This document shows positions 1-64,000 of a DNA stretch of 64,000 nucleotides, piece by piece. The stretch covers positions 2,666,001-2,730,000 of the forward strand of contig NZ_CP137891.1 of NCBI RefSeq assembly GCF_033547075.1. The letters are read 5' to 3'. The DNA comes from Flavobacterium ardleyense. Its GTDB lineage: Bacteria; Bacteroidota; Bacteroidia; Flavobacteriales; Flavobacteriaceae. Within the stretch, counting starts at the first letter, position 1. Every line of letters starts with the position of its first letter. The notes beneath the pieces were generated by a model. It worked only from the letters and a program-made list of their open reading frames with translations, did no database searches and was not told where the DNA came from. Position numbers and translations under genes: made by a program.

Positions 1-1
1 A

Positions 2-748
2 CTGCACCAACGTGGGTATCGAACTGCGACCAATATTGCGCCGATCAATGAGGTTTTAGGTGCTGGAATGCTCCTACTTTCTGGTTGGGACGGTCAAGGC
101 GATTTCCTAGATCCTATGTGCGGTTCTGGAACTTTGCTGATAGAAGCTGCGATGATTGCCTGCAATATTCCTGCAAATATCAACCGACGTGAGTTTGGAT
201 TCGAAAAATGGAATGATTGGGACAACGAACTTTTTGATACCATTACCGACTCTCTGCTGAAAAAAGTTCGTGAGTTTCATTATACGATTACTGGTTATGA
301 CAAAGCGCCGTCTGCTGTGCAAAAAGCAAAAGACAACGTGATTAATGCCAATCTTCAAGAGTATATCAAAATCAGCGAGAAGAACTTTTTCGATACTCAA
401 AAAGAGACAAAAGGCCCGCTACATATCGCGTTTAACCCACCTTATGGCGAGCGTCTTGACATTCAGATGGAGCGTTTTTACCGAGAAATTGGCGATACCC
501 TCAAAAAAGAATATCCTGGCACAAATGCTTGGATGATTACCGCAAACCTTGAAGCATTGAAGTTTGTAGGTCTGAGACCATCGCGTAAAATCAAGCTTTT
601 CAACGGAAGTCTTGAGGCGCGTCTAGTGAAGTACGAAATGTACGAAGGTAGCAAGCGAACAAAATTCCAAATGGATCGTGAAGATGAAGAAGCTCCAGAA
701 GTTGAGCAAATTCAGGATACAAATGAAGAGCAAGAAAATCAAAATTAA
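2..748 (+). CDS. THUMP-type class I SAM-dependent 23S rRNA guanine methyltransferase, 3' part
   Basis: This is the C-terminal 248 residues of an RlmL/YcbY-type rRNA N2-guanine methyltransferase. The reading frame is open back to base 2, so the gene starts before the window and its THUMP domain is missing here; the ATG at 68 is internal. The frame begins with an LHQRGYR stretch, followed by a glycine-rich SAM-binding motif (DPMCGSGTLLIEAA, bases about 110-150) and the N-P-P-Y catalytic motif (NPPYGERL, near base 434) typical of enzymes that methylate exocyclic amines. The last 30 residues are acidic and poorly conserved. The family acts on 23S rRNA in the cytoplasm; the exact target base is inferred from the family only. 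Confidence 0.9.
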   Translation: MHQRGYRTATNIAPINEVLGAGMLLLSGWDGQGDFLDPMCGSGTLLIEAAMIACNIPANINRREFGFEKWNDWDNELFDTITDSLLKKVREFHYTITGYDKAPSAVQKAKDNVINANLQEYIKISEKNFFDTQKETKGPLHIAFNPPYGERLDIQMERFYREIGDTLKKEYPGTNAWMITANLEALKFVGLRPSRKIKLFNGSLEARLVKYEMYEGSKRTKFQMDREDEEAPEVEQIQDTNEEQENQN

Positions 749-759
749 AATATAGATTT

Positions 760-993
760 ATGTCCAAACAAATCAAAGCATTCGTATTTCAATTAGGCTG
801 TTTCGCCATTTTATTTGTGATCGCACGTTACTTAGTTGCCGAATATACTGGCCTCACAGGCTATTGGATTCCACTTACCGCATTTGTAATTGGAACATTA
901 TTGGCACCAAAATTCCACGCCGTAAAAACACAAGAAGGCGAAAAATTGTACTGGAAATGGCTTTTTGTAAAAGGAGTTAGAGAAATAAAATAA
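760..993 (+). CDS. Small conserved membrane protein
   Basis: This 77-residue protein has two hydrophobic segments (about residues 8-28 and 33-50) and a basic C-terminal tail ending in KGVREIK. It starts 11 bases after the methyltransferase stop and probably shares its transcript. No catalytic motif is visible. The function is not known; it resembles the short uncharacterised membrane proteins often found next to this methyltransferase in Flavobacterium, a resemblance drawn from memory. Confidence 0.75.
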   Translation: MSKQIKAFVFQLGCFAILFVIARYLVAEYTGLTGYWIPLTAFVIGTLLAPKFHAVKTQEGEKLYWKWLFVKGVREIK

Positions 994-1000
994 GAATTAA

Positions 1001-1090
1001 GATTTGGGCGTTCCCTTCGGGCAGGCTGTCCACTATATCTTTTTCCTGTCCAAAAAAGGCCAGAAAAAAGGATGCCGCTCCCATCCTTAA
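1001..1090 (-). repeat. Flavobacterial intergenic repeat, family A, copy 1
   Basis: Reverse-strand copy of the element also seen at 27608-27700 and 57904-57988. The shared landmarks are GGCTGTCCACTATATC on this strand, an internal hairpin with paired CCTG/CAGG-type arms, and GGATGCCGCT. It sits between a coding region and a terminator. No coding potential is supported. Confidence 0.65.
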
Positions 1091-1097
1091 CGCAAAC

Positions 1098-1142
1098 AAC
1101 CTCGACCATGATTCATTTGAATTGTGGTCGAGGTTTTTTTTT
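1098..1142 (+). terminator. Rho-independent terminator
   Basis: An 11-bp perfect stem (AACCTCGACCA with TGGTCGAGGTT) around a 16-base loop is followed by an uninterrupted T tract. It closes the transcript of the methyltransferase and small membrane protein genes. The A-rich left side is weak, so it acts mainly on the plus strand. Confidence 0.92.
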
Positions 1143-1270
1143 GAAAATGGGGAATATTGGTAGGAAATTATGTCGGGATATTGGAAGTTGCATTTTTTTT
1201 AACAGTAATAATCTATTAAAAATTTCTTAAATGCTTAATATAATTTTCTATATTGCTGTGGAAAATAAGA

Positions 1271-1329
1271 CTGACGTTTGTCAGACATATATACTAATAT
1301 TGAGGTTAGTATAGCTGACGCTGTTAGGC
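1271..1329 (+). other. Integron-like core site GTTAGGC with upstream inverted repeats
   Basis: GTTAGGC at 1323-1329 fits the integron recombination core GTTRRRY and equals the core of well-known attI/attC sites. Just upstream are two small palindromes: CTGAC..GTCAG at 1271-1284, and ATACTAA (1291-1297) paired with TTAGTAT (1306-1312). The first accessory gene starts 13 bases downstream. I read this as the left boundary of the cassette array, either an attC half or the end of an attI-like region. The 7-base core alone would occur by chance; the position and the downstream attC-like element give it weight. Confidence 0.5.
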
Positions 1330-1341
1330 ATATTAATAAGT

Positions 1342-1944
1342 TTGGTGAAAATAAAAAAAACATTGAGAGAGGAATTTAAATACGAATTGATGGATAATCC
1401 TGTCTCATTCATTTGCTCTAAATGGATGTTGGATAGAACACCTTTCATTTTCGGAGAGGACAGAATAAAATATATTGAATGGAAAGAACAACTTGCTGAA
1501 AAACTTCAAGTGGATAGTAAATCTATGGTCTTTACTGGAAGTTCAAGTTGCGGTTTTAGCTTAAATCCAAATAAAAATTATCGTGAATTTAACGAGGGTT
1601 CGGATATTGATATTGCCATAATTTCCAGTTATCATTTTGATATAGCTTGGAAGACTTTAAGAAATTTAGGAACAAAACGTTTCGACCTAAATAGCGTTCA
1701 ACAGAATTGCCTAAAAGAACACGTTAACCGTTTAATTTATTGGGGAACTATTGCAACAGACAAAATATTAGAGATACTTCCATTCGGTAAAGAATGGACA
1801 TTACATTTACTTAATATGGAAAAAGTTGACCCAATAAATGATAGAACGATAAATATTAGAATTTATAAGGATTATGAGTCTCTACGAGCATATCATATAA
1901 ACAACTTAACAAATTTAAGAACTCAACTCTTCGAGAATGAATAA
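1342..1944 (+). CDS. Nucleotidyltransferase-fold protein, partner of DUF262 protein
   Basis: This 200-residue protein has the signature of a DNA polymerase beta-like nucleotidyltransferase: FTGSSSCGFSL (a GS-containing helix) followed by GSDIDIAI with two metal-binding aspartates, around residues 65-95. The start is TTG at 1342 or GTG at 1345; no ATG lies nearby. The stop overlaps the start of the DUF262 gene by 8 bases, so the two are translationally coupled. Both lie in one cassette of the array. A nucleotidyltransferase paired with a ParB/GmrS-like NTPase suggests a defence or toxin-antitoxin function. That is inference; the substrate is unknown. Confidence 0.8.
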   Translation: MVKIKKTLREEFKYELMDNPVSFICSKWMLDRTPFIFGEDRIKYIEWKEQLAEKLQVDSKSMVFTGSSSCGFSLNPNKNYREFNEGSDIDIAIISSYHFDIAWKTLRNLGTKRFDLNSVQQNCLKEHVNRLIYWGTIATDKILEILPFGKEWTLHLLNMEKVDPINDRTINIRIYKDYESLRAYHINNLTNLRTQLFENE

Positions 1945-2986
1945 AATGACAAATTTTTTAAATACAACAAATAGAAATGTGGCTTGGTTCAAAGGAGCTT
2001 TTGACCGTGGAGAATTGGATATGAAACCCCCTTTTCAACGAAACCCAGTTTGGGTAACGAAACAAAAAAGTTATTTGATAGATACTATATTAAATCAGTA
2101 TCCAATTCCAGAAATTTATATGCAGGAAACTGTGGATGAAAAAGGCAAGGCAAAATATATTATTGTGGATGGGCAACAAAGAACACGAGCAATGTTAGAA
2201 TTTCTTGAAGGTAAATATTGCATTAATGGCAAGGAAAGCCCAGATTTTGCAGATATGTATTTTGAAGATTTAACCGCAGAGCAAAAAAAGACATTTTTTC
2301 AATACAATTTTGTGATTCGAGTTTTACCTGACATTCCAGACCCTCAATTGAGAGAAATATTTCAAAGATTGAATAAAAATGTCGTTTCACTTAATAAGCA
2401 AGAATTGCGACAAGCCACATATTGGGGACCTTTTATAAAAACAATGAATACTTTATCCGATAAAGATTATTGGAGTAAAATTGATGTATTTACAGCTAAC
2501 GATATTAGAAGAATGTTGGACGTGGAATATATTAGCGAATTGGCAATTTTTTATATGCACGGCTTCCAAAATAAAAAGGACAATTTGGATAAATATTATG
2601 CATTGTACGAAGAAGAGTTTGAAAACAGTAAAGAGGTAATTGAGACTTTTGACACAGTAAACGGAGAAATTCTTAAGATTCTACCAGAAATAAATAATAC
2701 AAGGTGGAGTAAAAAAGCTGATTATTATACATTATTTGGCCTCTTTGCAAAACAAAAAGATGAACTTCCACTATCTAAAGATAAAAGAGAAATGGCGAGA
2801 AGTAAACTTTTGGAATTTGCAGAAGAGATTAACTATTTTGTAAAAACAGACAAAGGCGATGAAGAAGTAAGTTACAATCCAGAAACTAAAGAATACGGAA
2901 GAGGAATTAGAGCAACGACAGATTCAGGAAGTCGAAAAGTTAGAGAAAACGCACTAAATATGAAACTCGAAGGGCTTTGGGAATAA
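1937..2986 (+). CDS. DUF262 family protein (ParB/GmrS-like N-terminal domain)
   Basis: This 349-residue protein carries the DUF262 hallmarks: an N-terminal FQRNPVW (about residues 33-39) and IVDGQQRTRAMLEFL (about residues 75-90), the DGQQR motif being the nucleotide-binding signature shared with ParB and with the GmrS half of the GmrSD restriction enzyme. No DUF1524 HNH nuclease domain is visible in the C-terminal half, which is helical and charged. It overlaps the upstream nucleotidyltransferase-fold gene by 8 bases. DUF262 proteins are often part of anti-phage systems; here the effector would have to be the partner or an unrecognised C-terminal domain. Confidence 0.85.
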   Translation: MNKMTNFLNTTNRNVAWFKGAFDRGELDMKPPFQRNPVWVTKQKSYLIDTILNQYPIPEIYMQETVDEKGKAKYIIVDGQQRTRAMLEFLEGKYCINGKESPDFADMYFEDLTAEQKKTFFQYNFVIRVLPDIPDPQLREIFQRLNKNVVSLNKQELRQATYWGPFIKTMNTLSDKDYWSKIDVFTANDIRRMLDVEYISELAIFYMHGFQNKKDNLDKYYALYEEEFENSKEVIETFDTVNGEILKILPEINNTRWSKKADYYTLFGLFAKQKDELPLSKDKREMARSKLLEFAEEINYFVKTDKGDEEVSYNPETKEYGRGIRATTDSGSRKVRENALNMKLEGLWE

Positions 2987-2993
2987 TAACTAG

Positions 2994-3124
2994 TACTAAC
3001 ACCGTATATAAGTTATGGCTTGGTCTATGCCTACTTGGAAAATCCTGCGGATATACCATAGCCAGCTTTTATTTGGAGGGGTTTGCACTAAAACACGCCA
3101 CGCTCATATACATCAACGTTATGC
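2994..3124 (+). other. attC-like recombination site
   Basis: A 131-bp imperfect palindrome lies between the DUF262 stop and the next gene. It begins TACTAACACCGTATATA and ends TATACATCAACGTTATGC, so the outer boxes are inverted copies of each other, as the R and L boxes of integron attC sites are. The inner arms also pair partly (GGCTTGGT against ACCATAGCC). GTTATGC at 3118-3124 is a GTTRRRY-like core. It has the length and architecture of a chromosomal-type attC site. A folding calculation was not possible here. Confidence 0.6.
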
Positions 3125-3167
3125 ACAATAATGAAGAACCTCAAACAGAACAACAGAAAAGAAGAAT

Positions 3168-3665
3168 ATGGACAAATTTATAAGTGATGGTGGAGATTGG
3201 TTCACATTCCTTGGTTTTGTATTTTCAATACTTACATTTCTCGGAATACTATTCAACAAAAGTATTCTCAAAAAAATTAACAAAAAGAGTTTTTCTATCA
3301 ATAGAATGCCGGAAAATTTAATTGATTTGAAGACTATTAGTAGAAATATTTCTATATTTAATTCTGAATTTGATAGTAAAAAACCTGAAATATTAATAGA
3401 AATAAATAAGCTTTCACCAATATTAAAATCTTTGAAAAAATCCTTAAATAAAGCAGATTTAGAACATTTTAATTCGCTCAGTGCAGAAATCAAAAAAGTA
3501 AGTAAAATTTATTATGAAGAAAGTAAAGTAAACAGAATGAGAAAATTCATTGGTAATTACATTATTTTAAATGAAGACTTTGTAGACAAAATATATCGAT
3601 TTTTAACGGTTTTAATAACTGACATTGAAAACATATCAAATGATAATCAACAAAATTTAATATAA
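3168..3665 (+). CDS. Membrane-anchored hypothetical protein in a two-gene cassette
   Basis: This 165-residue protein has one transmembrane segment near the N terminus (about residues 11-30) followed by a lysine-rich, largely helical region of about 130 residues that may form coiled coil. No family was recognised. It is the first gene of a cassette bounded by GTTATGC (3118-3124) and GCATAAC (4029-4035), and its stop is 2 bases from the next ATG, so the two genes are co-translated. The translation is very rich in Lys, Ile and Asn, like other cassette genes here. Confidence 0.65.
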   Translation: MDKFISDGGDWFTFLGFVFSILTFLGILFNKSILKKINKKSFSINRMPENLIDLKTISRNISIFNSEFDSKKPEILIEINKLSPILKSLKKSLNKADLEHFNSLSAEIKKVSKIYYEESKVNRMRKFIGNYIILNEDFVDKIYRFLTVLITDIENISNDNQQNLI

Positions 3666-3667
3666 TT

Positions 3668-4024
3668 ATGAATAAAGAAAATGAATTTATTTTAAAGTTG
3701 ACCAAAGAAACTTTGCGAAATAATATTAAATGGACTGATAAACAAAATAAAGGTCTTATTCTTCCGCACGAAGAAAGAGTAACAAGTAAATTATACATAA
3801 CTACCATTGATGATAAAAAAATTAGAATCTACGAGTATCAGTATAAACATTATACAGATGAAGATGAGTGGCTTTGGAACCAAAGAGTACGGCTTGAAAT
3901 GATAGATATTAATGAAGAAAAAATTTATGAATTTGGCTATAATTATGCTTTAAATGATCTATTTAATGCTGTTACGAAGTCAAATGCTGGTGTTGATGAA
4001 TTCCTCGATAAATTTCTAAAATAA
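3668..4024 (+). CDS. Hypothetical soluble protein, second gene of cassette
   Basis: This 118-residue cytoplasmic protein has no signal peptide or membrane segment. It contains a charged, aromatic-rich centre (KHYTDEDEWLWNQRVRLEM, about residues 58-76). No family was recognised. It starts 2 bases after the membrane-anchored gene and ends 5 bases before the GCATAAC box that opens the next repeat unit. A membrane protein plus a small soluble partner would fit an effector/immunity or toxin/antitoxin pair, but nothing in the sequence proves it. Confidence 0.65.
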   Translation: MNKENEFILKLTKETLRNNIKWTDKQNKGLILPHEERVTSKLYITTIDDKKIRIYEYQYKHYTDEDEWLWNQRVRLEMIDINEEKIYEFGYNYALNDLFNAVTKSNAGVDEFLDKFLK

Positions 4025-4028
4025 CTGC

Positions 4029-4389
4029 GCATAACGGCAAATACTTCGTGGGGCTTGAAAAGCCAACAACCGAACTTTTGTGAACTTGCGAAGCAATGAA
4101 GCCTTGACTGAATAGCTTTTCCCAATTTTTATCGGGAGCAATGTTAAGATTCCATACCTATGAAGTAAATTTATCGAGAGTTTTTGAGTGTTTCCCTTCT
4201 TTTGGAGCAGAGCTACTCTTAGTCGTGCAACTCGGGCAGTTTTTATAGCTTTTACTAGCTTCTAAAATTTAAAACAAATGCTTATCGGTTTTTTAAAACA
4301 GGGATTTATTATTCGTTAAATAGGCTATATTTACTTCAAGAATTAATGTTGAATAGGAACATAGAAGGTTTTTATACGAAATGACGTTA
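4029..4389 (+). repeat. Cassette repeat unit 1 (attC-like ends, internal promoter)
   Basis: This 361-bp unit begins GCATAACGGC and ends ATGACGTTA, inverted ends of the form TAACGnC. Landmarks shared with the other units, in order, are: a GGCTT..AAGCC hairpin; CCGAAC..GAACTTGCGAAGCAATGAAGCC-type sequence; a TCCC..GGGA hairpin; GTTAAGATTCCATACCTATG; GCTTATCGG; TTATTATTC; TATATTTAC; and GAATAGGAAC before the end. Left of it lies the two-gene cassette, right of it a lipoprotein gene. It carries no open frame of its own. Confidence 0.8.
4305..4333 (+). promoter_or_regulatory. Promoter-like motif conserved in all cassette repeat units
   Basis: TTTA at 4305-4308, a 17-base spacer, and TATATTTA at 4326-4333 resemble the Bacteroidota housekeeping promoter (TTTG, about 17-23 bases, TAnnTTTG), with A for the last G. 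The same -7 box is at 5185-5192, 6483-6490, 7545-7552, 8384-8391 (TACATTTA) and 8915-8922, always 45-60 bases before the right end of a unit and within about 140 bases of the next start codon. Each unit therefore probably supplies the promoter for the gene that follows. Confidence 0.55.
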
Positions 4390-4407
4390 AAAGTAATTAT
4401 ACATATG

Positions 4408-4884
4408 AAACTAAAAATCAGTCTCTTAATCATATTTTATCTGTCGTTTGTTGGTTGTAAAGCACAATCAAAACCTTGTCTTTTACAATATATAAATCAC
4501 GTAAACACATTAGAAATTCTAACTGTTGACGATCAGTGCGGAGAATGGGGAGGAAATGAAAAATCAATAATAATTTATAGAGATAGTTTTAAAGGAGAAC
4601 TTCTTGCTGATTATGTTGAGAAAACAAAAAATTGCAAAAGTGAAAAAAAATCTGAAATAACAAAATCGAAAAAAAGAATTAAACTAACGGAAACAGAAAC
4701 TGAATTAATTCTTGAAAGTGTAAATGAACTTTGCGAAAAAAAATTGAACCGTGAAGACTTTCCAAGTCATAGTGGAATATTTAATCGAATTATGCTTAAA
4801 GACTCTTCAATGATAGTAAGTGATTTTCCATCAGTTAAATTGAAAAGTTTAAGTAAATTAATAACCGAACTGGAAACAAAATAA
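4408..4884 (+). CDS. Cassette lipoprotein of unknown function
   Basis: This 158-residue predicted lipoprotein starts MKLKISLLIIFYLSF and has the lipobox FVGC, placing the lipidated cysteine near residue 18. I chose the ATG at 4408 because the upstream in-frame ATG at 4381 lies inside the conserved repeat edge and would put residues before the signal peptide. The mature part is Lys/Glu-rich, with cysteines in CKSEKK and CEKKL. No family was recognised. It is a single-gene cassette between units 1 and 2. Confidence 0.7.
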   Translation, partial: KLKISLLIIFYLSFVGCKAQSKPCLLQYINHVNTLEILTVDDQCGEWGGNEKSIIIYRDSFKGELLADYVEKTKNCKSEKKSEITKSKKRIKLTETETELILESVNELCEKKLNREDFPSHSGIFNRIMLKDSSMIVSDFPSVKLKSLSKLITELETK

Positions 4885-4888
4885 CCAC

Positions 4889-5243
4889 CGCTAACACCTA
4901 AGGCTCCATTGTCCTTAAATGGCCAGCACCCAAACTTAAGTGAACTGGTGAAGCAATGAAGCCTTGGTTGAACAGCCTGTCCCGATTTTATCGGGAGAAC
5001 CGGTTGAGATTCCATCCCTATGGAGTAAATTGATCGAGAGTTTTTGAGTATTTTCTATCACTTGGAGCAGAACCACTCTTAGTAGAATAACTCCGCAGTT
5101 TTTAGAGGTTTCTACCAGCTCCTTAAATTTAAGAAAATCCTTATCGTTTTTTTACAGCATCAATCTATTATTCGGTAAATAGGCTATATTTACTATAATG
5201 TTTGAATAGGAATTCGGAAGGGTTTTTAGACGAACTGACGTTA
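4889..5243 (+). repeat. Cassette repeat unit 2
   Basis: This 355-bp unit opens CGCTAACACC and ends CTGACGTTA. It is the closest relative of unit 1 and shares the whole internal segment from ATTGATCGAGAGTTTTTGAG to the promoter-like TATATTTA at 5185-5192. It has a perfect TCCCGAT/ATCGGGA hairpin. The boundary GTTACCTGC at 5240-5248 matters because its complement recurs, with one mismatch, as GCAAGTAAC at 6135-6143, the other end of the cassette it opens. Confidence 0.8.
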
Positions 5244-5269
5244 CCTGCAAGCATAAAAAAACAGAAATT

Positions 5270-6127
5270 ATGAACACAATATATTTACAAGACGGAGCAA
5301 CCCATTTATTAGGAGAAACCTGCCAACTTTTGAACGAACAGAAAATCGAATATTTAATTGTTGGAGGATGGTCACCTTACCTACTTAATCAAGCAAAATA
5401 TCCTCATCCAGGAACAAAAGATGTTGACGTATTATTTAAATCTGGGACAGAAAAAGGACAACTAAAAGAAGTAATTCAATCATTTATTAATGAAGGTTTT
5501 ATACAAAGCGCAAAACATCCTTTTCAACTATTAAAAACGTATAAACTAAATGGACATAATTTTATGTTCAATGTTGATTTACTTCATCCTGACAATCAAG
5601 CAGAGAAACCTGAGAAATATGTGGACCATATTGATTTTCCAGTAAAGGAATCAAAATATATGAGGATTGATTATAGTGGAAAAACTATAATCCTACCTCA
5701 ATCTGATTTATTCTTTGATGAGTTTTCATTTTTACATACACAAAATATTCAATTTTTAGACGGTTCAAAAAATGATGTTTCTTTTAATTTGCTTGATGAG
5801 GCTGGATTAATTCTTTCTAAAACCAAAAGTGTTTATAATGCAAAAAGAACAAGAGATGCATATGATATATTTCTTGCTTTTTATCAAGGTAGAAATCCTG
5901 AAAAGACAATTCAACAATTAAAATCAGTTTCAGAAAAATATCCTGACGTTAAAACATCGCTTCAAAAAATGTACACTGAAAAGAATTTAGAATTGTTTAA
6001 TACAAATTGCTATGAATGGTTTAGCAACTTGAACGTTAGCGAAGGTGAACGTGAAATAGTAGTTAATGAGTATGAAAAATTCTTTAAGAGTATAGATCTC
6101 CAAATTCTAACAGAAAAAGATAATTAG
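5270..6127 (+). CDS. Nucleotidyltransferase-fold protein (AbiEii/DUF6036-like)
   Basis: This 285-residue protein has the core of a nucleotidyltransferase fold: LIVGGWSPYL (about residues 30-39) and GTKDVDVLF with two acidic metal ligands (about residues 49-57), then a third region, FMFNVDLL. This resembles AbiEii-type or DUF6036-type minimal nucleotidyltransferases, which often act as toxins. No partner gene lies in the same cassette, so if it is a toxin its antitoxin is elsewhere. It starts 27 bases after unit 2 and stops 8 bases before unit 3. The family is inferred from motifs; the function is not established. Confidence 0.7.
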   Translation: MNTIYLQDGATHLLGETCQLLNEQKIEYLIVGGWSPYLLNQAKYPHPGTKDVDVLFKSGTEKGQLKEVIQSFINEGFIQSAKHPFQLLKTYKLNGHNFMFNVDLLHPDNQAEKPEKYVDHIDFPVKESKYMRIDYSGKTIILPQSDLFFDEFSFLHTQNIQFLDGSKNDVSFNLLDEAGLILSKTKSVYNAKRTRDAYDIFLAFYQGRNPEKTIQQLKSVSEKYPDVKTSLQKMYTEKNLELFNTNCYEWFSNLNVSEGEREIVVNEYEKFFKSIDLQILTEKDN

Positions 6128-6134
6128 AATGCCA

Positions 6135-6546
6135 GCAAGTAACAGCAAAGGATTCGTTGCGCTTGAAAAGCCAACACCCGAGCGATAGCGAACTTGCAAA
6201 GCAATGAAGCCTTTGTTGAACAGCCTGTCCCGATTATTATCGGGGGAACCAGTTTGAGATTCCATTCCTATAGAGTTAGCGTAAAAGAATTAGGAAGATA
6301 TAAAGAGGATTAGTAATCCTCTTTTTTAATGGTGTCAAATGTTCGAAGGTTTTGGACTGTTTTCCTTCAATTGCCGCAGACTTATCCTACTAGTACAAAT
6401 CCGCAGTTATTAAAGCTCCTAAAATTAGAAGGAGATTCTTATCGGATTTTTGAAACAGCAATTTATTATTCGGTAAATAGGTTATATTTACTGTAAAAAT
6501 AAGTTTAAATAGGAACTTGGAAAGGTTTTTAGACGAATTGACATTA
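6135..6546 (+). repeat. Cassette repeat unit 3, with embedded terminator
   Basis: This 412-bp unit opens GCAAGTAACAGC and ends TTGACATTA. It has the GGCTT/AAGCC-type hairpin neighbourhood, CCCGAGCGATAGCGAAC, the TCCCGAT hairpin and the -7-like TATATTTA at 6483-6490. Relative to units 1 and 2 it has an insertion holding a terminator (6302-6328) that is also visible, decayed, in units 4 and 5. A TTG-initiated frame beginning at 6517 inside the unit is not taken as the next gene's start. Confidence 0.8.
6302..6328 (+). terminator. Terminator inside cassette repeat unit 3
   Basis: AAGAGGAT, a TAGTA loop, ATCCTCTT and a run of T form a short but complete intrinsic terminator. It lies downstream of the 5270-6127 gene and upstream of the unit's promoter motif, so it would insulate the two cassettes. 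The corresponding bases in units 4 and 5 no longer pair well. Confidence 0.75.
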
Positions 6547-6564
6547 GGGGAAATTTCTGAAAAT

Positions 6565-7341
6565 ATGAACATAGAAGAAACTATAGAATTTGCAAATAAT
6601 AAAAAACCGTATGTTTTTAGGTATAGACAAAACTGTGAAAATACTCTTTCCGAAATAGCCGAAAGTTATATATATTTCCCGACAAATGAGAAATTGAATG
6701 ATCCATTTGACGCGAATCATAAGTTGATAAATATTCCAAATAATAGTATGGCCATTTCAAATTGGGCAAATTCACTTTCGAATAATTTTGATAATCAAGT
6801 TGCTAAAAAGTACTTCGAAACATTCTACATAAACAATCCGAAGGAGCTTTATAATTTTATAAATCAGAATATTAAAGCCTTTTTTTCACAATTTGGAATA
6901 GCATGCTTCACAATCTCACCAGTAAATTTGCTTTTGTGGGCGAGCTATGCGAATAATCACCAAGGAATTTGTATACAATATAATACAGACTTAGATAAGA
7001 ACTTTTTTGATGATATTCGCTTAATGGAATATGTCAAGGAATTTCAGAAAATTGAATATTTACCTGAAACTGAGCATGAATCTTTACTAAACTTATTTTA
7101 TAAAAAACTTGAGGTTTGGCGTTATGAATATGAATTACGTATAATAAAACAACAGTACGGTAAACACAATGTTAATCCTATGTCTATACGAAGTATTGCG
7201 TTTGGACTTAGATCTACGACTGATTTTAAAGATAAAATTATTGATATTGTAAAATCAAAGCATACACATATCAAATTATATGAATCAGAGGTTTTAGAAA
7301 ATACTTATGGCCTAAGTTTTACTCAAATGGAAATAAGATGA
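6565..7341 (+). CDS. DUF2971 family protein
   Basis: This 258-residue protein matches the DUF2971 pattern: an N-terminal YRQNCENTL/YIYFPTNEKLNDPFD block and a central block CFTISPVNLLLWASYANNHQ followed by GICIQYN. DUF2971 proteins are uncharacterised, frequent in accessory islands, and resemble ADP-ribosyltransferase-like folds only by loose suggestion. The start is set at the ATG at 6565, because the longer frame from TTG 6517 would run through the conserved repeat edge. It is a single-gene cassette between units 3 and 4. Confidence 0.82.
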   Translation: MNIEETIEFANNKKPYVFRYRQNCENTLSEIAESYIYFPTNEKLNDPFDANHKLINIPNNSMAISNWANSLSNNFDNQVAKKYFETFYINNPKELYNFINQNIKAFFSQFGIACFTISPVNLLLWASYANNHQGICIQYNTDLDKNFFDDIRLMEYVKEFQKIEYLPETEHESLLNLFYKKLEVWRYEYELRIIKQQYGKHNVNPMSIRSIAFGLRSTTDFKDKIIDIVKSKHTHIKLYESEVLENTYGLSFTQMEIR

Positions 7342-7347
7342 AACAGC

Positions 7348-7600
7348 TCCTAACAGAAAAGGATTCTTTGGGCTTGAAAAACGCAAACCTGTGCTTTTGC
7401 AAACTGGCGAATCAATGAAGTTTTTGTAAAACAGCCTGTCCCCGACTTCTATTTGGAGAGCTGGTTGTGATGCCAACCTTAAGAAGTTATCGTTGACGAC
7501 ATTTTAGAATATCAAGTGGATTAGTAGTCCTAATTTTGATAGGGTATATTTACTTGAAAATTAAGTTTGAATAGGAATTTGCAAAGGTTTCTAGACGAAC
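7348..7600 (+). repeat. Cassette repeat unit 4
   Basis: This 253-bp unit opens TCCTAACAG and ends CTAGACGAAC. It lacks the middle segment found in units 1 and 2, keeps the GGGCTTGAAAA and TGGTTGTGATGCCA landmarks, carries a decayed version of the unit 3 terminator (GTGGATTAGTAGTCC), and has the promoter-like TATATTTA at 7545-7552. The CCTAA at its left end complements the TTAGG that opens the DUF2971 cassette. Confidence 0.75.
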
Positions 7601-7628
7601 TATCTTCCAAAAAACAAACGTGCAGAAA

Positions 7629-8174
7629 ATGAAGCAATCTAAATTTCTTATTTTAATCATAATAATATGCATTCAACTGTTCGTAGGATGTAAAAATATT
7701 CAGAAAGAAACGATAACGGGAAAAGATTCGTCAAAAAATAATTTGATGTACAAGAATGATATTGTTAGTTATCAATTTATTTTTCCTGACACTGCGTATG
7801 TTGGTAAATCATACGACGGTAAAATAAAATATCAAGGGATTTTAGATTCAATAACAACTAAGTTTGAATTTGATGAAAATAAAACAAGTCGATACGTCAA
7901 TTTTCTTTCAACTATTACTGAAAAAGATGTGAAAAATATGGAGCAGTTAACAATGCAAAAGATTGACACTATTGGCGCACTTGATAATAACACAATTTTA
8001 TTATCAGACATAAAATTTAAAAAAACTGGAACATTCTATATTGACGGAATTATTAGTGATGTCGTGTATATTCCAACTAATAAAAAAGACAAAGACGATG
8101 ACAGCTTATTCAGAAAAATTGCAAATGACTCCCGAGCAACCCACAAGGTAGTTGTTATTGAAAAGCCTAATTGA
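7629..8174 (+). CDS. Cassette lipoprotein of unknown function
   Basis: This 181-residue predicted lipoprotein has signal peptide MKQSKFLILIIIICIQLFVG and cysteine in the lipobox FVGC. The ATG at 7629 is preferred to the GTG at 7620. The mature region contains a YQFIFPDTAYVGKSYDGKI segment resembling the start of a beta-sandwich, and a lysine/aspartate-rich C terminus. No named family was recognised. It lies alone between units 4 and 5. Confidence 0.7.
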   Translation: MKQSKFLILIIIICIQLFVGCKNIQKETITGKDSSKNNLMYKNDIVSYQFIFPDTAYVGKSYDGKIKYQGILDSITTKFEFDENKTSRYVNFLSTITEKDVKNMEQLTMQKIDTIGALDNNTILLSDIKFKKTGTFYIDGIISDVVYIPTNKKDKDDDSLFRKIANDSRATHKVVVIEKPN

Positions 8175-8187
8175 CAATATGGCCTAC

Positions 8188-8440
8188 TGCCAACAATAAT
8201 GGCTACGTTGGATTTGAAGAACCAACACCCGGGCAGTAGCGAACTAGCTAATCAATATAGCCTTTGTTTTATAGGCTTTCCCGACTTTTATTGGGAGAAC
8301 TGGTTATGATTCCACCCTATGGAGTTAACATGTACAAGTTGTGACGATTTCAATGCGATTAGTAATGTTCTTTCTTGACAGGCTACATTTACTTCAAGAT
8401 TCAATTTGAATAGGAACTTAGTAGGTATTTTAGACGAACT
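8188..8440 (+). repeat. Cassette repeat unit 5
   Basis: This 253-bp unit opens CTGCCAACAATAATGGC and ends TAGACGAACT. It is closest to unit 4 in length and content: it has CCCGGGCAGTAGCGAAC, a TCCCGA/TTGGGA hairpin retained through a G-T pair, and TACATTTA at 8384-8391. It separates a lipoprotein gene from a toxin-antitoxin remnant. Confidence 0.75.
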
Positions 8441-8523
8441 GAATTTGCTGGTAAAGCGAGGAAAATCGTTTTACAATTAATCATTTAAGTAAAAAATTGT
8501 ATTTTTGAATAAATATTCGAATT

Positions 8524-8760
8524 ATGGATTTATCAACTAGAAAGCTAAATTTAATAACATACTTGGCTCAAATTAAGGATGAAATTTTTTTTGACAAATT
8601 GGAGAATTATATCCTAAAAAGAGAAGCTGAACTTAACCCAGAATTAAAGCCATTTACGGTTGAAGAACTAATCAATAGAATTGAAATGTCCGAACTGGAT
8701 TTTGAAAACGGGAAATTTAAAAGCCAAGAAGATCTAGAGAAAATATCTGCAAATTGGTAG
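8524..8760 (+). CDS. Type II antitoxin-like protein
   Basis: This 78-residue protein is of the kind that precedes RelE/ParE-type toxins in Bacteroidota. It has an MDLSTRKLNLITYLAQIKD-like N terminus, a helical central part, and an acidic C terminus with RIEMSELDFENGKFKS and a terminal W. Two bases after its stop a toxin frame begins that is truncated after 30 codons. The antitoxin itself appears complete. The assignment rests on its size, its position and remembered similarity to flavobacterial antitoxins. Confidence 0.7.
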   Translation: MDLSTRKLNLITYLAQIKDEIFFDKLENYILKREAELNPELKPFTVEELINRIEMSELDFENGKFKSQEDLEKISANW

Positions 8761-8762
8761 GA

Positions 8763-8855
8763 ATGAAAATAGTATGGACTGATTTCGAAATCAGAAATTT
8801 AAAGGACGTTTTTGACTATTATTCTACTCTAGCTGATAAAAAAGTTGCTCTTTAA
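8763..8855 (+). pseudogene. RelE/ParE-type toxin, truncated after 30 codons
   Basis: The frame starts MKIVWTDFEIRNLKDVFDYY, typical of the N terminus of ParE/RelE toxins, which are usually about 95-100 residues. After KKVAL the sequence switches to the interior of the cassette repeat (AACCAAATGCTTATCGG, as in unit 1 near 4270) and a stop appears at 8853-8855. The catalytic C-terminal two thirds are lost, so no active toxin is expected. Confidence 0.75.
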
Positions 8856-8970
8856 ATTCCAACCAAATGCTTATCGGTTTTATAAAACAGCGATTTATTA
8901 TTCAGTAATTAAGCTATATTTACTTCAAAATACAGTTTGAACAGGAACTTGGAAGGTCTTTTAGACTAGC
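8852..8970 (+). repeat. Partial cassette repeat unit 6
   Basis: Only the right-hand 119 bp of a unit 1-type repeat is present, from AAATGCTTATCGG through TTATTATTC and TATATTTA (8915-8922) to TTAGACTAGC. Its left part and the 3' end of the toxin gene are both missing, so a deletion or recombination joined them. It should still supply a promoter for the next gene at 9016. Confidence 0.75.
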
Positions 8971-9015
8971 TGAATTTGCCAACTCTATCTGCCTTGGAAA
9001 CAGAAATATCTACTT

Positions 9016-9531
9016 ATGGAAAATTTTAATAATTTGCAATTTAATACTAAATCTTTTGTTGTTCTTCTTGCAATCATAACATTATATATTTTATACTATT
9101 TAATTAAGAATTACACAAAACTCAACGTTCAGTTAAAATTAATACTGATTATTATTGTAATAGGTCTTCCTTTTAAAATTTACGACACAATTGGAGCTGA
9201 CAATCAAATACAAGCTTTAGTAGAAAATTTTGATGTAACTAATGGGAAGGTTATAAACTACGTTATAGGAAAAGGAAAAGCAACTAGTTATATTGAGTTT
9301 AAATATTATGTGAATAATATTGAATTAATTAAAAAATATGACAATACTTCTTACAGTAGTTTCCCTGTTGAAAAGCCAAATCTTAATTCTGAATATTTAG
9401 TAATTTATGAAAATGGAAATCCAAATAATAGTTTAATTTTATTTAATTATGAGTTGAAGAGTAAAGACGATTTGGAGAAATACAAAATCGAATTCCAAAA
9501 AGAAATCCCGGAAAACGCATTCAATCATTGA
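9016..9531 (+). CDS. Hypothetical membrane protein
   Basis: This 171-residue protein has two hydrophobic segments (about residues 12-30 and 38-55) followed by an approximately 115-residue soluble part. A YIEFKYYVN stretch and SEYLVIYENGNP resemble DUF3592-like periplasmic or cytoplasmic beta domains, but I cannot assign a family. It is the last gene of the cassette region, downstream of partial unit 6, and is followed directly by 108-bp tandem repeats. Confidence 0.65.
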   Translation: MENFNNLQFNTKSFVVLLAIITLYILYYLIKNYTKLNVQLKLILIIIVIGLPFKIYDTIGADNQIQALVENFDVTNGKVINYVIGKGKATSYIEFKYYVNNIELIKKYDNTSYSSFPVEKPNLNSEYLVIYENGNPNNSLILFNYELKSKDDLEKYKIEFQKEIPENAFNH

Positions 9532-9532
9532 A

Positions 9533-9856
9533 TCAAAAAATTTGAAAAGAAAATTTGTGCTACAACGACTATTCTGCGATAAATCTTCAACTGAAAATGT
9601 CACTAAAAATTACGCGTCCAGCATAAATTCGGCGAAAGCCACAGTTTAATCGAAAAGAAAATCGTTGATACAACGACTATTCTGCGATAAAACTTCAGCC
9701 GAAGATGTCATTAAAATTTACGCGTCCAGCATAAATTCGGCGAAAGCCAAAGAAAAATTGAAAAGATAATAGTTGATACAACTTCTATTCTGCGATAAAC
9801 CTTCAACTGAAAATGTTACTAAAAATTACGCGTCCAGCATAAATTCGGCGAAAGCC
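9533..9856 (+). repeat. Three tandem 108-bp repeats (family D)
   Basis: Three copies follow each other with an exact 108-bp period; the shared end AATTCGGCGAAAGCC finishes at 9640, 9748 and 9856. Each copy contains ACAAC..CTATTCTGCGATAA, CTTCA(A/G)C(C/T)GAA and ACGCGTCCAGCATAAATTC. The copies differ by a few substitutions. The array ends on the last base of the YeiH stop codon. Single related copies occur at 49832-49910, 52100-52217 and 52286-52365. Confidence 0.9.
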
Positions 9857-10842
9857 TAAATAAGATTAAGAATCGCATAAAGAGAGCCAACAGAAATGGC
9901 AATCCAAAGCACAACGCCCTGCACCAAAGGCTTCACACCAACTGACATCAAGACTTTTTTGGACAAACCAGCACCAATTAAGAACAAAGTAAGCGTAAGA
10001 CCCGCTTTGGCAATCGCGACTATAGTTGGACTTACCAGCGACACCACAGGAAGATACGAATTGGCGATCATTGCAAGCACGAAAAGTCCAATGAAATAAG
10101 GAATTTTGACCTTTCCACCGTTGTTTTTAAAGAGCATTGTCGATACAAAAGCAAGAGGAATAATCCAGAGCGCACGAGCCAATTTGATGGTCGTCGCCAC
10201 CTGCAAAGCCTCGGGACCATAGACATCTGCCGCGCCCACAACCGAACTTGTATCGTGAATGGCAATCGCGCACCACATTCCGAATTGATGCTGCGACATA
10301 TCGAGATAATGCCCTACAAATGGGAATACGAAAAGTGCAATGGAATTTAGAATAAAAACTGTTCCTAAAGCGACCGAAATTTGCTTTTCGTCAGCCTTGA
10401 TAACTGGCGCAACTGCAGCTATAGCACTACCTCCGCAGATCGCAGTACCGCTGGAAATAAGATAAGAAGTCTTTTTTTCGATTTTTAAAAATTTCCCTAA
10501 AAGATACCCTAAAATCAAGGTTGTGAAGATGGAAACGATGGTAAATATTAGTCCGTCCTTACCTGCTTTTAAGGCCGAATCAACGTTCATCCCGAAGCCT
10601 AAACCAACCACCGAAATTTTGAGCAGCCAGTTAATCGACTTCGAATTCCATTCAATATATGGATGACCGATGAGCTGCGCAAGAATTAATCCAAGCAATA
10701 AAGCTAGTGGTGTGGACATTATCGGCGTCAAACACAGAATAGCGGCGACGATAAAAATGATTTTTCGAGCAAGAATGTTGTTCGGAAATAAATAGATATC
10801 CGACTTTTCTTTTTTGACTTCTGTATGGTTAGATTCTGACAT
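9856..10842 (-). CDS. YeiH family putative sulfate exporter (UPF0324)
   Basis: This 328-residue integral membrane protein has about ten hydrophobic segments and the YeiH/UPF0324 signatures: GLGFGMN (about residues 77-83), SSGTAICGGSAIAAVAPVI (about residues 129-147) and AIHDTSSVVGAA. The family is annotated as sulfate or sulfonate exporters on limited evidence. It lies 71 bases downstream of a LysR regulator gene on the same strand, so both may be transcribed together. In E. coli the equivalent pair yeiE/yeiH is divergent. The stop codon touches the 108-bp repeat array, which may have replaced the native 3' flank. Confidence 0.88.
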   Translation of the reverse strand: MSESNHTEVKKEKSDIYLFPNNILARKIIFIVAAILCLTPIMSTPLALLLGLILAQLIGHPYIEWNSKSINWLLKISVVGLGFGMNVDSALKAGKDGLIFTIVSIFTTLILGYLLGKFLKIEKKTSYLISSGTAICGGSAIAAVAPVIKADEKQISVALGTVFILNSIALFVFPFVGHYLDMSQHQFGMWCAIAIHDTSSVVGAADVYGPEALQVATTIKLARALWIIPLAFVSTMLFKNNGGKVKIPYFIGLFVLAMIANSYLPVVSLVSPTIVAIAKAGLTLTLFLIGAGLSKKVLMSVGVKPLVQGVVLWIAISVGSLYAILNLI

Positions 10843-10913
10843 TGTCTAGTACTTTAGAGTGCAAACTTCCGACTTTCTCAGCGGTAAAGGAAATTCAAAA
10901 TAGTGATGAACCA

Positions 10914-11807
10914 TTACTTCAGGTTATACTTGTAAGCAAAGTCATTAAAAAGTTTAATTAAATCTGTATTATTTCCGTGTTGTTCTACAAAAAGAAAATA
11001 GCGATTTATAGAAAGTCCGTGTACATCGATGATGCTAAGTTGCTTATCTCTAAGCTCTTTCATAACCGAATAAACGCTTAGGAAAGCCATACAACTAGAG
11101 TTGCTCAGGTAGTTTTTTATTCCTTCGGTACTTCCTAACTGCATTTCGATTTTTAGATCTTCTACTTTATATCCAGCATCTTTTAAAGCTTTTCCAATTA
11201 CTTGAAGTGTTCCTGAGCCACTTTCGCGCATCAACAACGGAATCTTCTTTAACTGATTGCTGTCAATTTTATCGAGTTTTGCCAAAGGATGATTTGCATT
11301 TGCGGTCAAGACAATTTCATCTTCGAGAAACTCCGAATATTTTAGATTCCGATTTCTCGTACTTCCTTCGACAATTGCACAATCAAGCTGATTTTCTTCC
11401 AGTGCATTTTCGATTTTTTCCGTATTTTCAACCATCAGCGAAATACCCACATCAGGGTATTTAGTCTTGAAAGCGGCAATAATCGCAGGTAAAACATAAT
11501 TTGCAATTGTAGTACTAGCGCCAATTCTCAGATTTCCTTCTGCACGTTCGTTGAGCGTACTGAATTTAAAAGAAAGTTGTCGGTAGGTTTCAAAAATCTG
11601 CTCGGCATATTCGACCATTATGATTCCCGCAGGAGTCAGTCGGATTTTCGAACCTGCACGATCAAAAAGTTTGATTTTATAGTAGCGTTCAATTTCTTGT
11701 ATATGCTTGCTCACCGCAGGTTGCGTGATGCCCAACTCCTCTGCTGCCTTTGTAAAATTAAGTCTTTTGGCAACCGATAAAAATACCTTTAATCGAAAAT
11801 CAAACAT
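10914..11807 (-). CDS. LysR family transcriptional regulator
   Basis: This 297-residue protein has an N-terminal winged helix-turn-helix (residues 1-60, with the recognition region ELGITQPAVSKHIQEIER) and a C-terminal periplasmic-binding-like effector domain. It resembles the CysB/YeiE branch and precedes the yeiH-like gene, so it probably controls that gene in response to a sulfur-related or anionic ligand. That inference comes from the neighbourhood. The length is standard for the family. Confidence 0.9.
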   Translation of the reverse strand: MFDFRLKVFLSVAKRLNFTKAAEELGITQPAVSKHIQEIERYYKIKLFDRAGSKIRLTPAGIIMVEYAEQIFETYRQLSFKFSTLNERAEGNLRIGASTTIANYVLPAIIAAFKTKYPDVGISLMVENTEKIENALEENQLDCAIVEGSTRNRNLKYSEFLEDEIVLTANANHPLAKLDKIDSNQLKKIPLLMRESGSGTLQVIGKALKDAGYKVEDLKIEMQLGSTEGIKNYLSNSSCMAFLSVYSVMKELRDKQLSIIDVHGLSINRYFLFVEQHGNNTDLIKLFNDFAYKYNLK

Positions 11808-11848
11808 AGAAATTGCAATTATTTAACGTACAGAGTAAAGTAGAAATT

Positions 11849-12568
11849 CTACTTCTTATATAAAGGTATAAAATACGAAATACTATAATTGAAACCAACT
11901 CCAAAATTACCGTCATACGTACGATTAAATCCTGGAATATAAAGATTGCTGAAGTTTTCTGGCTTCTTGTCGTTAATCAGATAATTGAGTCGCAGACTAA
12001 AACCTGCGTATAAATTCTTGACAACTTCAACTTTGACACCTGCAACCACTTCGATCCAACTTGCCGTGAGTCCATCAAACTTTTCGCCCGAAATAATCTC
12101 CGCCTCTTCGCCAAAATAAGGATTGGCGTTGTAGATTGTAAAGCTTTCTAATTGCTGCGTAAAAGTACTTGCGCCATATCTTCCTCCTATATATATAAGG
12201 TTGCTCATTCCAAGCCAATTTTCATAAGCATTGTAATCTGCACCAACTTTGATATAGGTGCCTTCTGTAACAAAAGTGAGTCGATCTTCGAGAACTTTCT
12301 TGCTTTCACTTCCAAGTTCGGCAGCCAAATATATTTTTTTGGTCAAGCGGTAATCGCCAACAAGCTCCAGCCCTTTATAATCGTCTTCGTAAAATGAACG
12401 AGCTAATTTGGATATATCTGCTCCTACTCTTATACCGTATCGCTGAACTTTTTTGGGTACAACTTTAGCCGCAACAGTATCTTGAACTTTCTCTTGAGAA
12501 AAAGAATTAGAAACCAACAGCAAGAAGGAAATACTAGAAATATACTTTAATATGTGTTTCATTTTCAC
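11849..12568 (-). CDS. DUF6048 family outer-membrane protein
   Basis: This 239-residue protein has a signal peptide ending near SNSFSQ and alternating hydrophobic strands with a terminal aromatic pattern, consistent with a small outer-membrane beta-barrel. It matches the Bacteroidota family DUF6048, normally encoded directly after a DUF6452 gene and rlmD, as here. The start overlaps the end of the DUF6452 gene by 35 bases; an internal ATG at 12562 would shorten the overlap. The function is unknown. Confidence 0.85.
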   Translation of the reverse strand: MKMKHILKYISSISFLLLVSNSFSQEKVQDTVAAKVVPKKVQRYGIRVGADISKLARSFYEDDYKGLELVGDYRLTKKIYLAAELGSESKKVLEDRLTFVTEGTYIKVGADYNAYENWLGMSNLIYIGGRYGASTFTQQLESFTIYNANPYFGEEAEIISGEKFDGLTASWIEVVAGVKVEVVKNLYAGFSLRLNYLINDKKPENFSNLYIPGFNRTYDGNFGVGFNYSISYFIPLYKK

Positions 12569-13043
12569 TCAGTATTGTACGATTTGTTACTAGTATTGAT
12601 TTCATCCAAATACCATCTTCGGGAGTAGTGTCGGTTCTTTCGATAGCTCCCACGGGATTTAGATTAAAGACTGATTTGTAACCACAAGCGCGAGAAACAA
12701 AAACATTGTCAAGCGTATAATTTACGGTCAGAAAATCTGTATTTACGGCATTTGCGATGGTGCTATTAAGGACAAATTTGTACGTAGTGCTAGTTTGAGT
12801 TGTCTGCAATGGAAGTTTAATAACATTGGTGCCATTATAATACCCAATCGAATCAGTCCTTCCTTCCGCGAAAACGGTCAAATTTGTGAGGTTTTTTGGA
12901 ATCGTTGGATCTGTTTCATAAAAAAATTCTATCACCAGCCTAGAAGTTGTAGGAGTTGCTGCATCGCATAAATCATCCTTTTCGCAATTTGCAAATGTGA
13001 ATGTCAGGCAAATTAAGACAAATAAGAGAAGAAACCTTTTCAT
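12534..13043 (-). CDS. DUF6452 family lipoprotein
   Basis: This 169-residue predicted lipoprotein has a signal sequence of about 19 residues and lipobox FANC, with the cysteine at about residue 20. The mature part looks like a beta-sandwich (RLVIEFFYE, then GYYNGTNVIKLPL) and ends in KVYF. It matches the DUF6452 family. It lies 10 bases after rlmD and overlaps the DUF6048 gene, making a three-gene transcript. It may cooperate with the DUF6048 barrel at the outer membrane; this is inferred from the conserved pairing only. Confidence 0.85.
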   Translation of the reverse strand: MKRFLLLFVLICLTFTFANCEKDDLCDAATPTTSRLVIEFFYETDPTIPKNLTNLTVFAEGRTDSIGYYNGTNVIKLPLQTTQTSTTYKFVLNSTIANAVNTDFLTVNYTLDNVFVSRACGYKSVFNLNPVGAIERTDTTPEDGIWMKSILVTNRTILSENETHIKVYF

Positions 13044-13053
13044 ATAAACTTTT

Positions 13054-14472
13054 TTAGTTTACTCTTTTTTCTAACAAAACTACATTTTCTACGTGGTGCG
13101 TCTGTGGAAACATATCTACTGGACGAACTCTTGTAACTTGGTACATCTCATCCATCAATGCTAAATCTCTGGCTTGAGTAGCAGAATTACAACTAACGTA
13201 CACAATTTTTTCTGGAGCAATGCTCAAAATTTGTTCGATGACATCTTTGTGCATTCCGTCGCGAGGTGGATCAGTAATAATCACATCAGGTTTTCCGTGA
13301 GTGTTGATGAAATCTTGATTAAAGACAACTTTCATGTCACCAACGTAGAATTCGCAATTTGTAATTGAATTGCGCTCTGCATTTGCTTTTGCATCAACAA
13401 TTGCCTCTGGAACAGATTCTACTCCAATTACTTTCCTCGCACCTTTTGATACGAATTGCGCAATTGTTCCAGTTCCTGTATATAAATCATACACTAGCTC
13501 GTTTCCTGTAAGTCCAGCAAAGTCTCTAGTAATTTTATACAATTCATAAGCTTGTTCTGAATTGGTTTGGTAGAAAGATTTAGCGTTTATACTAAATTTC
13601 AAGCCTTCCATTTCTTCAAGGATAAAATCTCTTCCTTTATACAGTTCAATTTTTTGATCGTATAAAGTATCGTTGGCTTTTTCATTTACAACATATTGTA
13701 AAGAAGTAATTTCAGGGAAAGTATTGGCAAGAAATTCCATCAAAAGATTTCTTTTCTCCATATCATTTTCGAAAAACTGAACCAATACCATTAGTTCGCC
13801 AGTTGAAGCAGTACGAATCATTAGAGTACGTAAAAGTCCAGTGTGATTTCTCGCATTAAAGAAAGTAAGTCCATTTTCTATAGCAAAATTCTTAACTGAA
13901 TTTCTGATTGCATTTGAGGGATCTTCTTGCAAATGGCATTTTCTAATATCCAGAATTTTGTCCCACATTTTTGGAATGTGAAAACCTAAAGCATTTCTCT
14001 CAGTTAGAGTTTCGGCAGATTCTATTTCATCTTCGGTCAACCAACGTGAGTCAGAGAACGAGAATTCCATTTTATTGCGGTAGAAGAATTGTTTCTCTGA
14101 ACCTAAAATCGGCTCAAAGTCAGGAAGTTCTACTTTTCCAATGCGTTTTAAGTTATTAAAAACTTCATTGTTTTTGTAGAAAAGCTGTTGCGAATAAGCC
14201 ATATTTTGCCATTTGCAACCACCGCAAACACCAAAGTGCTCACAAACTGGCTCCACACGATGCTCAGAAAATTCGTGAAAACGAACCGCCTTGCCTTCGT
14301 AGTATGCTTTACGCTTTTTAAAAGTCTGAACGTCGACCACATCTCCTGGTACAACATTGCTAACAAAAATAACTTTGCCATCTGCTGCTTTTGCAACAGA
14401 AACACCTTTTGCTCCAGCGTCTAATATTTTGATATGACTAAAAACTGCTTTTTCTGTATTTTTCCTTCCCAT
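13054..14472 (-). CDS. rlmD: 23S rRNA (uracil-5-)-methyltransferase RlmD/RumA
   Basis: This 472-residue enzyme has an N-terminal TRAM domain (about residues 8-65), an iron-sulfur cysteine cluster (CEHFGVCGGCKW, about residues 77-88), a SAM-binding motif (DLYTGTGTIAQF) and the TrmA-family catalytic motif YVSCNSATQARDL preceded by DPPRDGMH. It methylates uracil in 23S rRNA using SAM. The first gene of the operon, it is followed by DUF6452 and DUF6048. A promoter -7 box CAAAAATA (reverse strand, 14477-14484) lies only 5 bases before the start codon, which would give a nearly leaderless mRNA. Confidence 0.95.
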   Translation of the reverse strand: MGRKNTEKAVFSHIKILDAGAKGVSVAKAADGKVIFVSNVVPGDVVDVQTFKKRKAYYEGKAVRFHEFSEHRVEPVCEHFGVCGGCKWQNMAYSQQLFYKNNEVFNNLKRIGKVELPDFEPILGSEKQFFYRNKMEFSFSDSRWLTEDEIESAETLTERNALGFHIPKMWDKILDIRKCHLQEDPSNAIRNSVKNFAIENGLTFFNARNHTGLLRTLMIRTASTGELMVLVQFFENDMEKRNLLMEFLANTFPEITSLQYVVNEKANDTLYDQKIELYKGRDFILEEMEGLKFSINAKSFYQTNSEQAYELYKITRDFAGLTGNELVYDLYTGTGTIAQFVSKGARKVIGVESVPEAIVDAKANAERNSITNCEFYVGDMKVVFNQDFINTHGKPDVIITDPPRDGMHKDVIEQILSIAPEKIVYVSCNSATQARDLALMDEMYQVTRVRPVDMFPQTHHVENVVLLEKRVN

Positions 14473-14862
14473 TCGGCAAAAATAAGGATTATGTAAATGG
14501 GAATCTTAAAAATGTCAAATAATTTATAGTCAGAAGTTGATTAAAATTAAGCAACTATTTTTCAAGTTTAATTTACTAAATATCTAGGAATTACTAGAGT
14601 AAATTATTCCGAGTTGTATAGAGTCTATTTGGAAGTTAGAAATAAAATATAAATTATATCAAGCGATAAAAAAAATGAAATACTCTACTGGAACTATGTA
14701 AAGTTCCCAATTCTTTTGAGCATAACATTTTGCAATTATATTCATCGATTATTTGAGGTCAAGCTATTTCCTACACGCTTCATAATCAACTGTTAATTTC
14801 TGCGCGAGCCTGCGCCATTATTTATCATTTTATGTAACTTAGGGATTGAAAAAAAATATACT
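14473..14862. other. Intergenic region between divergent rlmD and OsmC genes
   Basis: This 390-bp AT-rich spacer separates rlmD (left, reverse) from the OsmC family gene (right, forward). Apart from the rlmD -7 box at 14477-14484 I see no open frame, repeat family or clear TAnnTTTG box close to the OsmC start. A partial hairpin, GGAACTATGTAAAGTTCC, lies near 14690-14707. Confidence 0.6.
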
Positions 14863-15273
14863 ATGAAAAGATATGCAACAGCCGCCTGGCAAGGCACAGT
14901 TAAAGAAGGAAAAGGAAATATTACCACTCAGAGCAAAGTTTTAGATTCTACCCAATATTCATTTGGATCTAGATTTGAGGAAGGCATCGGAACAAATCCA
15001 GAAGAGTTAATTGCAGCGGCTCACGCCGGTTGCTTTACAATGCAGCTTTCAGCATATCTCTCTGAGGCAGGTTTTGATGTGGAATCGTTAGAAACTAAAT
15101 GCGATGTTGACTTTCAAGATAAGTCAGTTGTGGGATCTCACCTTACTGTAAAAGGAAAAGTAAATGGTATTGACGAGGCAAAGTTTCAAGAATTCGTTAA
15201 GAAAGCAGAAACGACTTGTCCAATTTCCCGCCTTTTGGATACAAAAATAAGTAGCTCCGCTACATTACTTTAG
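14863..15273 (+). CDS. OsmC family peroxiredoxin
   Basis: This 136-residue protein has the OsmC fold signature and both redox cysteines, in AAHAGCFTM (about residue 53) and TTCPISRLL (about residue 119). The family reduces organic hydroperoxides in the cytoplasm with a peroxidatic/resolving cysteine pair. The gene stands alone and is closed by a terminator at 15307-15338. The N terminus, MKRYATAAWQGTVKEGKG, is typical of the OsmC rather than the Ohr branch. Confidence 0.92.
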   Translation: MKRYATAAWQGTVKEGKGNITTQSKVLDSTQYSFGSRFEEGIGTNPEELIAAAHAGCFTMQLSAYLSEAGFDVESLETKCDVDFQDKSVVGSHLTVKGKVNGIDEAKFQEFVKKAETTCPISRLLDTKISSSATLL

Positions 15274-15306
15274 ATTTGGTTTTTTAGTTTTTTTGGTTGT
15301 TAATTA

Positions 15307-15338
15307 TGCCCCAGACAGAAATGTTTGGGGCATTTTTA
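15307..15338 (+). terminator. Rho-independent terminator after OsmC gene
   Basis: ATGCCCCA (15307-15314) pairs with TGGGGCAT (15327-15334) around a 12-base loop and is followed by a T run. It lies 34 bases after the OsmC stop. Confidence 0.9.
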
Positions 15339-15361
15339 CTATAAAAGAGTAATAATTTCTT

Positions 15362-15369
15362 TAAATTTG
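15362..15369 (+). promoter_or_regulatory. Candidate promoter -7 box for rocD
   Basis: TAAATTTG fits TAnnTTTG exactly and lies 42 bases before the rocD ATG. No good TTTG -33 box is seen at the usual distance, so the assignment is moderate. Confidence 0.45.
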
Positions 15370-15411
15370 CACTTCGGTCAAAAGTGGCCATCTAATACTA
15401 AATATTTTACA

Positions 15412-16656
15412 ATGATAACTTTAAGCAACGTCAGTTCTGCAGAAATTATAGAGAAAGAAAACAAATATGGTGCGCATAATTATCATCCATTACCAGTTGT
15501 TTTAGCAAAAGGTAAAGGCGTTTATGTTTGGGATGTAGAAGGTAAAAAATACTTTGACTTCCTATCTGCATATTCTGCAGTAAATCAAGGGCACTGCCAT
15601 CCGCGAATTGTTGATGCAATGATGGAGCAAGCGCAGACTTTGGCCCTGACATCCAGAGCATTCTATAACGATAAGCTAGCACCTTACGAAGAATATATTA
15701 CAAAATACTTTAACTACGACAAAGTACTTCCAATGAATACGGGTGCTGAAGCGGTTGAAACAGCTATCAAAATCTGTCGTAAATGGGCGTATGAGGTAAA
15801 GAAAGTTCCAACAAACACTGCCGAGATCATCGTATGTAACGGAAATTTCCACGGTAGAACAACCACTATCATATCATTTTCTGATGACGCTAATGCAAAA
15901 GACAATTTTGGACCTTACACTGATGGTTTTATTACTATTGACTATGACAATTTAGATGCGTTAGAAAGAGCATTAGAAAACAATCCAACAACAGCAGGAT
16001 TCTTAGTAGAACCAATACAAGGTGAAGCTGGAGTTTTTGTTCCTTCTGAAGGATATCTTTCAAAAGCAAAAGCACTTTGCGAAAAACACAATGTTTTATT
16101 TATAGCCGATGAAGTTCAGACGGGAATTGCACGTACTGGAAAATTACTTGCGGTACACCACGAAAATGTTCATCCAGATATTCTTATCTTAGGAAAAGCA
16201 CTTTCTGGAGGAAATTATCCTGTGTCGGCTGTGTTGGCAGACAATCATATTATGAATGTAATAGGACCTGGACAACACGGATCTACATTTGGTGGAAACC
16301 CAATTGCTGCAGCAGTTGCTATCGCTTCACTTGAAGTTGTAAAAGATGAAAAACTTGCGGAGAATGCTGCCGAAATGGGAGACCTTTTCAGAGCAAAAAT
16401 GAATGAGTATATTCAGACTTCAAATATCTGTACTTTAGTGCGTGGTAAAGGATTGCTGAATGCAATTGTTATCAATGATACAGAGGATAGCTCTACAGCT
16501 TGGGACATTTGTTTGAAGTTAAGAGACAACGGATTATTGGCAAAACCAACTCACGGAAACATTATACGTTTTGCACCACCTTTGGTAATGAACGAAGAAC
16601 AATTATTAGAGTGTGTTTCAATAATTACGAAAACACTTAAGGAATTTGAAAAATAG
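15412..16656 (+). CDS. rocD: Ornithine--oxo-acid transaminase
   Basis: This 414-residue class III PLP aminotransferase has [14 protein letters not shown] (the cofactor-binding aspartate), the Schiff-base lysine in [15 protein letters not shown], and [10 protein letters not shown]. It closely follows bacterial ornithine aminotransferases and converts ornithine plus 2-oxoglutarate to glutamate semialdehyde and glutamate. The ATG at 15412 is chosen; the longer frame from 15325 would start inside the previous terminator and past the promoter box. It ends at a bidirectional terminator shared with the converging parC. Confidence 0.95.
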
Positions 16657-16668
16657 TAAATCAATAAA

Positions 16669-16694
16669 AAACGCTCCAATCGGAGCGTTTTTTT
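16669..16694. terminator. Bidirectional terminator between rocD and parC
   Basis: AACGCTCC and GGAGCGTT form an 8-bp perfect stem over a 4-base loop, with A on the left and T on the right, so it can stop transcription from both converging genes. Confidence 0.92.
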
Positions 16695-16696
16695 AT

Positions 16697-19393
16697 TTAG
16701 TCAAGTGACAACGTTATCTGTCCATCATCTTCTAGATTTATATCATCATCAGAAACAGAAGTACTTCCCTCCACTTCTAATTCTTCGGGAATTACCTCTT
16801 CAGGAACTTCATATTCTAAAGGTTCCAGCATATTTATTTGTCGAACTTTGTCCGAAGTCAATTGATTTCCTTGGGCTTTCAAACCTTTTACAGCGATAAA
16901 AGCTTCAATATCGACAGTAAGCGGGTCTTTCTGAACTCCTTTAACTTTAGAGAATATAACTTCGGCAACAGGACGATAATCTGTAGAAACAATTTCTAAA
17001 TTAGATCCGGAATGCTCTGAAATAAATGTCTCTTCTCTATTTTCAACTTCAATTATAAAACGTTTTACATAGTAACGCTCTTTCTCTCCATCAAAATAAA
17101 TTGCCGAAATAGGCTTTTTAGGAATCCATTTTTCCAAGACAATCATATCATCTTCAAAATGTGAATTTAGTTCAGGAATAATAGTTCGTAGTTTCCCTGA
17201 TTGATTTATAATAAGAAGTTTGTCGTTAGGTCTAAATTCTCCCAACAGCTCTCCTCTTCCATCAACATTTAGTTTCTTGACAATATCATCAAACCAGATT
17301 TTACGTGGAAGTAATGTTGAAATTCCTTTCTCCTTGAGTTCGATCTTCTTAATTGGATATTTGCTGACAATATTTCCTTTGGATCCTCTACCTTTTATAG
17401 CAAGCGACGCAAAATCTACATCAAATTTCAGTTTTTTGATACTTCCAACCTGACGCAGAATTATTGTAATAACCTCAGCTTCTCCATTTGGATTGCAAGA
17501 AAAGTACAAGATTTGAGAAGCGGCAGTTCCGTTGGTCAAATCATACGCTTTGTCTCTAGTTACTCCAGAAACATTAAACCTTTTGATATACGCTGGCCCT
17601 GATTTTCCATCTCTATAAATTAAGTTGTAGATAGTGCGCTTGTCGTTTCTATCGAAAATTGCAAGATGAATAATATCTTTACCAACAAATGTTTTTGCAT
17701 CTACTTTGGTAATCATCATAGTTCCATCTCTCAAAAAGACGATAACGTCGTCAATTTCTGAACAATCGCATAAATATTCGTCCTTTTTTAAACTTGTACC
17801 TATAAATCCTTCTTCACGATTTACGTAAAGCTTGGTATTTCGAAGAATAACTTTAGTCGCTTCGATATCATCAAAAATTCGCAGTTCGGTTTGACGCTCA
17901 CGACCTTTGCCATATTTTTCTTTTAGCTTCGCAAAGAACGCTATTGCAAAATCGATAATATGTTCAAGATCGTGCTTTACTTGTTCCATTTCGGCTTCAA
18001 GTTTGGCTATCGCATCATCCGCTTTATCCGAGTCGAAACGGGTAATACGAATCATCGGAATTTGCGTAAGCTTCTGCAAATCTTCATCGTTGATGTCTCG
18101 AACAAGCAAATGTCGATATTCTTCAAAGCGATGGTACATATAAGTATATAAAGACTCTTTATCTGAATAGAGTTTAAAGTCGATATACATTTCTTCTCTA
18201 ATAAATATTTTTTCTAAAGTAGAAAAATGCCATTTATTCTGAAGTTCTTCTAATTGAATTTCGAGTTCACTTTTCAAAAGATCAACTGTTCTATGAGTCG
18301 AAATTTTCAGCATTTCGCTCACTCCGATAAATAGCGGCTTATTATTTTCGATAACACAACCTAATGGAGCAATTGAAGTTTCGCAAGCTGTAAATGCGAA
18401 CAATGCATCAATAGTTTTATCTGGAGAAACTCCTGGAAACAGGTGAATTAAAATTTCCACCTCAGCAGCAGTATTGTCCTCAATTTTCTTGATTTTGATT
18501 TTGCCTTTTTCATTGGCTTTCAAAATACTTTCAATCAAAGTCACCGTATTTGTAGAAAACGGAATTTGAGTAATCACCAAAGTCTGCTTGTCGAGCTGCG
18601 CAATTTTTGCACGTACTCGAACTCGACCACCTCGTAAACCGTCGTTGTAATTGGTAACATCTGCAATACCGGCAGTAATAAAATCAGGGTATAATGTAAA
18701 AGGTTTTCCTTTTAATATTTTGATTGACGAATCAATTAATTCATTAAAGTTATGCGGAAGAATTTTAGTCGAAAGACCAACGGCAATACCTTCGGCACCT
18801 TGAGCTAGAAGCAGCGGAAATTTTACCGGAAGGTTGATCGGCTCGGCTCTACGACCGTCATAGGACATTCCCCAATCGGTAATTTTCGGAGAATATAAGA
18901 TGTCGTGTCCAAGTTTAGAAATACGCGCTTCGATATAACGAGAAGCTGCAGCACTATCTCCAGTGAGGATATTTCCCCAGTTTCCCTGCATATCAATAAT
19001 TAGATCCTTTTGACCAATTTGCACCATAGCATCACCAATACTCGCATCTCCGTGTGGGTGATACTGCATTGTATGTCCTACAATATTCGCAACTTTGTTG
19101 TAACGTCCGTCATCAAGCTCCTTCATCGAGTGCATAATACGACGCTGAACTGGCTTAAAACCATCTTCAATTGCAGGTACAGCACGCTCTAGAATTACGT
19201 AGGAAGCGTAATCCAAAAACCAATCCTTGTACATTCCTGTAACCTTGGTAATGGTACTCTCAGGATTCTCATTATTCTCATAGAAATTATGTCCTGATGT
19301 TTGTATATCATCAAAACCTTGAGATTCTTGATTTGAATCTAAAGGTTGGTTATTATCGTCAGTAGGTAATTTATTTTCGTCGTCTTCGTTCAT
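16697..19393 (-). CDS. parC: DNA topoisomerase IV subunit A
   Basis: This 898-residue type IIA topoisomerase breakage-reunion subunit has the YHPHGDASIGDAM block (about residues 111-123, the quinolone-target region) and the catalytic tyrosine in AAASRYIEARISK (about Tyr153). C-terminal beta-pinwheel repeats follow, then an acidic tail ending QITLSLD. Together with ParE it decatenates chromosomes. In flavobacteria parE and parC normally sit side by side; here about 1.5 kb of DUF1016 nuclease gene remnants separate them. The assignment to topoisomerase IV rather than gyrase rests on the parE neighbour and the family pattern in Bacteroidota. Confidence 0.93.
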   Translation of the reverse strand: MNEDDENKLPTDDNNQPLDSNQESQGFDDIQTSGHNFYENNENPESTITKVTGMYKDWFLDYASYVILERAVPAIEDGFKPVQRRIMHSMKELDDGRYNKVANIVGHTMQYHPHGDASIGDAMVQIGQKDLIIDMQGNWGNILTGDSAAASRYIEARISKLGHDILYSPKITDWGMSYDGRRAEPINLPVKFPLLLAQGAEGIAVGLSTKILPHNFNELIDSSIKILKGKPFTLYPDFITAGIADVTNYNDGLRGGRVRVRAKIAQLDKQTLVITQIPFSTNTVTLIESILKANEKGKIKIKKIEDNTAAEVEILIHLFPGVSPDKTIDALFAFTACETSIAPLGCVIENNKPLFIGVSEMLKISTHRTVDLLKSELEIQLEELQNKWHFSTLEKIFIREEMYIDFKLYSDKESLYTYMYHRFEEYRHLLVRDINDEDLQKLTQIPMIRITRFDSDKADDAIAKLEAEMEQVKHDLEHIIDFAIAFFAKLKEKYGKGRERQTELRIFDDIEATKVILRNTKLYVNREEGFIGTSLKKDEYLCDCSEIDDVIVFLRDGTMMITKVDAKTFVGKDIIHLAIFDRNDKRTIYNLIYRDGKSGPAYIKRFNVSGVTRDKAYDLTNGTAASQILYFSCNPNGEAEVITIILRQVGSIKKLKFDVDFASLAIKGRGSKGNIVSKYPIKKIELKEKGISTLLPRKIWFDDIVKKLNVDGRGELLGEFRPNDKLLIINQSGKLRTIIPELNSHFEDDMIVLEKWIPKKPISAIYFDGEKERYYVKRFIIEVENREETFISEHSGSNLEIVSTDYRPVAEVIFSKVKGVQKDPLTVDIEAFIAVKGLKAQGNQLTSDKVRQINMLEPLEYEVPEEVIPEELEVEGSTSVSDDDINLEDDGQITLSLD

Positions 19394-19398
19394 TTAAT

Positions 19399-20463
19399 TT
19401 AGTCCGAAATTAATTTTATTAAATCTTCTTTGCTTGGTAAGACAGTTTTATATTTACTAGCAAAAATCTGCTCATTTGCTTCTGGCAATGTGTATTCTAC
19501 AACCAAATCGCTTTTATTTTGACACAATACAATTCCGATGGTTTTATTTTCATCTTCTAATCGCATTTTCCTGTCATAATAGTTTACGTACATCTGCATT
19601 TGACCAAGGTCTTGATGCTTTAGTTCACCTATTTTTAAATCGATAAGCACAAAACTTTTCAGAATTCTGTTGTAGAAAACCAAATCTATTCTGAAATGTT
19701 TATCATCAAATGTTATCCTTTTTTGTCTTGCTATAAAGGCAAAACCTTGACCCAACTATAATAAGAAATTTTCAAGTTTATTAATAATTTCTCCTTCCAA
19801 TTCACTTTCAGAATATTGATATAATTCTGGTAATCCTAAAAATTCCAAGATATAAGGATCTTTGATGATATCCTTGGGCTTTTCGATTATTTGCCCTACT
19901 TCCGAAAGTTTTAGCACACCTTCCTTATCTCGGCTTAATGATAATCTTGTATATAATGCCGAATTAAATTGGCGCTTTAATTCTCGTACGCTCCAATTAT
20001 TCTTGATAGACTCGATTTCGTAGAATTTTCTTTCGTACTTGTCATCGACTCTTATTAGAGTAATGTAATGTGACCAAGATAATTTAAAATTTGTTGGAGA
20101 ATCTTCCAAGTGCTTAGTGAGAGATTTCAGATTCTCGCTAGTGGATGCATCATCAACAGAAATACTAGACAGCGTCTCGTAATTTGAATACAAATAATAG
20201 AATTTTCGCATATTCTGTAAATTGTCTACCGAAAAACCTTTACCGAATTCCGCAATCAATCGTTCCGAAAGTCCCTTAAGCAACTGCTTCCCATAATCTG
20301 CACGTTCATTGCCACTTTGTTCTTCTTCGACTATTATTCTACCAATTTCAAAATAAGTTAACACCATAGTCGAATTTACTGTCCGCAAAACTTGCTGTTT
20401 TGCCTGCTGTAATAGATCAACTACTCGCTGGAGTATTACCTTATTTTGAAAATCTTTAGCCAT
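19399..20463 (-). pseudogene. DUF1016/YhcG-type PDDEXK nuclease gene interrupted by an amber codon
   Basis: One frame of about 354 codons is split by a single in-frame TAG at 19756-19758. The part before it (235 residues) holds the DUF1016 N-terminal DNA-binding domain; the part after it (118 residues) holds the PD-(D/E)XK nuclease domain, with FRIDLVFYN and FVLIDLKIGEL providing D..(D)xK residues. Intact relatives read LLELG at the break, so a GAG to TAG change is the simplest explanation. Re-initiation at the TTG just after the stop could give a free nuclease domain. Such proteins occur near restriction-modification systems and other mobile defence genes. Confidence 0.88.
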
Positions 20464-20497
20464 TATTGTCTTACAGTGTTACATCAAAATCATTGTA

Positions 20498-20878
20498 TTA
20501 AATATATAAAATGTGGTTTTCCAATTCCCCAGTCATTGACTGCGATTTTTCTTCGACCGAATCGGAGATATCTAAAAATCTATTTAACAATGATGAGTTA
20601 GAATAAATAATATAGAATTTCCGCATACTTTCTAAGTTAACGACAGAAAATCCCTTTCCAAATTCAGAATTTAATTGTTCCGAAAGACCTTTAAGCAAAT
20701 GCTTTCCATATTCTGCACGCTCTTTACCTTCTTGCTCTTCTTCTACAATGATTCTACCAATTTCAAAATAAGTCAACACCATAGTCGAATTTACGGTCCG
20801 CAAAACTTGCTGTCTTGCCTGCTGTAATAAATCAACAACTTGCTGGAGAATTACGTTATTTTGAAAATCTTTACTCAT
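20498..20878 (-). pseudogene. Truncated duplicate of the DUF1016 N-terminal domain
   Basis: This 126-codon frame is nearly identical at its start to the neighbouring DUF1016 gene (FQN.VILQ.VVDLLQQA.QQVLRT on both) but diverges after about residue 95 and ends in HILYI before any nuclease domain. DNA identity in the first 300 bases is very high, so it is a recent tandem duplication followed by a deletion. An isolated N-terminal domain might still bind a partner or DNA, but it cannot cut. Confidence 0.82.
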
Positions 20879-20943
20879 TTAAATTATTAGCTATCTAAAT
20901 CAATTAATCAACAAGCATAAAATGTAACTGTGTTGATCTTTCT

Positions 20944-22800
20944 TTACTCCTTCTCTATAACATCTAGTTCAACTTTCAAATTATTGATAATAAACTTCTG
21001 TCTGTCTGGTGTATTTTTTCCCATATAAAATTCCAAAAGCTGCTCAATCGAAGTCGCTTTGTCCAACATTACAGGATCCAATCGAATGTCTGCGCCAATA
21101 AAATGTTTAAACTCATCAGGAGAAATCTCTCCTAAACCTTTAAATCGGGTTATCTCTGGCTTAGGCTTTAGCTTTTCGATTGCATCAATCCGTTCTTGCT
21201 CTGTATAACAATAAATTGTTTCTTTTTTATTTCGAACTCTAAACAACGGCGTTTGCAAAATATAAAGATGTCCTTCTTTGATTAATTCAGGGAAGAACTG
21301 AAGGAAAAAAGTAATTAACAATAATCTAATGTGCATACCATCGACATCGGCATCAGTTGCAATTACAATATTGTTATATCTCAAATCGCCCATATCCTCT
21401 TCGATATTTAACGCTGCTTGCAAGAGATTAAATTCTTCATTTTCATAAACAATCTTCTTGCTCATTCCGTAAGAATTTAAAGGTTTCCCTCGAAGACTAA
21501 AAACGGCTTGAGTATTTACATCACGTGATTTTGTAATTGATCCAGAAGCAGAATCCCCCTCTGTGATAAAGAGAGTACTTTCAAGATATCTAGGATTTTT
21601 AATATCTCCCAAATGCACTCTACAATCTCTCAATTTTTTATTGTGAAGATTTGCTTTCTTCGCTCTATCCTTTGCTAACTTTCTAATACCTGACAATTCC
21701 TTACGTTCGCGCTCTGCCTGCAAAATTTTACGCAAAAGCAAATCGGCAATCTCAGGATTTTTGTGCAAATAATTATCGAGTTTTGTTTTCAGAAAATCAT
21801 TTACAAATGTTCGAACCGATGGCAATTCAGGCCCCATATCAGTCGATCCAAGTTTGGTTTTAGTTTGCGATTCAAAAACTGGTTCCATCACCTTCACACT
21901 TACTGCACTCACAATAGATTTTCGAATGTCTGAAGGATCAAAGTTTTTATTGTAAAACTCACGAATCGTTTTTACAACTGCTTCCTTAAAGGCAACAAGA
22001 TGCGTTCCACCTTGAGTGGTATTCTGCCCATTTACAAATGAATGATATTCTTCTGAATATTGTGTCTTACTGTGGGTAATGGCAACTTCGATATCTTCGC
22101 CCAATAGATGAATTACGGGATAAACCATATCATCTTCATTGATATTTTCTTCTAATAAATCTTTAAGTCCATTTTCCGAAAAGTATTTTTCACCATTAAA
22201 AATTATCGTCAATCCCGTATTCAGGTAACAATAATTCTTTAGCATTTTAATTATATATTCATTTCTGAACTTATAATTTTTAAAAATAGCTTCGTCCGGG
22301 ATAAAAATTACTTTCGTTCCTTTACGCTTAGTAGTTTCGATGATATCCTCGTCAAGAACAAGATTTCCAGCACTAAATTCGGCCGATTTTTGTTTTTCGT
22401 CTCGAACAGATTCAACACGGAAATAATTCGACAAAGCATTTACTGCCTTTGTACCAACACCATTTAGACCCACCGATTTTTTAAAAGCTAATGAATCGTA
22501 TTTTCCACCAGTATTCATTTTCGACACAACATCTACAACTTTCCCCAACGGAATTCCACGACCATAATCTCTTACAGTAACTGTTTTATCTCTGATTGTA
22601 ACCTCGATGGTTTTACCAGCGCCCATCACAAATTCATCGATACAGTTATCTAGAACTTCTTTAAGAAGAATATAAATACCATCATCGGGAGAAGATCCAT
22701 CGCCCAATTTTCCAATATACATTCCAGGTCGCATACGGATATGCTCTTTCCAGTCTAATGAACGAATATTATCTTCTGTGTACTTAGTAGTTTCTGACAT
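20944..22800 (-). CDS. parE: DNA topoisomerase IV subunit B
   Basis: This 618-residue GHKL ATPase/TOPRIM protein has VLDNCIDEF and DYGRGIPLG in the ATP site, [14 protein letters not shown], and in the TOPRIM domain [12 protein letters not shown] and [11 protein letters not shown]. It lacks the insert found in proteobacterial gyrase B, as expected for ParE. It supplies ATP-driven strand passage to ParC. It is the first gene of the reverse-strand group that continues through the DUF1016 remnants to parC. Confidence 0.95.
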
Positions 22801-22911
22801 TTTATAAAAAGGGGAATTTGCGCTAATATACTATTTCTAAAGAAAGTAAAAAAGTATTGAAGTCGAAAAAACACCAACTACAGTCTAGTTTTCTATTAGA
22901 AAAATTCTTTG

Positions 22912-22919
22912 CAAAGGTA
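22912..22919 (-). promoter_or_regulatory. Candidate promoter -7 box for parE
   Basis: On the reverse strand this reads TACCTTTG, a perfect TAnnTTTG, 112 bases before the parE start. No convincing -33 TTTG is seen. Confidence 0.45.
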
Positions 22920-22972
22920 CTTGATTTTGCGTCTAATTTTAAATTCTAAAATAAGATACTTTTTAACGAAAA

Positions 22973-23008
22973 AAAAGCCCGAAAGAACGGATTCTGTCGG
23001 GCTTTAAA
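22973..23008 (-). terminator. Terminator after ychF
   Basis: AAAGCCCGA and TCGGGCTTT form a 9-bp stem around a 14-base loop. The A run on the left becomes the T tract for reverse-strand transcription from ychF, whose stop lies about 20 bases away. Confidence 0.9.
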
Positions 23009-23026
23009 TATTTATAAGAATAAACC

Positions 23027-24121
23027 TTATACGTTAAATCTGAAATGCATTACATCTCCGTCTTTTACGATATATTCTTTTCCTTCGACTTTAAATTTAC
23101 CCGCTTCTTTGCATTTCGCTTCAGATCCGTAATGTACAAAATCTTCGTATGCGATAACTTCTGCACGAATAAAACCTTTTTCAAAATCTGTATGTATAAC
23201 TCCTGCAGCTTGAGGCGCAGTAGCTCCAATATCAATTGTCCAAGCTCTAACCTCTTTTACTCCTGCTGTAAAGTAGGTTTGTTGTTTTAGTAATTTGTAT
23301 GCAGACCTAATCAAAACTGAAGCACCTGCTTCTGTCAAGCCCATGTCTTCCAGAAAAACTTGACGCTCCTCATAACTCTCCAGTTCGGTAATATCTGCTT
23401 CAGCACCCACTGATAAAATAATAACTTCAGCATTTTCATCTTTTACCAATTCTTTTATTTCATCTACGTATTTATTTCCGTTAACTGCCGAATTCTCATC
23501 AACATTACAAACGTATAAAACTGGCTTAGCTGTAATCAATTGGAAACTTTCCATCAATATTTCCTCATCATTTGATTGCGGAGTAACAGTCCTAGCAGAC
23601 TTTGCTTGCAACAAAGCTTCGCGAATTCGATCAAGTAAGGCTTTTTCTGTCTGTGCTTCCTTATTTCCTGTTTTTGCTGCTCTATTCACTTTCTCTAAAC
23701 GCTTCTCTACATTTTCAAGATCTTTAAGCTGCAACTCTATATCAATTGTCTCTTTGTCACGAGTTGGATTTACATTTCCATCAACATGTACAATGTTATC
23801 ATTGTCAAAACATCGTATAACGTGAATAATTGCATTACACTCTCTAATATTTGCAAGAAACTGATTTCCTAATCCTTCGCCTTTACTAGCTCCTCTAACA
23901 AGTCCTGCAATATCAACTATCTCAACAGTTGCCATTTGCACTCTTTCGGGCTTAACTAATTCTTCCAATTTCTCAATTCTTGGATCTGGAACGTTTACTA
24001 CACCAATATTAGGTTCGATGGTACAAAATGGAAAGTTTGCACTCTGCGCTTTTGCATTAGATAAACAATTAAATAATGTTGACTTTCCAACGTTTGGCAA
24101 CCCTACAATTCCTGCTTTCAT
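23027..24121 (-). CDS. ychF: Redox-regulated ribosome-binding ATPase YchF
   Basis: This 364-residue Obg-family P-loop protein has G1 GLPNVGKS (residues 7-14), NFPFCTIEPNIG, the DIAGLVRGASKGEGLGNQFL G3 region, and NVDE in place of NKxD, which gives the adenine preference of YchF. It ends with a TGS-like domain (YIVKDGDVMHFRFNV). YchF binds ribosomes and hydrolyses ATP. It is a single gene with its own promoter and terminator. Confidence 0.96.
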   Translation of the reverse strand: MKAGIVGLPNVGKSTLFNCLSNAKAQSANFPFCTIEPNIGVVNVPDPRIEKLEELVKPERVQMATVEIVDIAGLVRGASKGEGLGNQFLANIRECNAIIHVIRCFDNDNIVHVDGNVNPTRDKETIDIELQLKDLENVEKRLEKVNRAAKTGNKEAQTEKALLDRIREALLQAKSARTVTPQSNDEEILMESFQLITAKPVLYVCNVDENSAVNGNKYVDEIKELVKDENAEVIILSVGAEADITELESYEERQVFLEDMGLTEAGASVLIRSAYKLLKQQTYFTAGVKEVRAWTIDIGATAPQAAGVIHTDFEKGFIRAEVIAYEDFVHYGSEAKCKEAGKFKVEGKEYIVKDGDVMHFRFNV

Positions 24122-24174
24122 ACTTATTATTTTTTCCAGCCCTTACGGACAGTATATATTTTTGATAAAGTTTG

Positions 24175-24207
24175 CAAATATACGATTTGAAAGTGAGATT
24201 TTAGCAA
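24175..24207 (-). promoter_or_regulatory. Promoter of ychF
   Basis: Reverse-strand TATATTTG (24175-24182) is a perfect -7 box, with TTG (complement of CAA at 24205-24207) 22 bases upstream. It lies 54 bases before the ychF start. Confidence 0.65.
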
Positions 24208-24249
24208 TTAATGCCAATCTTCAAATTATATAAGTTATGAAATAATTAT

Positions 24250-24285
24250 TGTAAGTATTTTAGTAAGTTTAGAAGCTACCTTTGG
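24250..24285 (+). promoter_or_regulatory. Promoter of the 24310 secreted-protein gene
   Basis: TACCTTTG at 24278-24285 fits TAnnTTTG. TTG at 24250-24252 is the nearest -33 candidate, with a spacing of 25 bases, slightly long. The ATG follows 24 bases later. Confidence 0.6.
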
Positions 24286-24309
24286 GTAACAAAATTTAAA
24301 AAATAAATT

Positions 24310-24846
24310 ATGAAATCAATAGCAATTACCCTCGGAGCTTTATTGTTTACCTTCGGTATTCAGGCTCAAAATAAGAATGTTACAGAGGTAAGTAAAACAA
24401 CAACTAGAACTGTAAAAACTTCTGAAGGCGAAAAGAAACTAATTAAGAAGGAAGATATTTCTGCTACTCAAACTATTGATTTTGAAGATGCAGATTCAAA
24501 AAAATTAAACAAAGATGTTAAAAGTACTCCAATTGAAGTTACCGCAACAACTCAAATTATTGATGGTGATGGAAATGTAAGAAGTATAGATGTAGACAGA
24601 TCGGCAATATACAACTATGGCGGGAATAGCTATCAACTATCGCTTGACAACAGCGGTTACACTGTTATTAATAACAGCAGCAGAGAGCCGGCAATGCTGA
24701 GAAAAACTAGCAATGGTAACTATATTTACTCTACGAAAGATAGAGTTTCTTTTGGCCACTTTGATAAGGCTGGGAACTTGATTCTTGAAACTTATGACGC
24801 AAAGAGCGACCGAATTATTTATGAGAGATATGATCTTTCTAAATAA
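24310..24846 (+). CDS. Secreted protein of unknown function
   Basis: This 178-residue protein has a clear signal peptide (MKSIAITLGALLFTFGIQAQ). The mature part is rich in Lys, Thr and Asp, with repeated TTR/TATTQ stretches and a C-terminal segment of short beta strands. No family was recognised. It has its own promoter and terminator. Confidence 0.75.
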   Translation: MKSIAITLGALLFTFGIQAQNKNVTEVSKTTTRTVKTSEGEKKLIKKEDISATQTIDFEDADSKKLNKDVKSTPIEVTATTQIIDGDGNVRSIDVDRSAIYNYGGNSYQLSLDNSGYTVINNSSREPAMLRKTSNGNYIYSTKDRVSFGHFDKAGNLILETYDAKSDRIIYERYDLSK

Positions 24847-24871
24847 GATTTAGAAATATCATTTTATAAAA

Positions 24872-24906
24872 AAATCCTGAGCATATAATGTTCAGGATTT
24901 TTTTTT
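24872..24906 (+). terminator. Terminator after the 24310 gene
   Basis: AAATCCTGA pairs with TCAGGATTT and is followed by eight or more T. The preceding A run also lets it serve the converging ferredoxin gene on the other strand. Confidence 0.92.
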
Positions 24907-24922
24907 ATAGTCTATTCGAAAA

Positions 24923-25273
24923 TTATTCGTTGTGCAAGAATGCTTTACGATCTAATAAAACTTCGTCACTTTCTACGTGATTATCATCAGGAACACAGCA
25001 ATCTACTGGACATACTGCAGCGCATTGAGGTTCGTCGTGAAAACCTTTACATTCTGTACATTTTCCTGGAACGATATAATAAATATCATCAGATATAGGC
25101 GTCTGCGCATCGTCAGAATCTACAGTTTCGCCAGAAGGAAGAACAATTTTGCCTTTTAGTGCTGTACCATCTTTGTATCTCCAGTCATCCGCTCCTTCGT
25201 ATATTGCTGTATTTGGACATTCGGGCTCGCAGGCACCGCAGTTAATGCATTCGTCTGTTATTATAATTGCCAT
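24923..25273 (-). CDS. 2[4Fe-4S] ferredoxin
   Basis: This 116-residue protein has two cluster-binding motifs, [17 protein letters not shown] (about residues 9-25) and [21 protein letters not shown]. The second motif contains an insertion between the first two and last two cysteines, as in long-chain bacterial dicluster ferredoxins. A roughly 45-residue segment separates the motifs. It transfers electrons in the cytoplasm; the partner is not shown. It is divergent from the acyl-CoA reductase gene, an arrangement frequent in flavobacteria. Confidence 0.93.
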
Positions 25274-25388
25274 AATGCTACTTTGAATTTTTAAAAATTA
25301 GAGGCTGAAAAACCTACAATATAATAGTTATAATAATAAGGCTGCTCTATTACTAAAGCCAACTCTTTCTACTTTGAGTATTATACCT

Positions 25389-25396
25389 TATTTTTG
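25389..25396 (+). promoter_or_regulatory. Candidate promoter -7 box for the acyl-CoA reductase-serC-serA genes
   Basis: TATTTTTG fits TAnnTTTG and lies 39 bases before the ATG at 25436. TTTG at 25373-25376 is upstream but only 12 bases away, shorter than usual. Confidence 0.45.
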
Positions 25397-25435
25397 TACA
25401 AAATTACACCCAAAACAATTACCACGCAAATCATT

Positions 25436-26494
25436 ATGACATTAGAAAATAAAATAGATGCCTTTGTATCCTTAGGAGATTTTTTGCGACAATTTAAAGA
25501 ACATGGTAACGTCCAATCAGTTGACATTGCTCAGAATAGTACTTTTTTTGAAGCTTTTTCCGAACTTATAAAATTATCACAATCTCATAACGGATGGTAC
25601 ACGCCAGAGCAGGTTTATTTTTCAATAAATTCTTGGGCCGAAGCGTTGACGGAGGAGAATTTAAGAATATGGCTGTCTCGATATAGTTTTGTTGAAAAAG
25701 AAGCAAAAACTGTGGCTATCATCTTAGCCGGAAATATACCGCTAGTTGGTTTTCACGATTTTCTTAGTGTTTTGATTTCCGGAAATAAAGTTCTGGTTAA
25801 GACTTCTTCAAATGATCAGCATTTATTGCCATTTCTGGCAAAATATCTAATTGCAGTTGAACCGAAATTTGAAAACTATATTGAATTTACCGAAGGCAAG
25901 CTAGAAAATTACGACGCTGTAATTGCAACAGGAAGTGATAATACCGCGCGCTATTTTGAATTTTATTTTAAAGACAAACCTTCGATTATCAGACGTAATA
26001 GAAATTCGGTAGCAGTTTTGACTGGAAATGAAACCGAAGCGCAAATACAAGCTCTGGGCGAAGATATCTTTAGATATTTTGGTTTAGGTTGTCGAAATGT
26101 TTCGAAATTATTTGTGCCAAGAGGATATAATTTTGATAAATTCTTTGAAGGTATTTACAGTTTTCAAGATATTGTTCAATATGAGCGTTACGCAAATAAT
26201 TATGATTATAATAAAGCAGTTTTCCTGATGAGTAATTTTAAATTACTTGACAATGGATTCTTGACCATCAAAGAAGATGAAAGTTACTCCTCTCCTATTT
26301 CCAGTGTTTTTTATGAATACTATGATAGCTTAAATGAATTAAATTCGAAATTAAAAGAGGACGATTTAAAAATTCAATGCATAGTTTCTGACGGAATTAT
26401 CGAAAATGGCATTCCCTTTGGCGAAACACAAAAACCAAAACTTTGGGATTATGCAGACAATGTAGATACGATTGAATTCTTGAATACTCTCTAA
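25436..26494 (+). CDS. Acyl-CoA reductase (LuxC-like)
   Basis: This 352-residue protein resembles the LuxC family of NADPH-dependent acyl-CoA reductases, with VAIILAGNIPLVGFHDFLSV and the catalytic-region cysteine in FGLGCRNVSKLF. The ATG at 25436 is used; the longer frame from 25394 begins inside the promoter region. It precedes serC and serA on the same strand. The real substrate in Bacteroidota is unknown, and there is no lux operon here. Confidence 0.85.
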   Translation: MTLENKIDAFVSLGDFLRQFKEHGNVQSVDIAQNSTFFEAFSELIKLSQSHNGWYTPEQVYFSINSWAEALTEENLRIWLSRYSFVEKEAKTVAIILAGNIPLVGFHDFLSVLISGNKVLVKTSSNDQHLLPFLAKYLIAVEPKFENYIEFTEGKLENYDAVIATGSDNTARYFEFYFKDKPSIIRRNRNSVAVLTGNETEAQIQALGEDIFRYFGLGCRNVSKLFVPRGYNFDKFFEGIYSFQDIVQYERYANNYDYNKAVFLMSNFKLLDNGFLTIKEDESYSSPISSVFYEYYDSLNELNSKLKEDDLKIQCIVSDGIIENGIPFGETQKPKLWDYADNVDTIEFLNTL

Positions 26495-26525
26495 AATTAT
26501 TAGATTCTAAATTCAAATCTGAAAA

Positions 26526-27602
26526 ATGAAAATTCATAATTTTAATGCAGGTCCCGCGAGTCTTCCCGACGTAGTTTTAAAGGAAGCTGCAAATGCTGTG
26601 ATAAACTTTGATAATTCGGGACTTTCGATATTAGAAATAGCTCATAGAAGTCCAGAATTTAAAGCGGTTTTAGCCGAAGCTAAAGATTTGACCCTTGATA
26701 TTTTAGGATTAAAAGATAAAGGCTATCAGGTTTTATTTTTGCAGGGCGGCGCTCGAATGGAATTTTTGCGAATTCCTGTGAATTTGATGAGAGTTAATGG
26801 AAAGGCAGCTTTTTTAGATACTGGAATCTGGTCAAGTGGCGCAATGAAAGAAGCGGAATCTTTTGGATTGTGCATTGAAGTTGCTTCCTCCAAGGACAGA
26901 AAATACTGTTATCTTCCAAAAGAATATAGTATTCCTGAAGATGCAGATTATTTTTACTGTACTTCTAACAATACCATTTCGGGAACACAAATAACACATT
27001 TTCCTGAGACCGAGGTTTCGATAGTCTGCGATATGACTTCGGATATTTTTTCGAGAAATATGGATTTTTCAAGATTCGATTTGATATTTGCTGCGGCTCA
27101 AAAAAACATTGGAATTGCCGGCGTGACACTTTTGGTAATTAAAGAATCCATTCTAGGAAAAACGAACAGAAATATTGCTTCTATTCTAGATTTTCAAGAA
27201 CATATAAAAGCCGATAATATGTACAATACTCCGCCAGTTTTTGCAATTTATACGGCTATGCTTACACTGAGGTGGATAAAAGCAGAAGGCGGAATTGCTA
27301 TAATTGAAAAAAGAAATCAAGAGAAAGCTCGATTGTTGTACGCGGAAATAGATCGAAATGAATTGTTTGAAGGTACTGCAGATCGCTTAGATAGATCCAA
27401 GATGAATGCTACTTTTATATTGAAGGATGAAAGTCATAAAAAAGCATTTGACCAATTTTTAAAAGAACGGGGAATTTACGGCTTGGAAGGACATCGCTTT
27501 GTTGGAGGTTATCGTGCTTCCCTATATAATGCTGTCACTAGCAAAAGTGTCAATTTTCTTGTAAGTGTACTTCAAGAATTTGAAAAACAAAATATCAATT
27601 AA
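26526..27602 (+). CDS. serC: 3-phosphoserine/phosphohydroxythreonine transaminase
   Basis: This 358-residue class V PLP aminotransferase starts with the diagnostic HNFNAGPASLPD. The Schiff-base lysine lies in FAAAQKNIGIAG and the C terminus has GHRFVGGYRASLYNA. It makes phosphoserine from 3-phosphohydroxypyruvate, and the next gene supplies that substrate. It follows the acyl-CoA reductase gene after 31 bases. Confidence 0.97.
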   Translation: MKIHNFNAGPASLPDVVLKEAANAVINFDNSGLSILEIAHRSPEFKAVLAEAKDLTLDILGLKDKGYQVLFLQGGARMEFLRIPVNLMRVNGKAAFLDTGIWSSGAMKEAESFGLCIEVASSKDRKYCYLPKEYSIPEDADYFYCTSNNTISGTQITHFPETEVSIVCDMTSDIFSRNMDFSRFDLIFAAAQKNIGIAGVTLLVIKESILGKTNRNIASILDFQEHIKADNMYNTPPVFAIYTAMLTLRWIKAEGGIAIIEKRNQEKARLLYAEIDRNELFEGTADRLDRSKMNATFILKDESHKKAFDQFLKERGIYGLEGHRFVGGYRASLYNAVTSKSVNFLVSVLQEFEKQNIN

Positions 27603-27607
27603 AATCT

Positions 27608-27700
27608 AAAGCCCTAGCCCCGATTACAGCGGCATCCTCTCAAGGTTTTTTCCTTAAAGAAAAACCTTGAGAGATACAGCGGAAAGCGGGATAAAGCTCC
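27608..27700 (+). repeat. Family A intergenic repeat between serC and serA
   Basis: The copy reads GCCCTAGCCCCGATTACAGC ... GGCATCC ... GATACAGCGGAAAGCGGG ... AAAGCTCC. Its centre is a long perfect hairpin, CTCTCAAGGTTTTT against AAAACCTTGAGAG (27637-27673). It sits in the 109-bp gap between two genes of one pathway and could pause or terminate transcription before serA. It matches the element at 57904-57988 in layout. Confidence 0.85.
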
Positions 27701-27711
27701 AAAAAAATATT

Positions 27712-28659
27712 ATGAAAATACTTGCAAACGACGGCCTCTCGAATGAAGCCATTTCAATGTTGAATCAGAATAATATCGAAATTATTACAACGAAGGTTGC
27801 TCAAGAACAGCTGATACCATTTATAAATACCAATAATATTGATGTTTTGATTGTTCGAAACGCTACCAAAATTCGACTAAATCTCCTTTTGGAATGTCCC
27901 ACTCTAAAAGTGATTTGCAAAGGCGGAAATAAGTTGGAAAAAGAGATTGAATTGCAGATTTCAGCATCAGGAAAAGAGCTAATTTACGCCGAAGAATCGA
28001 CTGCAATCGCAGTAGCCGAAATGGTTTTTGCACACCTATTTTCGGGTGCAAGAATGTTGTACGACGCCAATAGATTAATGCCGCTTGAAGGCGATACAAA
28101 CTTTGAATCTCTGCAAAAAGGTTTTGCCTCTGGACAAGAACTTCGCGGTAGAACCCTTGGTATCATTGGTTTTAATAGCAGTGGAAAAGAAGTTGCGAAG
28201 TATGCAACAGCTCTGGGAATACGAGTACTAATCAGTGATTCTGCCGAAGAAAACCTAGAAATTACAGTTGATTTTTATTCTGGTCAAAGCGTTTCTGTAA
28301 CTCTTGAAAATGTGGAGCGGAATGTACTTTTGGCAAAAGCAGATTATATTAGTTTGCACATTGATGAGCAGGAAGATTATGTGATATCCAAGGCAGATTT
28401 TGATGCGATGAAGGATGGAGTTGGAATTGTTAATTGCGCATTTGGTCGTGCTTTGAATGAGGTAGATTTAATTGCAGCTTTGGAAGAGGAAAAAGTGCTT
28501 TTTGCGGGAATTGACCGCTTTGAAGAGGAGCCAAATCCTGCCATTCAAGTATTGATGCATCCGCAAATTTCACTATCGCCAAATATAGCTCGAAGCAGTA
28601 TTGATGTTCAAGAAAGAGCAGACTTGGAATTTATAAATAGCTTATTATCAAAAATTTAA
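27712..28659 (+). CDS. serA: D-3-phosphoglycerate dehydrogenase
   Basis: This 315-residue NAD-dependent 2-hydroxyacid dehydrogenase has the Rossmann motif GRTLGIIGFNSSGKEVAKYA (about residues 145-164) and the late acid/histidine region GIDRFEEEPNP with LSPNIA, where the usual TPHIG histidine is replaced. It lacks a C-terminal ACT domain, so serine feedback is not expected. The ATG at 27712 follows the repeat; the frame from 27667 would read through the repeat hairpin. The missing histidine (SPN for TPH) is worth noting. Confidence 0.88.
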   Translation: MKILANDGLSNEAISMLNQNNIEIITTKVAQEQLIPFINTNNIDVLIVRNATKIRLNLLLECPTLKVICKGGNKLEKEIELQISASGKELIYAEESTAIAVAEMVFAHLFSGARMLYDANRLMPLEGDTNFESLQKGFASGQELRGRTLGIIGFNSSGKEVAKYATALGIRVLISDSAEENLEITVDFYSGQSVSVTLENVERNVLLAKADYISLHIDEQEDYVISKADFDAMKDGVGIVNCAFGRALNEVDLIAALEEEKVLFAGIDRFEEEPNPAIQVLMHPQISLSPNIARSSIDVQERADLEFINSLLSKI

Positions 28660-28716
28660 GACAATACATAGCGATATTTTCATCATATTCTCTATTTTTA
28701 TAAAAAGATAATCCAG

Positions 28717-29127
28717 ATGAAAAATTTTATTATCCTATGCTTTTTTGCACTGCTTTTCGCTTCGTGTAATTCGACCATGCAAACCGCAAATAAAACAGCT
28801 GTTTCCGATTCTGATAAAGTTGTTATCGCAAATGACTCTTTAGAATATGAAGTAATAATTATCGATTCAGGTTTTAGCACCTACCTTGCTACAACCGCTT
28901 ATCCGCGTAATTACTACACGCAATCATACTTGGAAAACAAGAATAGTTTTTGGCTTCGGGAATACAATGCTCGAGCACGTCAGGGGAAGTCTTTGTATGA
29001 AGTTCCCGTAGATTATGAATCAAATATTGATTATGGGTACGAGGTGAATTACCTTTTGTACAATTATCTAGTCTACTTTCAAAATAAATACAATCAAAAA
29101 CTCGGTGGTTATGTTCCTTTGCGTTAA
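28717..29127 (+). CDS. DUF6146 family lipoprotein
   Basis: This 136-residue predicted lipoprotein has lipobox FASC with the cysteine near residue 17. The conserved DUF6146 core is AYPRNYYTQSYLENKNSFW and YDYN-like spacing near the C terminus (YLLYNYLVYFQNKY). The function is unknown. It is followed after 36 bases by a DUF6787 gene; the pair is commonly seen in flavobacteria. Confidence 0.82.
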   Translation: MKNFIILCFFALLFASCNSTMQTANKTAVSDSDKVVIANDSLEYEVIIIDSGFSTYLATTAYPRNYYTQSYLENKNSFWLREYNARARQGKSLYEVPVDYESNIDYGYEVNYLLYNYLVYFQNKYNQKLGGYVPLR

Positions 29128-29163
29128 GTTACTATCTTTGCTGCTGATCCAAATTATTTAGGC

Positions 29164-29472
29164 ATGCAAAGATTAAAAGAGCGTTGGCAAATTACTTCAA
29201 ACTTTCAACTAGGTGTTATTTTTTTAGTTTTCGCAATCACAGGCTCAGCGGCAGCCTTCCTGTCCAAACCCGTTTGTGATTTGCTAGGAATTACAAAAGA
29301 CCACTTAGGAATTTTCTTTCTACCTTTTAGACTTCTTATAATTTTCCCTATTTATCAGCTAATGCTGGTGTTTAACGGCTTTATCTTCGGGCAGTTTGAG
29401 TTTTTCTGGGACTTCGAAAAGAAAATGCTTCGACGTATGAGATTGGGTTTCCTGCTTCCGAAAGAGGACTAA
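29164..29472 (+). CDS. DUF6787 family membrane protein
   Basis: This 102-residue protein has two transmembrane segments (about residues 15-35 and 55-75), then a WDFEKKMLRRM segment. It matches DUF6787, a short Bacteroidota membrane family of unknown function. It lies just downstream of the DUF6146 gene. Confidence 0.82.
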   Translation: MQRLKERWQITSNFQLGVIFLVFAITGSAAAFLSKPVCDLLGITKDHLGIFFLPFRLLIIFPIYQLMLVFNGFIFGQFEFFWDFEKKMLRRMRLGFLLPKED

Positions 29473-29516
29473 ATTTTTTAATTATTATCTAAAAACTTAT
29501 CTTTTACTTTTGTTAT

Positions 29517-31082
29517 ATGAGAAATTCTACACTTCTTATCAGCTTTATATTTGTTGCTTTTACACTCACTTCTTACGGTCAAAAACCTTTAAGTTCTAAA
29601 GAAATTGATGCTCTTGTTGAGAAAACTTTAAGCACTTTTGACGTACCTGGAATTGCAGTTGCGATTGTAAAAGACGGAAAAATCATTCACGAAAAGGGAT
29701 ATGGCTTAAGTTCTCTAAATAATAAACAAAAAGTTAACCAATATACACGCTTCGGAATTGCTTCCAATAGTAAAGCCTTTACTGCAACAGCTTTGGCGAT
29801 GCTTGTGGATGAAGGAAAGTTAAAATGGGATGATAGAGTTCGAAAATTTATTCCGGAATTCACTTTATATGATTCGTATGTAAGTGATCAATTTACGGTT
29901 CGCGACTTGCTCACGCACAGAAGTGGACTTGGTCTTGGTGCAGGCGATTTGATGCTTTGGCCAGACAGCAGCTCCTACTCTACCCAGGATATAATTCATA
30001 ATTTACGCTATTTAAAACCTGTGTCAGACTTTAGATCGAAATACGATTATGACAATTTACTGTATATTGTTGCTGGCGAGGTGATCGAAAAAGCTTCGGG
30101 AATGAGTTGGAATGAATTTATCCAAAAACGAATATTGAATCCGCTTGAAATGACCGAAAGTGCTCCAAATTTTGGACTACTTACTTCTAAGCAAAACATC
30201 ACAGATCCGCACGCCGAAGTTGAAGGAAAAGTTATGGTTGTTCGCCGCGATTGGCGCGATGTTGCAGGTGCAGCAGCTGGAATATACAGCAGCGTTCACG
30301 ATATGACAAAGTGGGCAAAAATGCAATTGAATGATGGGAAATACGGAGCAAATTTAGAGAAGAGACTTTTTTCTGAAGAAGCTCATAACGAAATGTGGAC
30401 TCCACAAACGATAATACCTGTAAAAGGCAAAACTCCGTACGATACAAACTTTAAAAGCTACGGATTAGGTTGGTTTTTAAGTGACGAAAGAGGATACAAA
30501 GTAGTGACGCATACGGGAGGACTGTTTGGAATAGTTACGCAGTTTACTTTAATTCCTGAACTTGATTTGGCAATTATTGTATTTACAAATCAGCAATCAG
30601 GAGCGGCATTTACTTCTATTACAAATTCTATCAAAGATGGATATTATGGAATAAAAGGTCAAGACAGAATCAAGCAATACGGTGATAATGTTAAGAAAGG
30701 TCGTGAAAATGCTGAGAAAATTACATCGAAGATTTTCGCTGAAATCGAAGCACAGAAAGGTAATGCCGAGTGCAATCTAAAAAACATTGAAGGCACTTAC
30801 CACGATTTATGGTTTGGTGACGCTGTGATTTCTACTAAGAATGGGCAATTGAGATTTGAAGCAATAAATTCTCCGAGACTTATTGGCAATTTACTTCCTT
30901 ACAAAGGAAATACCTATATCGTAAAATGGGACGATCGCAGTTATGATGCAGATGCTTTCGTGAAATTTGAATTAGATTTCGAAGGAAACATTTCTGGAAT
31001 GACGATGAAGGCAATTTCACCTTTGACCGATTTTAGTTTTGATTTTCACGATTTGTCATTTACAAAGAAAACAGAAAAATAG
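29517..31082 (+). CDS. Class C beta-lactamase-related serine hydrolase
   Basis: This 521-residue secreted enzyme has an N-terminal signal peptide (to about residue 21), SxxK motif SNSK (about residues 85-88), YxN motif YDN (about residue 180) and a third motif HTGG (about residue 338). The last 100 or so residues form a DUF3471-type C-terminal domain. The family includes esterases, peptidases and penicillin-binding-like proteins; the substrate is not visible. A TACTTTTG box at 29505-29512 sits directly before the ATG, which would give a leaderless mRNA. Confidence 0.92.
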   Translation: MRNSTLLISFIFVAFTLTSYGQKPLSSKEIDALVEKTLSTFDVPGIAVAIVKDGKIIHEKGYGLSSLNNKQKVNQYTRFGIASNSKAFTATALAMLVDEGKLKWDDRVRKFIPEFTLYDSYVSDQFTVRDLLTHRSGLGLGAGDLMLWPDSSSYSTQDIIHNLRYLKPVSDFRSKYDYDNLLYIVAGEVIEKASGMSWNEFIQKRILNPLEMTESAPNFGLLTSKQNITDPHAEVEGKVMVVRRDWRDVAGAAAGIYSSVHDMTKWAKMQLNDGKYGANLEKRLFSEEAHNEMWTPQTIIPVKGKTPYDTNFKSYGLGWFLSDERGYKVVTHTGGLFGIVTQFTLIPELDLAIIVFTNQQSGAAFTSITNSIKDGYYGIKGQDRIKQYGDNVKKGRENAEKITSKIFAEIEAQKGNAECNLKNIEGTYHDLWFGDAVISTKNGQLRFEAINSPRLIGNLLPYKGNTYIVKWDDRSYDADAFVKFELDFEGNISGMTMKAISPLTDFSFDFHDLSFTKKTEK

Positions 31083-31139
31083 GTTGAAGTTAGTTATCTG
31101 AAATACGCTACTTTAGCGACGTTATTTATTTGCTTTCAA

Positions 31140-31826
31140 ATGAAAAATTTCCTGCTAGGTTTATTGTTATCGATAGGATTTATTGCAAATATGTCCGCCC
31201 AAAGCGACGAGTTCGATAAACTAAATTATGTCACTTTAGATATTCTTTCGCCTATAGCAAGTTATGCTCCTCGGTATGAAATTGGTTATTATAGACATCT
31301 AGATGATCAATGGATTGTAGGCGCTGAAGTTGGTTATGGTAATTATGCAACCACGATAAATTTTGCTGCGGATGGAAAATGGATTGAGAAAGATTACAAA
31401 AGTTTTTCCATCGCTCCAGAGATTAAGTATATTTTAAATCCCGCTAGAAAGACACGTAAATTTATTTCAGCGGAGTTGTTTTACATTTACCATTCAGATA
31501 AATTTTCCAATAGAAGTTACACCAATACTAACTTTACCACAACTTCTAGTTATGATCGCGCTGACTACCAAAGAGATAAATTTGGATTAAACTTTAATTA
31601 CGGAATGATTATCAACTTTAGCAATAGTGTTGGTTTAATCCCGAAAATTGGCGCAGGTGTAAAAGTTAGAAATGTTCAATTTAGCAATGCTGAAAATTTA
31701 AACGTCACTAATCTTAATGATTATCAGGTTTCCACTCCCCATTTTAATTCTAGGCATCTTGAAGTTGAAGGAGTAATTACAAGGTTTAACTTCAATTTTG
31801 AGATACAATTTTTCTATAAATTTTAG
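31140..31826 (+). CDS. Outer-membrane beta-barrel protein, uncharacterised
   Basis: This 228-residue protein has a signal peptide ending near NMSAQ. It shows alternating aromatic/polar strands (YEIGYYRHLDDQWIVGAEVGY) and a C terminus ending FNFEIQFFYKF, with a terminal phenylalanine typical of outer-membrane barrels. No named family was recognised. It stands alone. Confidence 0.72.
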   Translation: MKNFLLGLLLSIGFIANMSAQSDEFDKLNYVTLDILSPIASYAPRYEIGYYRHLDDQWIVGAEVGYGNYATTINFAADGKWIEKDYKSFSIAPEIKYILNPARKTRKFISAELFYIYHSDKFSNRSYTNTNFTTTSSYDRADYQRDKFGLNFNYGMIINFSNSVGLIPKIGAGVKVRNVQFSNAENLNVTNLNDYQVSTPHFNSRHLEVEGVITRFNFNFEIQFFYKF

Positions 31827-31938
31827 CAAAAATTTAGTCTTTGAAACCTTGCGAATTTTCGATAACGATGTGATTTTTATTATCTTTAATCTTATATAAA
31901 TAGCTTTCGCTAAAAGAAGAGAGTCAAAATAAATAGTG

Positions 31939-32208
31939 ATGACAGATAGAGAACTTGATCGAATTATAGAAATGGCTTGGGAAGATAAAACTCCTTTTGA
32001 AGCCATAAAGTTTCAATTTGGATTAGCTGAAGCTGATGTTATAAAATTGATGCGTACTGAACTTAAAGAAAACTCTTTTAAACTCTGGCGCAGACGCGTA
32101 AATAGTGGCGTGAGTCAAAAACATTTGATGAAAAGAAATTCCGAAATCGATAGATTCAAATGTACGCGTCAAAGAAGCATTTCTAATAATAAAATTTCTA
32201 AGAGGTAA
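31939..32208 (+). CDS. TIGR03643 family protein
   Basis: This 89-residue basic protein starts MTDRELDRIIEMAWEDKTPF and contains FGLAEADVIKLMR and SFKLWRRRV, matching TIGR03643. The ATG at 31939 is used instead of the GTG at 31936. The family usually lies near DUF2256 and photolyase/cryptochrome genes in light-exposed bacteria. Here a flavin reductase family gene and a DUF2256 gene follow. Confidence 0.88.
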   Translation: MTDRELDRIIEMAWEDKTPFEAIKFQFGLAEADVIKLMRTELKENSFKLWRRRVNSGVSQKHLMKRNSEIDRFKCTRQRSISNNKISKR

Positions 32209-32289
32209 GTGCTAAATTTTGTCTGCTAATTATTTCAAAAGTTATGAGAAATGGTTATTTTTAGATTTCATAAAAATAATTCCTTTTCA

Positions 32290-32919
32290 ATGCAGTTAGA
32301 CAGAAATCAAATTGAAGATTTAGAACGTAAATTCAAGCTTAACTTAATTAATTCTGTTTCAGGCATAAAACCTGCAAATCTCATTGGCACCATTTCCACT
32401 GACGGCAAAGAGAATGTTGCGATTTTCTCCTCTATAATTCATATTGGGTCAAGTCCAGCACAGCTAGGATTTATTTTACGTCCGCAGGAAGAAATTCCTA
32501 GAGATACGTACTTGAATATCCAAACCGCTGGATATTACACAATAAATCACGTAAATTCAGCATTTTTAGAAAAGGCTCACTATACTTCGGCTAAGTTAGA
32601 TCGAGGTGATTCGGAGTTTGAAAGAATGAAAATTGAAAGTGAATATATTAGTAAATTCCCAGCGCCCTTTGTTAGAGAAAGCCATATCAAGATTGGAATG
32701 AAGCACTCTGAAAGTATATCAATTTCCAATGGTTGTACACTTGTAATTGGCACGGTCGAATTAATTTCGATTCCTGAAAATACTATTAATGAGTTAGGTC
32801 AAATTGATTTAGAGAAAAGCTTTTCTATGGGAGTTTCTGGTTTGAATACTTACTATGATTTGGTCAAAAGAGATTCGTTCCCTTATGTGCGAACTTCTGA
32901 AATCCCTAGCTTTGAATGA
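32290..32919 (+). CDS. Flavin reductase family protein
   Basis: This 209-residue FMN-binding split-barrel protein has [19 protein letters not shown], where the flavin phosphate-binding region lies, and [19 protein letters not shown]. The ATG at 32290 is chosen because the extra residues from 32251 do not look like the family. Its stop overlaps the DUF2256 start (ATGA). It may supply reduced flavin to, or be regulated with, photolyase-like partners outside the window. Confidence 0.85.
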
Positions 32920-33059
32920 AAAAGTCAGATCTGCCAAGAAAAATCTGCGAAACTTGCGAATTGCCTTTCACGTGGCGTAAGAAATGGGAAAAAGTTTGGG
33001 ACGAAGTAAAATATTGCAGTGAAAAATGCAGGAAAAATAAAAAATCTAAAACAGAATGA
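32916..33059 (+). CDS. DUF2256 domain zinc-binding small protein
   Basis: This 47-residue protein has the DUF2256 pattern: [19 protein letters not shown] followed by a YCSEKCR block, giving a four-cysteine zinc site. Both ends overlap neighbours by ATGA (32916-32919 and 33056-33059), so it is translationally coupled to the flavin reductase gene before it and the lipoprotein gene after it. The family is small, uncharacterised and linked to photolyase/cryptochrome neighbourhoods. Confidence 0.9.
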
Positions 33060-33679
33060 AAACTAAAATAGGAATTATCACCATAGGAATTTTGGCTTTG
33101 CTTTCATCTTGTCAAGATAAAGTTGCAACGCTTGCACCCACAAACGCCCAAGTAAATCACAATACCACCAATAATAGTCCGGAGGTGCAATCACGAAATG
33201 CGGCTACAATAATCAGTCAATCTGTAAATGATCCGCTTGCGCTAAAAATAAAAAAATATCTAGCGGAAGAATTCCTCACCGAGGCAGATTTAAGAGCAAT
33301 TGAAGAGAAAGATCGATTGTTTCAGCTGTACACAATAGACCTTAATAATGACGGTCAAGACGAGGTCTTCGTAAATTTTTTAACACCTTATTTTTGTGGA
33401 AGTGGCGGCTGCACCTTATTGCTTCTAAATACAGAATTAAAGTTAATAACTAAGTTTACCGTTACAAACATTCCGATTTATGCTGAAAAGGATATTAAAA
33501 ATGGATACAAAAAGTTACTAATTAATTCTGAAGGAGAGTGGAAAGAACTTATTTACGATGGAAAAAAGTATCCTTCAAACCCGACACTTTTAGAGATATC
33601 AAAAATAGAACAACCGACTTACGAAGCAGAGATTATTTTTGATGAAAAATACCTAAAAGCGAAGACATATACTTTTTAA
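33056..33679 (+). CDS. Lipoprotein of unknown function
   Basis: This 207-residue predicted lipoprotein has lipobox LSSC with the cysteine near residue 20. A central [14 protein letters not shown] segment resembles a single FG-GAP/VCBS-type calcium loop and is followed by [13 protein letters not shown]. The N-terminal linker is Asn/Thr-rich. It overlaps the DUF2256 gene by 4 bases, which makes it the last gene of that operon. Confidence 0.75.
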
Positions 33680-33690
33680 ATCTTAAAAAA

Positions 33691-33736
33691 TGAAATCATA
33701 AAATAACCGTCAATCTATCGGTTTATTATGATTTCA
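33691..33736. terminator. Long hairpin between converging genes
   Basis: TGAAATCATAA pairs with TTATGATTTCA, and an inner AACCG/CGGTT extends the stem. On the reverse strand the hairpin is followed by TTTTTT, so it best fits a terminator for the reverse-strand gene at 34099. On the forward strand it may also shield the 33056 mRNA 3' end. Confidence 0.65.
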
Positions 33737-33837
33737 AGTTTCGAATGAAATTGTCAAGACTAAATCGCACTTTTAAACTGTCTTATATAATTGTTCTAAC
33801 CCCACCTTAAAAAATGGAATTCTTAAATGATGTTTAA

Positions 33838-34020
33838 TTGCGCGAAGGATGGGAGCGACCCGAGCGAAGCGAACTGGCGAAGCACATCCTTTGCTGCCAA
33901 AAGATTTATCAAATTTACTAAAAAAATTGTGGCAACAACGGTACAGTAGACAGCAGGACCAAAGCCTTACGAAATTTTCAATGTTAGAGCATTTCGTAGT
34001 GGCGATGGTCGCGCCCCAAA
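33838..34020. repeat. Degenerate flavobacterial intergenic repeat
   Basis: It contains GCGCGAAGGATGGGAGCG, CCCGAGCGAAGCGAACTGGCGAAGC, a CATCCTTT block and GTGGCGATGGTCGCGCCCC near the end, a layout like the family B elements at 40015-40160 and 48050-48235. A frame running through it is not a plausible protein. Confidence 0.55.
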
Positions 34021-34098
34021 AAAAAACTTCAAACCTGAAATGAATCTCTGTAAAAAAGACGCTTTCAAATTTGAAGTCAGATTAATTGTATTTAAAAC

Positions 34099-34392
34099 TT
34101 AGCTCTTTCTGATGATGTGCGTGTAAATCCAAGTGAGGGTAAAAGTTGGTATTATATCTGTAAAAGGCAATAATTCTTCTACAAATGAGATAAATCCGCC
34201 TACTTTCCCGACAGTTCCTTTGTACATTCTTGCCAAAATTAATCCAGATAATGGCGCCCATATTACGTCTGAAAACTCTCCTAAGAATGGAATACTAAAT
34301 GATAACATTCCGACCGCATCAAATACAATTCCTAAGATAAGTTGTTGTATAGCTGTTGCTGAAAGACCTTTTGTTGCTACTTTATTGATCAT
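34099..34392 (-). CDS. Small membrane protein, uncharacterised
   Basis: This 97-residue protein has two or three hydrophobic segments and the pattern IPFLGEFSDVIWAPLSG, then LLPFTDIIPTFTLTWIY at the C terminus. It is distantly reminiscent of DUF4112-like proteins, but I do not assign it. It follows msrA on the reverse strand after a gap of about 40 bases and could share its transcript. Confidence 0.65.
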   Translation of the reverse strand: MINKVATKGLSATAIQQLILGIVFDAVGMLSFSIPFLGEFSDVIWAPLSGLILARMYKGTVGKVGGFISFVEELLPFTDIIPTFTLTWIYTHIIRKS

Positions 34393-34432
34393 ATTCTAAT
34401 TTTTTTATCCAATATGCAAATCAAGTGCCAAA

Positions 34433-35080
34433 CTATTTCTTTAACTTATCCTTAAAAAGTTTGCGAACCTTCTCAACCTTAGGAGTTACAACATACACAC
34501 AGTACGACTGCCCACGGTTGTCAGCATAATAATTCTTGTGATAATCCTCGGCAAAATAAAATGTTGGCGCGGCAGAAACTTTTGTGACAAAAGGTTTACC
34601 GTAGGTATTTTCTTTATCTAGCAAAGCAATATAACCTTCAGCAATCTTTTTCTGCTCATCGTTATGGTAAAAAATTTCACTTCTATATTGAGTCCCGACG
34701 TCATTTCCTTGTCTATTAAGAGTAGTTGGATCGTGGGTTGCGAAGAAAACTTCTAAAATTTCTCCGTAGCTGATTATTTTTGGATCGAAAGTAATTTCGA
34801 TAGCTTCAGCGTGACCGCTAGCTCCCGCAGAAACTTGCTGATAGGTTGGATTTGCTCTGGCACCGCCTATATATCCAGGAACTACCTTTGAGATTCCGTC
34901 TAATTCTAAAAATACTGCCTCTGTACACCAGAAACATCCGCCAGCTAAAGTTGCAACCTCTTTCCCTTTTTCTACTTCCATTTTTACAGGTGTTGTTTGT
35001 GTTTTAATATTTGAAATTTTCTCTTTTGATTGACAAGATAATGCCAAAAATAAGAATGATAAACTAAATAAGTGTTTCAT
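34433..35080 (-). CDS. msrA: Peptide-methionine (S)-S-oxide reductase, lipoprotein form
   Basis: This 215-residue protein has a lipoprotein signal (lipobox LSC at about residue 16) and then the MsrA catalytic motif GGCFWCTEAVF (about residues 47-57). GHAEAIEITFDP and YHKNYYADNRGQSYC follow. It repairs oxidised methionine, here probably in the cell envelope. A reverse-strand -7 box CAAAATTA lies at 35101-35108, 20 bases before the start. Confidence 0.94.
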   Translation of the reverse strand: MKHLFSLSFLFLALSCQSKEKISNIKTQTTPVKMEVEKGKEVATLAGGCFWCTEAVFLELDGISKVVPGYIGGARANPTYQQVSAGASGHAEAIEITFDPKIISYGEILEVFFATHDPTTLNRQGNDVGTQYRSEIFYHNDEQKKIAEGYIALLDKENTYGKPFVTKVSAAPTFYFAEDYHKNYYADNRGQSYCVYVVTPKVEKVRKLFKDKLKK

Positions 35081-35232
35081 CTTTTCGCATTTAAGTTCAA
35101 CAAAATTAACGAATTGCCTTGGCAGTAGTATTGTACTTAACGTAATTTTATAGAGTTCTAACTTAAAAGAATGGTCAATTGTATTTTGAAATCTGCATTT
35201 TGGTTGTTACTTTGTGCGAAACAATTTCATCT

Positions 35233-35895
35233 ATGATACAGGCGCAGAAAATTCATAAATTTTACGATAAACTTGAGGTTTTAAAGGGAGTTGACCTACA
35301 TATTCAGAGTGGTGAAATTGTCTCGATTGTGGGTGCTTCGGGAGCGGGCAAAACGACCTTGCTTCAGATTTTAGGAACTTTGGATAAACCATCTGCGGAC
35401 AAAGAGAGCAAGCTCATTATTAATGGAAAAGATATTTTGGGGATGAAAGATAAGGAGTTGTCAAAATTTCGCAATCTCAACTTGGGCTTTATATTTCAGT
35501 TTCATCAGCTTTTACCGGAGTTTAGTGCTTTAGAAAATGTTTGTATTCCTGCTTTTATTGCAGGAAAAACAAAAGCCGAAACTGAACCTGAAGCAAGGCG
35601 CCTATTAGACTATTTAGGGCTTTCGCACAGATACAGTCATAAACCTTCTGAACTCTCTGGAGGAGAGCAGCAACGCGTTGCAGTGGCTAGAGCTTTGATA
35701 AATAAACCCGCGGTGATCTTTGCCGATGAGCCTTCTGGAAACCTTGATACGGTGTCTGCAGAAAATTTACATAAATTATTCTTCGAGCTTCGTGATGAGT
35801 TTAAACAAACATTCGTGATTGTGACGCACAACGAAGAACTGGCAAATATGGCAGATAGAAAATTGACGATGATTGATGGATTAATTTCAGTTTAG
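35233..35895 (+). CDS. ABC transporter ATP-binding protein, LolD type
   Basis: This 220-residue ATPase has Walker [10 protein letters not shown]-loop region [10 protein letters not shown], signature LSGGEQQR, Walker [10 protein letters not shown] and switch histidine in VIVTHNEE. It is of the LolD/MacB branch that releases lipoproteins or drives other mechanotransmission transporters. No permease gene is adjacent; the next gene, 4 bases on, encodes an unrelated polytopic membrane protein. The ATG at 35233 is used rather than the one at 35179. Confidence 0.9.
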
Positions 35896-35899
35896 AACT

Positions 35900-37603
35900 A
35901 TGATTTTAATAATTCTATCTTGGATATACATCCTCTTTACAACTATCAATTTTGGTTTTGTATTTGATAGAATTCTTGTTTTAAAAAATAAAGATTTTGT
36001 TATTACATCGTTTCTGGGATTGTTTTCTGTAACTATCTTGGCGAGTATTTGGGCGATTTTCGGGAGAATAAATGTGGAATTTCATATTTTTTTGTTGGTA
36101 TCTAATCTGTTGATTTACTGGAAATTTAAAATAAACATTGGAGATATTTATAAAAATCTTTTCTTAGTAATAGGTGATCTCGGCAAATTTCTAAAGTATT
36201 ATTTGGCCATAGTTACTATATTAATTTTGGCGCAATGCAGTACGGCACCTTATGTAATTGATAATGAAACGTATTATATTCAGACCATAAAATGGTTGAA
36301 TGAATATGGTTTTGTAAAAGGATTAGTAAATTTACACCTGTTTTTAGGTCAAACAAGTGGCTGGCACATAACTCAAAGTGTATTCAACTTTTCATTTTTG
36401 TATGGCAATTTTAATGACTTAAGTGGTTTCTGCTTAATGCTCGGAATGTTATTTTCGATTACGAAATTCAACAGCTACTTCGTTGAAAAGAAAAGTTTTA
36501 ATTTTCTGCTAGTTGGTTTACTTCCTTTTGCCAGCATATTTTATTTTCAGTTTATAAGTGCTCCTTCACCCGACATGCCAGTTTATGTGCTGACATTTTT
36601 TATTTTACTTTTATTTTTAGAAAATTTTAAAAACTGTAGTCAGGGGAAATTTACAATAATAACAACTCTAGTTTTATACCTACTCTATATTAAATACTCA
36701 ACTCTTCCGTTCGTGTTAATTCCCGTAATATTATTGATAGAAAATTTCAAAGTATTATCTACAGCTCTATGGAAGGCTTCAATTCTTTCAGTTACAATCC
36801 TATTATTATTTATTGTAAAAAATTTAATCATTACTGGACATCCTCTTTTTCCCTTGAAGATTTTTCGTTTTATATCATTAGATTACGCATTTCCAAGTGC
36901 GATAGAGGATTATTACTTTAATTATTTACGTCACTATGGATACCTCTTAAATAGCGAAGATTATAACTTGTTAAGTAATTTTGAGTTATTTGAGCATTGG
37001 TTGAATCTCCCGAAACTACGAGGATTGATACATAAGTTTATAATATTGTTGATTCTTATAGTTCCTGCATTTATATTCAAATTCCAGAATAGTAAAAAAT
37101 ATTGGCTGCTTTATGGGTTGATGGTAATACAACTAATCCTTTTATTTATCACCTCGCCACAATTTCGATTCTTTATGAATTTTATGATCTTTTTCTCTAC
37201 ATTTTGCTTTATCTGCATGGTTCGAAATGAGAAGATTATTAATTTAATATTGATTATTTCTATACTCCCTGTTTTTTTAATGTTATTTATTCCTTTAAAT
37301 CTCATCAGATTTACTGACAATAAGTTAATGATGAAAACGCATACTTTATCCTTCAGAAATATCATAATACCCAGTGAAATTACAGACCGTTCGACGCATT
37401 TCAAAATTATTAGATTAGGAAATCTGCTATATTACTCGCCCGTAAATAAGGATCTGCTTTGGATTACTGGGGACGGAGCACTTCCGTGCGTAAGTGAAGA
37501 GCAAGTAAACATGCACAGAAGAATGTTCAAAATTACTCCACAGATGAGAACTGAGGATTTGAAGGATGGATTTTACTCCAAAAGCGTGTCACTTGATAAC
37601 TAA
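35900..37603 (+). CDS. Polytopic membrane protein, LIC_10190-like
   Basis: This 567-residue protein has about 12-13 hydrophobic segments, a DNETYYIQTIKWLNEYG segment in an exposed loop, and a short soluble C terminus. The topology and the acidic loop near the start resemble GT-C-type membrane glycosyltransferases. It matches, by memory, proteins annotated LIC_10190 family in flavobacteria. It starts 4 bases after the ABC ATPase gene, so the two are co-transcribed. The function is unproven. Confidence 0.75.
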   Translation: MILIILSWIYILFTTINFGFVFDRILVLKNKDFVITSFLGLFSVTILASIWAIFGRINVEFHIFLLVSNLLIYWKFKINIGDIYKNLFLVIGDLGKFLKYYLAIVTILILAQCSTAPYVIDNETYYIQTIKWLNEYGFVKGLVNLHLFLGQTSGWHITQSVFNFSFLYGNFNDLSGFCLMLGMLFSITKFNSYFVEKKSFNFLLVGLLPFASIFYFQFISAPSPDMPVYVLTFFILLLFLENFKNCSQGKFTIITTLVLYLLYIKYSTLPFVLIPVILLIENFKVLSTALWKASILSVTILLLFIVKNLIITGHPLFPLKIFRFISLDYAFPSAIEDYYFNYLRHYGYLLNSEDYNLLSNFELFEHWLNLPKLRGLIHKFIILLILIVPAFIFKFQNSKKYWLLYGLMVIQLILLFITSPQFRFFMNFMIFFSTFCFICMVRNEKIINLILIISILPVFLMLFIPLNLIRFTDNKLMMKTHTLSFRNIIIPSEITDRSTHFKIIRLGNLLYYSPVNKDLLWITGDGALPCVSEEQVNMHRRMFKITPQMRTEDLKDGFYSKSVSLDN

Positions 37604-37844
37604 GCTTTCCACATTTAATTTGAGGTAAAAGTGTTGAAGGATTTCAAAGCTACAGAATTTAACACCTACTCAGATGTATAAAGTATCTCATTATAATTCT
37701 TAAATAGAATCATCGCGGCTTACAGATTTCGCGAACTTCGTTACCAAGATTTTCGGCTAAGACAAAATTTCTTGCGAAAGACAACCGTGAATTTACCACA
37801 TATTTCGCCATTATATAAACTACGGTCAGTGGCAACCAAATTTA

Positions 37845-38336
37845 TTAATCTAAATCATCTGGAATATTTCCGTCTCTCCATTCATTAGCCTGTTCTTCGC
37901 CACCTGAAAATGTTAATGATTTTTTACTGTCAATATCAACAAACGAAAAAAGCAAAATATGGTAACCTTGATCATTGTAATTTTTTGAAATTTTATCGTC
38001 GTTCATTACGTTACTGAAAACTCCCAACATTCTAAGAATAGCACCTTTTTTTTGATAGTCACTTTTAATAAATGATGCAATCCATATTTTATTTCCATCA
38101 GCAAATTCTGCCAAATAATATGGCTTTCCATTATATGCTTCATACAATTCTATAATTTTTGCATCGAATGCGTAAAATTTGCCTTCAAGAAATTTAAGTT
38201 TATCTTTCTCTTGATATACTTTGATTGTGTCGACTAAACTTCCATTTGTATTGATTGGAAAATTTTTTTGACAAAATGATTTTAATGAGGTTGTCATTAA
38301 TAAAATGTAAAATAATAATTTAATTCTGGTTTTCAT
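37845..38336 (-). CDS. Secreted hypothetical protein
   Basis: This 163-residue protein has a signal peptide (MKTRIKLLFYILLMTTSLKS) and a mature part with FYAFDAKIIELYEAYNGKPYY. No family was recognised. The C terminus is acidic. The 240 bases to its left (37604-37844) hold no gene or repeat that I can see. Confidence 0.7.
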   Translation of the reverse strand: MKTRIKLLFYILLMTTSLKSFCQKNFPINTNGSLVDTIKVYQEKDKLKFLEGKFYAFDAKIIELYEAYNGKPYYLAEFADGNKIWIASFIKSDYQKKGAILRMLGVFSNVMNDDKISKNYNDQGYHILLFSFVDIDSKKSLTFSGGEEQANEWRDGNIPDDLD

Positions 38337-38393
38337 TTTTTATTTAGTTATTAGGTCGGTTTATATTGCTTGCCACGAACTTATAAACTGGAT

Positions 38394-39161
38394 TTAAAAC
38401 CCCTCAAAAATCCCCAAGCCAAAAAGCGCAAAGTCATACTTCACAGGATCTTCCTTGTCCAATAACCTCAGCGAAGTATCTAACTCAGTTAACGCTTTAG
38501 TATCGTTTTGTTTTCTGTTTAGAATACCTAATTTTCTAGCAACATTGCCCGAATGTACGTCAAGCGGACAAGATAATTTAGCTGGAGAAATCGATTTCCA
38601 AAGTCCGAAGTCAACGCCTTCATTATCGTTTCGGATCATCCAACGTAAATACATATTTATTCTTTTTGACACTGAACCTTTGCTTGGATTTGCAACGTGT
38701 TTCTTGGTTCGGTCAAGATGTGGAATTTCGAAGAACGTATTGTGAAGTTGTTGAATTGCGGGCTGCAAAGAATCTTCTGTTTGGTGTTTTGTGAAAATTG
38801 ATTCTAACCCGTCGTGGTTTGTATAAATGTGTTTTAGAGCAATTATGAAATGTTTGAAGTCTTCTGAATTAAATGTTCTGTGTACAAAGCTTTCTAATCT
38901 TTCGAGTTGATATTCGTCGTGGTTCATCACGAAATCATAAGGAGAATCTCCCATTAGATCCATCATTCGATGTCCGTTTTTGGTAATCATTGTTCTATTT
39001 CCCCAAGCGATGGTAGCGGCGAGAAAGCCAGCTATTTCAATATCTTCTTTTAATTTATATCTATGAGGAACGCTGATGGGATCTGGCTCGATAAAGTCGA
39101 ATGTGTTGTATTGAATTACTTTCGCTTCAAGGAAATCTTTAAGCTGTTCTTTATTCATCAT
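38394..39161 (-). CDS. TIGR02757 family protein
   Basis: This 255-residue protein is recognisable as TIGR02757/DUF2400 from IEPDPISVPHRY, EIAGFLAATIAWGNRTMI, GSVSKRINMYLRWMIR and the LDVHSGNVARKLG block. The family is helical, cytoplasmic and related in pattern to helix-hairpin-helix glycosylase-like folds, but its function is not established. A reverse-strand -7 box CAAAGATA lies at 39185-39192, 24 bases before the start. Confidence 0.9.
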   Translation of the reverse strand: MMNKEQLKDFLEAKVIQYNTFDFIEPDPISVPHRYKLKEDIEIAGFLAATIAWGNRTMITKNGHRMMDLMGDSPYDFVMNHDEYQLERLESFVHRTFNSEDFKHFIIALKHIYTNHDGLESIFTKHQTEDSLQPAIQQLHNTFFEIPHLDRTKKHVANPSKGSVSKRINMYLRWMIRNDNEGVDFGLWKSISPAKLSCPLDVHSGNVARKLGILNRKQNDTKALTELDTSLRLLDKEDPVKYDFALFGLGIFEGF

Positions 39162-39551
39162 AGGTGATTATTCAATTGGAAGTGCAAAGATAGTAATTCT
39201 AAATTTTTGGGATTCTCCACAAATGCTTCTGGAAGATATAAATTAGATAGGCACAGAATAAAGAACAAAGTAGAAATTAGCTCGATTTTCGTAACTTTCG
39301 AAGTTACTAAAAATCAGCACAATGATTACAATTTTGTTGAAAATTAACGAATGTATCATAAAAAGCAGCGAGTTTCTTGCAACCTTGTAAAATTGCCTGA
39401 TGAATAAAATCACTCAAGAAGTACTTGATGATGCAAAGAAAGAGATTGATTAGAATTAAAGTAGAGATAATGAGGATCTAATGGAAAAATTGCTGTCTTC
39501 AATTATTTCAATGGCAGAGATTTTAGCAACAGCACTTAATTACGATAAAAT
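39162..39551. other. Intergenic region with short frame fragments
   Basis: Apart from the 39185-39192 promoter box there are only fragments: a 16-codon frame near 39400 (MNKITQEVLDDAKKEID) and a 24-codon frame at 39481-39555 (starting MEKLLSSIISMAEIL) whose stop overlaps the next ATG. They may be remnants of a small gene. I do not call either. Confidence 0.45.
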
Positions 39552-39884
39552 ATGAAAATAGTCATTACAATCTTCCTCTTGCTAGTTTCTGCATTTTCAT
39601 ACTCACAAAAAGTATTCTCAGTCAATAATACCAATCAGGCAGATGTCAAAGTATTTGTAGTTGCGTACGAAAATGAAGCTGATTTGAAAGTCTTTAAAGT
39701 AAAATATCCGAATGAGGCCGGAAAAAACGATGGGAACTGGTTTTTTACAGAATACAAAAATCAAGCAGCAAAAAGTATCTATTTTGTAGATTATAAAAAT
39801 CAGGCTGATTTAAAAATATTCTTTGTAAAGTATAAAAATGAAGCGGGTTGGAAAAATAAAGAGAAATCTCATTTGTTGTATTAG
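39552..39884 (+). CDS. DUF6150 family secreted repeat protein
   Basis: This 110-residue protein has a signal peptide (about residues 1-19). The rest is built from short repeats of the form x-NQAD-x-K-V-F-x-V-x-Y (VNNTNQADVKVF, AYENEADLKVF, KYPNEAG, EYKNQAAKSIYF, DYKNQADLKIFF, KYKNEAGW). It matches the DUF6150 family of Bacteroidota. The regular strand-turn repeat suggests a small beta-solenoid or beta-prism. The function is unknown. Confidence 0.82.
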   Translation: MKIVITIFLLLVSAFSYSQKVFSVNNTNQADVKVFVVAYENEADLKVFKVKYPNEAGKNDGNWFFTEYKNQAAKSIYFVDYKNQADLKIFFVKYKNEAGWKNKEKSHLLY

Positions 39885-40014
39885 TTTTGGCAAGTTGGCG
39901 AAAATGAAATCCGACTTGGAAGAGTACGTGATTTAGAAAATATTTTCTATTTAAAGACCTTTTAAGAGCAGAATTTCTTAGAGAAATATTAGTTCTTACA
40001 TTGCAGAGTTTGCG

Positions 40015-40160
40015 AGAGGGATAGAAGAGAAAATCCTTTGTTGTGGCTTTGCGGAGCAAAAGCTACAACAAAGATTGGGAACGAATAGCCCGACCAGAGG
40101 CACCTAAAGATACCTATTTTACCGAAATCATTCTGCCGAAAGGTCTCGCCCAAAAAAAAA
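40015..40160. repeat. Flavobacterial intergenic repeat, family B, copy 1
   Basis: The copy contains GAGAGGGATAGAAGAGAAAA, GTGGCTTTGCGGAGCAAAAGC, AAGATTGGGAACGAATAGCCCGACC and GGTCTCGCCC. The opposite-orientation copy is at 48050-48235. A long frame that runs through it on the forward strand is spurious. Confidence 0.75.
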
Positions 40161-40221
40161 TCGTGAATAGTATGAAAATGTTTGTAGCGATGGACATTTC
40201 TCCTAAAATTAAGGCACAAAA

Positions 40222-40253
40222 AAAGGAGAACTCTTATTATGAATTCTCCTTCT
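40222..40253 (-). terminator. Terminator after the cysteine synthase family gene
   Basis: AAGGAGAAcTC and GAaTTCTCCTT form a stem over a TTATTAT loop. The A run on the left gives a T tract in the reverse direction, 24 bases from the gene's stop. Confidence 0.88.
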
Positions 40254-40276
40254 TCTATATATTTCTATCTATAAAA

Positions 40277-41317
40277 TTACTTTATAAACTCTATCTTCTG
40301 TGCTTCTTCAAGATTCTTGCTATCAAAAAATCCTTGCTCATTCATCCAGTCATCGCTGAAAACTTTGCTCATATATCGAGATCCATGGTCAGGAAAAATT
40401 GCTACAACATTGCTGTCTGCGGTAAATTCTCCCTCTTCGCCATACTGCTTGATCGCTTGCATAACCGCGCCGGAAGTATATCCTACAAAAAGACCTTCGG
40501 TTTTGGCGATTGCACGAGCCATATGCGCGCTATCCTCGTCAGAAACCTTCATAAAATGATCGATTATATCGAAATCTGTCGCAGATGGAATAAGATTTTT
40601 CCCTAGACCTTCGATGCGGTAAGGATAAATCTCATCATTGTCAAATTCTTTTGTTTCGTGGTATTTTTTAAGAACTGATCCAAAAGCATCCACTCCTAAA
40701 ATACGGATATTTGGATTCTGCTCTTTTAGATATTTTGCAGTACCCGAAATTGTTCCACCAGTTCCACTACAAGCAATTAGATGCGTGATTTTCCCTTGTG
40801 TTTGCTTCCAAATTTCAGGACCTGTGCTGTGGTAGTGCGCATCAACATTAAGTTGATTAAAATATTGATTAATATATACCGAGCCTTTCGTCTCTTCGTG
40901 TAATCTTTTAGCTACATTATAATAAGAACGCTCATCATCAGCAGATACATTTGCCGGGCAAACATAGACTTTTGCACCCATTGTGCGCAACATATCAATT
41001 TTGTCTTTGGATGATTTTGAACTTACAGCAAGAATACAATTATAGCCTTTAATGATGCTTACCATCGCAAGGCTAAATCCTGTATTGCCCGAAGTAGTTT
41101 CAATTATCGTATCGCCGGGAGTTAAGATTCCAGCTTTTTCGGCTTGTTCTATAATATAAAGTGCAATTCTGTCTTTGGTAGAGTGTCCTGGATTGAATGC
41201 TTCTACTTTGGCGAAGAAATTTCCGTCAATGTTGTCAGTAATTTTATTCAGCCTAATTAGGGGTGTATTTCCTATTAATTCCAGAACATTATTGTACACA
41301 TTTATGTCTTCTTTCAT
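40277..41317 (-). CDS. PLP-dependent cysteine synthase / cystathionine beta-synthase core enzyme
   Basis: This 346-residue fold type II PLP enzyme has [13 protein letters not shown] at the start, the Schiff-base lysine in [20 protein letters not shown] for the phosphate/substrate loop, and [13 protein letters not shown]. It lacks CBS regulatory domains. It makes cysteine from O-acetylserine or cystathionine from serine and homocysteine; which of the two cannot be told from the sequence. The ATG at 41317 is chosen since the extra residues from 41365 include the promoter box CAAATTTA (41373-41380) region. Confidence 0.9.
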
Positions 41318-41395
41318 AAAAAAAATAGTTGATGAGGAACAAAAAGAAAAATTTCTAAACCTCAAATCAATGCAAATTTAAGAAAAATATTCTAA

Positions 41396-43456
41396 TTACA
41401 TTTTATTAATTTCCAAATTCAGTAAAAAACTGAATTCCTTGGCGAGTTCTTTCAATGCTTCAAATCGTCCTGAAGCACCTCCGTGGCCGGCATCCATATT
41501 CGTATCTAAAAATAATACATTTTCGTCTGTTTTAAATTCTCGAAGCTTTGCAACCCACTTTGCAGGCTCCCAATACTGTACTTGCGAATCGTGTAAACCT
41601 GTAGAAATGTACATATTAGGATATTTCTGAGCTTTAACATTGTCGTAAGGTGAATAGGACAACATATAATTATAGAATTTCTTTTTATTTGGATTTCCCC
41701 ATTCGTCGTACTCGCCAGTTGTTAGCGGAATACTGTCGTCGAGCATAGTAGTAACTACATCTACAAAAGGAACTTGTGCAATTACACCACTGTAAAGTTC
41801 TGGTGCCATATTGACAATGACCCCCATCAACATTCCTCCGGCAGATCCGCCTTCGGCATAAAGGTGTTCGGCCGAGGTGTATTTATTTTCGATAAGATAT
41901 TTAGAACAGTCGATAAAATCGGTAAAAGTGTTTTTCTTGGTCAGCAATTTTCCAGTTTCATACCAATTTCGACCCAAATCTTCTCCCCCACGTACGTGTG
42001 TAATTGCATATATAAATCCACGATCGAGAAGTGATAATCTTGTAGAAGAAAAATGAGCATCCATAGAAGCGCCGTAAGAGCCATAAGCATATTGAAGAAG
42101 TGGATTTTCGCCATTCATTTTAATTCCTTTCCTGTAAACTAAAGAAACGGGAACTTTCACACCGTCAGTTGCAGTTACCCAAATTCGCTCTTCGATATAA
42201 TTATTTTTATCGAATTTTCCGCCAAGGATTTCCTGCTCTTTGAGAACAGTTTTTTCTTTGGTTTCCATATTAAAGTCGATTATCGAGGATGGCGTACTAA
42301 GCGACTGATAGCTATATCTTAAAATATTTGTATCAAAATCCACATTCGCAAAAGTAAAAGCGGTGTAGGTTTCACTTTCGAAAGGAAGGTAATATTCAGC
42401 ACCATTTTCCCAAGGCATAATTCTAATTCTCGTAAGTCCGTTTGTGCGTTCTTCCAAAACTAGATAATCATTGAAAATTTCGCAGTCTTCAAATAAAACT
42501 TCTTCTCGGTGCGGAATCACATCTTCCCAAAATTCTCTTTTGGTTGTAGCTTCGGGAGTTTTCATTAATTTGAAATTCTCAGCGTCGTCAGCATTTGTTC
42601 GGATATAAAAATGATCTTTATAATGTAGGATGCTGTATTCAATACCTCTTTTTCTGCGTTGAAAAACTGTGAATTTCCCCAAAGGTTTATCCGCATTTAA
42701 AATACGAGATTCGGTAGTAAGTGTACTTTCTGAATCAATAACAATATACTTGCGAGATTTCGTCTTGTGAACATCGACATTAAAAGTATCATCTTTTTCG
42801 AAATAAACCATTTTATCAGAAACTTGAATGTCGCCCATCTGATGTCTATACACCTTGTCCGCTCTCAAAGTTTCTTCGTCTTGTGAAGTGTAGAAAATCG
42901 TTTTGTTGTCATTTGCCCAAACACAGCTTCCAGTAGTATTTTGCAAATGATCGTAAAGAACTTCCCCAGTTTCTAGGTTTTTTATTTTAATGCTATAAAT
43001 TCTTCTTCCTACAGTATCGGTGCTAAAAGTTGCAAATTTATTATCTGGACTTACCGAAAACGCAGCAAGATTAAAGAATGATTCGCCAATCGCCATCTCA
43101 TTACAATCAAACATAATTTCTTCGGGAGCGTCGAGGCTACCCTTTTTTCTTGAAAATATTGGATAATTTTTTCCGGTTTCAAAACGAGTGATATAGTGAT
43201 AACCATTAAAGAAATATGGAACAGAAGTATCATCTTCCTTAATTCGAGCTTTCATTTCCTCATAAAGTTCCTTCTGAAAATCCTTGGTATTTTCGGTCAT
43301 CTTATTGTAATACTCGTTTTCGGCGTTTAGATAAGAGATTGTTTCAGGGTTTTCGCGTTCGTTCATCCAATAATAATCATCGGTACGCGTGTGTCTGTGA
43401 CGAGTGATTGATTTTGGAAATTTTGAAGCTATAGGAGGAATTATTTTTGAAGTCAT
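41396..43456 (-). CDS. ptrB: Oligopeptidase B, S9 family prolyl oligopeptidase
   Basis: This 686-residue cytoplasmic peptidase has an N-terminal beta-propeller (about residues 1-400) and a C-terminal alpha/beta hydrolase domain with the nucleophile in GGSAGGMLMG, an STGLHDSQVQYWEP aspartate/acid region, and the catalytic histidine in DAGHGGASGRFE. It cleaves short peptides after basic residues. It stands alone, with a reverse-strand -7 box CAAAAATA at 43475-43482, 19 bases before the start. Confidence 0.94.
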   Translation of the reverse strand: MTSKIIPPIASKFPKSITRHRHTRTDDYYWMNERENPETISYLNAENEYYNKMTENTKDFQKELYEEMKARIKEDDTSVPYFFNGYHYITRFETGKNYPIFSRKKGSLDAPEEIMFDCNEMAIGESFFNLAAFSVSPDNKFATFSTDTVGRRIYSIKIKNLETGEVLYDHLQNTTGSCVWANDNKTIFYTSQDEETLRADKVYRHQMGDIQVSDKMVYFEKDDTFNVDVHKTKSRKYIVIDSESTLTTESRILNADKPLGKFTVFQRRKRGIEYSILHYKDHFYIRTNADDAENFKLMKTPEATTKREFWEDVIPHREEVLFEDCEIFNDYLVLEERTNGLTRIRIMPWENGAEYYLPFESETYTAFTFANVDFDTNILRYSYQSLSTPSSIIDFNMETKEKTVLKEQEILGGKFDKNNYIEERIWVTATDGVKVPVSLVYRKGIKMNGENPLLQYAYGSYGASMDAHFSSTRLSLLDRGFIYAITHVRGGEDLGRNWYETGKLLTKKNTFTDFIDCSKYLIENKYTSAEHLYAEGGSAGGMLMGVIVNMAPELYSGVIAQVPFVDVVTTMLDDSIPLTTGEYDEWGNPNKKKFYNYMLSYSPYDNVKAQKYPNMYISTGLHDSQVQYWEPAKWVAKLREFKTDENVLFLDTNMDAGHGGASGRFEALKELAKEFSFLLNLEINKM

Positions 43457-43614
43457 TTATTGGAGAATTTTGAGCAAAAATAAGGTTTAAAATGAAGACA
43501 GAGTCAGAATAAAATTCTAAAAAAAATTAACGAAGGTTTATCATCATCTCGGTGGGGAAAAACAAATTGACAAATTTATTTGAAAATTGTTATCCTTTAA
43601 GATAACTTTGATTG

Positions 43615-43950
43615 ATGAGTAGAAAAATAATCTTTTACGGAAACTACTTTATTTAATTCTATCAAAAACAGGATTTGAAAGTCAAAAGTAAAATTCAATA
43701 TGTTTTCTAATTGATTAGAGAAGTTGAGCGTGTTCCAGAAAAATTCCTAAAACACCTTGCAGGAACTAACGGTTTATATGAAGTACGAGTTGAGTACGAA
43801 TCAAATATCTATCGAATTTTCTGCTGCTTTGATGGAGGAAAAGTAGTGGTTCTTTTCAACGGCTTTCAAAAGAAGGCACAAAAAACACCTCAGAATGAAA
43901 TAGAAAAAGCGGAACAATTAATGAAAGAATACTTTTTAAATAAAAAATAG
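43615..43950 (+). pseudogene. HigB/RelE-type toxin with two in-frame TAA codons
   Basis: Translation from ATG 43615 gives MSRKIIFYGNYFI, a stop at 43654-43656, FYQKQDLKVKSKIQYVF, a second stop at 43708-43710, and then an intact C-terminal part of 79 codons (LIREVERVPEKFLKHL onward, with LYEVRVEY and YRIFCCFDGG). Family members have Glu at both stop positions (YFxEFY, YVFELI), so each stop is explained by GAA to TAA. The 79-codon TTG-initiated frame at 43711 lacks the N-terminal helices and is unlikely to work. The antitoxin gene 5 bases downstream is intact. Confidence 0.85.
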
Positions 43951-43955
43951 AAATT

Positions 43956-44255
43956 ATGGAGAAATACAAAGAAATCAAAACCTTTGACGATTTAATCGAA
44001 TTAGAACACGGACAAATAGGAACTGAAAGTCGAAATAAATATGAAGAATCTGCTCAAATGTTTATCGTCAGCGAGATGCTTAAATCCGCTAGAAAAGAGG
44101 CGAATCTTACACAAGAACAGCTCGCAGATAAAGCTGGAACTAAGAAAAGCTATATTTCAAAACTTGAAAATGGAAAAGGAAACATTCAGCTTTCTACTTT
44201 GATACGAATATTTGAACAGGGGCTGAATAAAAAGATTGGCTTGACATTTCTCTAA
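43956..44255 (+). CDS. HigA-type antitoxin, XRE family helix-turn-helix
   Basis: This 99-residue protein has a C-terminal XRE DNA-binding domain (about residues 42-95: EANLTQEQLADKAGTKKSYI then SKLENGKGNIQLSTLIRIF). The N-terminal 40 residues are acidic and would wrap the toxin. The order toxin-antitoxin is that of higBA. The partner toxin gene carries two stop codons, so this is an orphan antitoxin that may still repress its own promoter. Confidence 0.88.
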   Translation: MEKYKEIKTFDDLIELEHGQIGTESRNKYEESAQMFIVSEMLKSARKEANLTQEQLADKAGTKKSYISKLENGKGNIQLSTLIRIFEQGLNKKIGLTFL

Positions 44256-44382
44256 TTGAAAACAAAAGCTCGATCATTTTTAAAAAGTTAAACACTGCAT
44301 TTTTAGCTTAATAATTTATCCATAATTTTCAATGATTAAATTAAATATGTACTTTTAAAGAATTAACTAAAAAACCTTTACA

Positions 44383-44598
44383 ATGGAAGATTTAATAAAA
44401 TTAGTAGCAGACAAAACCGGAATTACTACATCTCAAGCAACGATGGCAGTTGAAACCGTTGCAGGATTTATAAAAACAAAATTACCAGCAGGAATGCAAG
44501 GAACTGTAGATTCTATGCTGCAAGGCGGAGGCTCTGGAGATTCTGGAGATATGCTAGGAGGCCTAAAGGACAAAATGGGCGGAATGTTTGGAAAATAA
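44383..44598 (+). CDS. Small hypothetical protein with glycine-rich tail
   Basis: This 71-residue protein has a helical N-terminal half (MEDLIKLVADKTGITTSQAT then VETVAGFIKTKLPAG), recalling DUF2267/DUF937-type small helical proteins, and a flexible glycine/methionine-rich C terminus ending GGMFGK. The function is unknown. It is a monocistronic gene with a terminator at 44607-44634. Confidence 0.75.
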   Translation: MEDLIKLVADKTGITTSQATMAVETVAGFIKTKLPAGMQGTVDSMLQGGGSGDSGDMLGGLKDKMGGMFGK

Positions 44599-44606
44599 TA
44601 AAAGTA

Positions 44607-44634
44607 AAAGAGCAACTGATTAGGTTGCTCTTTT
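44607..44634. terminator. Terminator after the 44383 gene
   Basis: AAAAGAGCAAC pairs with GTTGCTCTTTT around a 7-base loop; it is symmetrical and can serve the converging aldolase gene as well. Confidence 0.92.
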
Positions 44635-44659
44635 GCTTTTTAATAAAACCTGAATTGAA

Positions 44660-45685
44660 CTACAAAATCATCTTCGTCAACGTATCTAACACATAATTAT
44701 GCATCACTTCCTTATAATCCAAGTGGGTCACGATTCTCAACTTCCCTTTCCCCATCGCACTAATATAAATTCCTTTCTGCTTCAATGTTTCAATAATCGA
44801 AAGTTCATCAATGTTTTTATTGACACTAAAAATTACAATATTCGTTTCAACAGGTTCAATCGAATAAATCCAACTTTTCTTCTGAAGTACTACCGCAATT
44901 TCCTTTGCTCTACGGTGATCTTCATTCAATCGCTCAATATTATTTTCTAAAGCATAAATACCTGCAGCAGCTAGATATCCTGACTGACGCATTCCGCCAC
45001 CAAGAATCTTCCGAACTCGCAAAGCTTTATCAATTGTAGCCTGATCCGAAAGTAGCAACGATCCAACTGGCGCGCCTAGACCTTTGGACAAACAAACCGA
45101 AATTGTGTCGAAAATCCCACCAAAACTCTGCGGATGTTGATTTTTTGCTACAATTGCATTCCACAATCTTGCGCCATCAAGGTGAAACTTTAAGTTATTA
45201 GCTACACAAACATCTTTTATCTTCTGAAGTTCCTCAATTTCATAACAGGCTCCTCCGCCTTTATTGGTAGTATTTTCTACACAAACAAGACTGGTTAGTG
45301 GACTGTGGTAAAATGCTGGCGGATTAATTACCTCGGCAACCTGATCGGCGGTTATCATTCCGCGATCTCCATCAATTAGACTACAAGAAACGCCACTATT
45401 AAAAGAAACGCCTCCACCTTCGTAATTATAAACGTGTGCCCACTTGTCCGCAATAAGCTGCTCTCCTGGCTGAGTTAGAACTTTTATCGCGGTCTGATTT
45501 GCCATTGTTCCCGACGGAAAGAAAAGCGCGGCTTCCATTCCAAAGGTTTTCGCAACGCGAGTCTCAAGTTCAATCACCGTTGGATCTTGCTTATAGACAT
45601 CATCTCCGACCTTTGCGTTAAACATATATTGAAGCATTTCGTTTGAAGGCTTAGTAACTGTATCGCTTATTAAATTTATTTCCAT
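44660..45685 (-). CDS. ltaE: Low-specificity L-threonine aldolase
   Basis: This 341-residue fold type I PLP enzyme has INLISDTVTKPSNEML at the start, DDVYKQDPTV, HLDGARLWNA (PLP-binding aspartate) and the Schiff-base lysine in CLSKGLGAPVGS. It splits threonine or allo-threonine into glycine and acetaldehyde. The ATG at 45685 is used. It is divergent from prfB across 49 bases that hold overlapping promoters. Confidence 0.93.
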   Translation of the reverse strand: MEINLISDTVTKPSNEMLQYMFNAKVGDDVYKQDPTVIELETRVAKTFGMEAALFFPSGTMANQTAIKVLTQPGEQLIADKWAHVYNYEGGGVSFNSGVSCSLIDGDRGMITADQVAEVINPPAFYHSPLTSLVCVENTTNKGGGACYEIEELQKIKDVCVANNLKFHLDGARLWNAIVAKNQHPQSFGGIFDTISVCLSKGLGAPVGSLLLSDQATIDKALRVRKILGGGMRQSGYLAAAGIYALENNIERLNEDHRRAKEIAVVLQKKSWIYSIEPVETNIVIFSVNKNIDELSIIETLKQKGIYISAMGKGKLRIVTHLDYKEVMHNYVLDTLTKMIL

Positions 45686-45703
45686 ACTATTAAAATGAAA
45701 TGC

Positions 45704-45726
45704 TATTTTTGTGAAAAACAAAATTA
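45704..45726. promoter_or_regulatory. Overlapping divergent promoters of ltaE and prfB
   Basis: TATTTTTG (45704-45711, forward) fits TAnnTTTG for prfB. CAAAATTA (45719-45726) is the same box on the reverse strand for ltaE. The boxes are 7 bases apart, so RNA polymerase can probably serve only one direction at a time. Confidence 0.5.
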
Positions 45727-45734
45727 CATTATTT

Positions 45735-46836
45735 ATGACAAATACCGAACAAATCAAAGGTATTGTAGAGCGTCTTGGTGCGTTGAGGAGGTATCTTTGA
45801 CATTGATGCCAAGCTTGTAGAAATTACCAATGAAGAGGAAAAGACCTTTGCGCCAGACTTTTGGAACAATGCCAAAGAGGCAGAAATCCTCGTTAGAAAT
45901 CTTCGAACAAAAAAACAATGGGTCGAAGGATATGAAAAAGGCGTCGAATTATCGGACGAACTTCAGCTTGCTTATGAGTTTTATAAGGAAGGTGAACTTT
46001 CTGCCGAAGAACTTGACGAGCAATACGACCGCGTAAATACACATCTCGAGAATATCGAATTCAAAAATATGCTTAGCGATGAAGGCGATAGCTTAAGTGC
46101 TGTTATCCAAATTACTGCTGGAGCCGGAGGAACAGAAAGTTGCGATTGGGCCGAAATGCTGATGCGTATGTATATGATGTGGGGCGAAAAAGAAGGATAC
46201 AAAATCAAAGAACTTAACTTCCAAGGCGGCGAGGTTGCGGGAATCAAAACCGTCACTCTCGAATTTGAAGGTGATTATTCTTTCGGATATCTAAAAGGCG
46301 AAAACGGCGTTCATCGTCTTGTTCGAATCTCTCCTTTTGACAGCAATGCTAAGCGTCACACCTCTTTTGCCTCGGTTTACGTCTATCCACTTGCCGATGA
46401 CACCATCGAAATTGACATTAATCCTTCAGATATTTCTTGGGAAACGATGCGCTCGAGCGGTGCGGGTGGTCAGAACGTAAATAAGGTCGAAACGGCAGTG
46501 CGTCTGCGCCACCATCCGACTGGAATTATCATCGAAAACTCCGAAACGCGTTCGCAATTGGACAATAAAAATAAAGCAATGCAATTGCTAAAATCGCAGT
46601 TGTATGAAATTGAGCTGAAAAAGAAACAAGCCTTGCGAGATGAAATCGAAGCCAATAAGATGAAAATCGAATGGGGTTCGCAAATCCGAAACTACGTTTT
46701 GCATCCTTACAAATTAGTCAAAGATGTGCGTACAGGCCACGAAACAAGCGATTCCGAAGCAGTCTTAAACGGAAATATTGATGGTTTCCTTAAAGCATAT
46801 TTGATGATGATGGGACAGAAAAATGAAAATGACTAG
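45735..46836 (+). CDS. prfB: Peptide chain release factor 2, programmed +1 frameshift
   Basis: The gene is read as 45735-45797 joined to 45799-46836, giving about 366 residues. Frame 1 is [21 protein letters not shown] and ends in TGA at 45798-45800; frame 2 resumes with GAC at 45799. The downstream part has the GGQ motif ([18 protein letters not shown]), which triggers peptide release, and a codon-recognition domain. RF2 reads UGA and UAA. Frameshifting at the RF2-specific UGA lets RF2 level regulate its own synthesis. The frameshift is a regulatory feature, not gene damage. Confidence 0.96.
45786..45801 (+). promoter_or_regulatory. prfB programmed frameshift signal
   Basis: AGGAGG (45786-45791) acts as an internal Shine-Dalgarno-like stimulator, followed 3 bases later by the slippery codon CTT (45795-45797), the in-frame TGA (45798-45800) and C at 45801. 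This is the classic arrangement in prfB with the same 3-base spacing as in E. coli. Confidence 0.95.
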
Positions 46837-46912
46837 TGTTCGAAAAAGAGCAGAATTTTCCAACAATTGCAATTAATAGTGCAAGTTTCTATTCGATAGT
46901 TTAGAAAAATTC

Positions 46913-46920
46913 TATATTTG
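46913..46920 (+). promoter_or_regulatory. Promoter -7 box of lpxD
   Basis: TATATTTG is a perfect TAnnTTTG box 50 bases before the lpxD ATG. A weak TTTC at 46886-46889 may be the -33 element. Confidence 0.55.
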
Positions 46921-46970
46921 GCTGTTGCAAAAAAAATTACGATTACTTATTCCCTAAATAATACGCATTT

Positions 46971-47957
46971 ATGAAATCATATTCGATAGAAGAAATTAAC
47001 CAAGCCGTTGCTGGCGAAATTGTTGGTACAACCACAAACGAAATTAATTCGGCAGAGCAGTTAGAATTAGCGACTGTCAATCAGATCTCTTTTATAGGAC
47101 ACAAAAAATACGAAAAATTGTGGGCTACAGCCAAAGCTTCGGCGGCGATTGTAAACCACGATATTTCGATCGAACCTGGCGACAATAGATTTTTCATCAA
47201 GGTAAAGAATGCCGAAATTGCGATGGCAAAACTTCTCAAACTCTTTGCTCCTGCTCCACCGCTTTTTGACGAATTGATTCATCCCACGGCGGTCGTGCAT
47301 CCTTCGGCGAGCATTGGCGAAGGCACGCGGATTGGCGCAAATTCTTATATTGGCCCAAAAACCACGATTGGCAAAAACGCGATTATTTATCCAAATGTCA
47401 CTATCCTTGACGACTGTACAATTGGCGATGGCACCACAATTTGGCCTGGCGCGGTTGTGCGTGAGCGCTGTCACGTGGGCAAATATTGCATTCTTCATCC
47501 CAACTCGACCATTGGTGCGGACGGTTTTGGCTTTGTGCCTTGTCCCGAAACTGGCCTAATGAAAGTTCCTCAAATTGGGAATGTAGTTTTGGGAAATAAT
47601 GTCGAAATCGGTGCGAATTCAAGCGTTGATAGAGGAAAGTTTAGTTCGACAATTTTGGGAGACGGTTGTAAGATTGACAATTTGGTTCAGATTGGGCACA
47701 ACAGTATTTTGGGCAAATTTTGCATTATGGCGGGCCACAGCGGTCTTGCGGGCTCGGTTACACTCGGCAATGGCGTGATTATTGGGGGTAGCGCGTCTAT
47801 CAAAGATCACACGACTATTGGCGATGCCGCTATTATTGGCGCTGGCTCAGGCGTTACAGGGGATGTCGAAGCAGGCAAAACAATGCTGGGTTATCCAGCG
47901 GTTGAGGCGAGATCTGCTTTGAAACAATGGGCTTTTCTTAAAAATGCAGTTAAATAA
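46971..47957 (+). CDS. lpxD: UDP-3-O-acylglucosamine N-acyltransferase
   Basis: This 328-residue left-handed parallel beta-helix acyltransferase has an N-terminal uridine-binding domain (about residues 1-95), then hexapeptide repeats ([LIV]GxxxxI pattern: IGEGTRIGANSYIG, IGKNAIIYPNVTI) with the catalytic histidine region in IGHNSILGKFCIMAGHSGLAG. It adds the N-linked hydroxyacyl chain in lipid A synthesis at the inner membrane. The length fits lpxD in Bacteroidota. It is followed by a strong terminator. Confidence 0.93.
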   Translation: MKSYSIEEINQAVAGEIVGTTTNEINSAEQLELATVNQISFIGHKKYEKLWATAKASAAIVNHDISIEPGDNRFFIKVKNAEIAMAKLLKLFAPAPPLFDELIHPTAVVHPSASIGEGTRIGANSYIGPKTTIGKNAIIYPNVTILDDCTIGDGTTIWPGAVVRERCHVGKYCILHPNSTIGADGFGFVPCPETGLMKVPQIGNVVLGNNVEIGANSSVDRGKFSSTILGDGCKIDNLVQIGHNSILGKFCIMAGHSGLAGSVTLGNGVIIGGSASIKDHTTIGDAAIIGAGSGVTGDVEAGKTMLGYPAVEARSALKQWAFLKNAVK

Positions 47958-47985
47958 CTCACCAAGAATTTGAATCTTTTCACAT

Positions 47986-48028
47986 AAAATCCCAATTCAG
48001 CATCGTCTGAATTGGGATTTTCGTTTTT
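47986..48028 (+). terminator. Terminator after lpxD
   Basis: AAAATCCCAATTCAG pairs with CTGAATTGGGATTTT (15 bp, perfect) around CATCGT, and the right arm is followed by T. It shares the AAAATCCCAATTC arm with the terminator at 49946-49984. Confidence 0.93.
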
Positions 48029-48049
48029 ATTTCAGCTATCATTTTTTTG

Positions 48050-48235
48050 ATTTGGGCGAGCCCTTTCGCCAGAACGTTTTCGTAAAAGTAGAACTTTTAA
48101 TGTGGCTCAAGGTCAGGCTATTCGTTCCCAATCTTTCTTGTAGCTTTTGCTCCGCAAAGCCACAAGAAAGGATTTGCTTCGCCAGTTCGCAAAAGCTCGG
48201 GTCCACTGCTATCCTTCTCGCAGACTTGTGGTGAG
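48050..48235. repeat. Flavobacterial intergenic repeat, family B, copy 2
   Basis: The opposite-strand relative of 40015-40160, with GATTTGGGCGAGCCC at the left, CTATTCGTTCCCAATCTTTC, GTAGCTTTTGCTCCGCAAAG and CTTCGCCAGTTCGC near the right. The right part carries the CCCGAGC..GCGAAC..GCGAAGC module seen in other repeats. There is no coding potential. Confidence 0.75.
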
Positions 48236-48469
48236 ATTGATTTGAGGTGCTTGAATGAAATCACAAAGTGCTCTTTGACAATTAATAACACATTTATTGA
48301 ATCCTCAAACTTGCCATTTAGACGAAGGAAATCTGAACTTCTAAGAACTAGTAAAGTAAATCAAATAAAATTAATTTTCGTATTTTGTTTGCATGTGGAA
48401 TAATTGTATGATGTTTTGGTACTCATATAATGTTATTTTTTCATTAAGATCTAAAGTTGAGTCTGATTA

Positions 48470-49039
48470 TGTGATATGCTTCGCCTGTTCGCTTTGCTCG
48501 GGTTTCGCTATGCTCGAAATAACAAGGTAAGTAGATAAATTGTATGGGGACAATTTTTCAAATAATCTTCTAACAAAAATTTGAGTAGCAAGAAAACTTA
48601 GACTTTTTTGACCTAATTCTGAGCCTCCAATGAGAACCTTCCTTCGTCAGGATGACAAGTTTGTGGACTTAGCGCTCGGGCACGGATTACAAATTAGTAA
48701 ATTTTATCGCAAAACAGCTCTACTCGCATACTTGTCATTTCGACGAAGGAGAAATCACATAATATTGGATTATAGGTTTTTTGCTATCTAATACTAATTG
48801 TCCAAATTTAGATTTTTTAATGTCCTTAATTTATTTTGAGATGACTTCAAGTCTGATTATGTGATGTGCTATGCCTGTCCACTTTGCTCGGGTCTCGCTC
48901 TGCTCGAAATGACAAGTTTGTGTGTTATATTGGTTGATAAAACTTTTAAAAATTTTCTAACAAAACTTTGAGTAGCAAGAAAACTTAGACTTTTTTGACC
49001 TAATTCTGAGCCTCCAATGAGATCCTTCCTTCGTCAGGA
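48470..49039. repeat. Cluster of family C repeats, including a 90-bp direct repeat
   Basis: The region holds several degenerate copies of the CATCCTGACGAAGGAAG / ATTTCGACGAAGGAGAAATC family in reverse orientation. Two near-identical segments of about 90 bp, 48563-48652 and 48950-49039, share GAGTAGCAAGAAAACTTAGA, TTTTTTGACCTAATTCTGAG and CCTTCCTTCGTCAGGA. The second copy ends exactly where the truncated slipin frame begins. There is no gene here; the stretch 48236-48470 before it shows nothing recognisable. Confidence 0.8.
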
Positions 49040-49659
49040 CCTACTACTTTTGGAACAACTCGATTTCTGTAGAAGTAAAAACTGTGGATGTAAGGCAGCA
49101 GCAATTGGAAATTTCGGGTCAGGAGTTATTGACCAAAGACAAAGCGGGATTGCGAATCAACTTTTTTGTGAGGTATCAAGTAACCGATATTTTCAAAGCC
49201 TTGACCGAAAACAAAGATTTTGAAAAACAGTTATACGTCGTGATGCAATTGGCTTTAAGAGCTTTTGTGGGAGGATTGACCTTGGATGAATTGTTGAACA
49301 GAAAAGATGCGATTTCTCAAGAAATTTTGGAACATGCCGCGGCAAAAATCAATGCATTAGGTTTGGTCGTTTCCGATGCGGGAATTAGGGACATCATTTT
49401 GCCTGGCGATATGAAAGAGATTATGAACCAAGTTTTGGTAGCCGAAAAAAAGGCACAAGCCAACAGCATTATGCGAAGAGAAGAAACCCCTTCTACCCGA
49501 AGTTTGTTGAACACCGCCAAATTAATGGAAGAAAACGAGATGTTGTGGAAATTGAAAGAGATGGAATATGTGGAGAAAATCGCAGATAAAATTGGAGAGA
49601 TCACCATTTCAGGTAGCGGAAACGTCATCAGTCAATTAAAAGAGATTTTCGTTAAATAA
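49040..49659 (+). pseudogene. Slipin (SPFH/stomatin family) gene, 5'-truncated
   Basis: The frame opens with TYYFWNNSISVEVKTVDVRQ and continues to an intact C terminus (QLKEIFVK), so only about the last 205 of roughly 370 residues remain. The membrane anchor and the first part of the SPFH domain are gone. The break falls at the edge of a family C repeat (49039/49040). A GTG at 49084 could start a 191-residue product, but no promoter is seen. Slipins form membrane-associated oligomers; this fragment cannot anchor. Confidence 0.85.
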
Positions 49660-49660
49660 G

Positions 49661-49694
49661 AAAACCACGGACTTTTTGAGTTCGTGGTTTTTTG
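49661..49694 (+). terminator. Terminator after the slipin remnant
   Basis: AAAACCACG pairs with CGTGGTTTT around a 13-base loop and is followed by T. It is retained although the 5' part of the gene is lost. Confidence 0.85.
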
Positions 49695-49831
49695 GGTTTT
49701 TCTATTTTTTAATATCGACCTGAACTTCTTATTTCGTTTTGATGTAATTCCTAGAAAAATTAGGCGTTTTGGCGAAGCAAACACAAAGTGTTTTTGCATT
49801 GTCTTGCAGAACCAAAACCCCAACCCCACCG

Positions 49832-49910
49832 CCCTACTTCAACCGAAGACAAATCAAAACCCTGCGCCATCCAAATCTTGAGCGGCCTGAATATATTCGG
49901 CGAAAGCCAA
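49832..49910 (+). repeat. Family D repeat, single copy left of the phosphate genes
   Basis: The copy contains CTTCAACCGAAGAC, AAATCAAAACCCTGCGC and GAATATATTCGGCGAAAGCC. It is a forward-orientation relative of the 108-bp unit at 9533-9856, and forms an inverted pair with 52141-52217. Confidence 0.7.
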
Positions 49911-49945
49911 AAAACATTTATCACAGTTATAATGCTAAGTCAACA

Positions 49946-49984
49946 AAAAAATCCCAATTCTAACATTCTAGAATTGGGATTTTA
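49946..49984. terminator. Terminator after the PiT transporter gene
   Basis: AAAATCCCAATTCTA pairs with TAGAATTGGGATTTT around a short loop. It lies 12 bases beyond the stop of the reverse-strand transporter gene and has A and T tracts on both sides. Confidence 0.92.
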
Positions 49985-49995
49985 ATATTTTTAAT

Positions 49996-51285
49996 TTAGA
50001 TAAATAAAGCTAAGAAATAATAGATTCCTGCGGCTAATAATCCCGAAATGGGAATCGTTAAGACCCACGCCCAGAGCAAGCTGACCGTAACGCCCCAGCG
50101 TACTGCCGAAACTCTTTTGGTAAGTCCGGTTCCGATGATAGATCCAGTAATAGTGTGGGTTGTACTTACAGGAATATGCAAATGCTCTGTGAAATAAAGG
50201 GTTAAAGCACCAGCAGTTTCGGCAGTTACACCTTCAAATGAAGTTACTTTTGTGATTTTGGAGCCCATTGTTTTTACAATTTTCCAACCACCACTAAGTG
50301 TACCCAACGCGATTACGGTATAACAAACTAGCGGAATCCATTCTGGCATGTGGTATGGCGAATTGGCATCGCCCAACTTTACGTCAAGCCACGCAGGCAT
50401 TGCTTCTTGCGACAATCCACTTGTGTGAATATAAACCGCAACCGCCGCCGCGATGATTCCCATTACTTTTTGAGAGTCGTTTCCACCGTGTCCTAAACTG
50501 AACGCGGCAGAGGACAAAAGTTGCATTTTCTTGAGCCAGTAATTCGATTGATAGTGATTCATCATACTAAAAACCAAGCAAAACATACTTACCGATAGAA
50601 TTATAAAACCAACAATGAAGAACTTTATATTGTGATTTTCGAAGACAACGCTCCAAAAATGACTGTCAAAACGAGGGTCTTTAATGTCAGAATATGGCAC
50701 CATTTGATCGGCGATAAACCAAATCACGGCGATCATCAGCGAAAGTGTAAACAGCTTGGGCAATAAGGTTTTTTTGGAGGAATATAACAACCAAAGCGAT
50801 ATAAAATAGGACGCGACCGCACCCATAATTGGGGCAATAACGATAAAAGCTATAATAATAAAAACACCATTTGGAAGCGTGTCGGTACCGCCTGCAGTGT
50901 ACCAATTTACAACGTCAAAACCAGCGTGAGCAATGGCTGCTCCAGCAAAACCTCCAATTAATGTGTGCGATGAACTCGACGGAATTCCCTGCCACCACGT
51001 AAAAAGATTCCACACGATTGCCGCGAGAATTCCCGCGAGTATGACGGTGAGATTTATTTCTAAAGTCTTAGCGGTTTTCGCGACGGTATCGGCTACTCCA
51101 AGCCCAAAAACCCAATAGGCCAAAAAGTTGAAAAACGCTGCCCACAAAACGGCCTGAAAAGGACTTAATACTTTGGTGGCTACAACCGTAGCAATAGCAT
51201 TTGCAGCGTCGTGAAAACCATTGATATAGTCAAACACAAGTGCCAAAGCGATAATGACGAGCAGTAATCCGAAATTAAATTCCAT
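49996..51285 (-). CDS. Inorganic phosphate transporter, PiT family
   Basis: This 429-residue integral membrane protein has the two PiT signature repeats: GFHDAANAIATVVATKVLSP (about residues 23-42), and SLGHGGNDSQKVMGII in the second half. About ten transmembrane segments are present. It uses cation gradients for low-affinity phosphate uptake. It lies 27 bases downstream of a DUF47 gene, its usual regulatory partner, and is closed by a terminator. Confidence 0.95.
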   Translation of the reverse strand: MEFNFGLLLVIIALALVFDYINGFHDAANAIATVVATKVLSPFQAVLWAAFFNFLAYWVFGLGVADTVAKTAKTLEINLTVILAGILAAIVWNLFTWWQGIPSSSSHTLIGGFAGAAIAHAGFDVVNWYTAGGTDTLPNGVFIIIAFIVIAPIMGAVASYFISLWLLYSSKKTLLPKLFTLSLMIAVIWFIADQMVPYSDIKDPRFDSHFWSVVFENHNIKFFIVGFIILSVSMFCLVFSMMNHYQSNYWLKKMQLLSSAAFSLGHGGNDSQKVMGIIAAAVAVYIHTSGLSQEAMPAWLDVKLGDANSPYHMPEWIPLVCYTVIALGTLSGGWKIVKTMGSKITKVTSFEGVTAETAGALTLYFTEHLHIPVSTTHTITGSIIGTGLTKRVSAVRWGVTVSLLWAWVLTIPISGLLAAGIYYFLALFI

Positions 51286-51312
51286 AAATTTGATTCAAAT
51301 ATTAGTACTTAA

Positions 51313-51957
51313 TTACGACGCCTTTACTACGATCGACTCTAAAACATTTGCCACGCTTTTGCATTTGTCCGAAGCTGCTTCTAGTGAAGACAGTACTTCT
51401 TTGTATTTGATAATATTTTTGGCATCGGTTTCATTTTCAAAAATATCCGCAACCGCCTTGTCAAAAACAGTATCTGCCTTGCTTTCCAATTTATTGATTC
51501 GCTTGCAAGCCGTGGTTATCTCTTTAAGGTTTTTCAAGTTCTTAAGTTCGCGAATTGCAATTCCGATTTGCTGACAAGCTTCAAGATTGATTTCGGTCAA
51601 TTTTCGAATGGATTTTGTGATTTTTTCCACTTGATACAGACGCATTCTAGAGGCCGCACCGTGCATAAAATCGGCAACATCATCCATCGATTTTACCAGA
51701 GAGTGAATATCCTCACGGTCAAAAGGTGTGATGAAATTTCGGCTTAATTCCAAATGCGTTTTGTGGGTAATCTCTTCAATTACAGACTCAAGCTCTTCAA
51801 TTTTAATGAAATAACTCTCACGCGCATCCTTTGGCTGATTCACCAATTCGTGTACTGTTTCCGCTAGCAAAGTCAAATTGTCTGATGCTTCTTCAAATAG
51901 AGGAAAGAATTTTTTATCCTTCGGAACTAAAAATTGGAAGATGTTGTTAAGTGTCAT
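51313..51957 (-). CDS. DUF47 family PhoU-like protein
   Basis: This 214-residue helical protein of the DUF47/TIGR00153 family has repeated helical bundles with PhoU-like acidic metal sites (SMDDVADFMHGAASRM and AASDKCKSVANVLESI). Such proteins modulate adjacent PiT transporters. The ATG at 51957 is chosen; the frame from 51996 would begin in the promoter region. The pair forms an operon, DUF47 first. Confidence 0.92.
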   Translation of the reverse strand: MTLNNIFQFLVPKDKKFFPLFEEASDNLTLLAETVHELVNQPKDARESYFIKIEELESVIEEITHKTHLELSRNFITPFDREDIHSLVKSMDDVADFMHGAASRMRLYQVEKITKSIRKLTEINLEACQQIGIAIRELKNLKNLKEITTACKRINKLESKADTVFDKAVADIFENETDAKNIIKYKEVLSSLEAASDKCKSVANVLESIVVKAS

Positions 51958-51979
51958 AATTAATCGATTAGATTTGAAA

Positions 51980-51987
51980 CAAATGTA
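51980..51987 (-). promoter_or_regulatory. Candidate promoter -7 box of the DUF47-PiT operon
   Basis: The reverse strand reads TACATTTG, a perfect TAnnTTTG, 23 bases before the DUF47 start. Confidence 0.5.
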
Positions 51988-52099
51988 GTAGTCCAATGTT
52001 AAGCTACTATTAAGTTTTGAGGTAATTTGTTATTATTTATGAACCGAATTTGGCTTCGACAAGCTCAGCCACCGCGACAAGGTCAGCGACCAAACGTCG

Positions 52100-52365
52100 T
52101 TGTATGAAATTTCGTTTATGGTTAAGTGTCTTTGCTAGGTTTTGGCTTTCGCCGAATATATACAGAGCGAGTAAGACTTTGTTTGCGCAGGGTTTTGATT
52201 TGTCTTCGGTTGAAGGTTGAATGGAAAAATTGAAATTATCGATTTAATCACTATGTAGGTCTAATAAAGTTTGACTTCAAAATTTATTTTGGCTTTCGCC
52301 GAATATATACATTGTGCTTTAAATATCGTTTTCGAACGGTTTACGATTCGTCTTCCACAGATAAT
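52100..52365 (-). repeat. Two family D repeats in reverse orientation
   Basis: Copy one (52100-52217) has GGCTTTCGCCGAATATATAC, GCGCAGGGTTTTGATTTGTC and TTCGGTTGAAGG, the reverse complement of 49832-49910. Copy two (52286-52365) has the same start and a more divergent rest. To their left a CTTCGACAAGCTCAGCCACCG motif (about 52054-52074) belongs to another widespread Bacteroidota repeat. No gene lies between 51958 and 52576. Confidence 0.7.
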
Positions 52366-52576
52366 TAAGGTCTTTTTTTAATTCTAAAATATTCTTGGAC
52401 AATAATGCTACCGTTAAATCTACTTAGCACTAATTTTACTTCTAGAAAAAAAAACAATCAATCTAAATAATTGATATATTGGACCTGAAATATCATTAAT
52501 TGCCACTATAACTATGTGAGAGTATGAAATAGCATAATTATTTTAAATTACACATAAAAACTAGCTTGAGGAACTT

Positions 52577-54106
52577 ATGAGAAACCTAATTCAGATTTTA
52601 ATATTAATTTTTACAATATCTTCTTGTAAATCACAAGAAATCAAAGTGAATTATAGAAATATTGAAATTAATATTCCCGGAGATCCAGGACCTTGGATTA
52701 TGCACAACAATAATTTTTACTGTTACTTCAAAACTGATAATGACAGATTTAGTTCTGGTTCACATCATCAGTTTTATATTCTAGGCACAGATGGACAAGT
52801 AAAATCTCAAATTGAGGTTCCAAAAAAACTTCAAACTTTCTACTACGATTTATATATTAAAAACGATACCATTTTCACAACAGAATATTATGATAAAAAC
52901 ACATTCTATTTAGACCAAATATCTAATGCTTGGATAGAAACTAAGAAAGGTGTTGACTTATATTACGATGATGTAGAATATTCAGTTTTTTCACGAGACT
53001 TTGGAGAATGGGGCGCTGTAACTTGGTTTAAAGACAAAAGCACGAATCAACAGTACGAGATTTCGGCCGCAGCACCAATTGTCAACAAACTTAAAAACTC
53101 CTATTATATAACAACTGGAAAATCAATACTGAAAATAGATGATCCTAAAAAGCTTGATTTGAGCATTGCTCCATATAATTATAAAAAAGCAGTTCTTGAT
53201 GGCAAGTTTTTTAGGGAAGGAAGTAATTCGACAAATCGAGCAGAAATTTTACTGAAATCTAAAAACGAATATGATCCCAATCCAATATTTTCTTTTACAA
53301 CATCATTCGTTGCTAATGATAAACTCTACCATTTATACGAAGACAGCCTTTACAATACTATTGGCGAAATAAAAATTGATAAATTAGTCCCGATTTATAC
53401 TTTAAAATCGAAAATTAAACCTTTTCATTGGTATTATGATACAAGAAATCCAATTCAAAGTAATGCATATCAAACAGTGCAATTTAGAACAGACAAAGAT
53501 AATATCTACGGAATCCTAGAAATTAATCGTGCCAATGTCAGCGTGATATATTTCAATAATCTTTATCACGAACCAGTTTTTAGCGAGAAGGAGATGAACG
53601 ATTGGGTTAAAAATATATTCGAATATTACTATTCTAATTTCAAAGAATTGACGTTAGAGCAAATTGAGAAGGTTGAGAAAGAACTCAATGCCACAGACCT
53701 TACGCAAAAGCACAAAATTTCAAATTATCTAATCGAAGATAAAGATGTTGAAACCCCGAGAATTTATCGAAAAGTTGAAGCAGATAAATTGCGATTGATA
53801 ACAATGTATTACTATTCAGAAAGTGATAAGAAAATAGAACTTATTGAATTTGAATGGATGGAGAATAGAAACAAAAAATTAAGTATTAATGATTTAGATG
53901 CGTCAGATATCAGCAATGAAAGAAGAAATATGATTTATAAATCAAAATTTAATTGGCTGTCGAAATATCTAAGAGAAAAAATAGGTAAACCCGCGAGTAC
54001 TAAAGCCAACAAAAATGGTGTAGAAATAATTTGGCAAAAGGACAACCTTAGTATTATTCTGGAATACAGTAAAAACGACCTTGATCTTACCATTTTCCGA
54101 CATTGA
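52577..54106 (+). CDS. Large lipoprotein of unknown function
   Basis: This 509-residue predicted lipoprotein has signal MRNLIQILILIFTIS and lipobox SSC (cysteine at about residue 17). The mature part has many short beta strands with aromatic pairs (YYDLYIKNDTIF, YDTRNPIQSNAYQ) that may form a propeller-like fold in the first 330 residues, and a helical charged C terminus. No family was recognised. The gene stands alone. Confidence 0.75.
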   Translation: MRNLIQILILIFTISSCKSQEIKVNYRNIEINIPGDPGPWIMHNNNFYCYFKTDNDRFSSGSHHQFYILGTDGQVKSQIEVPKKLQTFYYDLYIKNDTIFTTEYYDKNTFYLDQISNAWIETKKGVDLYYDDVEYSVFSRDFGEWGAVTWFKDKSTNQQYEISAAAPIVNKLKNSYYITTGKSILKIDDPKKLDLSIAPYNYKKAVLDGKFFREGSNSTNRAEILLKSKNEYDPNPIFSFTTSFVANDKLYHLYEDSLYNTIGEIKIDKLVPIYTLKSKIKPFHWYYDTRNPIQSNAYQTVQFRTDKDNIYGILEINRANVSVIYFNNLYHEPVFSEKEMNDWVKNIFEYYYSNFKELTLEQIEKVEKELNATDLTQKHKISNYLIEDKDVETPRIYRKVEADKLRLITMYYYSESDKKIELIEFEWMENRNKKLSINDLDASDISNERRNMIYKSKFNWLSKYLREKIGKPASTKANKNGVEIIWQKDNLSIILEYSKNDLDLTIFRH

Positions 54107-54163
54107 CAATAAACACAGCATATATTTTAAAAATAGTCGATATAATGAATAAAGTTTCTTTAA

Positions 54164-54334
54164 ATGCGGTATAAATTATTAACAGACATTGGTGGATTCT
54201 TGTGGTGGCTTGTAGTTAAATTTTGTTCCACTAAACTTGAAGATGAACAAGTAAAAGAGAAATGGTCACGGAATATTATTGTTTTTATTCTTGCTACTTA
54301 TTTAGTTGGATTTTTAATTGTTCAATTTTTTTGA
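54164..54334 (+). CDS. Small membrane protein, 56 residues
   Basis: ATG 54164 to TGA 54334 encodes MRYKLLTDIGGFLWWLVVKF followed by a charged linker (CSTKLEDEQVKEKWSRN) and a second hydrophobic segment ending in VQFF. This two-helix layout with a short charged loop is common in tiny inner-membrane proteins. The frame is short, but codon use and the hydrophobic pattern are gene-like. No homologue is recalled. Confidence 0.55.
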   Translation: MRYKLLTDIGGFLWWLVVKFCSTKLEDEQVKEKWSRNIIVFILATYLVGFLIVQFF

Positions 54335-54484
54335 AAAATCTGTTGCAGCTTTTTATAAATTATGACAAAGATCTAATTTGTACCATCAATTGTAGTGTTG
54401 CTCCCATATAATAGTGCGGATTTATTTCATCAACTCCCCCCAATTCTCGGGTCCAATCTGTGCTCGAAGGCTAATTCAGGAGGA

Positions 54485-54660
54485 CAACTATCCGCAAACT
54501 TGTCATCCTGACGAAGGGAGACCCGAGCAAAGCGAACGGGCAAAGCAATCGCATTTGAGACTCAATCTTATTTATTACAGTGACTTCGGAAATATCAAGA
54601 TAGAATGAAGCCAGCTTTATGTGATTTCTCCTTCGTCGAAATGACAAGTTTGATAGAAGA
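54485..54660. repeat. Isolated family C repeat copies
   Basis: A forward copy starts ACTTGTCATCCTGACGAAGG (about 54498) with CCCGAGCAAAGCGAACGGGC, and a reverse copy, CTCCTTCGTCGAAATGACAAG, lies near 54628-54648. They precede the tandem array. Confidence 0.7.
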
Positions 54661-54750
54661 TTATCAGAAAAATTTAATTGTGAATACTTGCGATTATTAT
54701 TGTATATAATCACTGAGTCGTATATCATACCTTTCCATAAACTACATCCA

Positions 54751-55450
54751 CAAACTTGTCATCCTGACGAAGGAAGGATCTCATCTTAGACTCAATATTA
54801 TTTCTAGAAAGTCTAGTTTTCCTGCTAATTTAATTTGACCTAGAAAAACTACGCACCAACTTGTCATCCTGACGAAGGAAGACCCAAGCTGTAGCGAACT
54901 TGCGAAGCAATCGCCTTTGAGACTCAATATTATTTCTTTAAAGTCTAGTTTTTCATGCTAATTCAATTTGACTTAGAACAGCTATCCGCAAACTTGTCAT
55001 CCTGACAAAGGAAGACTCGAGCAAAGCGAACAGGCGAAGCAATCTCATTTGAGACTCAATATTATTTCTAGAAAGTCTAGTTTACCTGCTAATTCAATTT
55101 GACTTAGGACAACTACCCGCAAACTTGTCGTCCTGACGAAGGAAGACCGAGCAAAGCGAACGGGCGAAGCGATCTCATCTGAGACTCAATATTATTTCTA
55201 AAAAGTCTGGTTTTCCTGCTAATTCAATTTGACTTAGGACAACTACCCGCAAACTTGTCATCCTGACGAAGGAAGACCCGAGCAAAGCGAACGGGCGAAG
55301 TATTCGCATTTGAGACTCAATATTATTTCTAGAAAGTTTAATTTTCATACTAATTTAATTTGACTTAGAACAAAAAACCGCAAAATTATCATCCTGACGA
55401 AGGAATACCGAGGGATATCGAATGTGCGAAGCAATCGCATCTGAGATTAA
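54751..55450 (+). repeat. Tandem family C array, about 130-bp period
   Basis: Six copies start CTTGTCATCCTGACGAAGG or a close variant at about 54755, 54860, 54993, 55124, 55254 and 55385, the spacings being 105, 133, 131, 130 and 131 bases. Each complete copy continues with CCGAGCAAAGCGAAC, GGCGAAGC, GAGACTCAATATTATTTCT, AAAGTCTAG and AATTCAATTTGACTTAG. Copies four and five are the most alike. There is no coding potential. Confidence 0.9.
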
Positions 55451-55568
55451 AATACAAAATGATATATTAGAGATGTTTCCCAAATCTCTAGATGTACTGT
55501 TACAACGCATTTTAGTTTTACGATGTTTTATCATTATATAGTGCAGTTTACGTAAGTTTTACATCAGG

Positions 55569-55742
55569 GGTGTTGCACTTGCAAGTTGCTTCCATTACAA
55601 TTTACTCCACTCGCAACATATTATATCACAGTAGTTTGTACCTAAGATTTATTTTGTCGGAGGTGTTGCACTTACAATAGTTTATCATCCTACAGCTTTT
55701 CTATTTATAGAATAGTTGTTGCAAGGTGTTGCACTTGCAAGG
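55569..55742 (+). repeat. Three GGTGTTGCACTTGCAAG repeats
   Basis: GGTGTTGCACTTGCAAG occurs at 55569-55585, as GGTGTTGCACTTACAA at 55662-55677, and as GGTGTTGCACTTGCAAGG at 55725-55742. The motif carries an inverted TTGCA..TGCAA core. The region from 55450 to 56063 otherwise has no gene; a TTGTTAC-rich stretch at 55976-56055 leads into the AbiEi start. Confidence 0.7.
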
Positions 55743-56063
55743 TTTTTTAACCAGCGAAGACTCTTTTACCACTACAGCACGGATTTACTTAGCTTGTTGT
55801 GCTAAACGCTCGGATGCAATCCTTACAAAATTATAAAATCAGCATTTGAAGATTCTGTAGCGTAATTATATAATTAAAATTTCTCTTACAAATAATTATA
55901 TTTGGTGCACGGCTTATTCATTAATAACTCATTATAAAATATTTATGATTTTATCGAACTTAAATACCCAAAAATTATGATAACAAATTATTGCTTCTTT
56001 TGTTACATATAAAGTTTATTCTTGTAACAAATTTTTGCTATATTTGTTACAAGAATGAAATAA

Positions 56064-56669
56064 ATGAGCATAGAAGATCAAATACTAAAACGCATAATAG
56101 CGATTCCAAAAGGAGAACTGTTGCTTCCAACTGATTTTAGTGAATTAGGATCATCAGAAGCAGTTAGGCTATCATTGTTTAGATTAGAAAAAGAAGGAGT
56201 AATTAGAAGAGTAGCTCAAGGTATTTATGTCCGCCCAAAAGTCAGTAGTTTTATAGGAATATTAATTCCTACAGCAGAAGAAATAGTTAAAGCAATTGCT
56301 AAGCGCGACCGAATAAAAACGGTGCCTACAGGAAGTTATGCTTTGAATGCTTTAGGTCTAAGTACTCAAGTACCATTGAATCTTGTATTTTTGACTGATG
56401 GCTCTCCGCGAGTAATAAACATTGGTAAGCGAAAAATAAGATTAAAAAAAACTACTCCGAAGAACCTATTAGCAAAGGGTCAAATTAGCAGTTTGGCAAT
56501 ACAGGCACTTAAAGAAATTGGAAATGGAAAAGTAAAACCTGAGGAGGAAAATAAAATAATAGGTTTACTAAAAGAAGAAGATGTAAAAGACCTAAAACAC
56601 GACATAGCTTTGGCTCCGGTTTGGATTCAAAAAATAATGAAGAAAGCACTCGAAGATGGCAAAAATTAA
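56064..56669 (+). CDS. AbiEi-like antitoxin (DUF6088 family)
   Basis: This 201-residue protein has an N-terminal winged helix (VRLSLFRLEKEGVIRRVAQG then IYVRP, about residues 31-57) as in AbiEi-type transcriptional antitoxins, followed by the DUF6088 region RIKTVPTGSYALNALGLS. It is placed before an AbiEii-type nucleotidyltransferase gene that overlaps it by 14 bases. In type IV modules the antitoxin represses the operon and counters the toxin. This gene is complete. Confidence 0.85.
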   Translation: MSIEDQILKRIIAIPKGELLLPTDFSELGSSEAVRLSLFRLEKEGVIRRVAQGIYVRPKVSSFIGILIPTAEEIVKAIAKRDRIKTVPTGSYALNALGLSTQVPLNLVFLTDGSPRVINIGKRKIRLKKTTPKNLLAKGQISSLAIQALKEIGNGKVKPEEENKIIGLLKEEDVKDLKHDIALAPVWIQKIMKKALEDGKN

Positions 56670-57688
56670 TTTCTATCACCTTGAAAATGCAGAGAAAATA
56701 GCAATTTTCAATTCTGTAGCTACCGAAAGAGGAATGACGCCTTTTTTCGGTAGAAAAAGATTGGTGGGTTAGTAGAACCTTAGAAATCATCTTTCAAATG
56801 GAAATTGCAAAACATCTAGTTTTCAAAGGTGGTACGTCTTTAAGCAAAGCTTGGAACTTAATTAATAGATTTTCTGAAGATATAGATCTAGCCATAAATA
56901 AGGAGTTTTTCGAAGGATACCAAAACGAACTTTCAAAAACTCAAATTAATAAGTTGAGAAAAGAAGCGGGAACCTATACCTCAGAAACATTTTTTCAAGA
57001 ACTTAAAGAAGAGTTTCATAAAAAAGGTTTTACAGATCTTAAGTTCTTAGCGATAGATTCGAAAGAAAGTGACCAAGATCCACGAATTATTGAGATTTTT
57101 TACCCTAATATCATTTATCAATCTTCACAATACCTAAAACCACGTGTCCAAATAGAAATTAGCTGTAGATCATTGAGAGAACCATTTACAGTCAAATCAT
57201 TTGGCTCGTTGGTCGATGAAATGTATGCTGACAAAGAATTTACAATTCCTCTATTTGATGTGCCAACGGTAAATCCAGAACGAACGTTTTTAGAAAAATT
57301 ATTTCTCTTACACGAAGAGTTTCATCGACCAATAGAAAAAGCACGCGTCGATAGATTAAGTCGCCATCTTTACGACATATATTATTTAACTAAAGCAGGA
57401 ATTGCAGAAATTGCCATAAATGACAAAGAACTATATGAAACCATTGTAGCGCATAGATACAAATTTACTAGTGTCGCAAAGGTAGATTACAATCTTCATA
57501 ATCCTACTACAGTTAATCCTATTCCAACTGACGAACAAATGTTGGAGTGGAAAGCTGATTATGCCAAAATGATGTCAGATATGATTTATGAAGATGAAAA
57601 GCCATCTTTTGAAAATCTGATTGATAACTTAATTGAATTGAGAAGTAGACTGCAAGGGTTAGATTGGCATTTTGAGTTAAAATTTTAA
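56656..57688 (+). pseudogene. AbiEii-type nucleotidyltransferase toxin with a +1 frameshift
   Basis: From ATG 56656 the frame reads MAKINFYHLENAEKIAIFNS and on to MTP, then is thrown off at a run of six T (56742-56747). Removing one T restores SVEKDWWVSRTLEIIFQMEI, which joins the main 296-codon frame. That frame keeps the toxin motifs GGTSLSKAWN and RFSEDIDLAI with metal-binding acids. As sequenced, translation stops soon after the T run; an ATG at 56798 could start a shorter product that lacks the first 48 residues. Confidence 0.85.
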
Positions 57689-58155
57689 TCTTTAATTGTA
57701 AATTTATAATCTAAATTCTAATAAGATTCTTTTTTAAGCAAAAATATATGTCGCCTCTTAATTTTTTGCTTTGCGCAAATTTCTACCGTAAATAAATAAT
57801 TTTTAAACGGCTGATATTCTTTAAATAAAATTCAATTAGAATTTTTCGTCACTTCAAACAACTTCCCATCAATTTGAAAAATAAATATCTTTCAAAGACC
57901 AATCCCCTAGCCCGGATAGGAACGGCATCCTTTTTCTTTTTTTCTTAGAAAAAAGAAAAAGATATAGTGGATAGCCGGAAAAAGCTCCAAAAAAAAATTA
58001 TCATCCTTATATAAACACTTATTTTGAAAACAATTTTGATTAGGACTCGGACTTGTGAAATAAACGGCTAAATGTTTCAAAGGATTTTGTAATTTAGCCA
58101 CGCGCAAAAAAAAGTGCTTTAGAAATTAATAAATCGACATTTTTACTACTATAAT
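57689..58155. other. Intergenic region before the carboxylase gene
   Basis: It holds one family A repeat (separate entry) and otherwise AT-rich sequence without frames. AATTTAGCCACGCGCAAAAA near 58091-58110 precedes the carboxylase start, but no TAnnTTTG box is clear. Confidence 0.5.
57904..57988 (+). repeat. Family A intergenic repeat, copy 3
   Basis: The copy reads CCCTAGCCCGGATAGG, GGCATCC, a long hairpin TTTTTCTTTTTTTCTTAG against AAAAAAGAAAAA, GATATAGTGGATAGCCGG and AAAGCTCC. It has the same order of landmarks as 27608-27700, with a different hairpin sequence but conserved pairing. Confidence 0.85.
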
Positions 58156-59784
58156 ATGGACATCAACTTCAACAAAAACGAAGATCACAACAAATTGCTA
58201 CTGTCAGACCTTAAGCGAAATATTGCTCGAGTGAGTCTAGGTGGCGGCGAAAAAAGAATTGCTAAACTGCATAGTCAAGGAAAAATGACTGCTCGTGAAC
58301 GCATCGATTATTTACTGGATCCGAAGTCGAAAAGCATCGAAATTGGGACTTTTGTGGGTGAAGGAATGTACAAAGAACACGGCGGATGCCCTTCTGGTGG
58401 TGTTGTGATTAAAATAGGATATGTAAAAGGCCGTCAGGTAATTGTGGTGGCGAATGATGCGACGGTGAAAGCGGGCGCGTGGTTTCCGATTACTGGAAAG
58501 AAGAATCTTCGTGCGCAAGAAATTGCAATGGAAAACCGACTTCCGATTATTTATCTTGTAGATAGCGCGGGTGTTTACCTACCGATGCAGGACGAAATTT
58601 TCCCTGATAAAGAACATTTTGGACGAATTTTCCGTAATAATGCGATTATGAGCAGTATGGGAATTACTCAGATTTCGGCAGTTATGGGAAGTTGTGTTGC
58701 CGGTGGCGCGTACCTTCCTATTATGAGTGACGAAGCGTTAATTGTGCAAGATACTGGTAGTATTTTCCTTGCGGGAAGTTACCTTGTAAAAGCTGCAATT
58801 GGCGAAACTATTGATAACGAAACTCTTGGTGGCGCGGTGACTCACTGCGAAATCTCTGGAGTTACAGATTATAAAGCACTAAATGACAAGGATGCTCTGG
58901 ACAAAATCAGAAATATCGTTGACAAAATGGGCGACTACACAAAAGCTGGTTTTAGCCGAATTAAAGCTGAAAAACCTGCGTTGAAAGAAGAAGATATCTA
59001 CGGAATTCTTCCGAAAGCTCGTAATGAGCAGTATGATATGATGGAAATTATTAATCGCTTGGTTGATAATTCGGAATTTGAAGCCTACAAAGAAGGATAC
59101 GGACAGACGATTATTACTGGCTATGCTAGAATTGACGGTTGGGCTGTTGGAATTGTTGCAAATCAGCGAAAAGTTGTAAAAACTAAAAATGGTGAAATGC
59201 AGTTTGGTGGCGTAATTTATTCGGATAGCGCGGATAAAGCAACTCGTTTTATTGCAAACTGTAATCAGAAGAAAATTCCTCTTGTTTTCGTTCAGGACGT
59301 GACTGGTTTTATGGTTGGGTCTAAATCTGAACACGGTGGAATCATTAAAGATGGTGCAAAAATGGTGAATGCTGTAAGTAATTCGGTTGTTCCGAAATTT
59401 ACGGTAATCGTTGGAAATTCTTATGGAGCAGGAAATTATGCAATGTGTGGAAAAGCCTACGATCCTCGTTTGATTTTTGCGTGGCCTAGTGCTGAACTTG
59501 CAGTTATGGGTGGAACTCAGGCGGCAAAAGTATTGGCTCAAATTGAAGCTTCGTCGCTTAAAGCGAAAGGTGAAGTAATTGATGAGGCAAAAGAAAAAGA
59601 ACTTTTTGACAAAATTAAAGCTAGATACGACGAGCAAGTTTCTCCTTATTATGCTGCATCAAGAATTTGGACCGATAATATCATCGATCCTCTTGATACT
59701 CGTAAATGGATTTCGATGGGAATCGAAGCTGCAGACCACGCTCCTATTGAGAAGAAATTTAACCTAGGGGTTATTCAAGTATAA
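58156..59784 (+). CDS. Acyl-CoA carboxylase beta (carboxyltransferase) subunit
   Basis: This 542-residue protein has the crotonase-like carboxyltransferase domains of propionyl-/methylcrotonyl-CoA carboxylases: GGCPSGGVVIKIGYV, YLVDSAGVYLPMQDE, SCVAGGAYLPIMSDE and, in the C-terminal half, FVQDVTGFMVG and GNSYGAGNYAMCG. It transfers carboxyl from carboxybiotin to an acyl-CoA. The biotin carboxylase partner is not in the window. YLPMQDE favours the methylcrotonyl type, but the substrate is not certain. Confidence 0.92.
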   Translation: MDINFNKNEDHNKLLLSDLKRNIARVSLGGGEKRIAKLHSQGKMTARERIDYLLDPKSKSIEIGTFVGEGMYKEHGGCPSGGVVIKIGYVKGRQVIVVANDATVKAGAWFPITGKKNLRAQEIAMENRLPIIYLVDSAGVYLPMQDEIFPDKEHFGRIFRNNAIMSSMGITQISAVMGSCVAGGAYLPIMSDEALIVQDTGSIFLAGSYLVKAAIGETIDNETLGGAVTHCEISGVTDYKALNDKDALDKIRNIVDKMGDYTKAGFSRIKAEKPALKEEDIYGILPKARNEQYDMMEIINRLVDNSEFEAYKEGYGQTIITGYARIDGWAVGIVANQRKVVKTKNGEMQFGGVIYSDSADKATRFIANCNQKKIPLVFVQDVTGFMVGSKSEHGGIIKDGAKMVNAVSNSVVPKFTVIVGNSYGAGNYAMCGKAYDPRLIFAWPSAELAVMGGTQAAKVLAQIEASSLKAKGEVIDEAKEKELFDKIKARYDEQVSPYYAASRIWTDNIIDPLDTRKWISMGIEAADHAPIEKKFNLGVIQV

Positions 59785-59802
59785 TTTTTAAGATTTAGCA
59801 AA

Positions 59803-61425
59803 ATGGTTAAATTCCTGCTCTGCGCGATTGGTTTGTTTTCTGTAGGTTCAATTTCTGCACAAGAAAATTTTAGCCGAAAAGACAGTCTAATTGGTGGATT
59901 GCGCGCTGAGCGTACTTCCTACGATGTGATGCATTATGATGTGAATCTGAAAGTAATTCCATCGGAGAAGAGCATTGCAGGATTTAACGAAATATCTTTT
60001 AAAGTTTTAAAACCAACTTCAAAAATTCAAGTAGATTTATTTGAAAATATGAAAGTTGACAGTATTACCTATAATAATAAACCGCTTCGTTATCGTCGAG
60101 ATTTCGGAGCGGTTTTTATTTATTTTCCTGAACAGCTTGTTGCCAATTCAGAAATTCAGAAAATAAAATTCTACTATTCAGGAAAACCGATTGAAGCGGT
60201 TCGTGCTCCTTGGGACGGCGGTTTTGTTTGGAAAAAAGACAATAACGGCAATCCGTGGATGGGCGTTGCGGTGCAAGGAACTGGAGGAAGTCTTTGGCTA
60301 CCGGTGAAAGATTCTCAGAGTGACGAGCCTGACTTTGGCGTAAGCCTAAAAATTGCAGTTCCTGATGGATTAATGAATGTTTCGAATGGGAAATTTGCAG
60401 GAAGCACTAAACTTTCTGACGGATATACAAGATGGGATTGGGAAGTTAAAAATCCAATCAACGCTTACAATATTACTTTGAATGTGGGCGACTACGTTCA
60501 TATTCACGATCAACTTGATGATCTTTCTTTGGATTATTATGTACTTCGCGACAACGAGTTTATTGCAAAACAACATTTTAAAGAAGATGTAATTCCGATG
60601 ATGGAATGCTTTCAATCGAAGTTTGGAAAATACCCTTTTCCTGAAGATGGTTATAAATTAGTAGAAAGTAGCTATTTGGGAATGGAGCATCAAAGCGCTG
60701 TGGCGTACGGAAATAAGTTTGAAAAAGGTTATTTGGGTGGCGATATTTCGCAAACTGGAATTGGACTTTTATTCGACTTCATAATCATTCACGAGACTGG
60801 CCACGAGTGGTTTGGAAATAGCATTACTAGTAAGGATATTGCGGATATGTGGATTCACGAGTCATTTACAACTTACAGCGAATCAGTTTTTGTGGAATGT
60901 CAATATGGTTACGAAAAAGGTCAGGAGTATATAAATGGACAGAAAAGAAATATTGTAAATGACAAACCAATTATTTCGGCTTTTGGCGTAAATACTAAAG
61001 GTTCTGGCGATATGTATTATAAAGGTGCGTTGATGCTAAATACTCTGAGACACGTTGTAAACAATGATGTGAAATGGTGGGCAATGCTCAAGAAATATTC
61101 TGAAACATACCGACACAAAATCATTGAAACCAAAGATGTTGTCGATTTCTTTAATGCCGAAATTGGGATGAATCTCACTCCTGTTTTTGATCACTATTTA
61201 CGAACTACAAAAATTCCGTATCTGTCTTTGAAAGAGGAAAGAAATAAACTTGTTTACAATTGGGAAAATGTGGAAGATGACTTTAATCTTCCAATCGACA
61301 TAACGATTAAAAAGAAGAAAATCAGAATTTATCCAACTTCAAAAGAGCAAACTTTGAAAGTTGGAAAGTTTGAGATTGAAGATGTATCGGTAAATACGAA
61401 TGACTTTTTGATTTTGTTGAAGTAG
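59803..61425 (+). CDS. M1 family zinc aminopeptidase, secreted
   Basis: This 540-residue protein has a signal peptide (to about residue 19), an N-terminal beta domain (about residues 30-230), and a catalytic domain with the zinc motif HETGHEWFG (HExxH) and the third ligand Glu 18 residues on in WIHESFTTY. The upstream exopeptidase block GXMEN appears as LGMEHQSA. It removes N-terminal residues from peptides in the periplasm. It starts 18 bases after the carboxylase gene. Confidence 0.93.
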   Translation: MVKFLLCAIGLFSVGSISAQENFSRKDSLIGGLRAERTSYDVMHYDVNLKVIPSEKSIAGFNEISFKVLKPTSKIQVDLFENMKVDSITYNNKPLRYRRDFGAVFIYFPEQLVANSEIQKIKFYYSGKPIEAVRAPWDGGFVWKKDNNGNPWMGVAVQGTGGSLWLPVKDSQSDEPDFGVSLKIAVPDGLMNVSNGKFAGSTKLSDGYTRWDWEVKNPINAYNITLNVGDYVHIHDQLDDLSLDYYVLRDNEFIAKQHFKEDVIPMMECFQSKFGKYPFPEDGYKLVESSYLGMEHQSAVAYGNKFEKGYLGGDISQTGIGLLFDFIIIHETGHEWFGNSITSKDIADMWIHESFTTYSESVFVECQYGYEKGQEYINGQKRNIVNDKPIISAFGVNTKGSGDMYYKGALMLNTLRHVVNNDVKWWAMLKKYSETYRHKIIETKDVVDFFNAEIGMNLTPVFDHYLRTTKIPYLSLKEERNKLVYNWENVEDDFNLPIDITIKKKKIRIYPTSKEQTLKVGKFEIEDVSVNTNDFLILLK

Positions 61426-61550
61426 CTGATTGAGATTGAGGCATAGGAATGATATTGAGGTTTGCAGCAAATACACGAGCTAGTAAATAACTTAGAATAA
61501 CTAATAAATATATGCTAAAATCGGTTAGTTTCAATTAGCCAAAAATAAAA

Positions 61551-61844
61551 ATGCAAAACACAATACAAACACTTGACCAATTATCTGAATTAATTGAAAA
61601 TGATTCCAATACTCATAAGTTACGAGATATTGCAAAGTTATTTGTGGGTAGTATGATCGATTGGCCAACTTACAATCAAACTAGAATTTTTGATTTTATT
61701 TCAGAACTAAAAGATTTCTATGGTTCTGATTTATCTCCAGACATGATTGCTGCTAAGACGATTGATTTTAAGACTGACGGCAATGTTTGGAAAAACGAAT
61801 CAGGCAGCTCTATCGCCGATATGATTGATTTATCAACTATTTAA
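61551..61844 (+). CDS. Hypothetical protein
   Basis: This 97-residue cytoplasmic protein is helical in the first two thirds (TLDQLSELIENDSNTHKLRD) and ends MIDLSTI. No family was recognised. Its stop TAA is immediately followed by ATG 61846 of a decayed gene, so it was probably one member of a two-gene unit. Confidence 0.6.
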   Translation: MQNTIQTLDQLSELIENDSNTHKLRDIAKLFVGSMIDWPTYNQTRIFDFISELKDFYGSDLSPDMIAAKTIDFKTDGNVWKNESGSSIADMIDLSTI

Positions 61845-61845
61845 T

Positions 61846-62219
61846 ATGGAGAATCTAGTTTTGATAAAATAATCCAGACTATTTTAAACTACTATTCAGA
61901 TTTAGATTTGCAAGCAAAAAACCTTTATTAAACTATTTTTTACTGTATAGATATCGCTTTAGACCAGAATTTAATTCTGATAAACTTCTAATCAAAATTT
62001 TACTGGCGTAGAAAATGAGGAATTCATTTCTGATTTTTTTGAAACAATTAAAGAAATCACTCTAAAATAACTGATCTTAAAGATTTGTGGATGAATGACG
62101 AAGTCCTTTTAGTCGTAAATTCTGAAATGGGTAAATTTATTTTTTTAAAGGATATTTGGGACCTATCCTTATTGATGGCTGCTTACAATCAAGAATGTCT
62201 TTATAAAATAAATTCATAA
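61846..62219 (+). pseudogene. Decayed small gene with several frameshifts
   Basis: The start MENL breaks after a few codons. Reading across frames recovers SFDKIIQTILNYYSDLDLQA and then KNLY, RYRFRPEFNSDKLLIKI, ENEEFISDFFETIKEITLK and finally MNDEVLLVVNSEMGKFIFLK followed by DIWDLSLLMAAYNQECLYK. At least three indels or stops separate the pieces. The original product was about 120 residues. It resembles no family I know; the layout suggests an immunity-like or SMI1-like small protein, but that is a guess. Confidence 0.55.
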
Positions 62220-62374
62220 CTAGAAAATTCAAAAAATTTGAAAAACAAGAATTTGATCTTGAGGATTATAAACAAAAATAGAATTAAACGTTGACAAGAT
62301 TCCATTTAATACAAACCAAATTCTCAAAGTTGGAAACCCTGAAATTGAAGTTGTCTAGGAATAACTATATTATT

Positions 62375-63451
62375 TTACTTCTGCTCCAAAACCTCCGCCA
62401 GAGTCTCTCTTCTTCTAATTTTCCCCGATCCAGTCTCCAAAAAGTGTGGATGGAAAAAGATCTCCCTCGGCTTTTGATATTTGTCCAAATTTTCAAAATC
62501 ATTTGCATCGATTTCATAGCGATCCCCTTCAATAACAAGCCCTAACTTTTCGCCCAATAATTCATCTTCAATTCCGATAACAAAAAATCTAGCTTTAATC
62601 TGATCGGCAAGTTTGGCTTCGATAGTTTCAGGAATGAGTTTTATTCCCCCACTATTTACAATATTATCAAGACGTCCTAGAAATATAAATTCGCTTTCGC
62701 TTATAATTTCAACAACATCATTAGTGCAAAATATCTCAGCGCTAATTCTAGCAGCACTAATGCAAAGGCAATTATTTTCATCTTTTGACACCGTAACATT
62801 TGGAAGTACTTTAAAACTCTCCTCTCCCACTCTTTTTGCTGCAATATGCGTGATAGTCTCTGTCATACCGTAGGTTTCGTATGCGTGAATGGGTAATTTC
62901 AGCAAAATATCTTCAAGAGGTTTACTAATTTTTTGACCTCCGATAATAATTTTCTTAATGTTGCAAAGTTTGTCTATAGAGCCCATTACTTGAAGAGGTA
63001 CCATCGCGGCAAAATCATATTTGGTATCGTTATTTTGTAATGGATGCGAACTTGGCGCTACAAAATCCATATCAAGACCTAAAATAAAACCTCGTACCAA
63101 CTGCATTTTTCCAGCTATAAATCTGACAGGGAGGCAGTGTAACACTTTATCACCTGGACGCAAATCAAAGAAATCGCCAGTTGCAAGAGCCGAATTAACC
63201 ATCGCCTGCTTATCAAGTCTTACTATTTTTGGATCTCCTGTGGTGCCTGAAGTCTGTAATTCAATATAATCATTGGCATCAAACCATTCGTAAATAAAAT
63301 CTCCCACGGCTTTCTCAAAATCGTCACCTTCTTTGATAAAAATACATGCCTCTCTAATAAGGTCAGCTTTACTAAGTGCAAACCCGTTTAATTTAAATGC
63401 TCGATGTACTTGGGTGTAGGTAACTTCAGCTTTAGTAGTTGTCATCATCAT
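62375..63451 (-). CDS. menE: AMP-binding enzyme, o-succinylbenzoate-CoA ligase-like
   Basis: This 358-residue adenylate-forming enzyme is short, as MenE of Bacteroidota is. It has the P-loop-like LQTSGTTGDPKIVRL (about residues 62-76), the A5 motif TYGMTETITH, and the hinge LGRLDNIVNSGGIK. The N-terminal subdomain is reduced. It activates o-succinylbenzoate for menaquinone synthesis. It overlaps the end of the CPBP protease gene by 20 bases. Confidence 0.88.
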   Translation of the reverse strand: MMMTTTKAEVTYTQVHRAFKLNGFALSKADLIREACIFIKEGDDFEKAVGDFIYEWFDANDYIELQTSGTTGDPKIVRLDKQAMVNSALATGDFFDLRPGDKVLHCLPVRFIAGKMQLVRGFILGLDMDFVAPSSHPLQNNDTKYDFAAMVPLQVMGSIDKLCNIKKIIIGGQKISKPLEDILLKLPIHAYETYGMTETITHIAAKRVGEESFKVLPNVTVSKDENNCLCISAARISAEIFCTNDVVEIISESEFIFLGRLDNIVNSGGIKLIPETIEAKLADQIKARFFVIGIEDELLGEKLGLVIEGDRYEIDANDFENLDKYQKPREIFFHPHFLETGSGKIRRRETLAEVLEQK

Positions 63452-64000
63452 TTTTCAATTTTATTTTACCAAAAAGCTTTTCAGACCAAGATGTCCAACC
63501 ATACTTTTTACTAAAGATAAATAAAAGTATCGGAAAAATGACAAAGACGGGAAGTATCACATCAAATCCTGCTGTAGGAGTTGATAGATCTCGCAATATA
63601 GAATTTGTTTGAAACGCTGACCAATCTGATGTTATCAGCAATGCACTGACTAAATTATTGGCAGCATGAAATCCTAAACTTAGCTCGATACCTTCGTCCA
63701 TAAGCGTTAGAATCCCTAAAAACAAACCTGTCCCAATATAGTAAATCATAATAATGTAGCCCATTTTGCTTACCTCAGGATTTGCAATATGCATAAGTCC
63801 AAATATTAAGGAAGTCATCAATAATGGAAACCATTTATTTCCTGATAAAATTCCGAACCCTTGCATCAGATATCCGCGGAAAATATATTCTTCACTACTT
63901 GTTTGAATTGGTATCATAATAATAGCAATTACTGCTAAAATTAGAAAAGGTACAAGTTGAAAATTAACTTGATAATTTTCTGGCTCCATAAGATAGTCGG
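63432..64000 (-). CDS. CPBP family intramembrane glutamic endopeptidase, 3' part
   Basis: The reading frame is open to the window end, so the gene starts beyond base 64000; the ATG at 63989 is probably internal. Family motifs are present: SSEEYIFRGYL (EExxxR), FGLMHIANPE (FxxxH) and LGFHAANNL (HxxxN). These are the catalytic residues of the Rce1/CPBP family, which cleave within the membrane. The position before menE is frequent in flavobacteria. The C terminus ends in a basic/acidic tail. Confidence 0.9.
   Translation of the reverse strand, partial: DYLMEPENYQVNFQLVPFLILAVIAIIMIPIQTSSEEYIFRGYLMQGFGILSGNKWFPLLMTSLIFGLMHIANPEVSKMGYIIMIYYIGTGLFLGILTLMDEGIELSLGFHAANNLVSALLITSDWSAFQTNSILRDLSTPTAGFDVILPVFVIFPILLFIFSKKYGWTSWSEKLFGKIKLKNDDDNY

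What the first reader, a model, noticed from the sequence alone, without database searches (positions are those of the whole stretch)
1271..8970. Integron-like cassette array of promoter-carrying repeats without an integrase
Seen: from 1323 to 8970 short unrelated genes alternate with a GTTAGGC core, a 131-bp attC-like palindrome (2994-3124), and then units 4029-4389, 4889-5243, 6135-6546, 7348-7600, 8188-8440 and a partial copy at 8852-8970. Five units start with a YAAC-type box. Units 1-3 end in GACGTTA or GACATTA; units 4-6 end in GACGAAC or a close variant. Known: integron attC sites sit after each cassette gene and are bounded by RYYYAAC and GTTRRRY; clusters without integrase are called CALINs. 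Inference: this is a Bacteroidota CALIN-like array, or a related cassette system with unusually long repeats that bring a promoter.
Basis: partly seen in the sequence, partly recalled or inferred. Interest (0 to 1): 0.88.

Follow-up and report, generated by a model that had tools for sequence, protein, structure and literature searches.

The report
Integron with a stripped-down integrase
The window carries a decayed row of gene cassettes belonging to a gene-capture system (an integron) whose recombinase lacks the protein domain thought to be essential for integrons, which makes the origin of integrons testable.

Summary
Window 1242-9531 is a secondary cassette array of an integron-like system. 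It starts with a second copy of an attachment site (attI, 81% identical over 101 bp) whose original directly follows a 347-aa tyrosine recombinase about 370-380 kb away. There, at least 29 cassettes chain by the integron signature. The recombinase occurs in 100 of 199 genomes of the genus. In 28 of 34 testable loci its attI is followed by the expected complementary cassette end (controls 42 of 947). One cassette sits at three places in this genome with edges at G^TT. Two named plasmids share backbone, recombinase and attI, and their similarity ends exactly at the attI core. The recombinase lacks the ~41-aa IntI insert; its attC hairpins show no extrahelical base in 57 of 123 sites and irregular ones in the rest. 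The window's long repeats are attC sites remodelled by ends of IS91-like and IS1182-like elements; units 4-6 have lost the core. It works like an integron but is not an IntI-type integron. I found no description of it in the open-access library searched.

The parts
1242..1342 (+). attI-like site without integrase; core AAG^TT at 1338-1342
   Evidence: 81% identical over 101 bp to the attI after the 347-aa recombinase (E 1.4e-23); 4 such places in the genome, two of them the same site in the tandem duplication
1342..1944 (+). cassette A gene 1, 200 aa, no Pfam hit
1937..2986 (+). cassette A gene 2, GmrSD_N domain protein, 349 aa
   Evidence: PF03235 3.5e-22; cassette A ends match only 5 of 10
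2994..3124 (+). short attC site
   Evidence: model R1, positions 1-133, E 0.018; no fold excess
3118..4035 (+). cassette B (ORFs 3168-3665 and 3668-4024); starts GTTATGCACA, ends TGCGCATAAC
   Evidence: ends complementary 9 of 10
4026..4388 (+). unit 1: attC with IS91-like right end (left part) and IS1182-like right end (right part), R' GTTAAAAG
4386..4895 (+). cassette C (ORF 4405-4884)
   Evidence: ends complementary 6 of 10
4886..5242 (+). unit 2, R' GTTACCTG
5240..6143 (+). cassette D (ORF 5270-6127)
   Evidence: ends complementary 8 of 10
6134..6545 (+). unit 3, core mutated to ATTAGGGG
6543..7354 (+). cassette E (ORF 6565-7341, DUF2971)
   Evidence: PF11185 4.2e-5; ends 6 of 10
7345..7600 (+). 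unit 4, R' core lost
7629..8174 (+). cassette F gene, 181 aa
   Evidence: homologue (43% over 129 aa) in L169 17862-18236, which by coordinates lies inside the 15th chained cassette of that genome's array
8185..8440 (+). unit 5, R' core lost
8524..8760 (+). cassette G gene, 78 aa, followed by an ORF start at 8764 cut by unit 6
8852..8970 (+). unit 6: only the IS1182-like right part
9016..9531 (+). last ORF of the array, 171 aa
37713..38380 (-). solitary decayed cassette: gene 37845-38336 and attC 37713-37823
   Evidence: R1 hit 36.3 bits, E 1e-5; sequence

Best explanation
The window array is a secondary, partly decayed cassette array of an integron-like system. A 347-aa tyrosine recombinase (Int347) encoded 370-383 kb away inserts circular cassettes at G^TT of an attI directly downstream of its own gene. 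A Bacteroidota-type promoter box between recombinase and attI probably drives the first cassettes. Cassettes end in attC sites of about 119 bp whose arms form a covarying hairpin with a conserved A.C mismatch instead of regular extrahelical bases. At some time cassettes were also placed behind a second attI copy in the window. Later, IS91-like elements inserted at the AAC of R'' and IS1182-like elements next to R', and internal loss left the long repeats. Units 4-6 lost the core and should be inert. Shown by comparison: the parts, their association, the G^TT edges, the cassette-end complementarity, the hairpin covariation. Inferred: that Int347 catalyses it, that single-stranded attC is the substrate, that Int347 served the window array in trans, and the order of the IS events.
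For: Int347, attI, array in the own genome. Int347 in 100 of 199 genus genomes. attI after it in the 40 loci fetched, by eye (42; L162 lacks the GTT, the L170 contig ends before it). First-cassette complement of 9 nt in 28 of 34 versus 42 of 947 controls, 10 nt in 20 of 34 versus 17 of 947. 139 chained cassettes in 25 of 33 loci, site length mode 119. Longest ORF forward in 112, reverse in 4, none of 60 aa in 13, of 129 cassettes. Same cassette at 3 loci with edges at the cores. Plasmid pair whose similarity ends at ACAAGTT (129). Stem covariation 0.705 versus 0.178, 0 of 500 shuffles. attC model hits: 34 in the main array, 1 in the L035 array, 1 in the window array. TAnnTTTG after the int stop in 32 of 40 versus 93 of 2000 windows. 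IS ends. A window gene (F) has a homologue that is a cassette in another genome.
Against: No wet evidence. Of the window array only 2994-3124 reaches the attC model, weakly, and none of the long units do. Cassette A ends match 5 of 10; pairs B-E match at 18 of 28 variable positions (binomial 1.8e-4), but one other pairing of the 24 also reaches 18. Single-site folding in the window is no better than shuffles. 8 of 33 loci gave no chain. Chaining selects for complementarity and arm similarity, so those counts and the stem pairing are partly by construction; the first-cassette test and the edge tests are not. One covariation measure, the number of pair types, does not exceed shuffles (44 versus 43.6; 115). 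In the plasmid pair the first-cassette complement was uninformative in one (a local hairpin sequence) and absent in the other, and the second plasmid region has no attC model hit. Three other tyrosine recombinases of the own genome (L038, L048, L051) were not typed by family search (one search failed for them; only Int347 was re-asked), though no IntI was found by TIGR02249.
Confidence: 0.88

Rival explanations
1. The units are simply an IS91/IS1182-derived miniature element scattered between unrelated genes; no cassette system is involved.
For: Unit halves match IS91-like and IS1182-like ends; IS91 copies in the main array are near identical.
Against: The IS91 copies examined sit inside otherwise intact attC sites, at the R'' AAC. 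Arrays of plain ~119-bp sites with attI, recombinase and complementary cassette ends exist in many genomes. The window array begins with an attI copy.
Confidence: 0.06
2. A classical IntI integron or CALIN mobilised by an IntI elsewhere or formerly present.
For: R''/R' logic, attC arms and attI order are those of integrons; IntI is common elsewhere in the phylum sample (84 of 296 genomes over cut-off).
Against: TIGR02249 finds nothing at E 1e-50 in the own genome or in the 17 other same-genus genomes of that sample. IntI-type attC sites of the phylum (36 sites from 6 of 20 loci) have extra bases in 32 of 33 scored, and the attC model built here gives only 2 hits at E <= 0.01 in 343 kb of IntI loci.
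Confidence: 0.05
3. The tyrosine recombinase carried by the IS91-like elements, not Int347, moves the cassettes.
For: It is an XerA/IntI-like recombinase in many copies inside attC sites.
Against: Int347 is the one followed by attI, and many arrays consist of plain sites of 110-125 bp without room for an IS.
Confidence: 0.05
4. Cassettes shuffle only by homologous recombination between similar attC repeats.
For: Seven tandem copies of one cassette in the main array could arise this way.
Against: Edges at G^TT in unrelated contexts; plasmid pair breaking at the attI core; ends complementary across the gene.
Confidence: 0.04

Closest known systems
Integrons with IntI (class 1, Vibrio superintegrons)
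   Same: Tyrosine recombinase, attI, mostly one-gene cassettes in one orientation, attC with R''/L''/L'/R', crossover at G^TT, complementary cassette ends; the predicted fold is closest to V. cholerae IntI4 2A3V, narrowly ahead of XerA
   Different: Recombinase lacks the IntI-specific insert and scores 207 bits where 265 are required; the array runs in the same direction as the recombinase gene (opposite to the usual arrangement, recalled); attC without regular extrahelical bases, with an A.C mismatch at stem position 14
CALIN (cluster of attC sites lacking integrase)
   Same: Cassette array without adjacent integrase
   Different: Has an attI copy at its head and a matching integrase elsewhere in the genome; most sites remodelled or decayed
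XerA / archaeal Xer recombinases (5HXY, 4A8E)
   Same: Best sequence relatives with solved structure
   Different: Int347 has about 70 extra N-terminal residues and heads an attI/attC array; Xer enzymes act on dif sites (recalled)
IS91-family elements with an added tyrosine recombinase
   Same: NF033538 435.5 bits (cut-off 125), Y2_Tnp, Zn_Tnp_IS91
   Different: Here inserted at the AAC of attC R'' sites, as recalled for attC-targeting IS1111 elements and group IIC introns

Membership tests
Integron (IntI-type) | Integrase of the IntI family with the IntI-specific insert (I2 helix region) | tested here: not met
   TIGR02249 207 bits < 265, in two pieces; 15 aa where IntI4 has 57; box I to HxxRH distance 94 aa in 23 measurable genus relatives versus 135 in 10 IntI (16 genus, 16 sister and 1 IntI rows lacked the pattern); no helix there in the model
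Integron (IntI-type) | attI next to the integrase, insertion at G^TT | tested here: met
   (comparison only)
Integron (IntI-type) | Cassettes with attC: R''/R' cores and pairing L''/L' arms | tested here: met
Integron (IntI-type) | Extrahelical bases in attC | tested here: inconclusive
   none in 57 of 123 sites, irregular in the rest; IntI-type sites by the same method 32 of 33 scored; depends on gap penalties (68 of 123)
Integron (IntI-type) | Cassettes are mobile | tested here: met
   by comparison only:
Integron (IntI-type) | Pc promoter before the first cassette | tested here: inconclusive
   TAnnTTTG in 32 of 40 versus 93 of 2000 windows; no transcripts
Integron (IntI-type) | Recombination of single-stranded attC | not testable with these tools
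   hairpin covariation only
CALIN | At least two attC sites, no integrase nearby | tested here: inconclusive
   one attC model hit in the window array; no integrase relic in window 1-1400; IntegronFinder not available
IS91 family | Y2 (HUH) transposase and IS91 zinc domain | tested here: met
   PF04986 3e-60, PF14319 8.7e-32, NF033538 435.5 bits

The most novel reading that the evidence does not exclude
A second kind of integron, common in Flavobacterium and present in other Bacteroidota and on plasmids, captures genes with a Xer-like recombinase that never had, or lost, the I2 domain. It recognises folded attC by a conserved A.C mismatch rather than by extrahelical bases. It is either the pre-I2 stage of integron evolution or an independent origin, and answers the published 'chicken-egg' question of which came first, attC or I2.
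Probability: 0.45. Interest if true: 0.95.

Novelty: new variant of a known kind. Interest (0 to 1): 0.88.

Why it matters
Two papers, seen in passages, say that the I2 helix is necessary for cassette capture and has been found in no other protein, and that its acquisition poses a chicken-egg paradox with attC (PMC7790495; PMC4792948). A recombinase family without it that heads long attC arrays makes that question directly testable. [quoted passage not shown] Integrons were probably under-counted here: a review passage lists Bacteroidota among phyla with integrons (PMC8618304), but the IntegronFinder 2.0 passage names only Salinibacter ruber M1 as a newly found complete integron within Bacteroidetes (PMC9024848), while this sample finds the recombinase in 100 of 199 genomes of one genus.

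Tried and rejected
Folding of single sites in the window gave no excess stability. The Rfam search of window 1000-10000 gave only Flavo-1 RNA at 1015-1098 above its cut-off. Flavo-1 beside the integrase was checked as a regulator and dropped: 3 of 20 loci. A literature lead recalled from memory (Microscilla MTX repeats) was not found. The search with the long unit in relatives found little (6 of 120 genomes), because the unit is IS-remodelled rather than the normal attC. The chain search on 20 of the best sister-group loci gave forward chains in only 6, although the attC model later gave 59 hits in 18 of 22 sources searched (20 sister loci, L061 and L052); the reverse-strand 'control' is no control because the sites are palindromic. 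The integrase tree is only the quick version, with long-branch warnings, so the relation of Int347 to IntI is left open; two distant relatives (L192, L193) fall outside the main Int347 clade. Residues 30-62 of the structure model are below pLDDT 50. Considered and rejected: miniature IS family, IntI in trans, IS91 recombinase as motor, homologous recombination only (see rivals). Literature searches listed no paper whose title or shown abstract start describes native Flavobacterium integrons; only six papers were opened, in passages, and the library holds only openly licensed PMC papers; one wanted paper was not held.
Full report
What is in the window. The genome is a single 3.185-Mb contig; the window is its 2666001-2730000. 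From 1242 to 9531, short unrelated genes in one direction alternate with repeats. A scan found 19 repeat starts in the genome regions looked at; all read NNNNYAAC followed by similar sequence, most just after a stop codon by eye. A region at 2238-2297 kb, and shorter ones at 1577-1581 kb and 333-335 kb, carry related repeats.

The motor. A tyrosine recombinase of 347 aa lies at 2283563-2284606 and again at 2296722-2297765 (both minus), because a 13,161-bp segment is tandemly duplicated. Within about 105 bp after its stop lies a two-fold palindromic site ending in ATATAAACAAG^TT, and then cassettes in the same direction. The first 101 bp of the window array are 81% identical to this site. Four such places exist in the genome: the window, the two duplicated copies and 1577389. 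No integrase relic is seen in window 1-1400.

The system is general. The recombinase is found in 100 of 199 genus genomes at E 1e-60 (79 of them at 54% identity or more by my count of its table). I fetched 40 of the listed places, mostly the best, plus two distant ones. By eye the attI-like site follows the gene in these 40, with boxes that change together; L162 lacks the GTT and the L170 contig ends before it. A pattern found the core in 38, one of them (L188) misplaced. In the 34 loci long enough to test, the 9 nt from the attI core recur as their complement within 3.5 kb in 28 (controls 42 of 947), and 10 nt in 20 (controls 17 of 947). This is the mark of a circular cassette opened at G^TT. 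Chaining on from there gave 139 cassettes in 25 of 33 loci, up to 24 in 18 kb; 8 loci gave none. The distance between cores peaks at 119 bp (118-120 in 77 of 139). R'' matches the start of its own cassette in 132 of 132 cases, which is built into the chaining, but the R' of its own site in only 6 of 132. Of the 129 cassettes with a site shorter than 200 bp, the longest ORF is forward in 112, reverse in 4, and 13 have none of 60 aa. In the own genome a separate chaining, with its own conditions on the site start, gave 29 cassettes in 33 kb, seven of them tandem copies of one cassette. In sister groups of the phylum the attI is visible by eye after 19 of 20 of the best homologues.

Mobility. One cassette occurs at three places in the own genome; the two main-array copies match the copy in the 1577-kb array at 99% from GTTACCC to the R' core. 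A few cassettes are shared between genomes with one or both edges at the cores. Window cassette F has a homologue that lies within a chained cassette of another genome. Two Chryseobacterium plasmids, NZ_CP041688.1 and NZ_CP094530.1, share 86-90% identity over two stretches totalling 7.7 kb that include the recombinase; the alignment stops at ...CATATAAACAAGTT in both, after which no similarity is found. The first has four attC model hits on the array strand, the second none, and its array holds an IS91-type element.

attC without the usual landmark. In 59 sites the 19-pair stem is 88.8% paired (shuffled 58.1%), with 322 both-sided changes (100.2) and covariation 0.705 (0.178; slid at most 0.135); the number of pair types is not above shuffles (44 versus 43.6). 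Selection of sites by arm similarity inflates the pairing figure, less so the compensatory changes. In 106 distinct sites a T.G wobble at stem position 5 (75) and an A.C mismatch at position 14 (74) are conserved. Extra bases on either arm are absent in 57 of 123 sites and irregular elsewhere. IntI-type sites of the same phylum, found by a similar method in 6 of 20 loci, have them in 32 of 33 scored (1 weak and 2 dropped of 36). The share depends on the settings (68 of 123 without, with slightly shorter arms). In a sample of 31 sites the bottom strand folds better than mononucleotide shuffles (median z -3.55; top -2.48).

The recombinase is not IntI. NCBIfam gives XerA 212 bits (cut-off 220) and integron integrase 207 (cut-off 265), the latter in two pieces. 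Against IntI4 of V. cholerae, 15 aa stand where IntI4 has 57. The distance between the box I arginine motif and HxxRH is 94 aa in 23 measurable genus relatives and 135 in 10 IntI; many rows lacked the pattern and were not measured. A model of a 61%-identical homologue (pLDDT 83.5, N-terminus poor) has no helix there, yet its best PDB match is IntI4 2A3V, narrowly ahead of XerA. The own genome and the 17 other genus genomes in the phylum sample have no canonical IntI at E 1e-50, whereas 84 of all 296 are over the cut-off.

What the long units are. In the main array a 2.36-kb IS91-type element with an extra tyrosine recombinase sits in at least six attC sites: its right end abuts R'' AAC, and an attC beginning with AAC follows its left end. 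In 9 of 12 loci printed from relatives the right end also stops at GCTGTT|RRRY (1 variant, 2 truncated). The left part of window units 1-5 matches this right end; the right part of units 1-6 matches the right end of an IS with DUF772 and DDE_Tnp_1_6 domains (IS1182-like, label recalled) that lies next to attC cores in another genome. The units are therefore attC sites scarred by two ISs (inference; one composite repeat is not excluded). In the window, cassette B ends match 9 of 10, D 8, C and E 6, A 5. The attC model finds 2994-3124 exactly (E 0.018), none of the long units, and one more lone site at 37713-37823.

Verdict. By anatomy and edges this is an integron-like capture system, and the window array is its secondary, decaying array. 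It fails the IntI test, so I do not file it as an IntI integron. That Int347 does the work, and that it uses folded single strands, are inferences.

Noticed in passing
window 37713-38380 (minus): A lone decayed cassette between other genes: 163-aa gene followed by an attC model hit (E 1e-5); its start GTTCGTGGCA and end TGCCACTGAC are complementary at 8 of 10 positions by my reading.
   Followed up: partly
G000:C1:2282485-2308802: A 13,161-bp, 99.97% tandem duplication carries the integrase and attI twice; real or an assembly artefact.
   Followed up: no
L031-L033 and L036 (2240-2282 kb, 2876 kb): IS91-type elements with an added tyrosine recombinase sit at the AAC of attC R'' sites, also in named relatives.
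   Followed up: yes
L035 8768-9370 and 10004-10606: Two long attC units hold what looks like group II intron domain V (label recalled, no search run).
   Followed up: no
window 8524-8851: The 78-aa gene and the start of the next ORF look like a toxin-antitoxin pair truncated by unit 6 (by eye; no Pfam hit for the first).
   Followed up: no
L037 8175-8771: A two-gene cassette that looks like HigB/HigA (by eye) heads another small array in the same genome.
   Followed up: no
window 9537-9856: Three tandem 104-bp repeats (86-90%) directly after the array; related sequence seems to follow the other small arrays (by eye).
   Followed up: no
L364, L365 (Chryseobacterium plasmids): Plasmid-borne versions of the system, annotated only as 'site-specific tyrosine recombinase/integron integrase' or 'site-specific integrase'.
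   Followed up: yes
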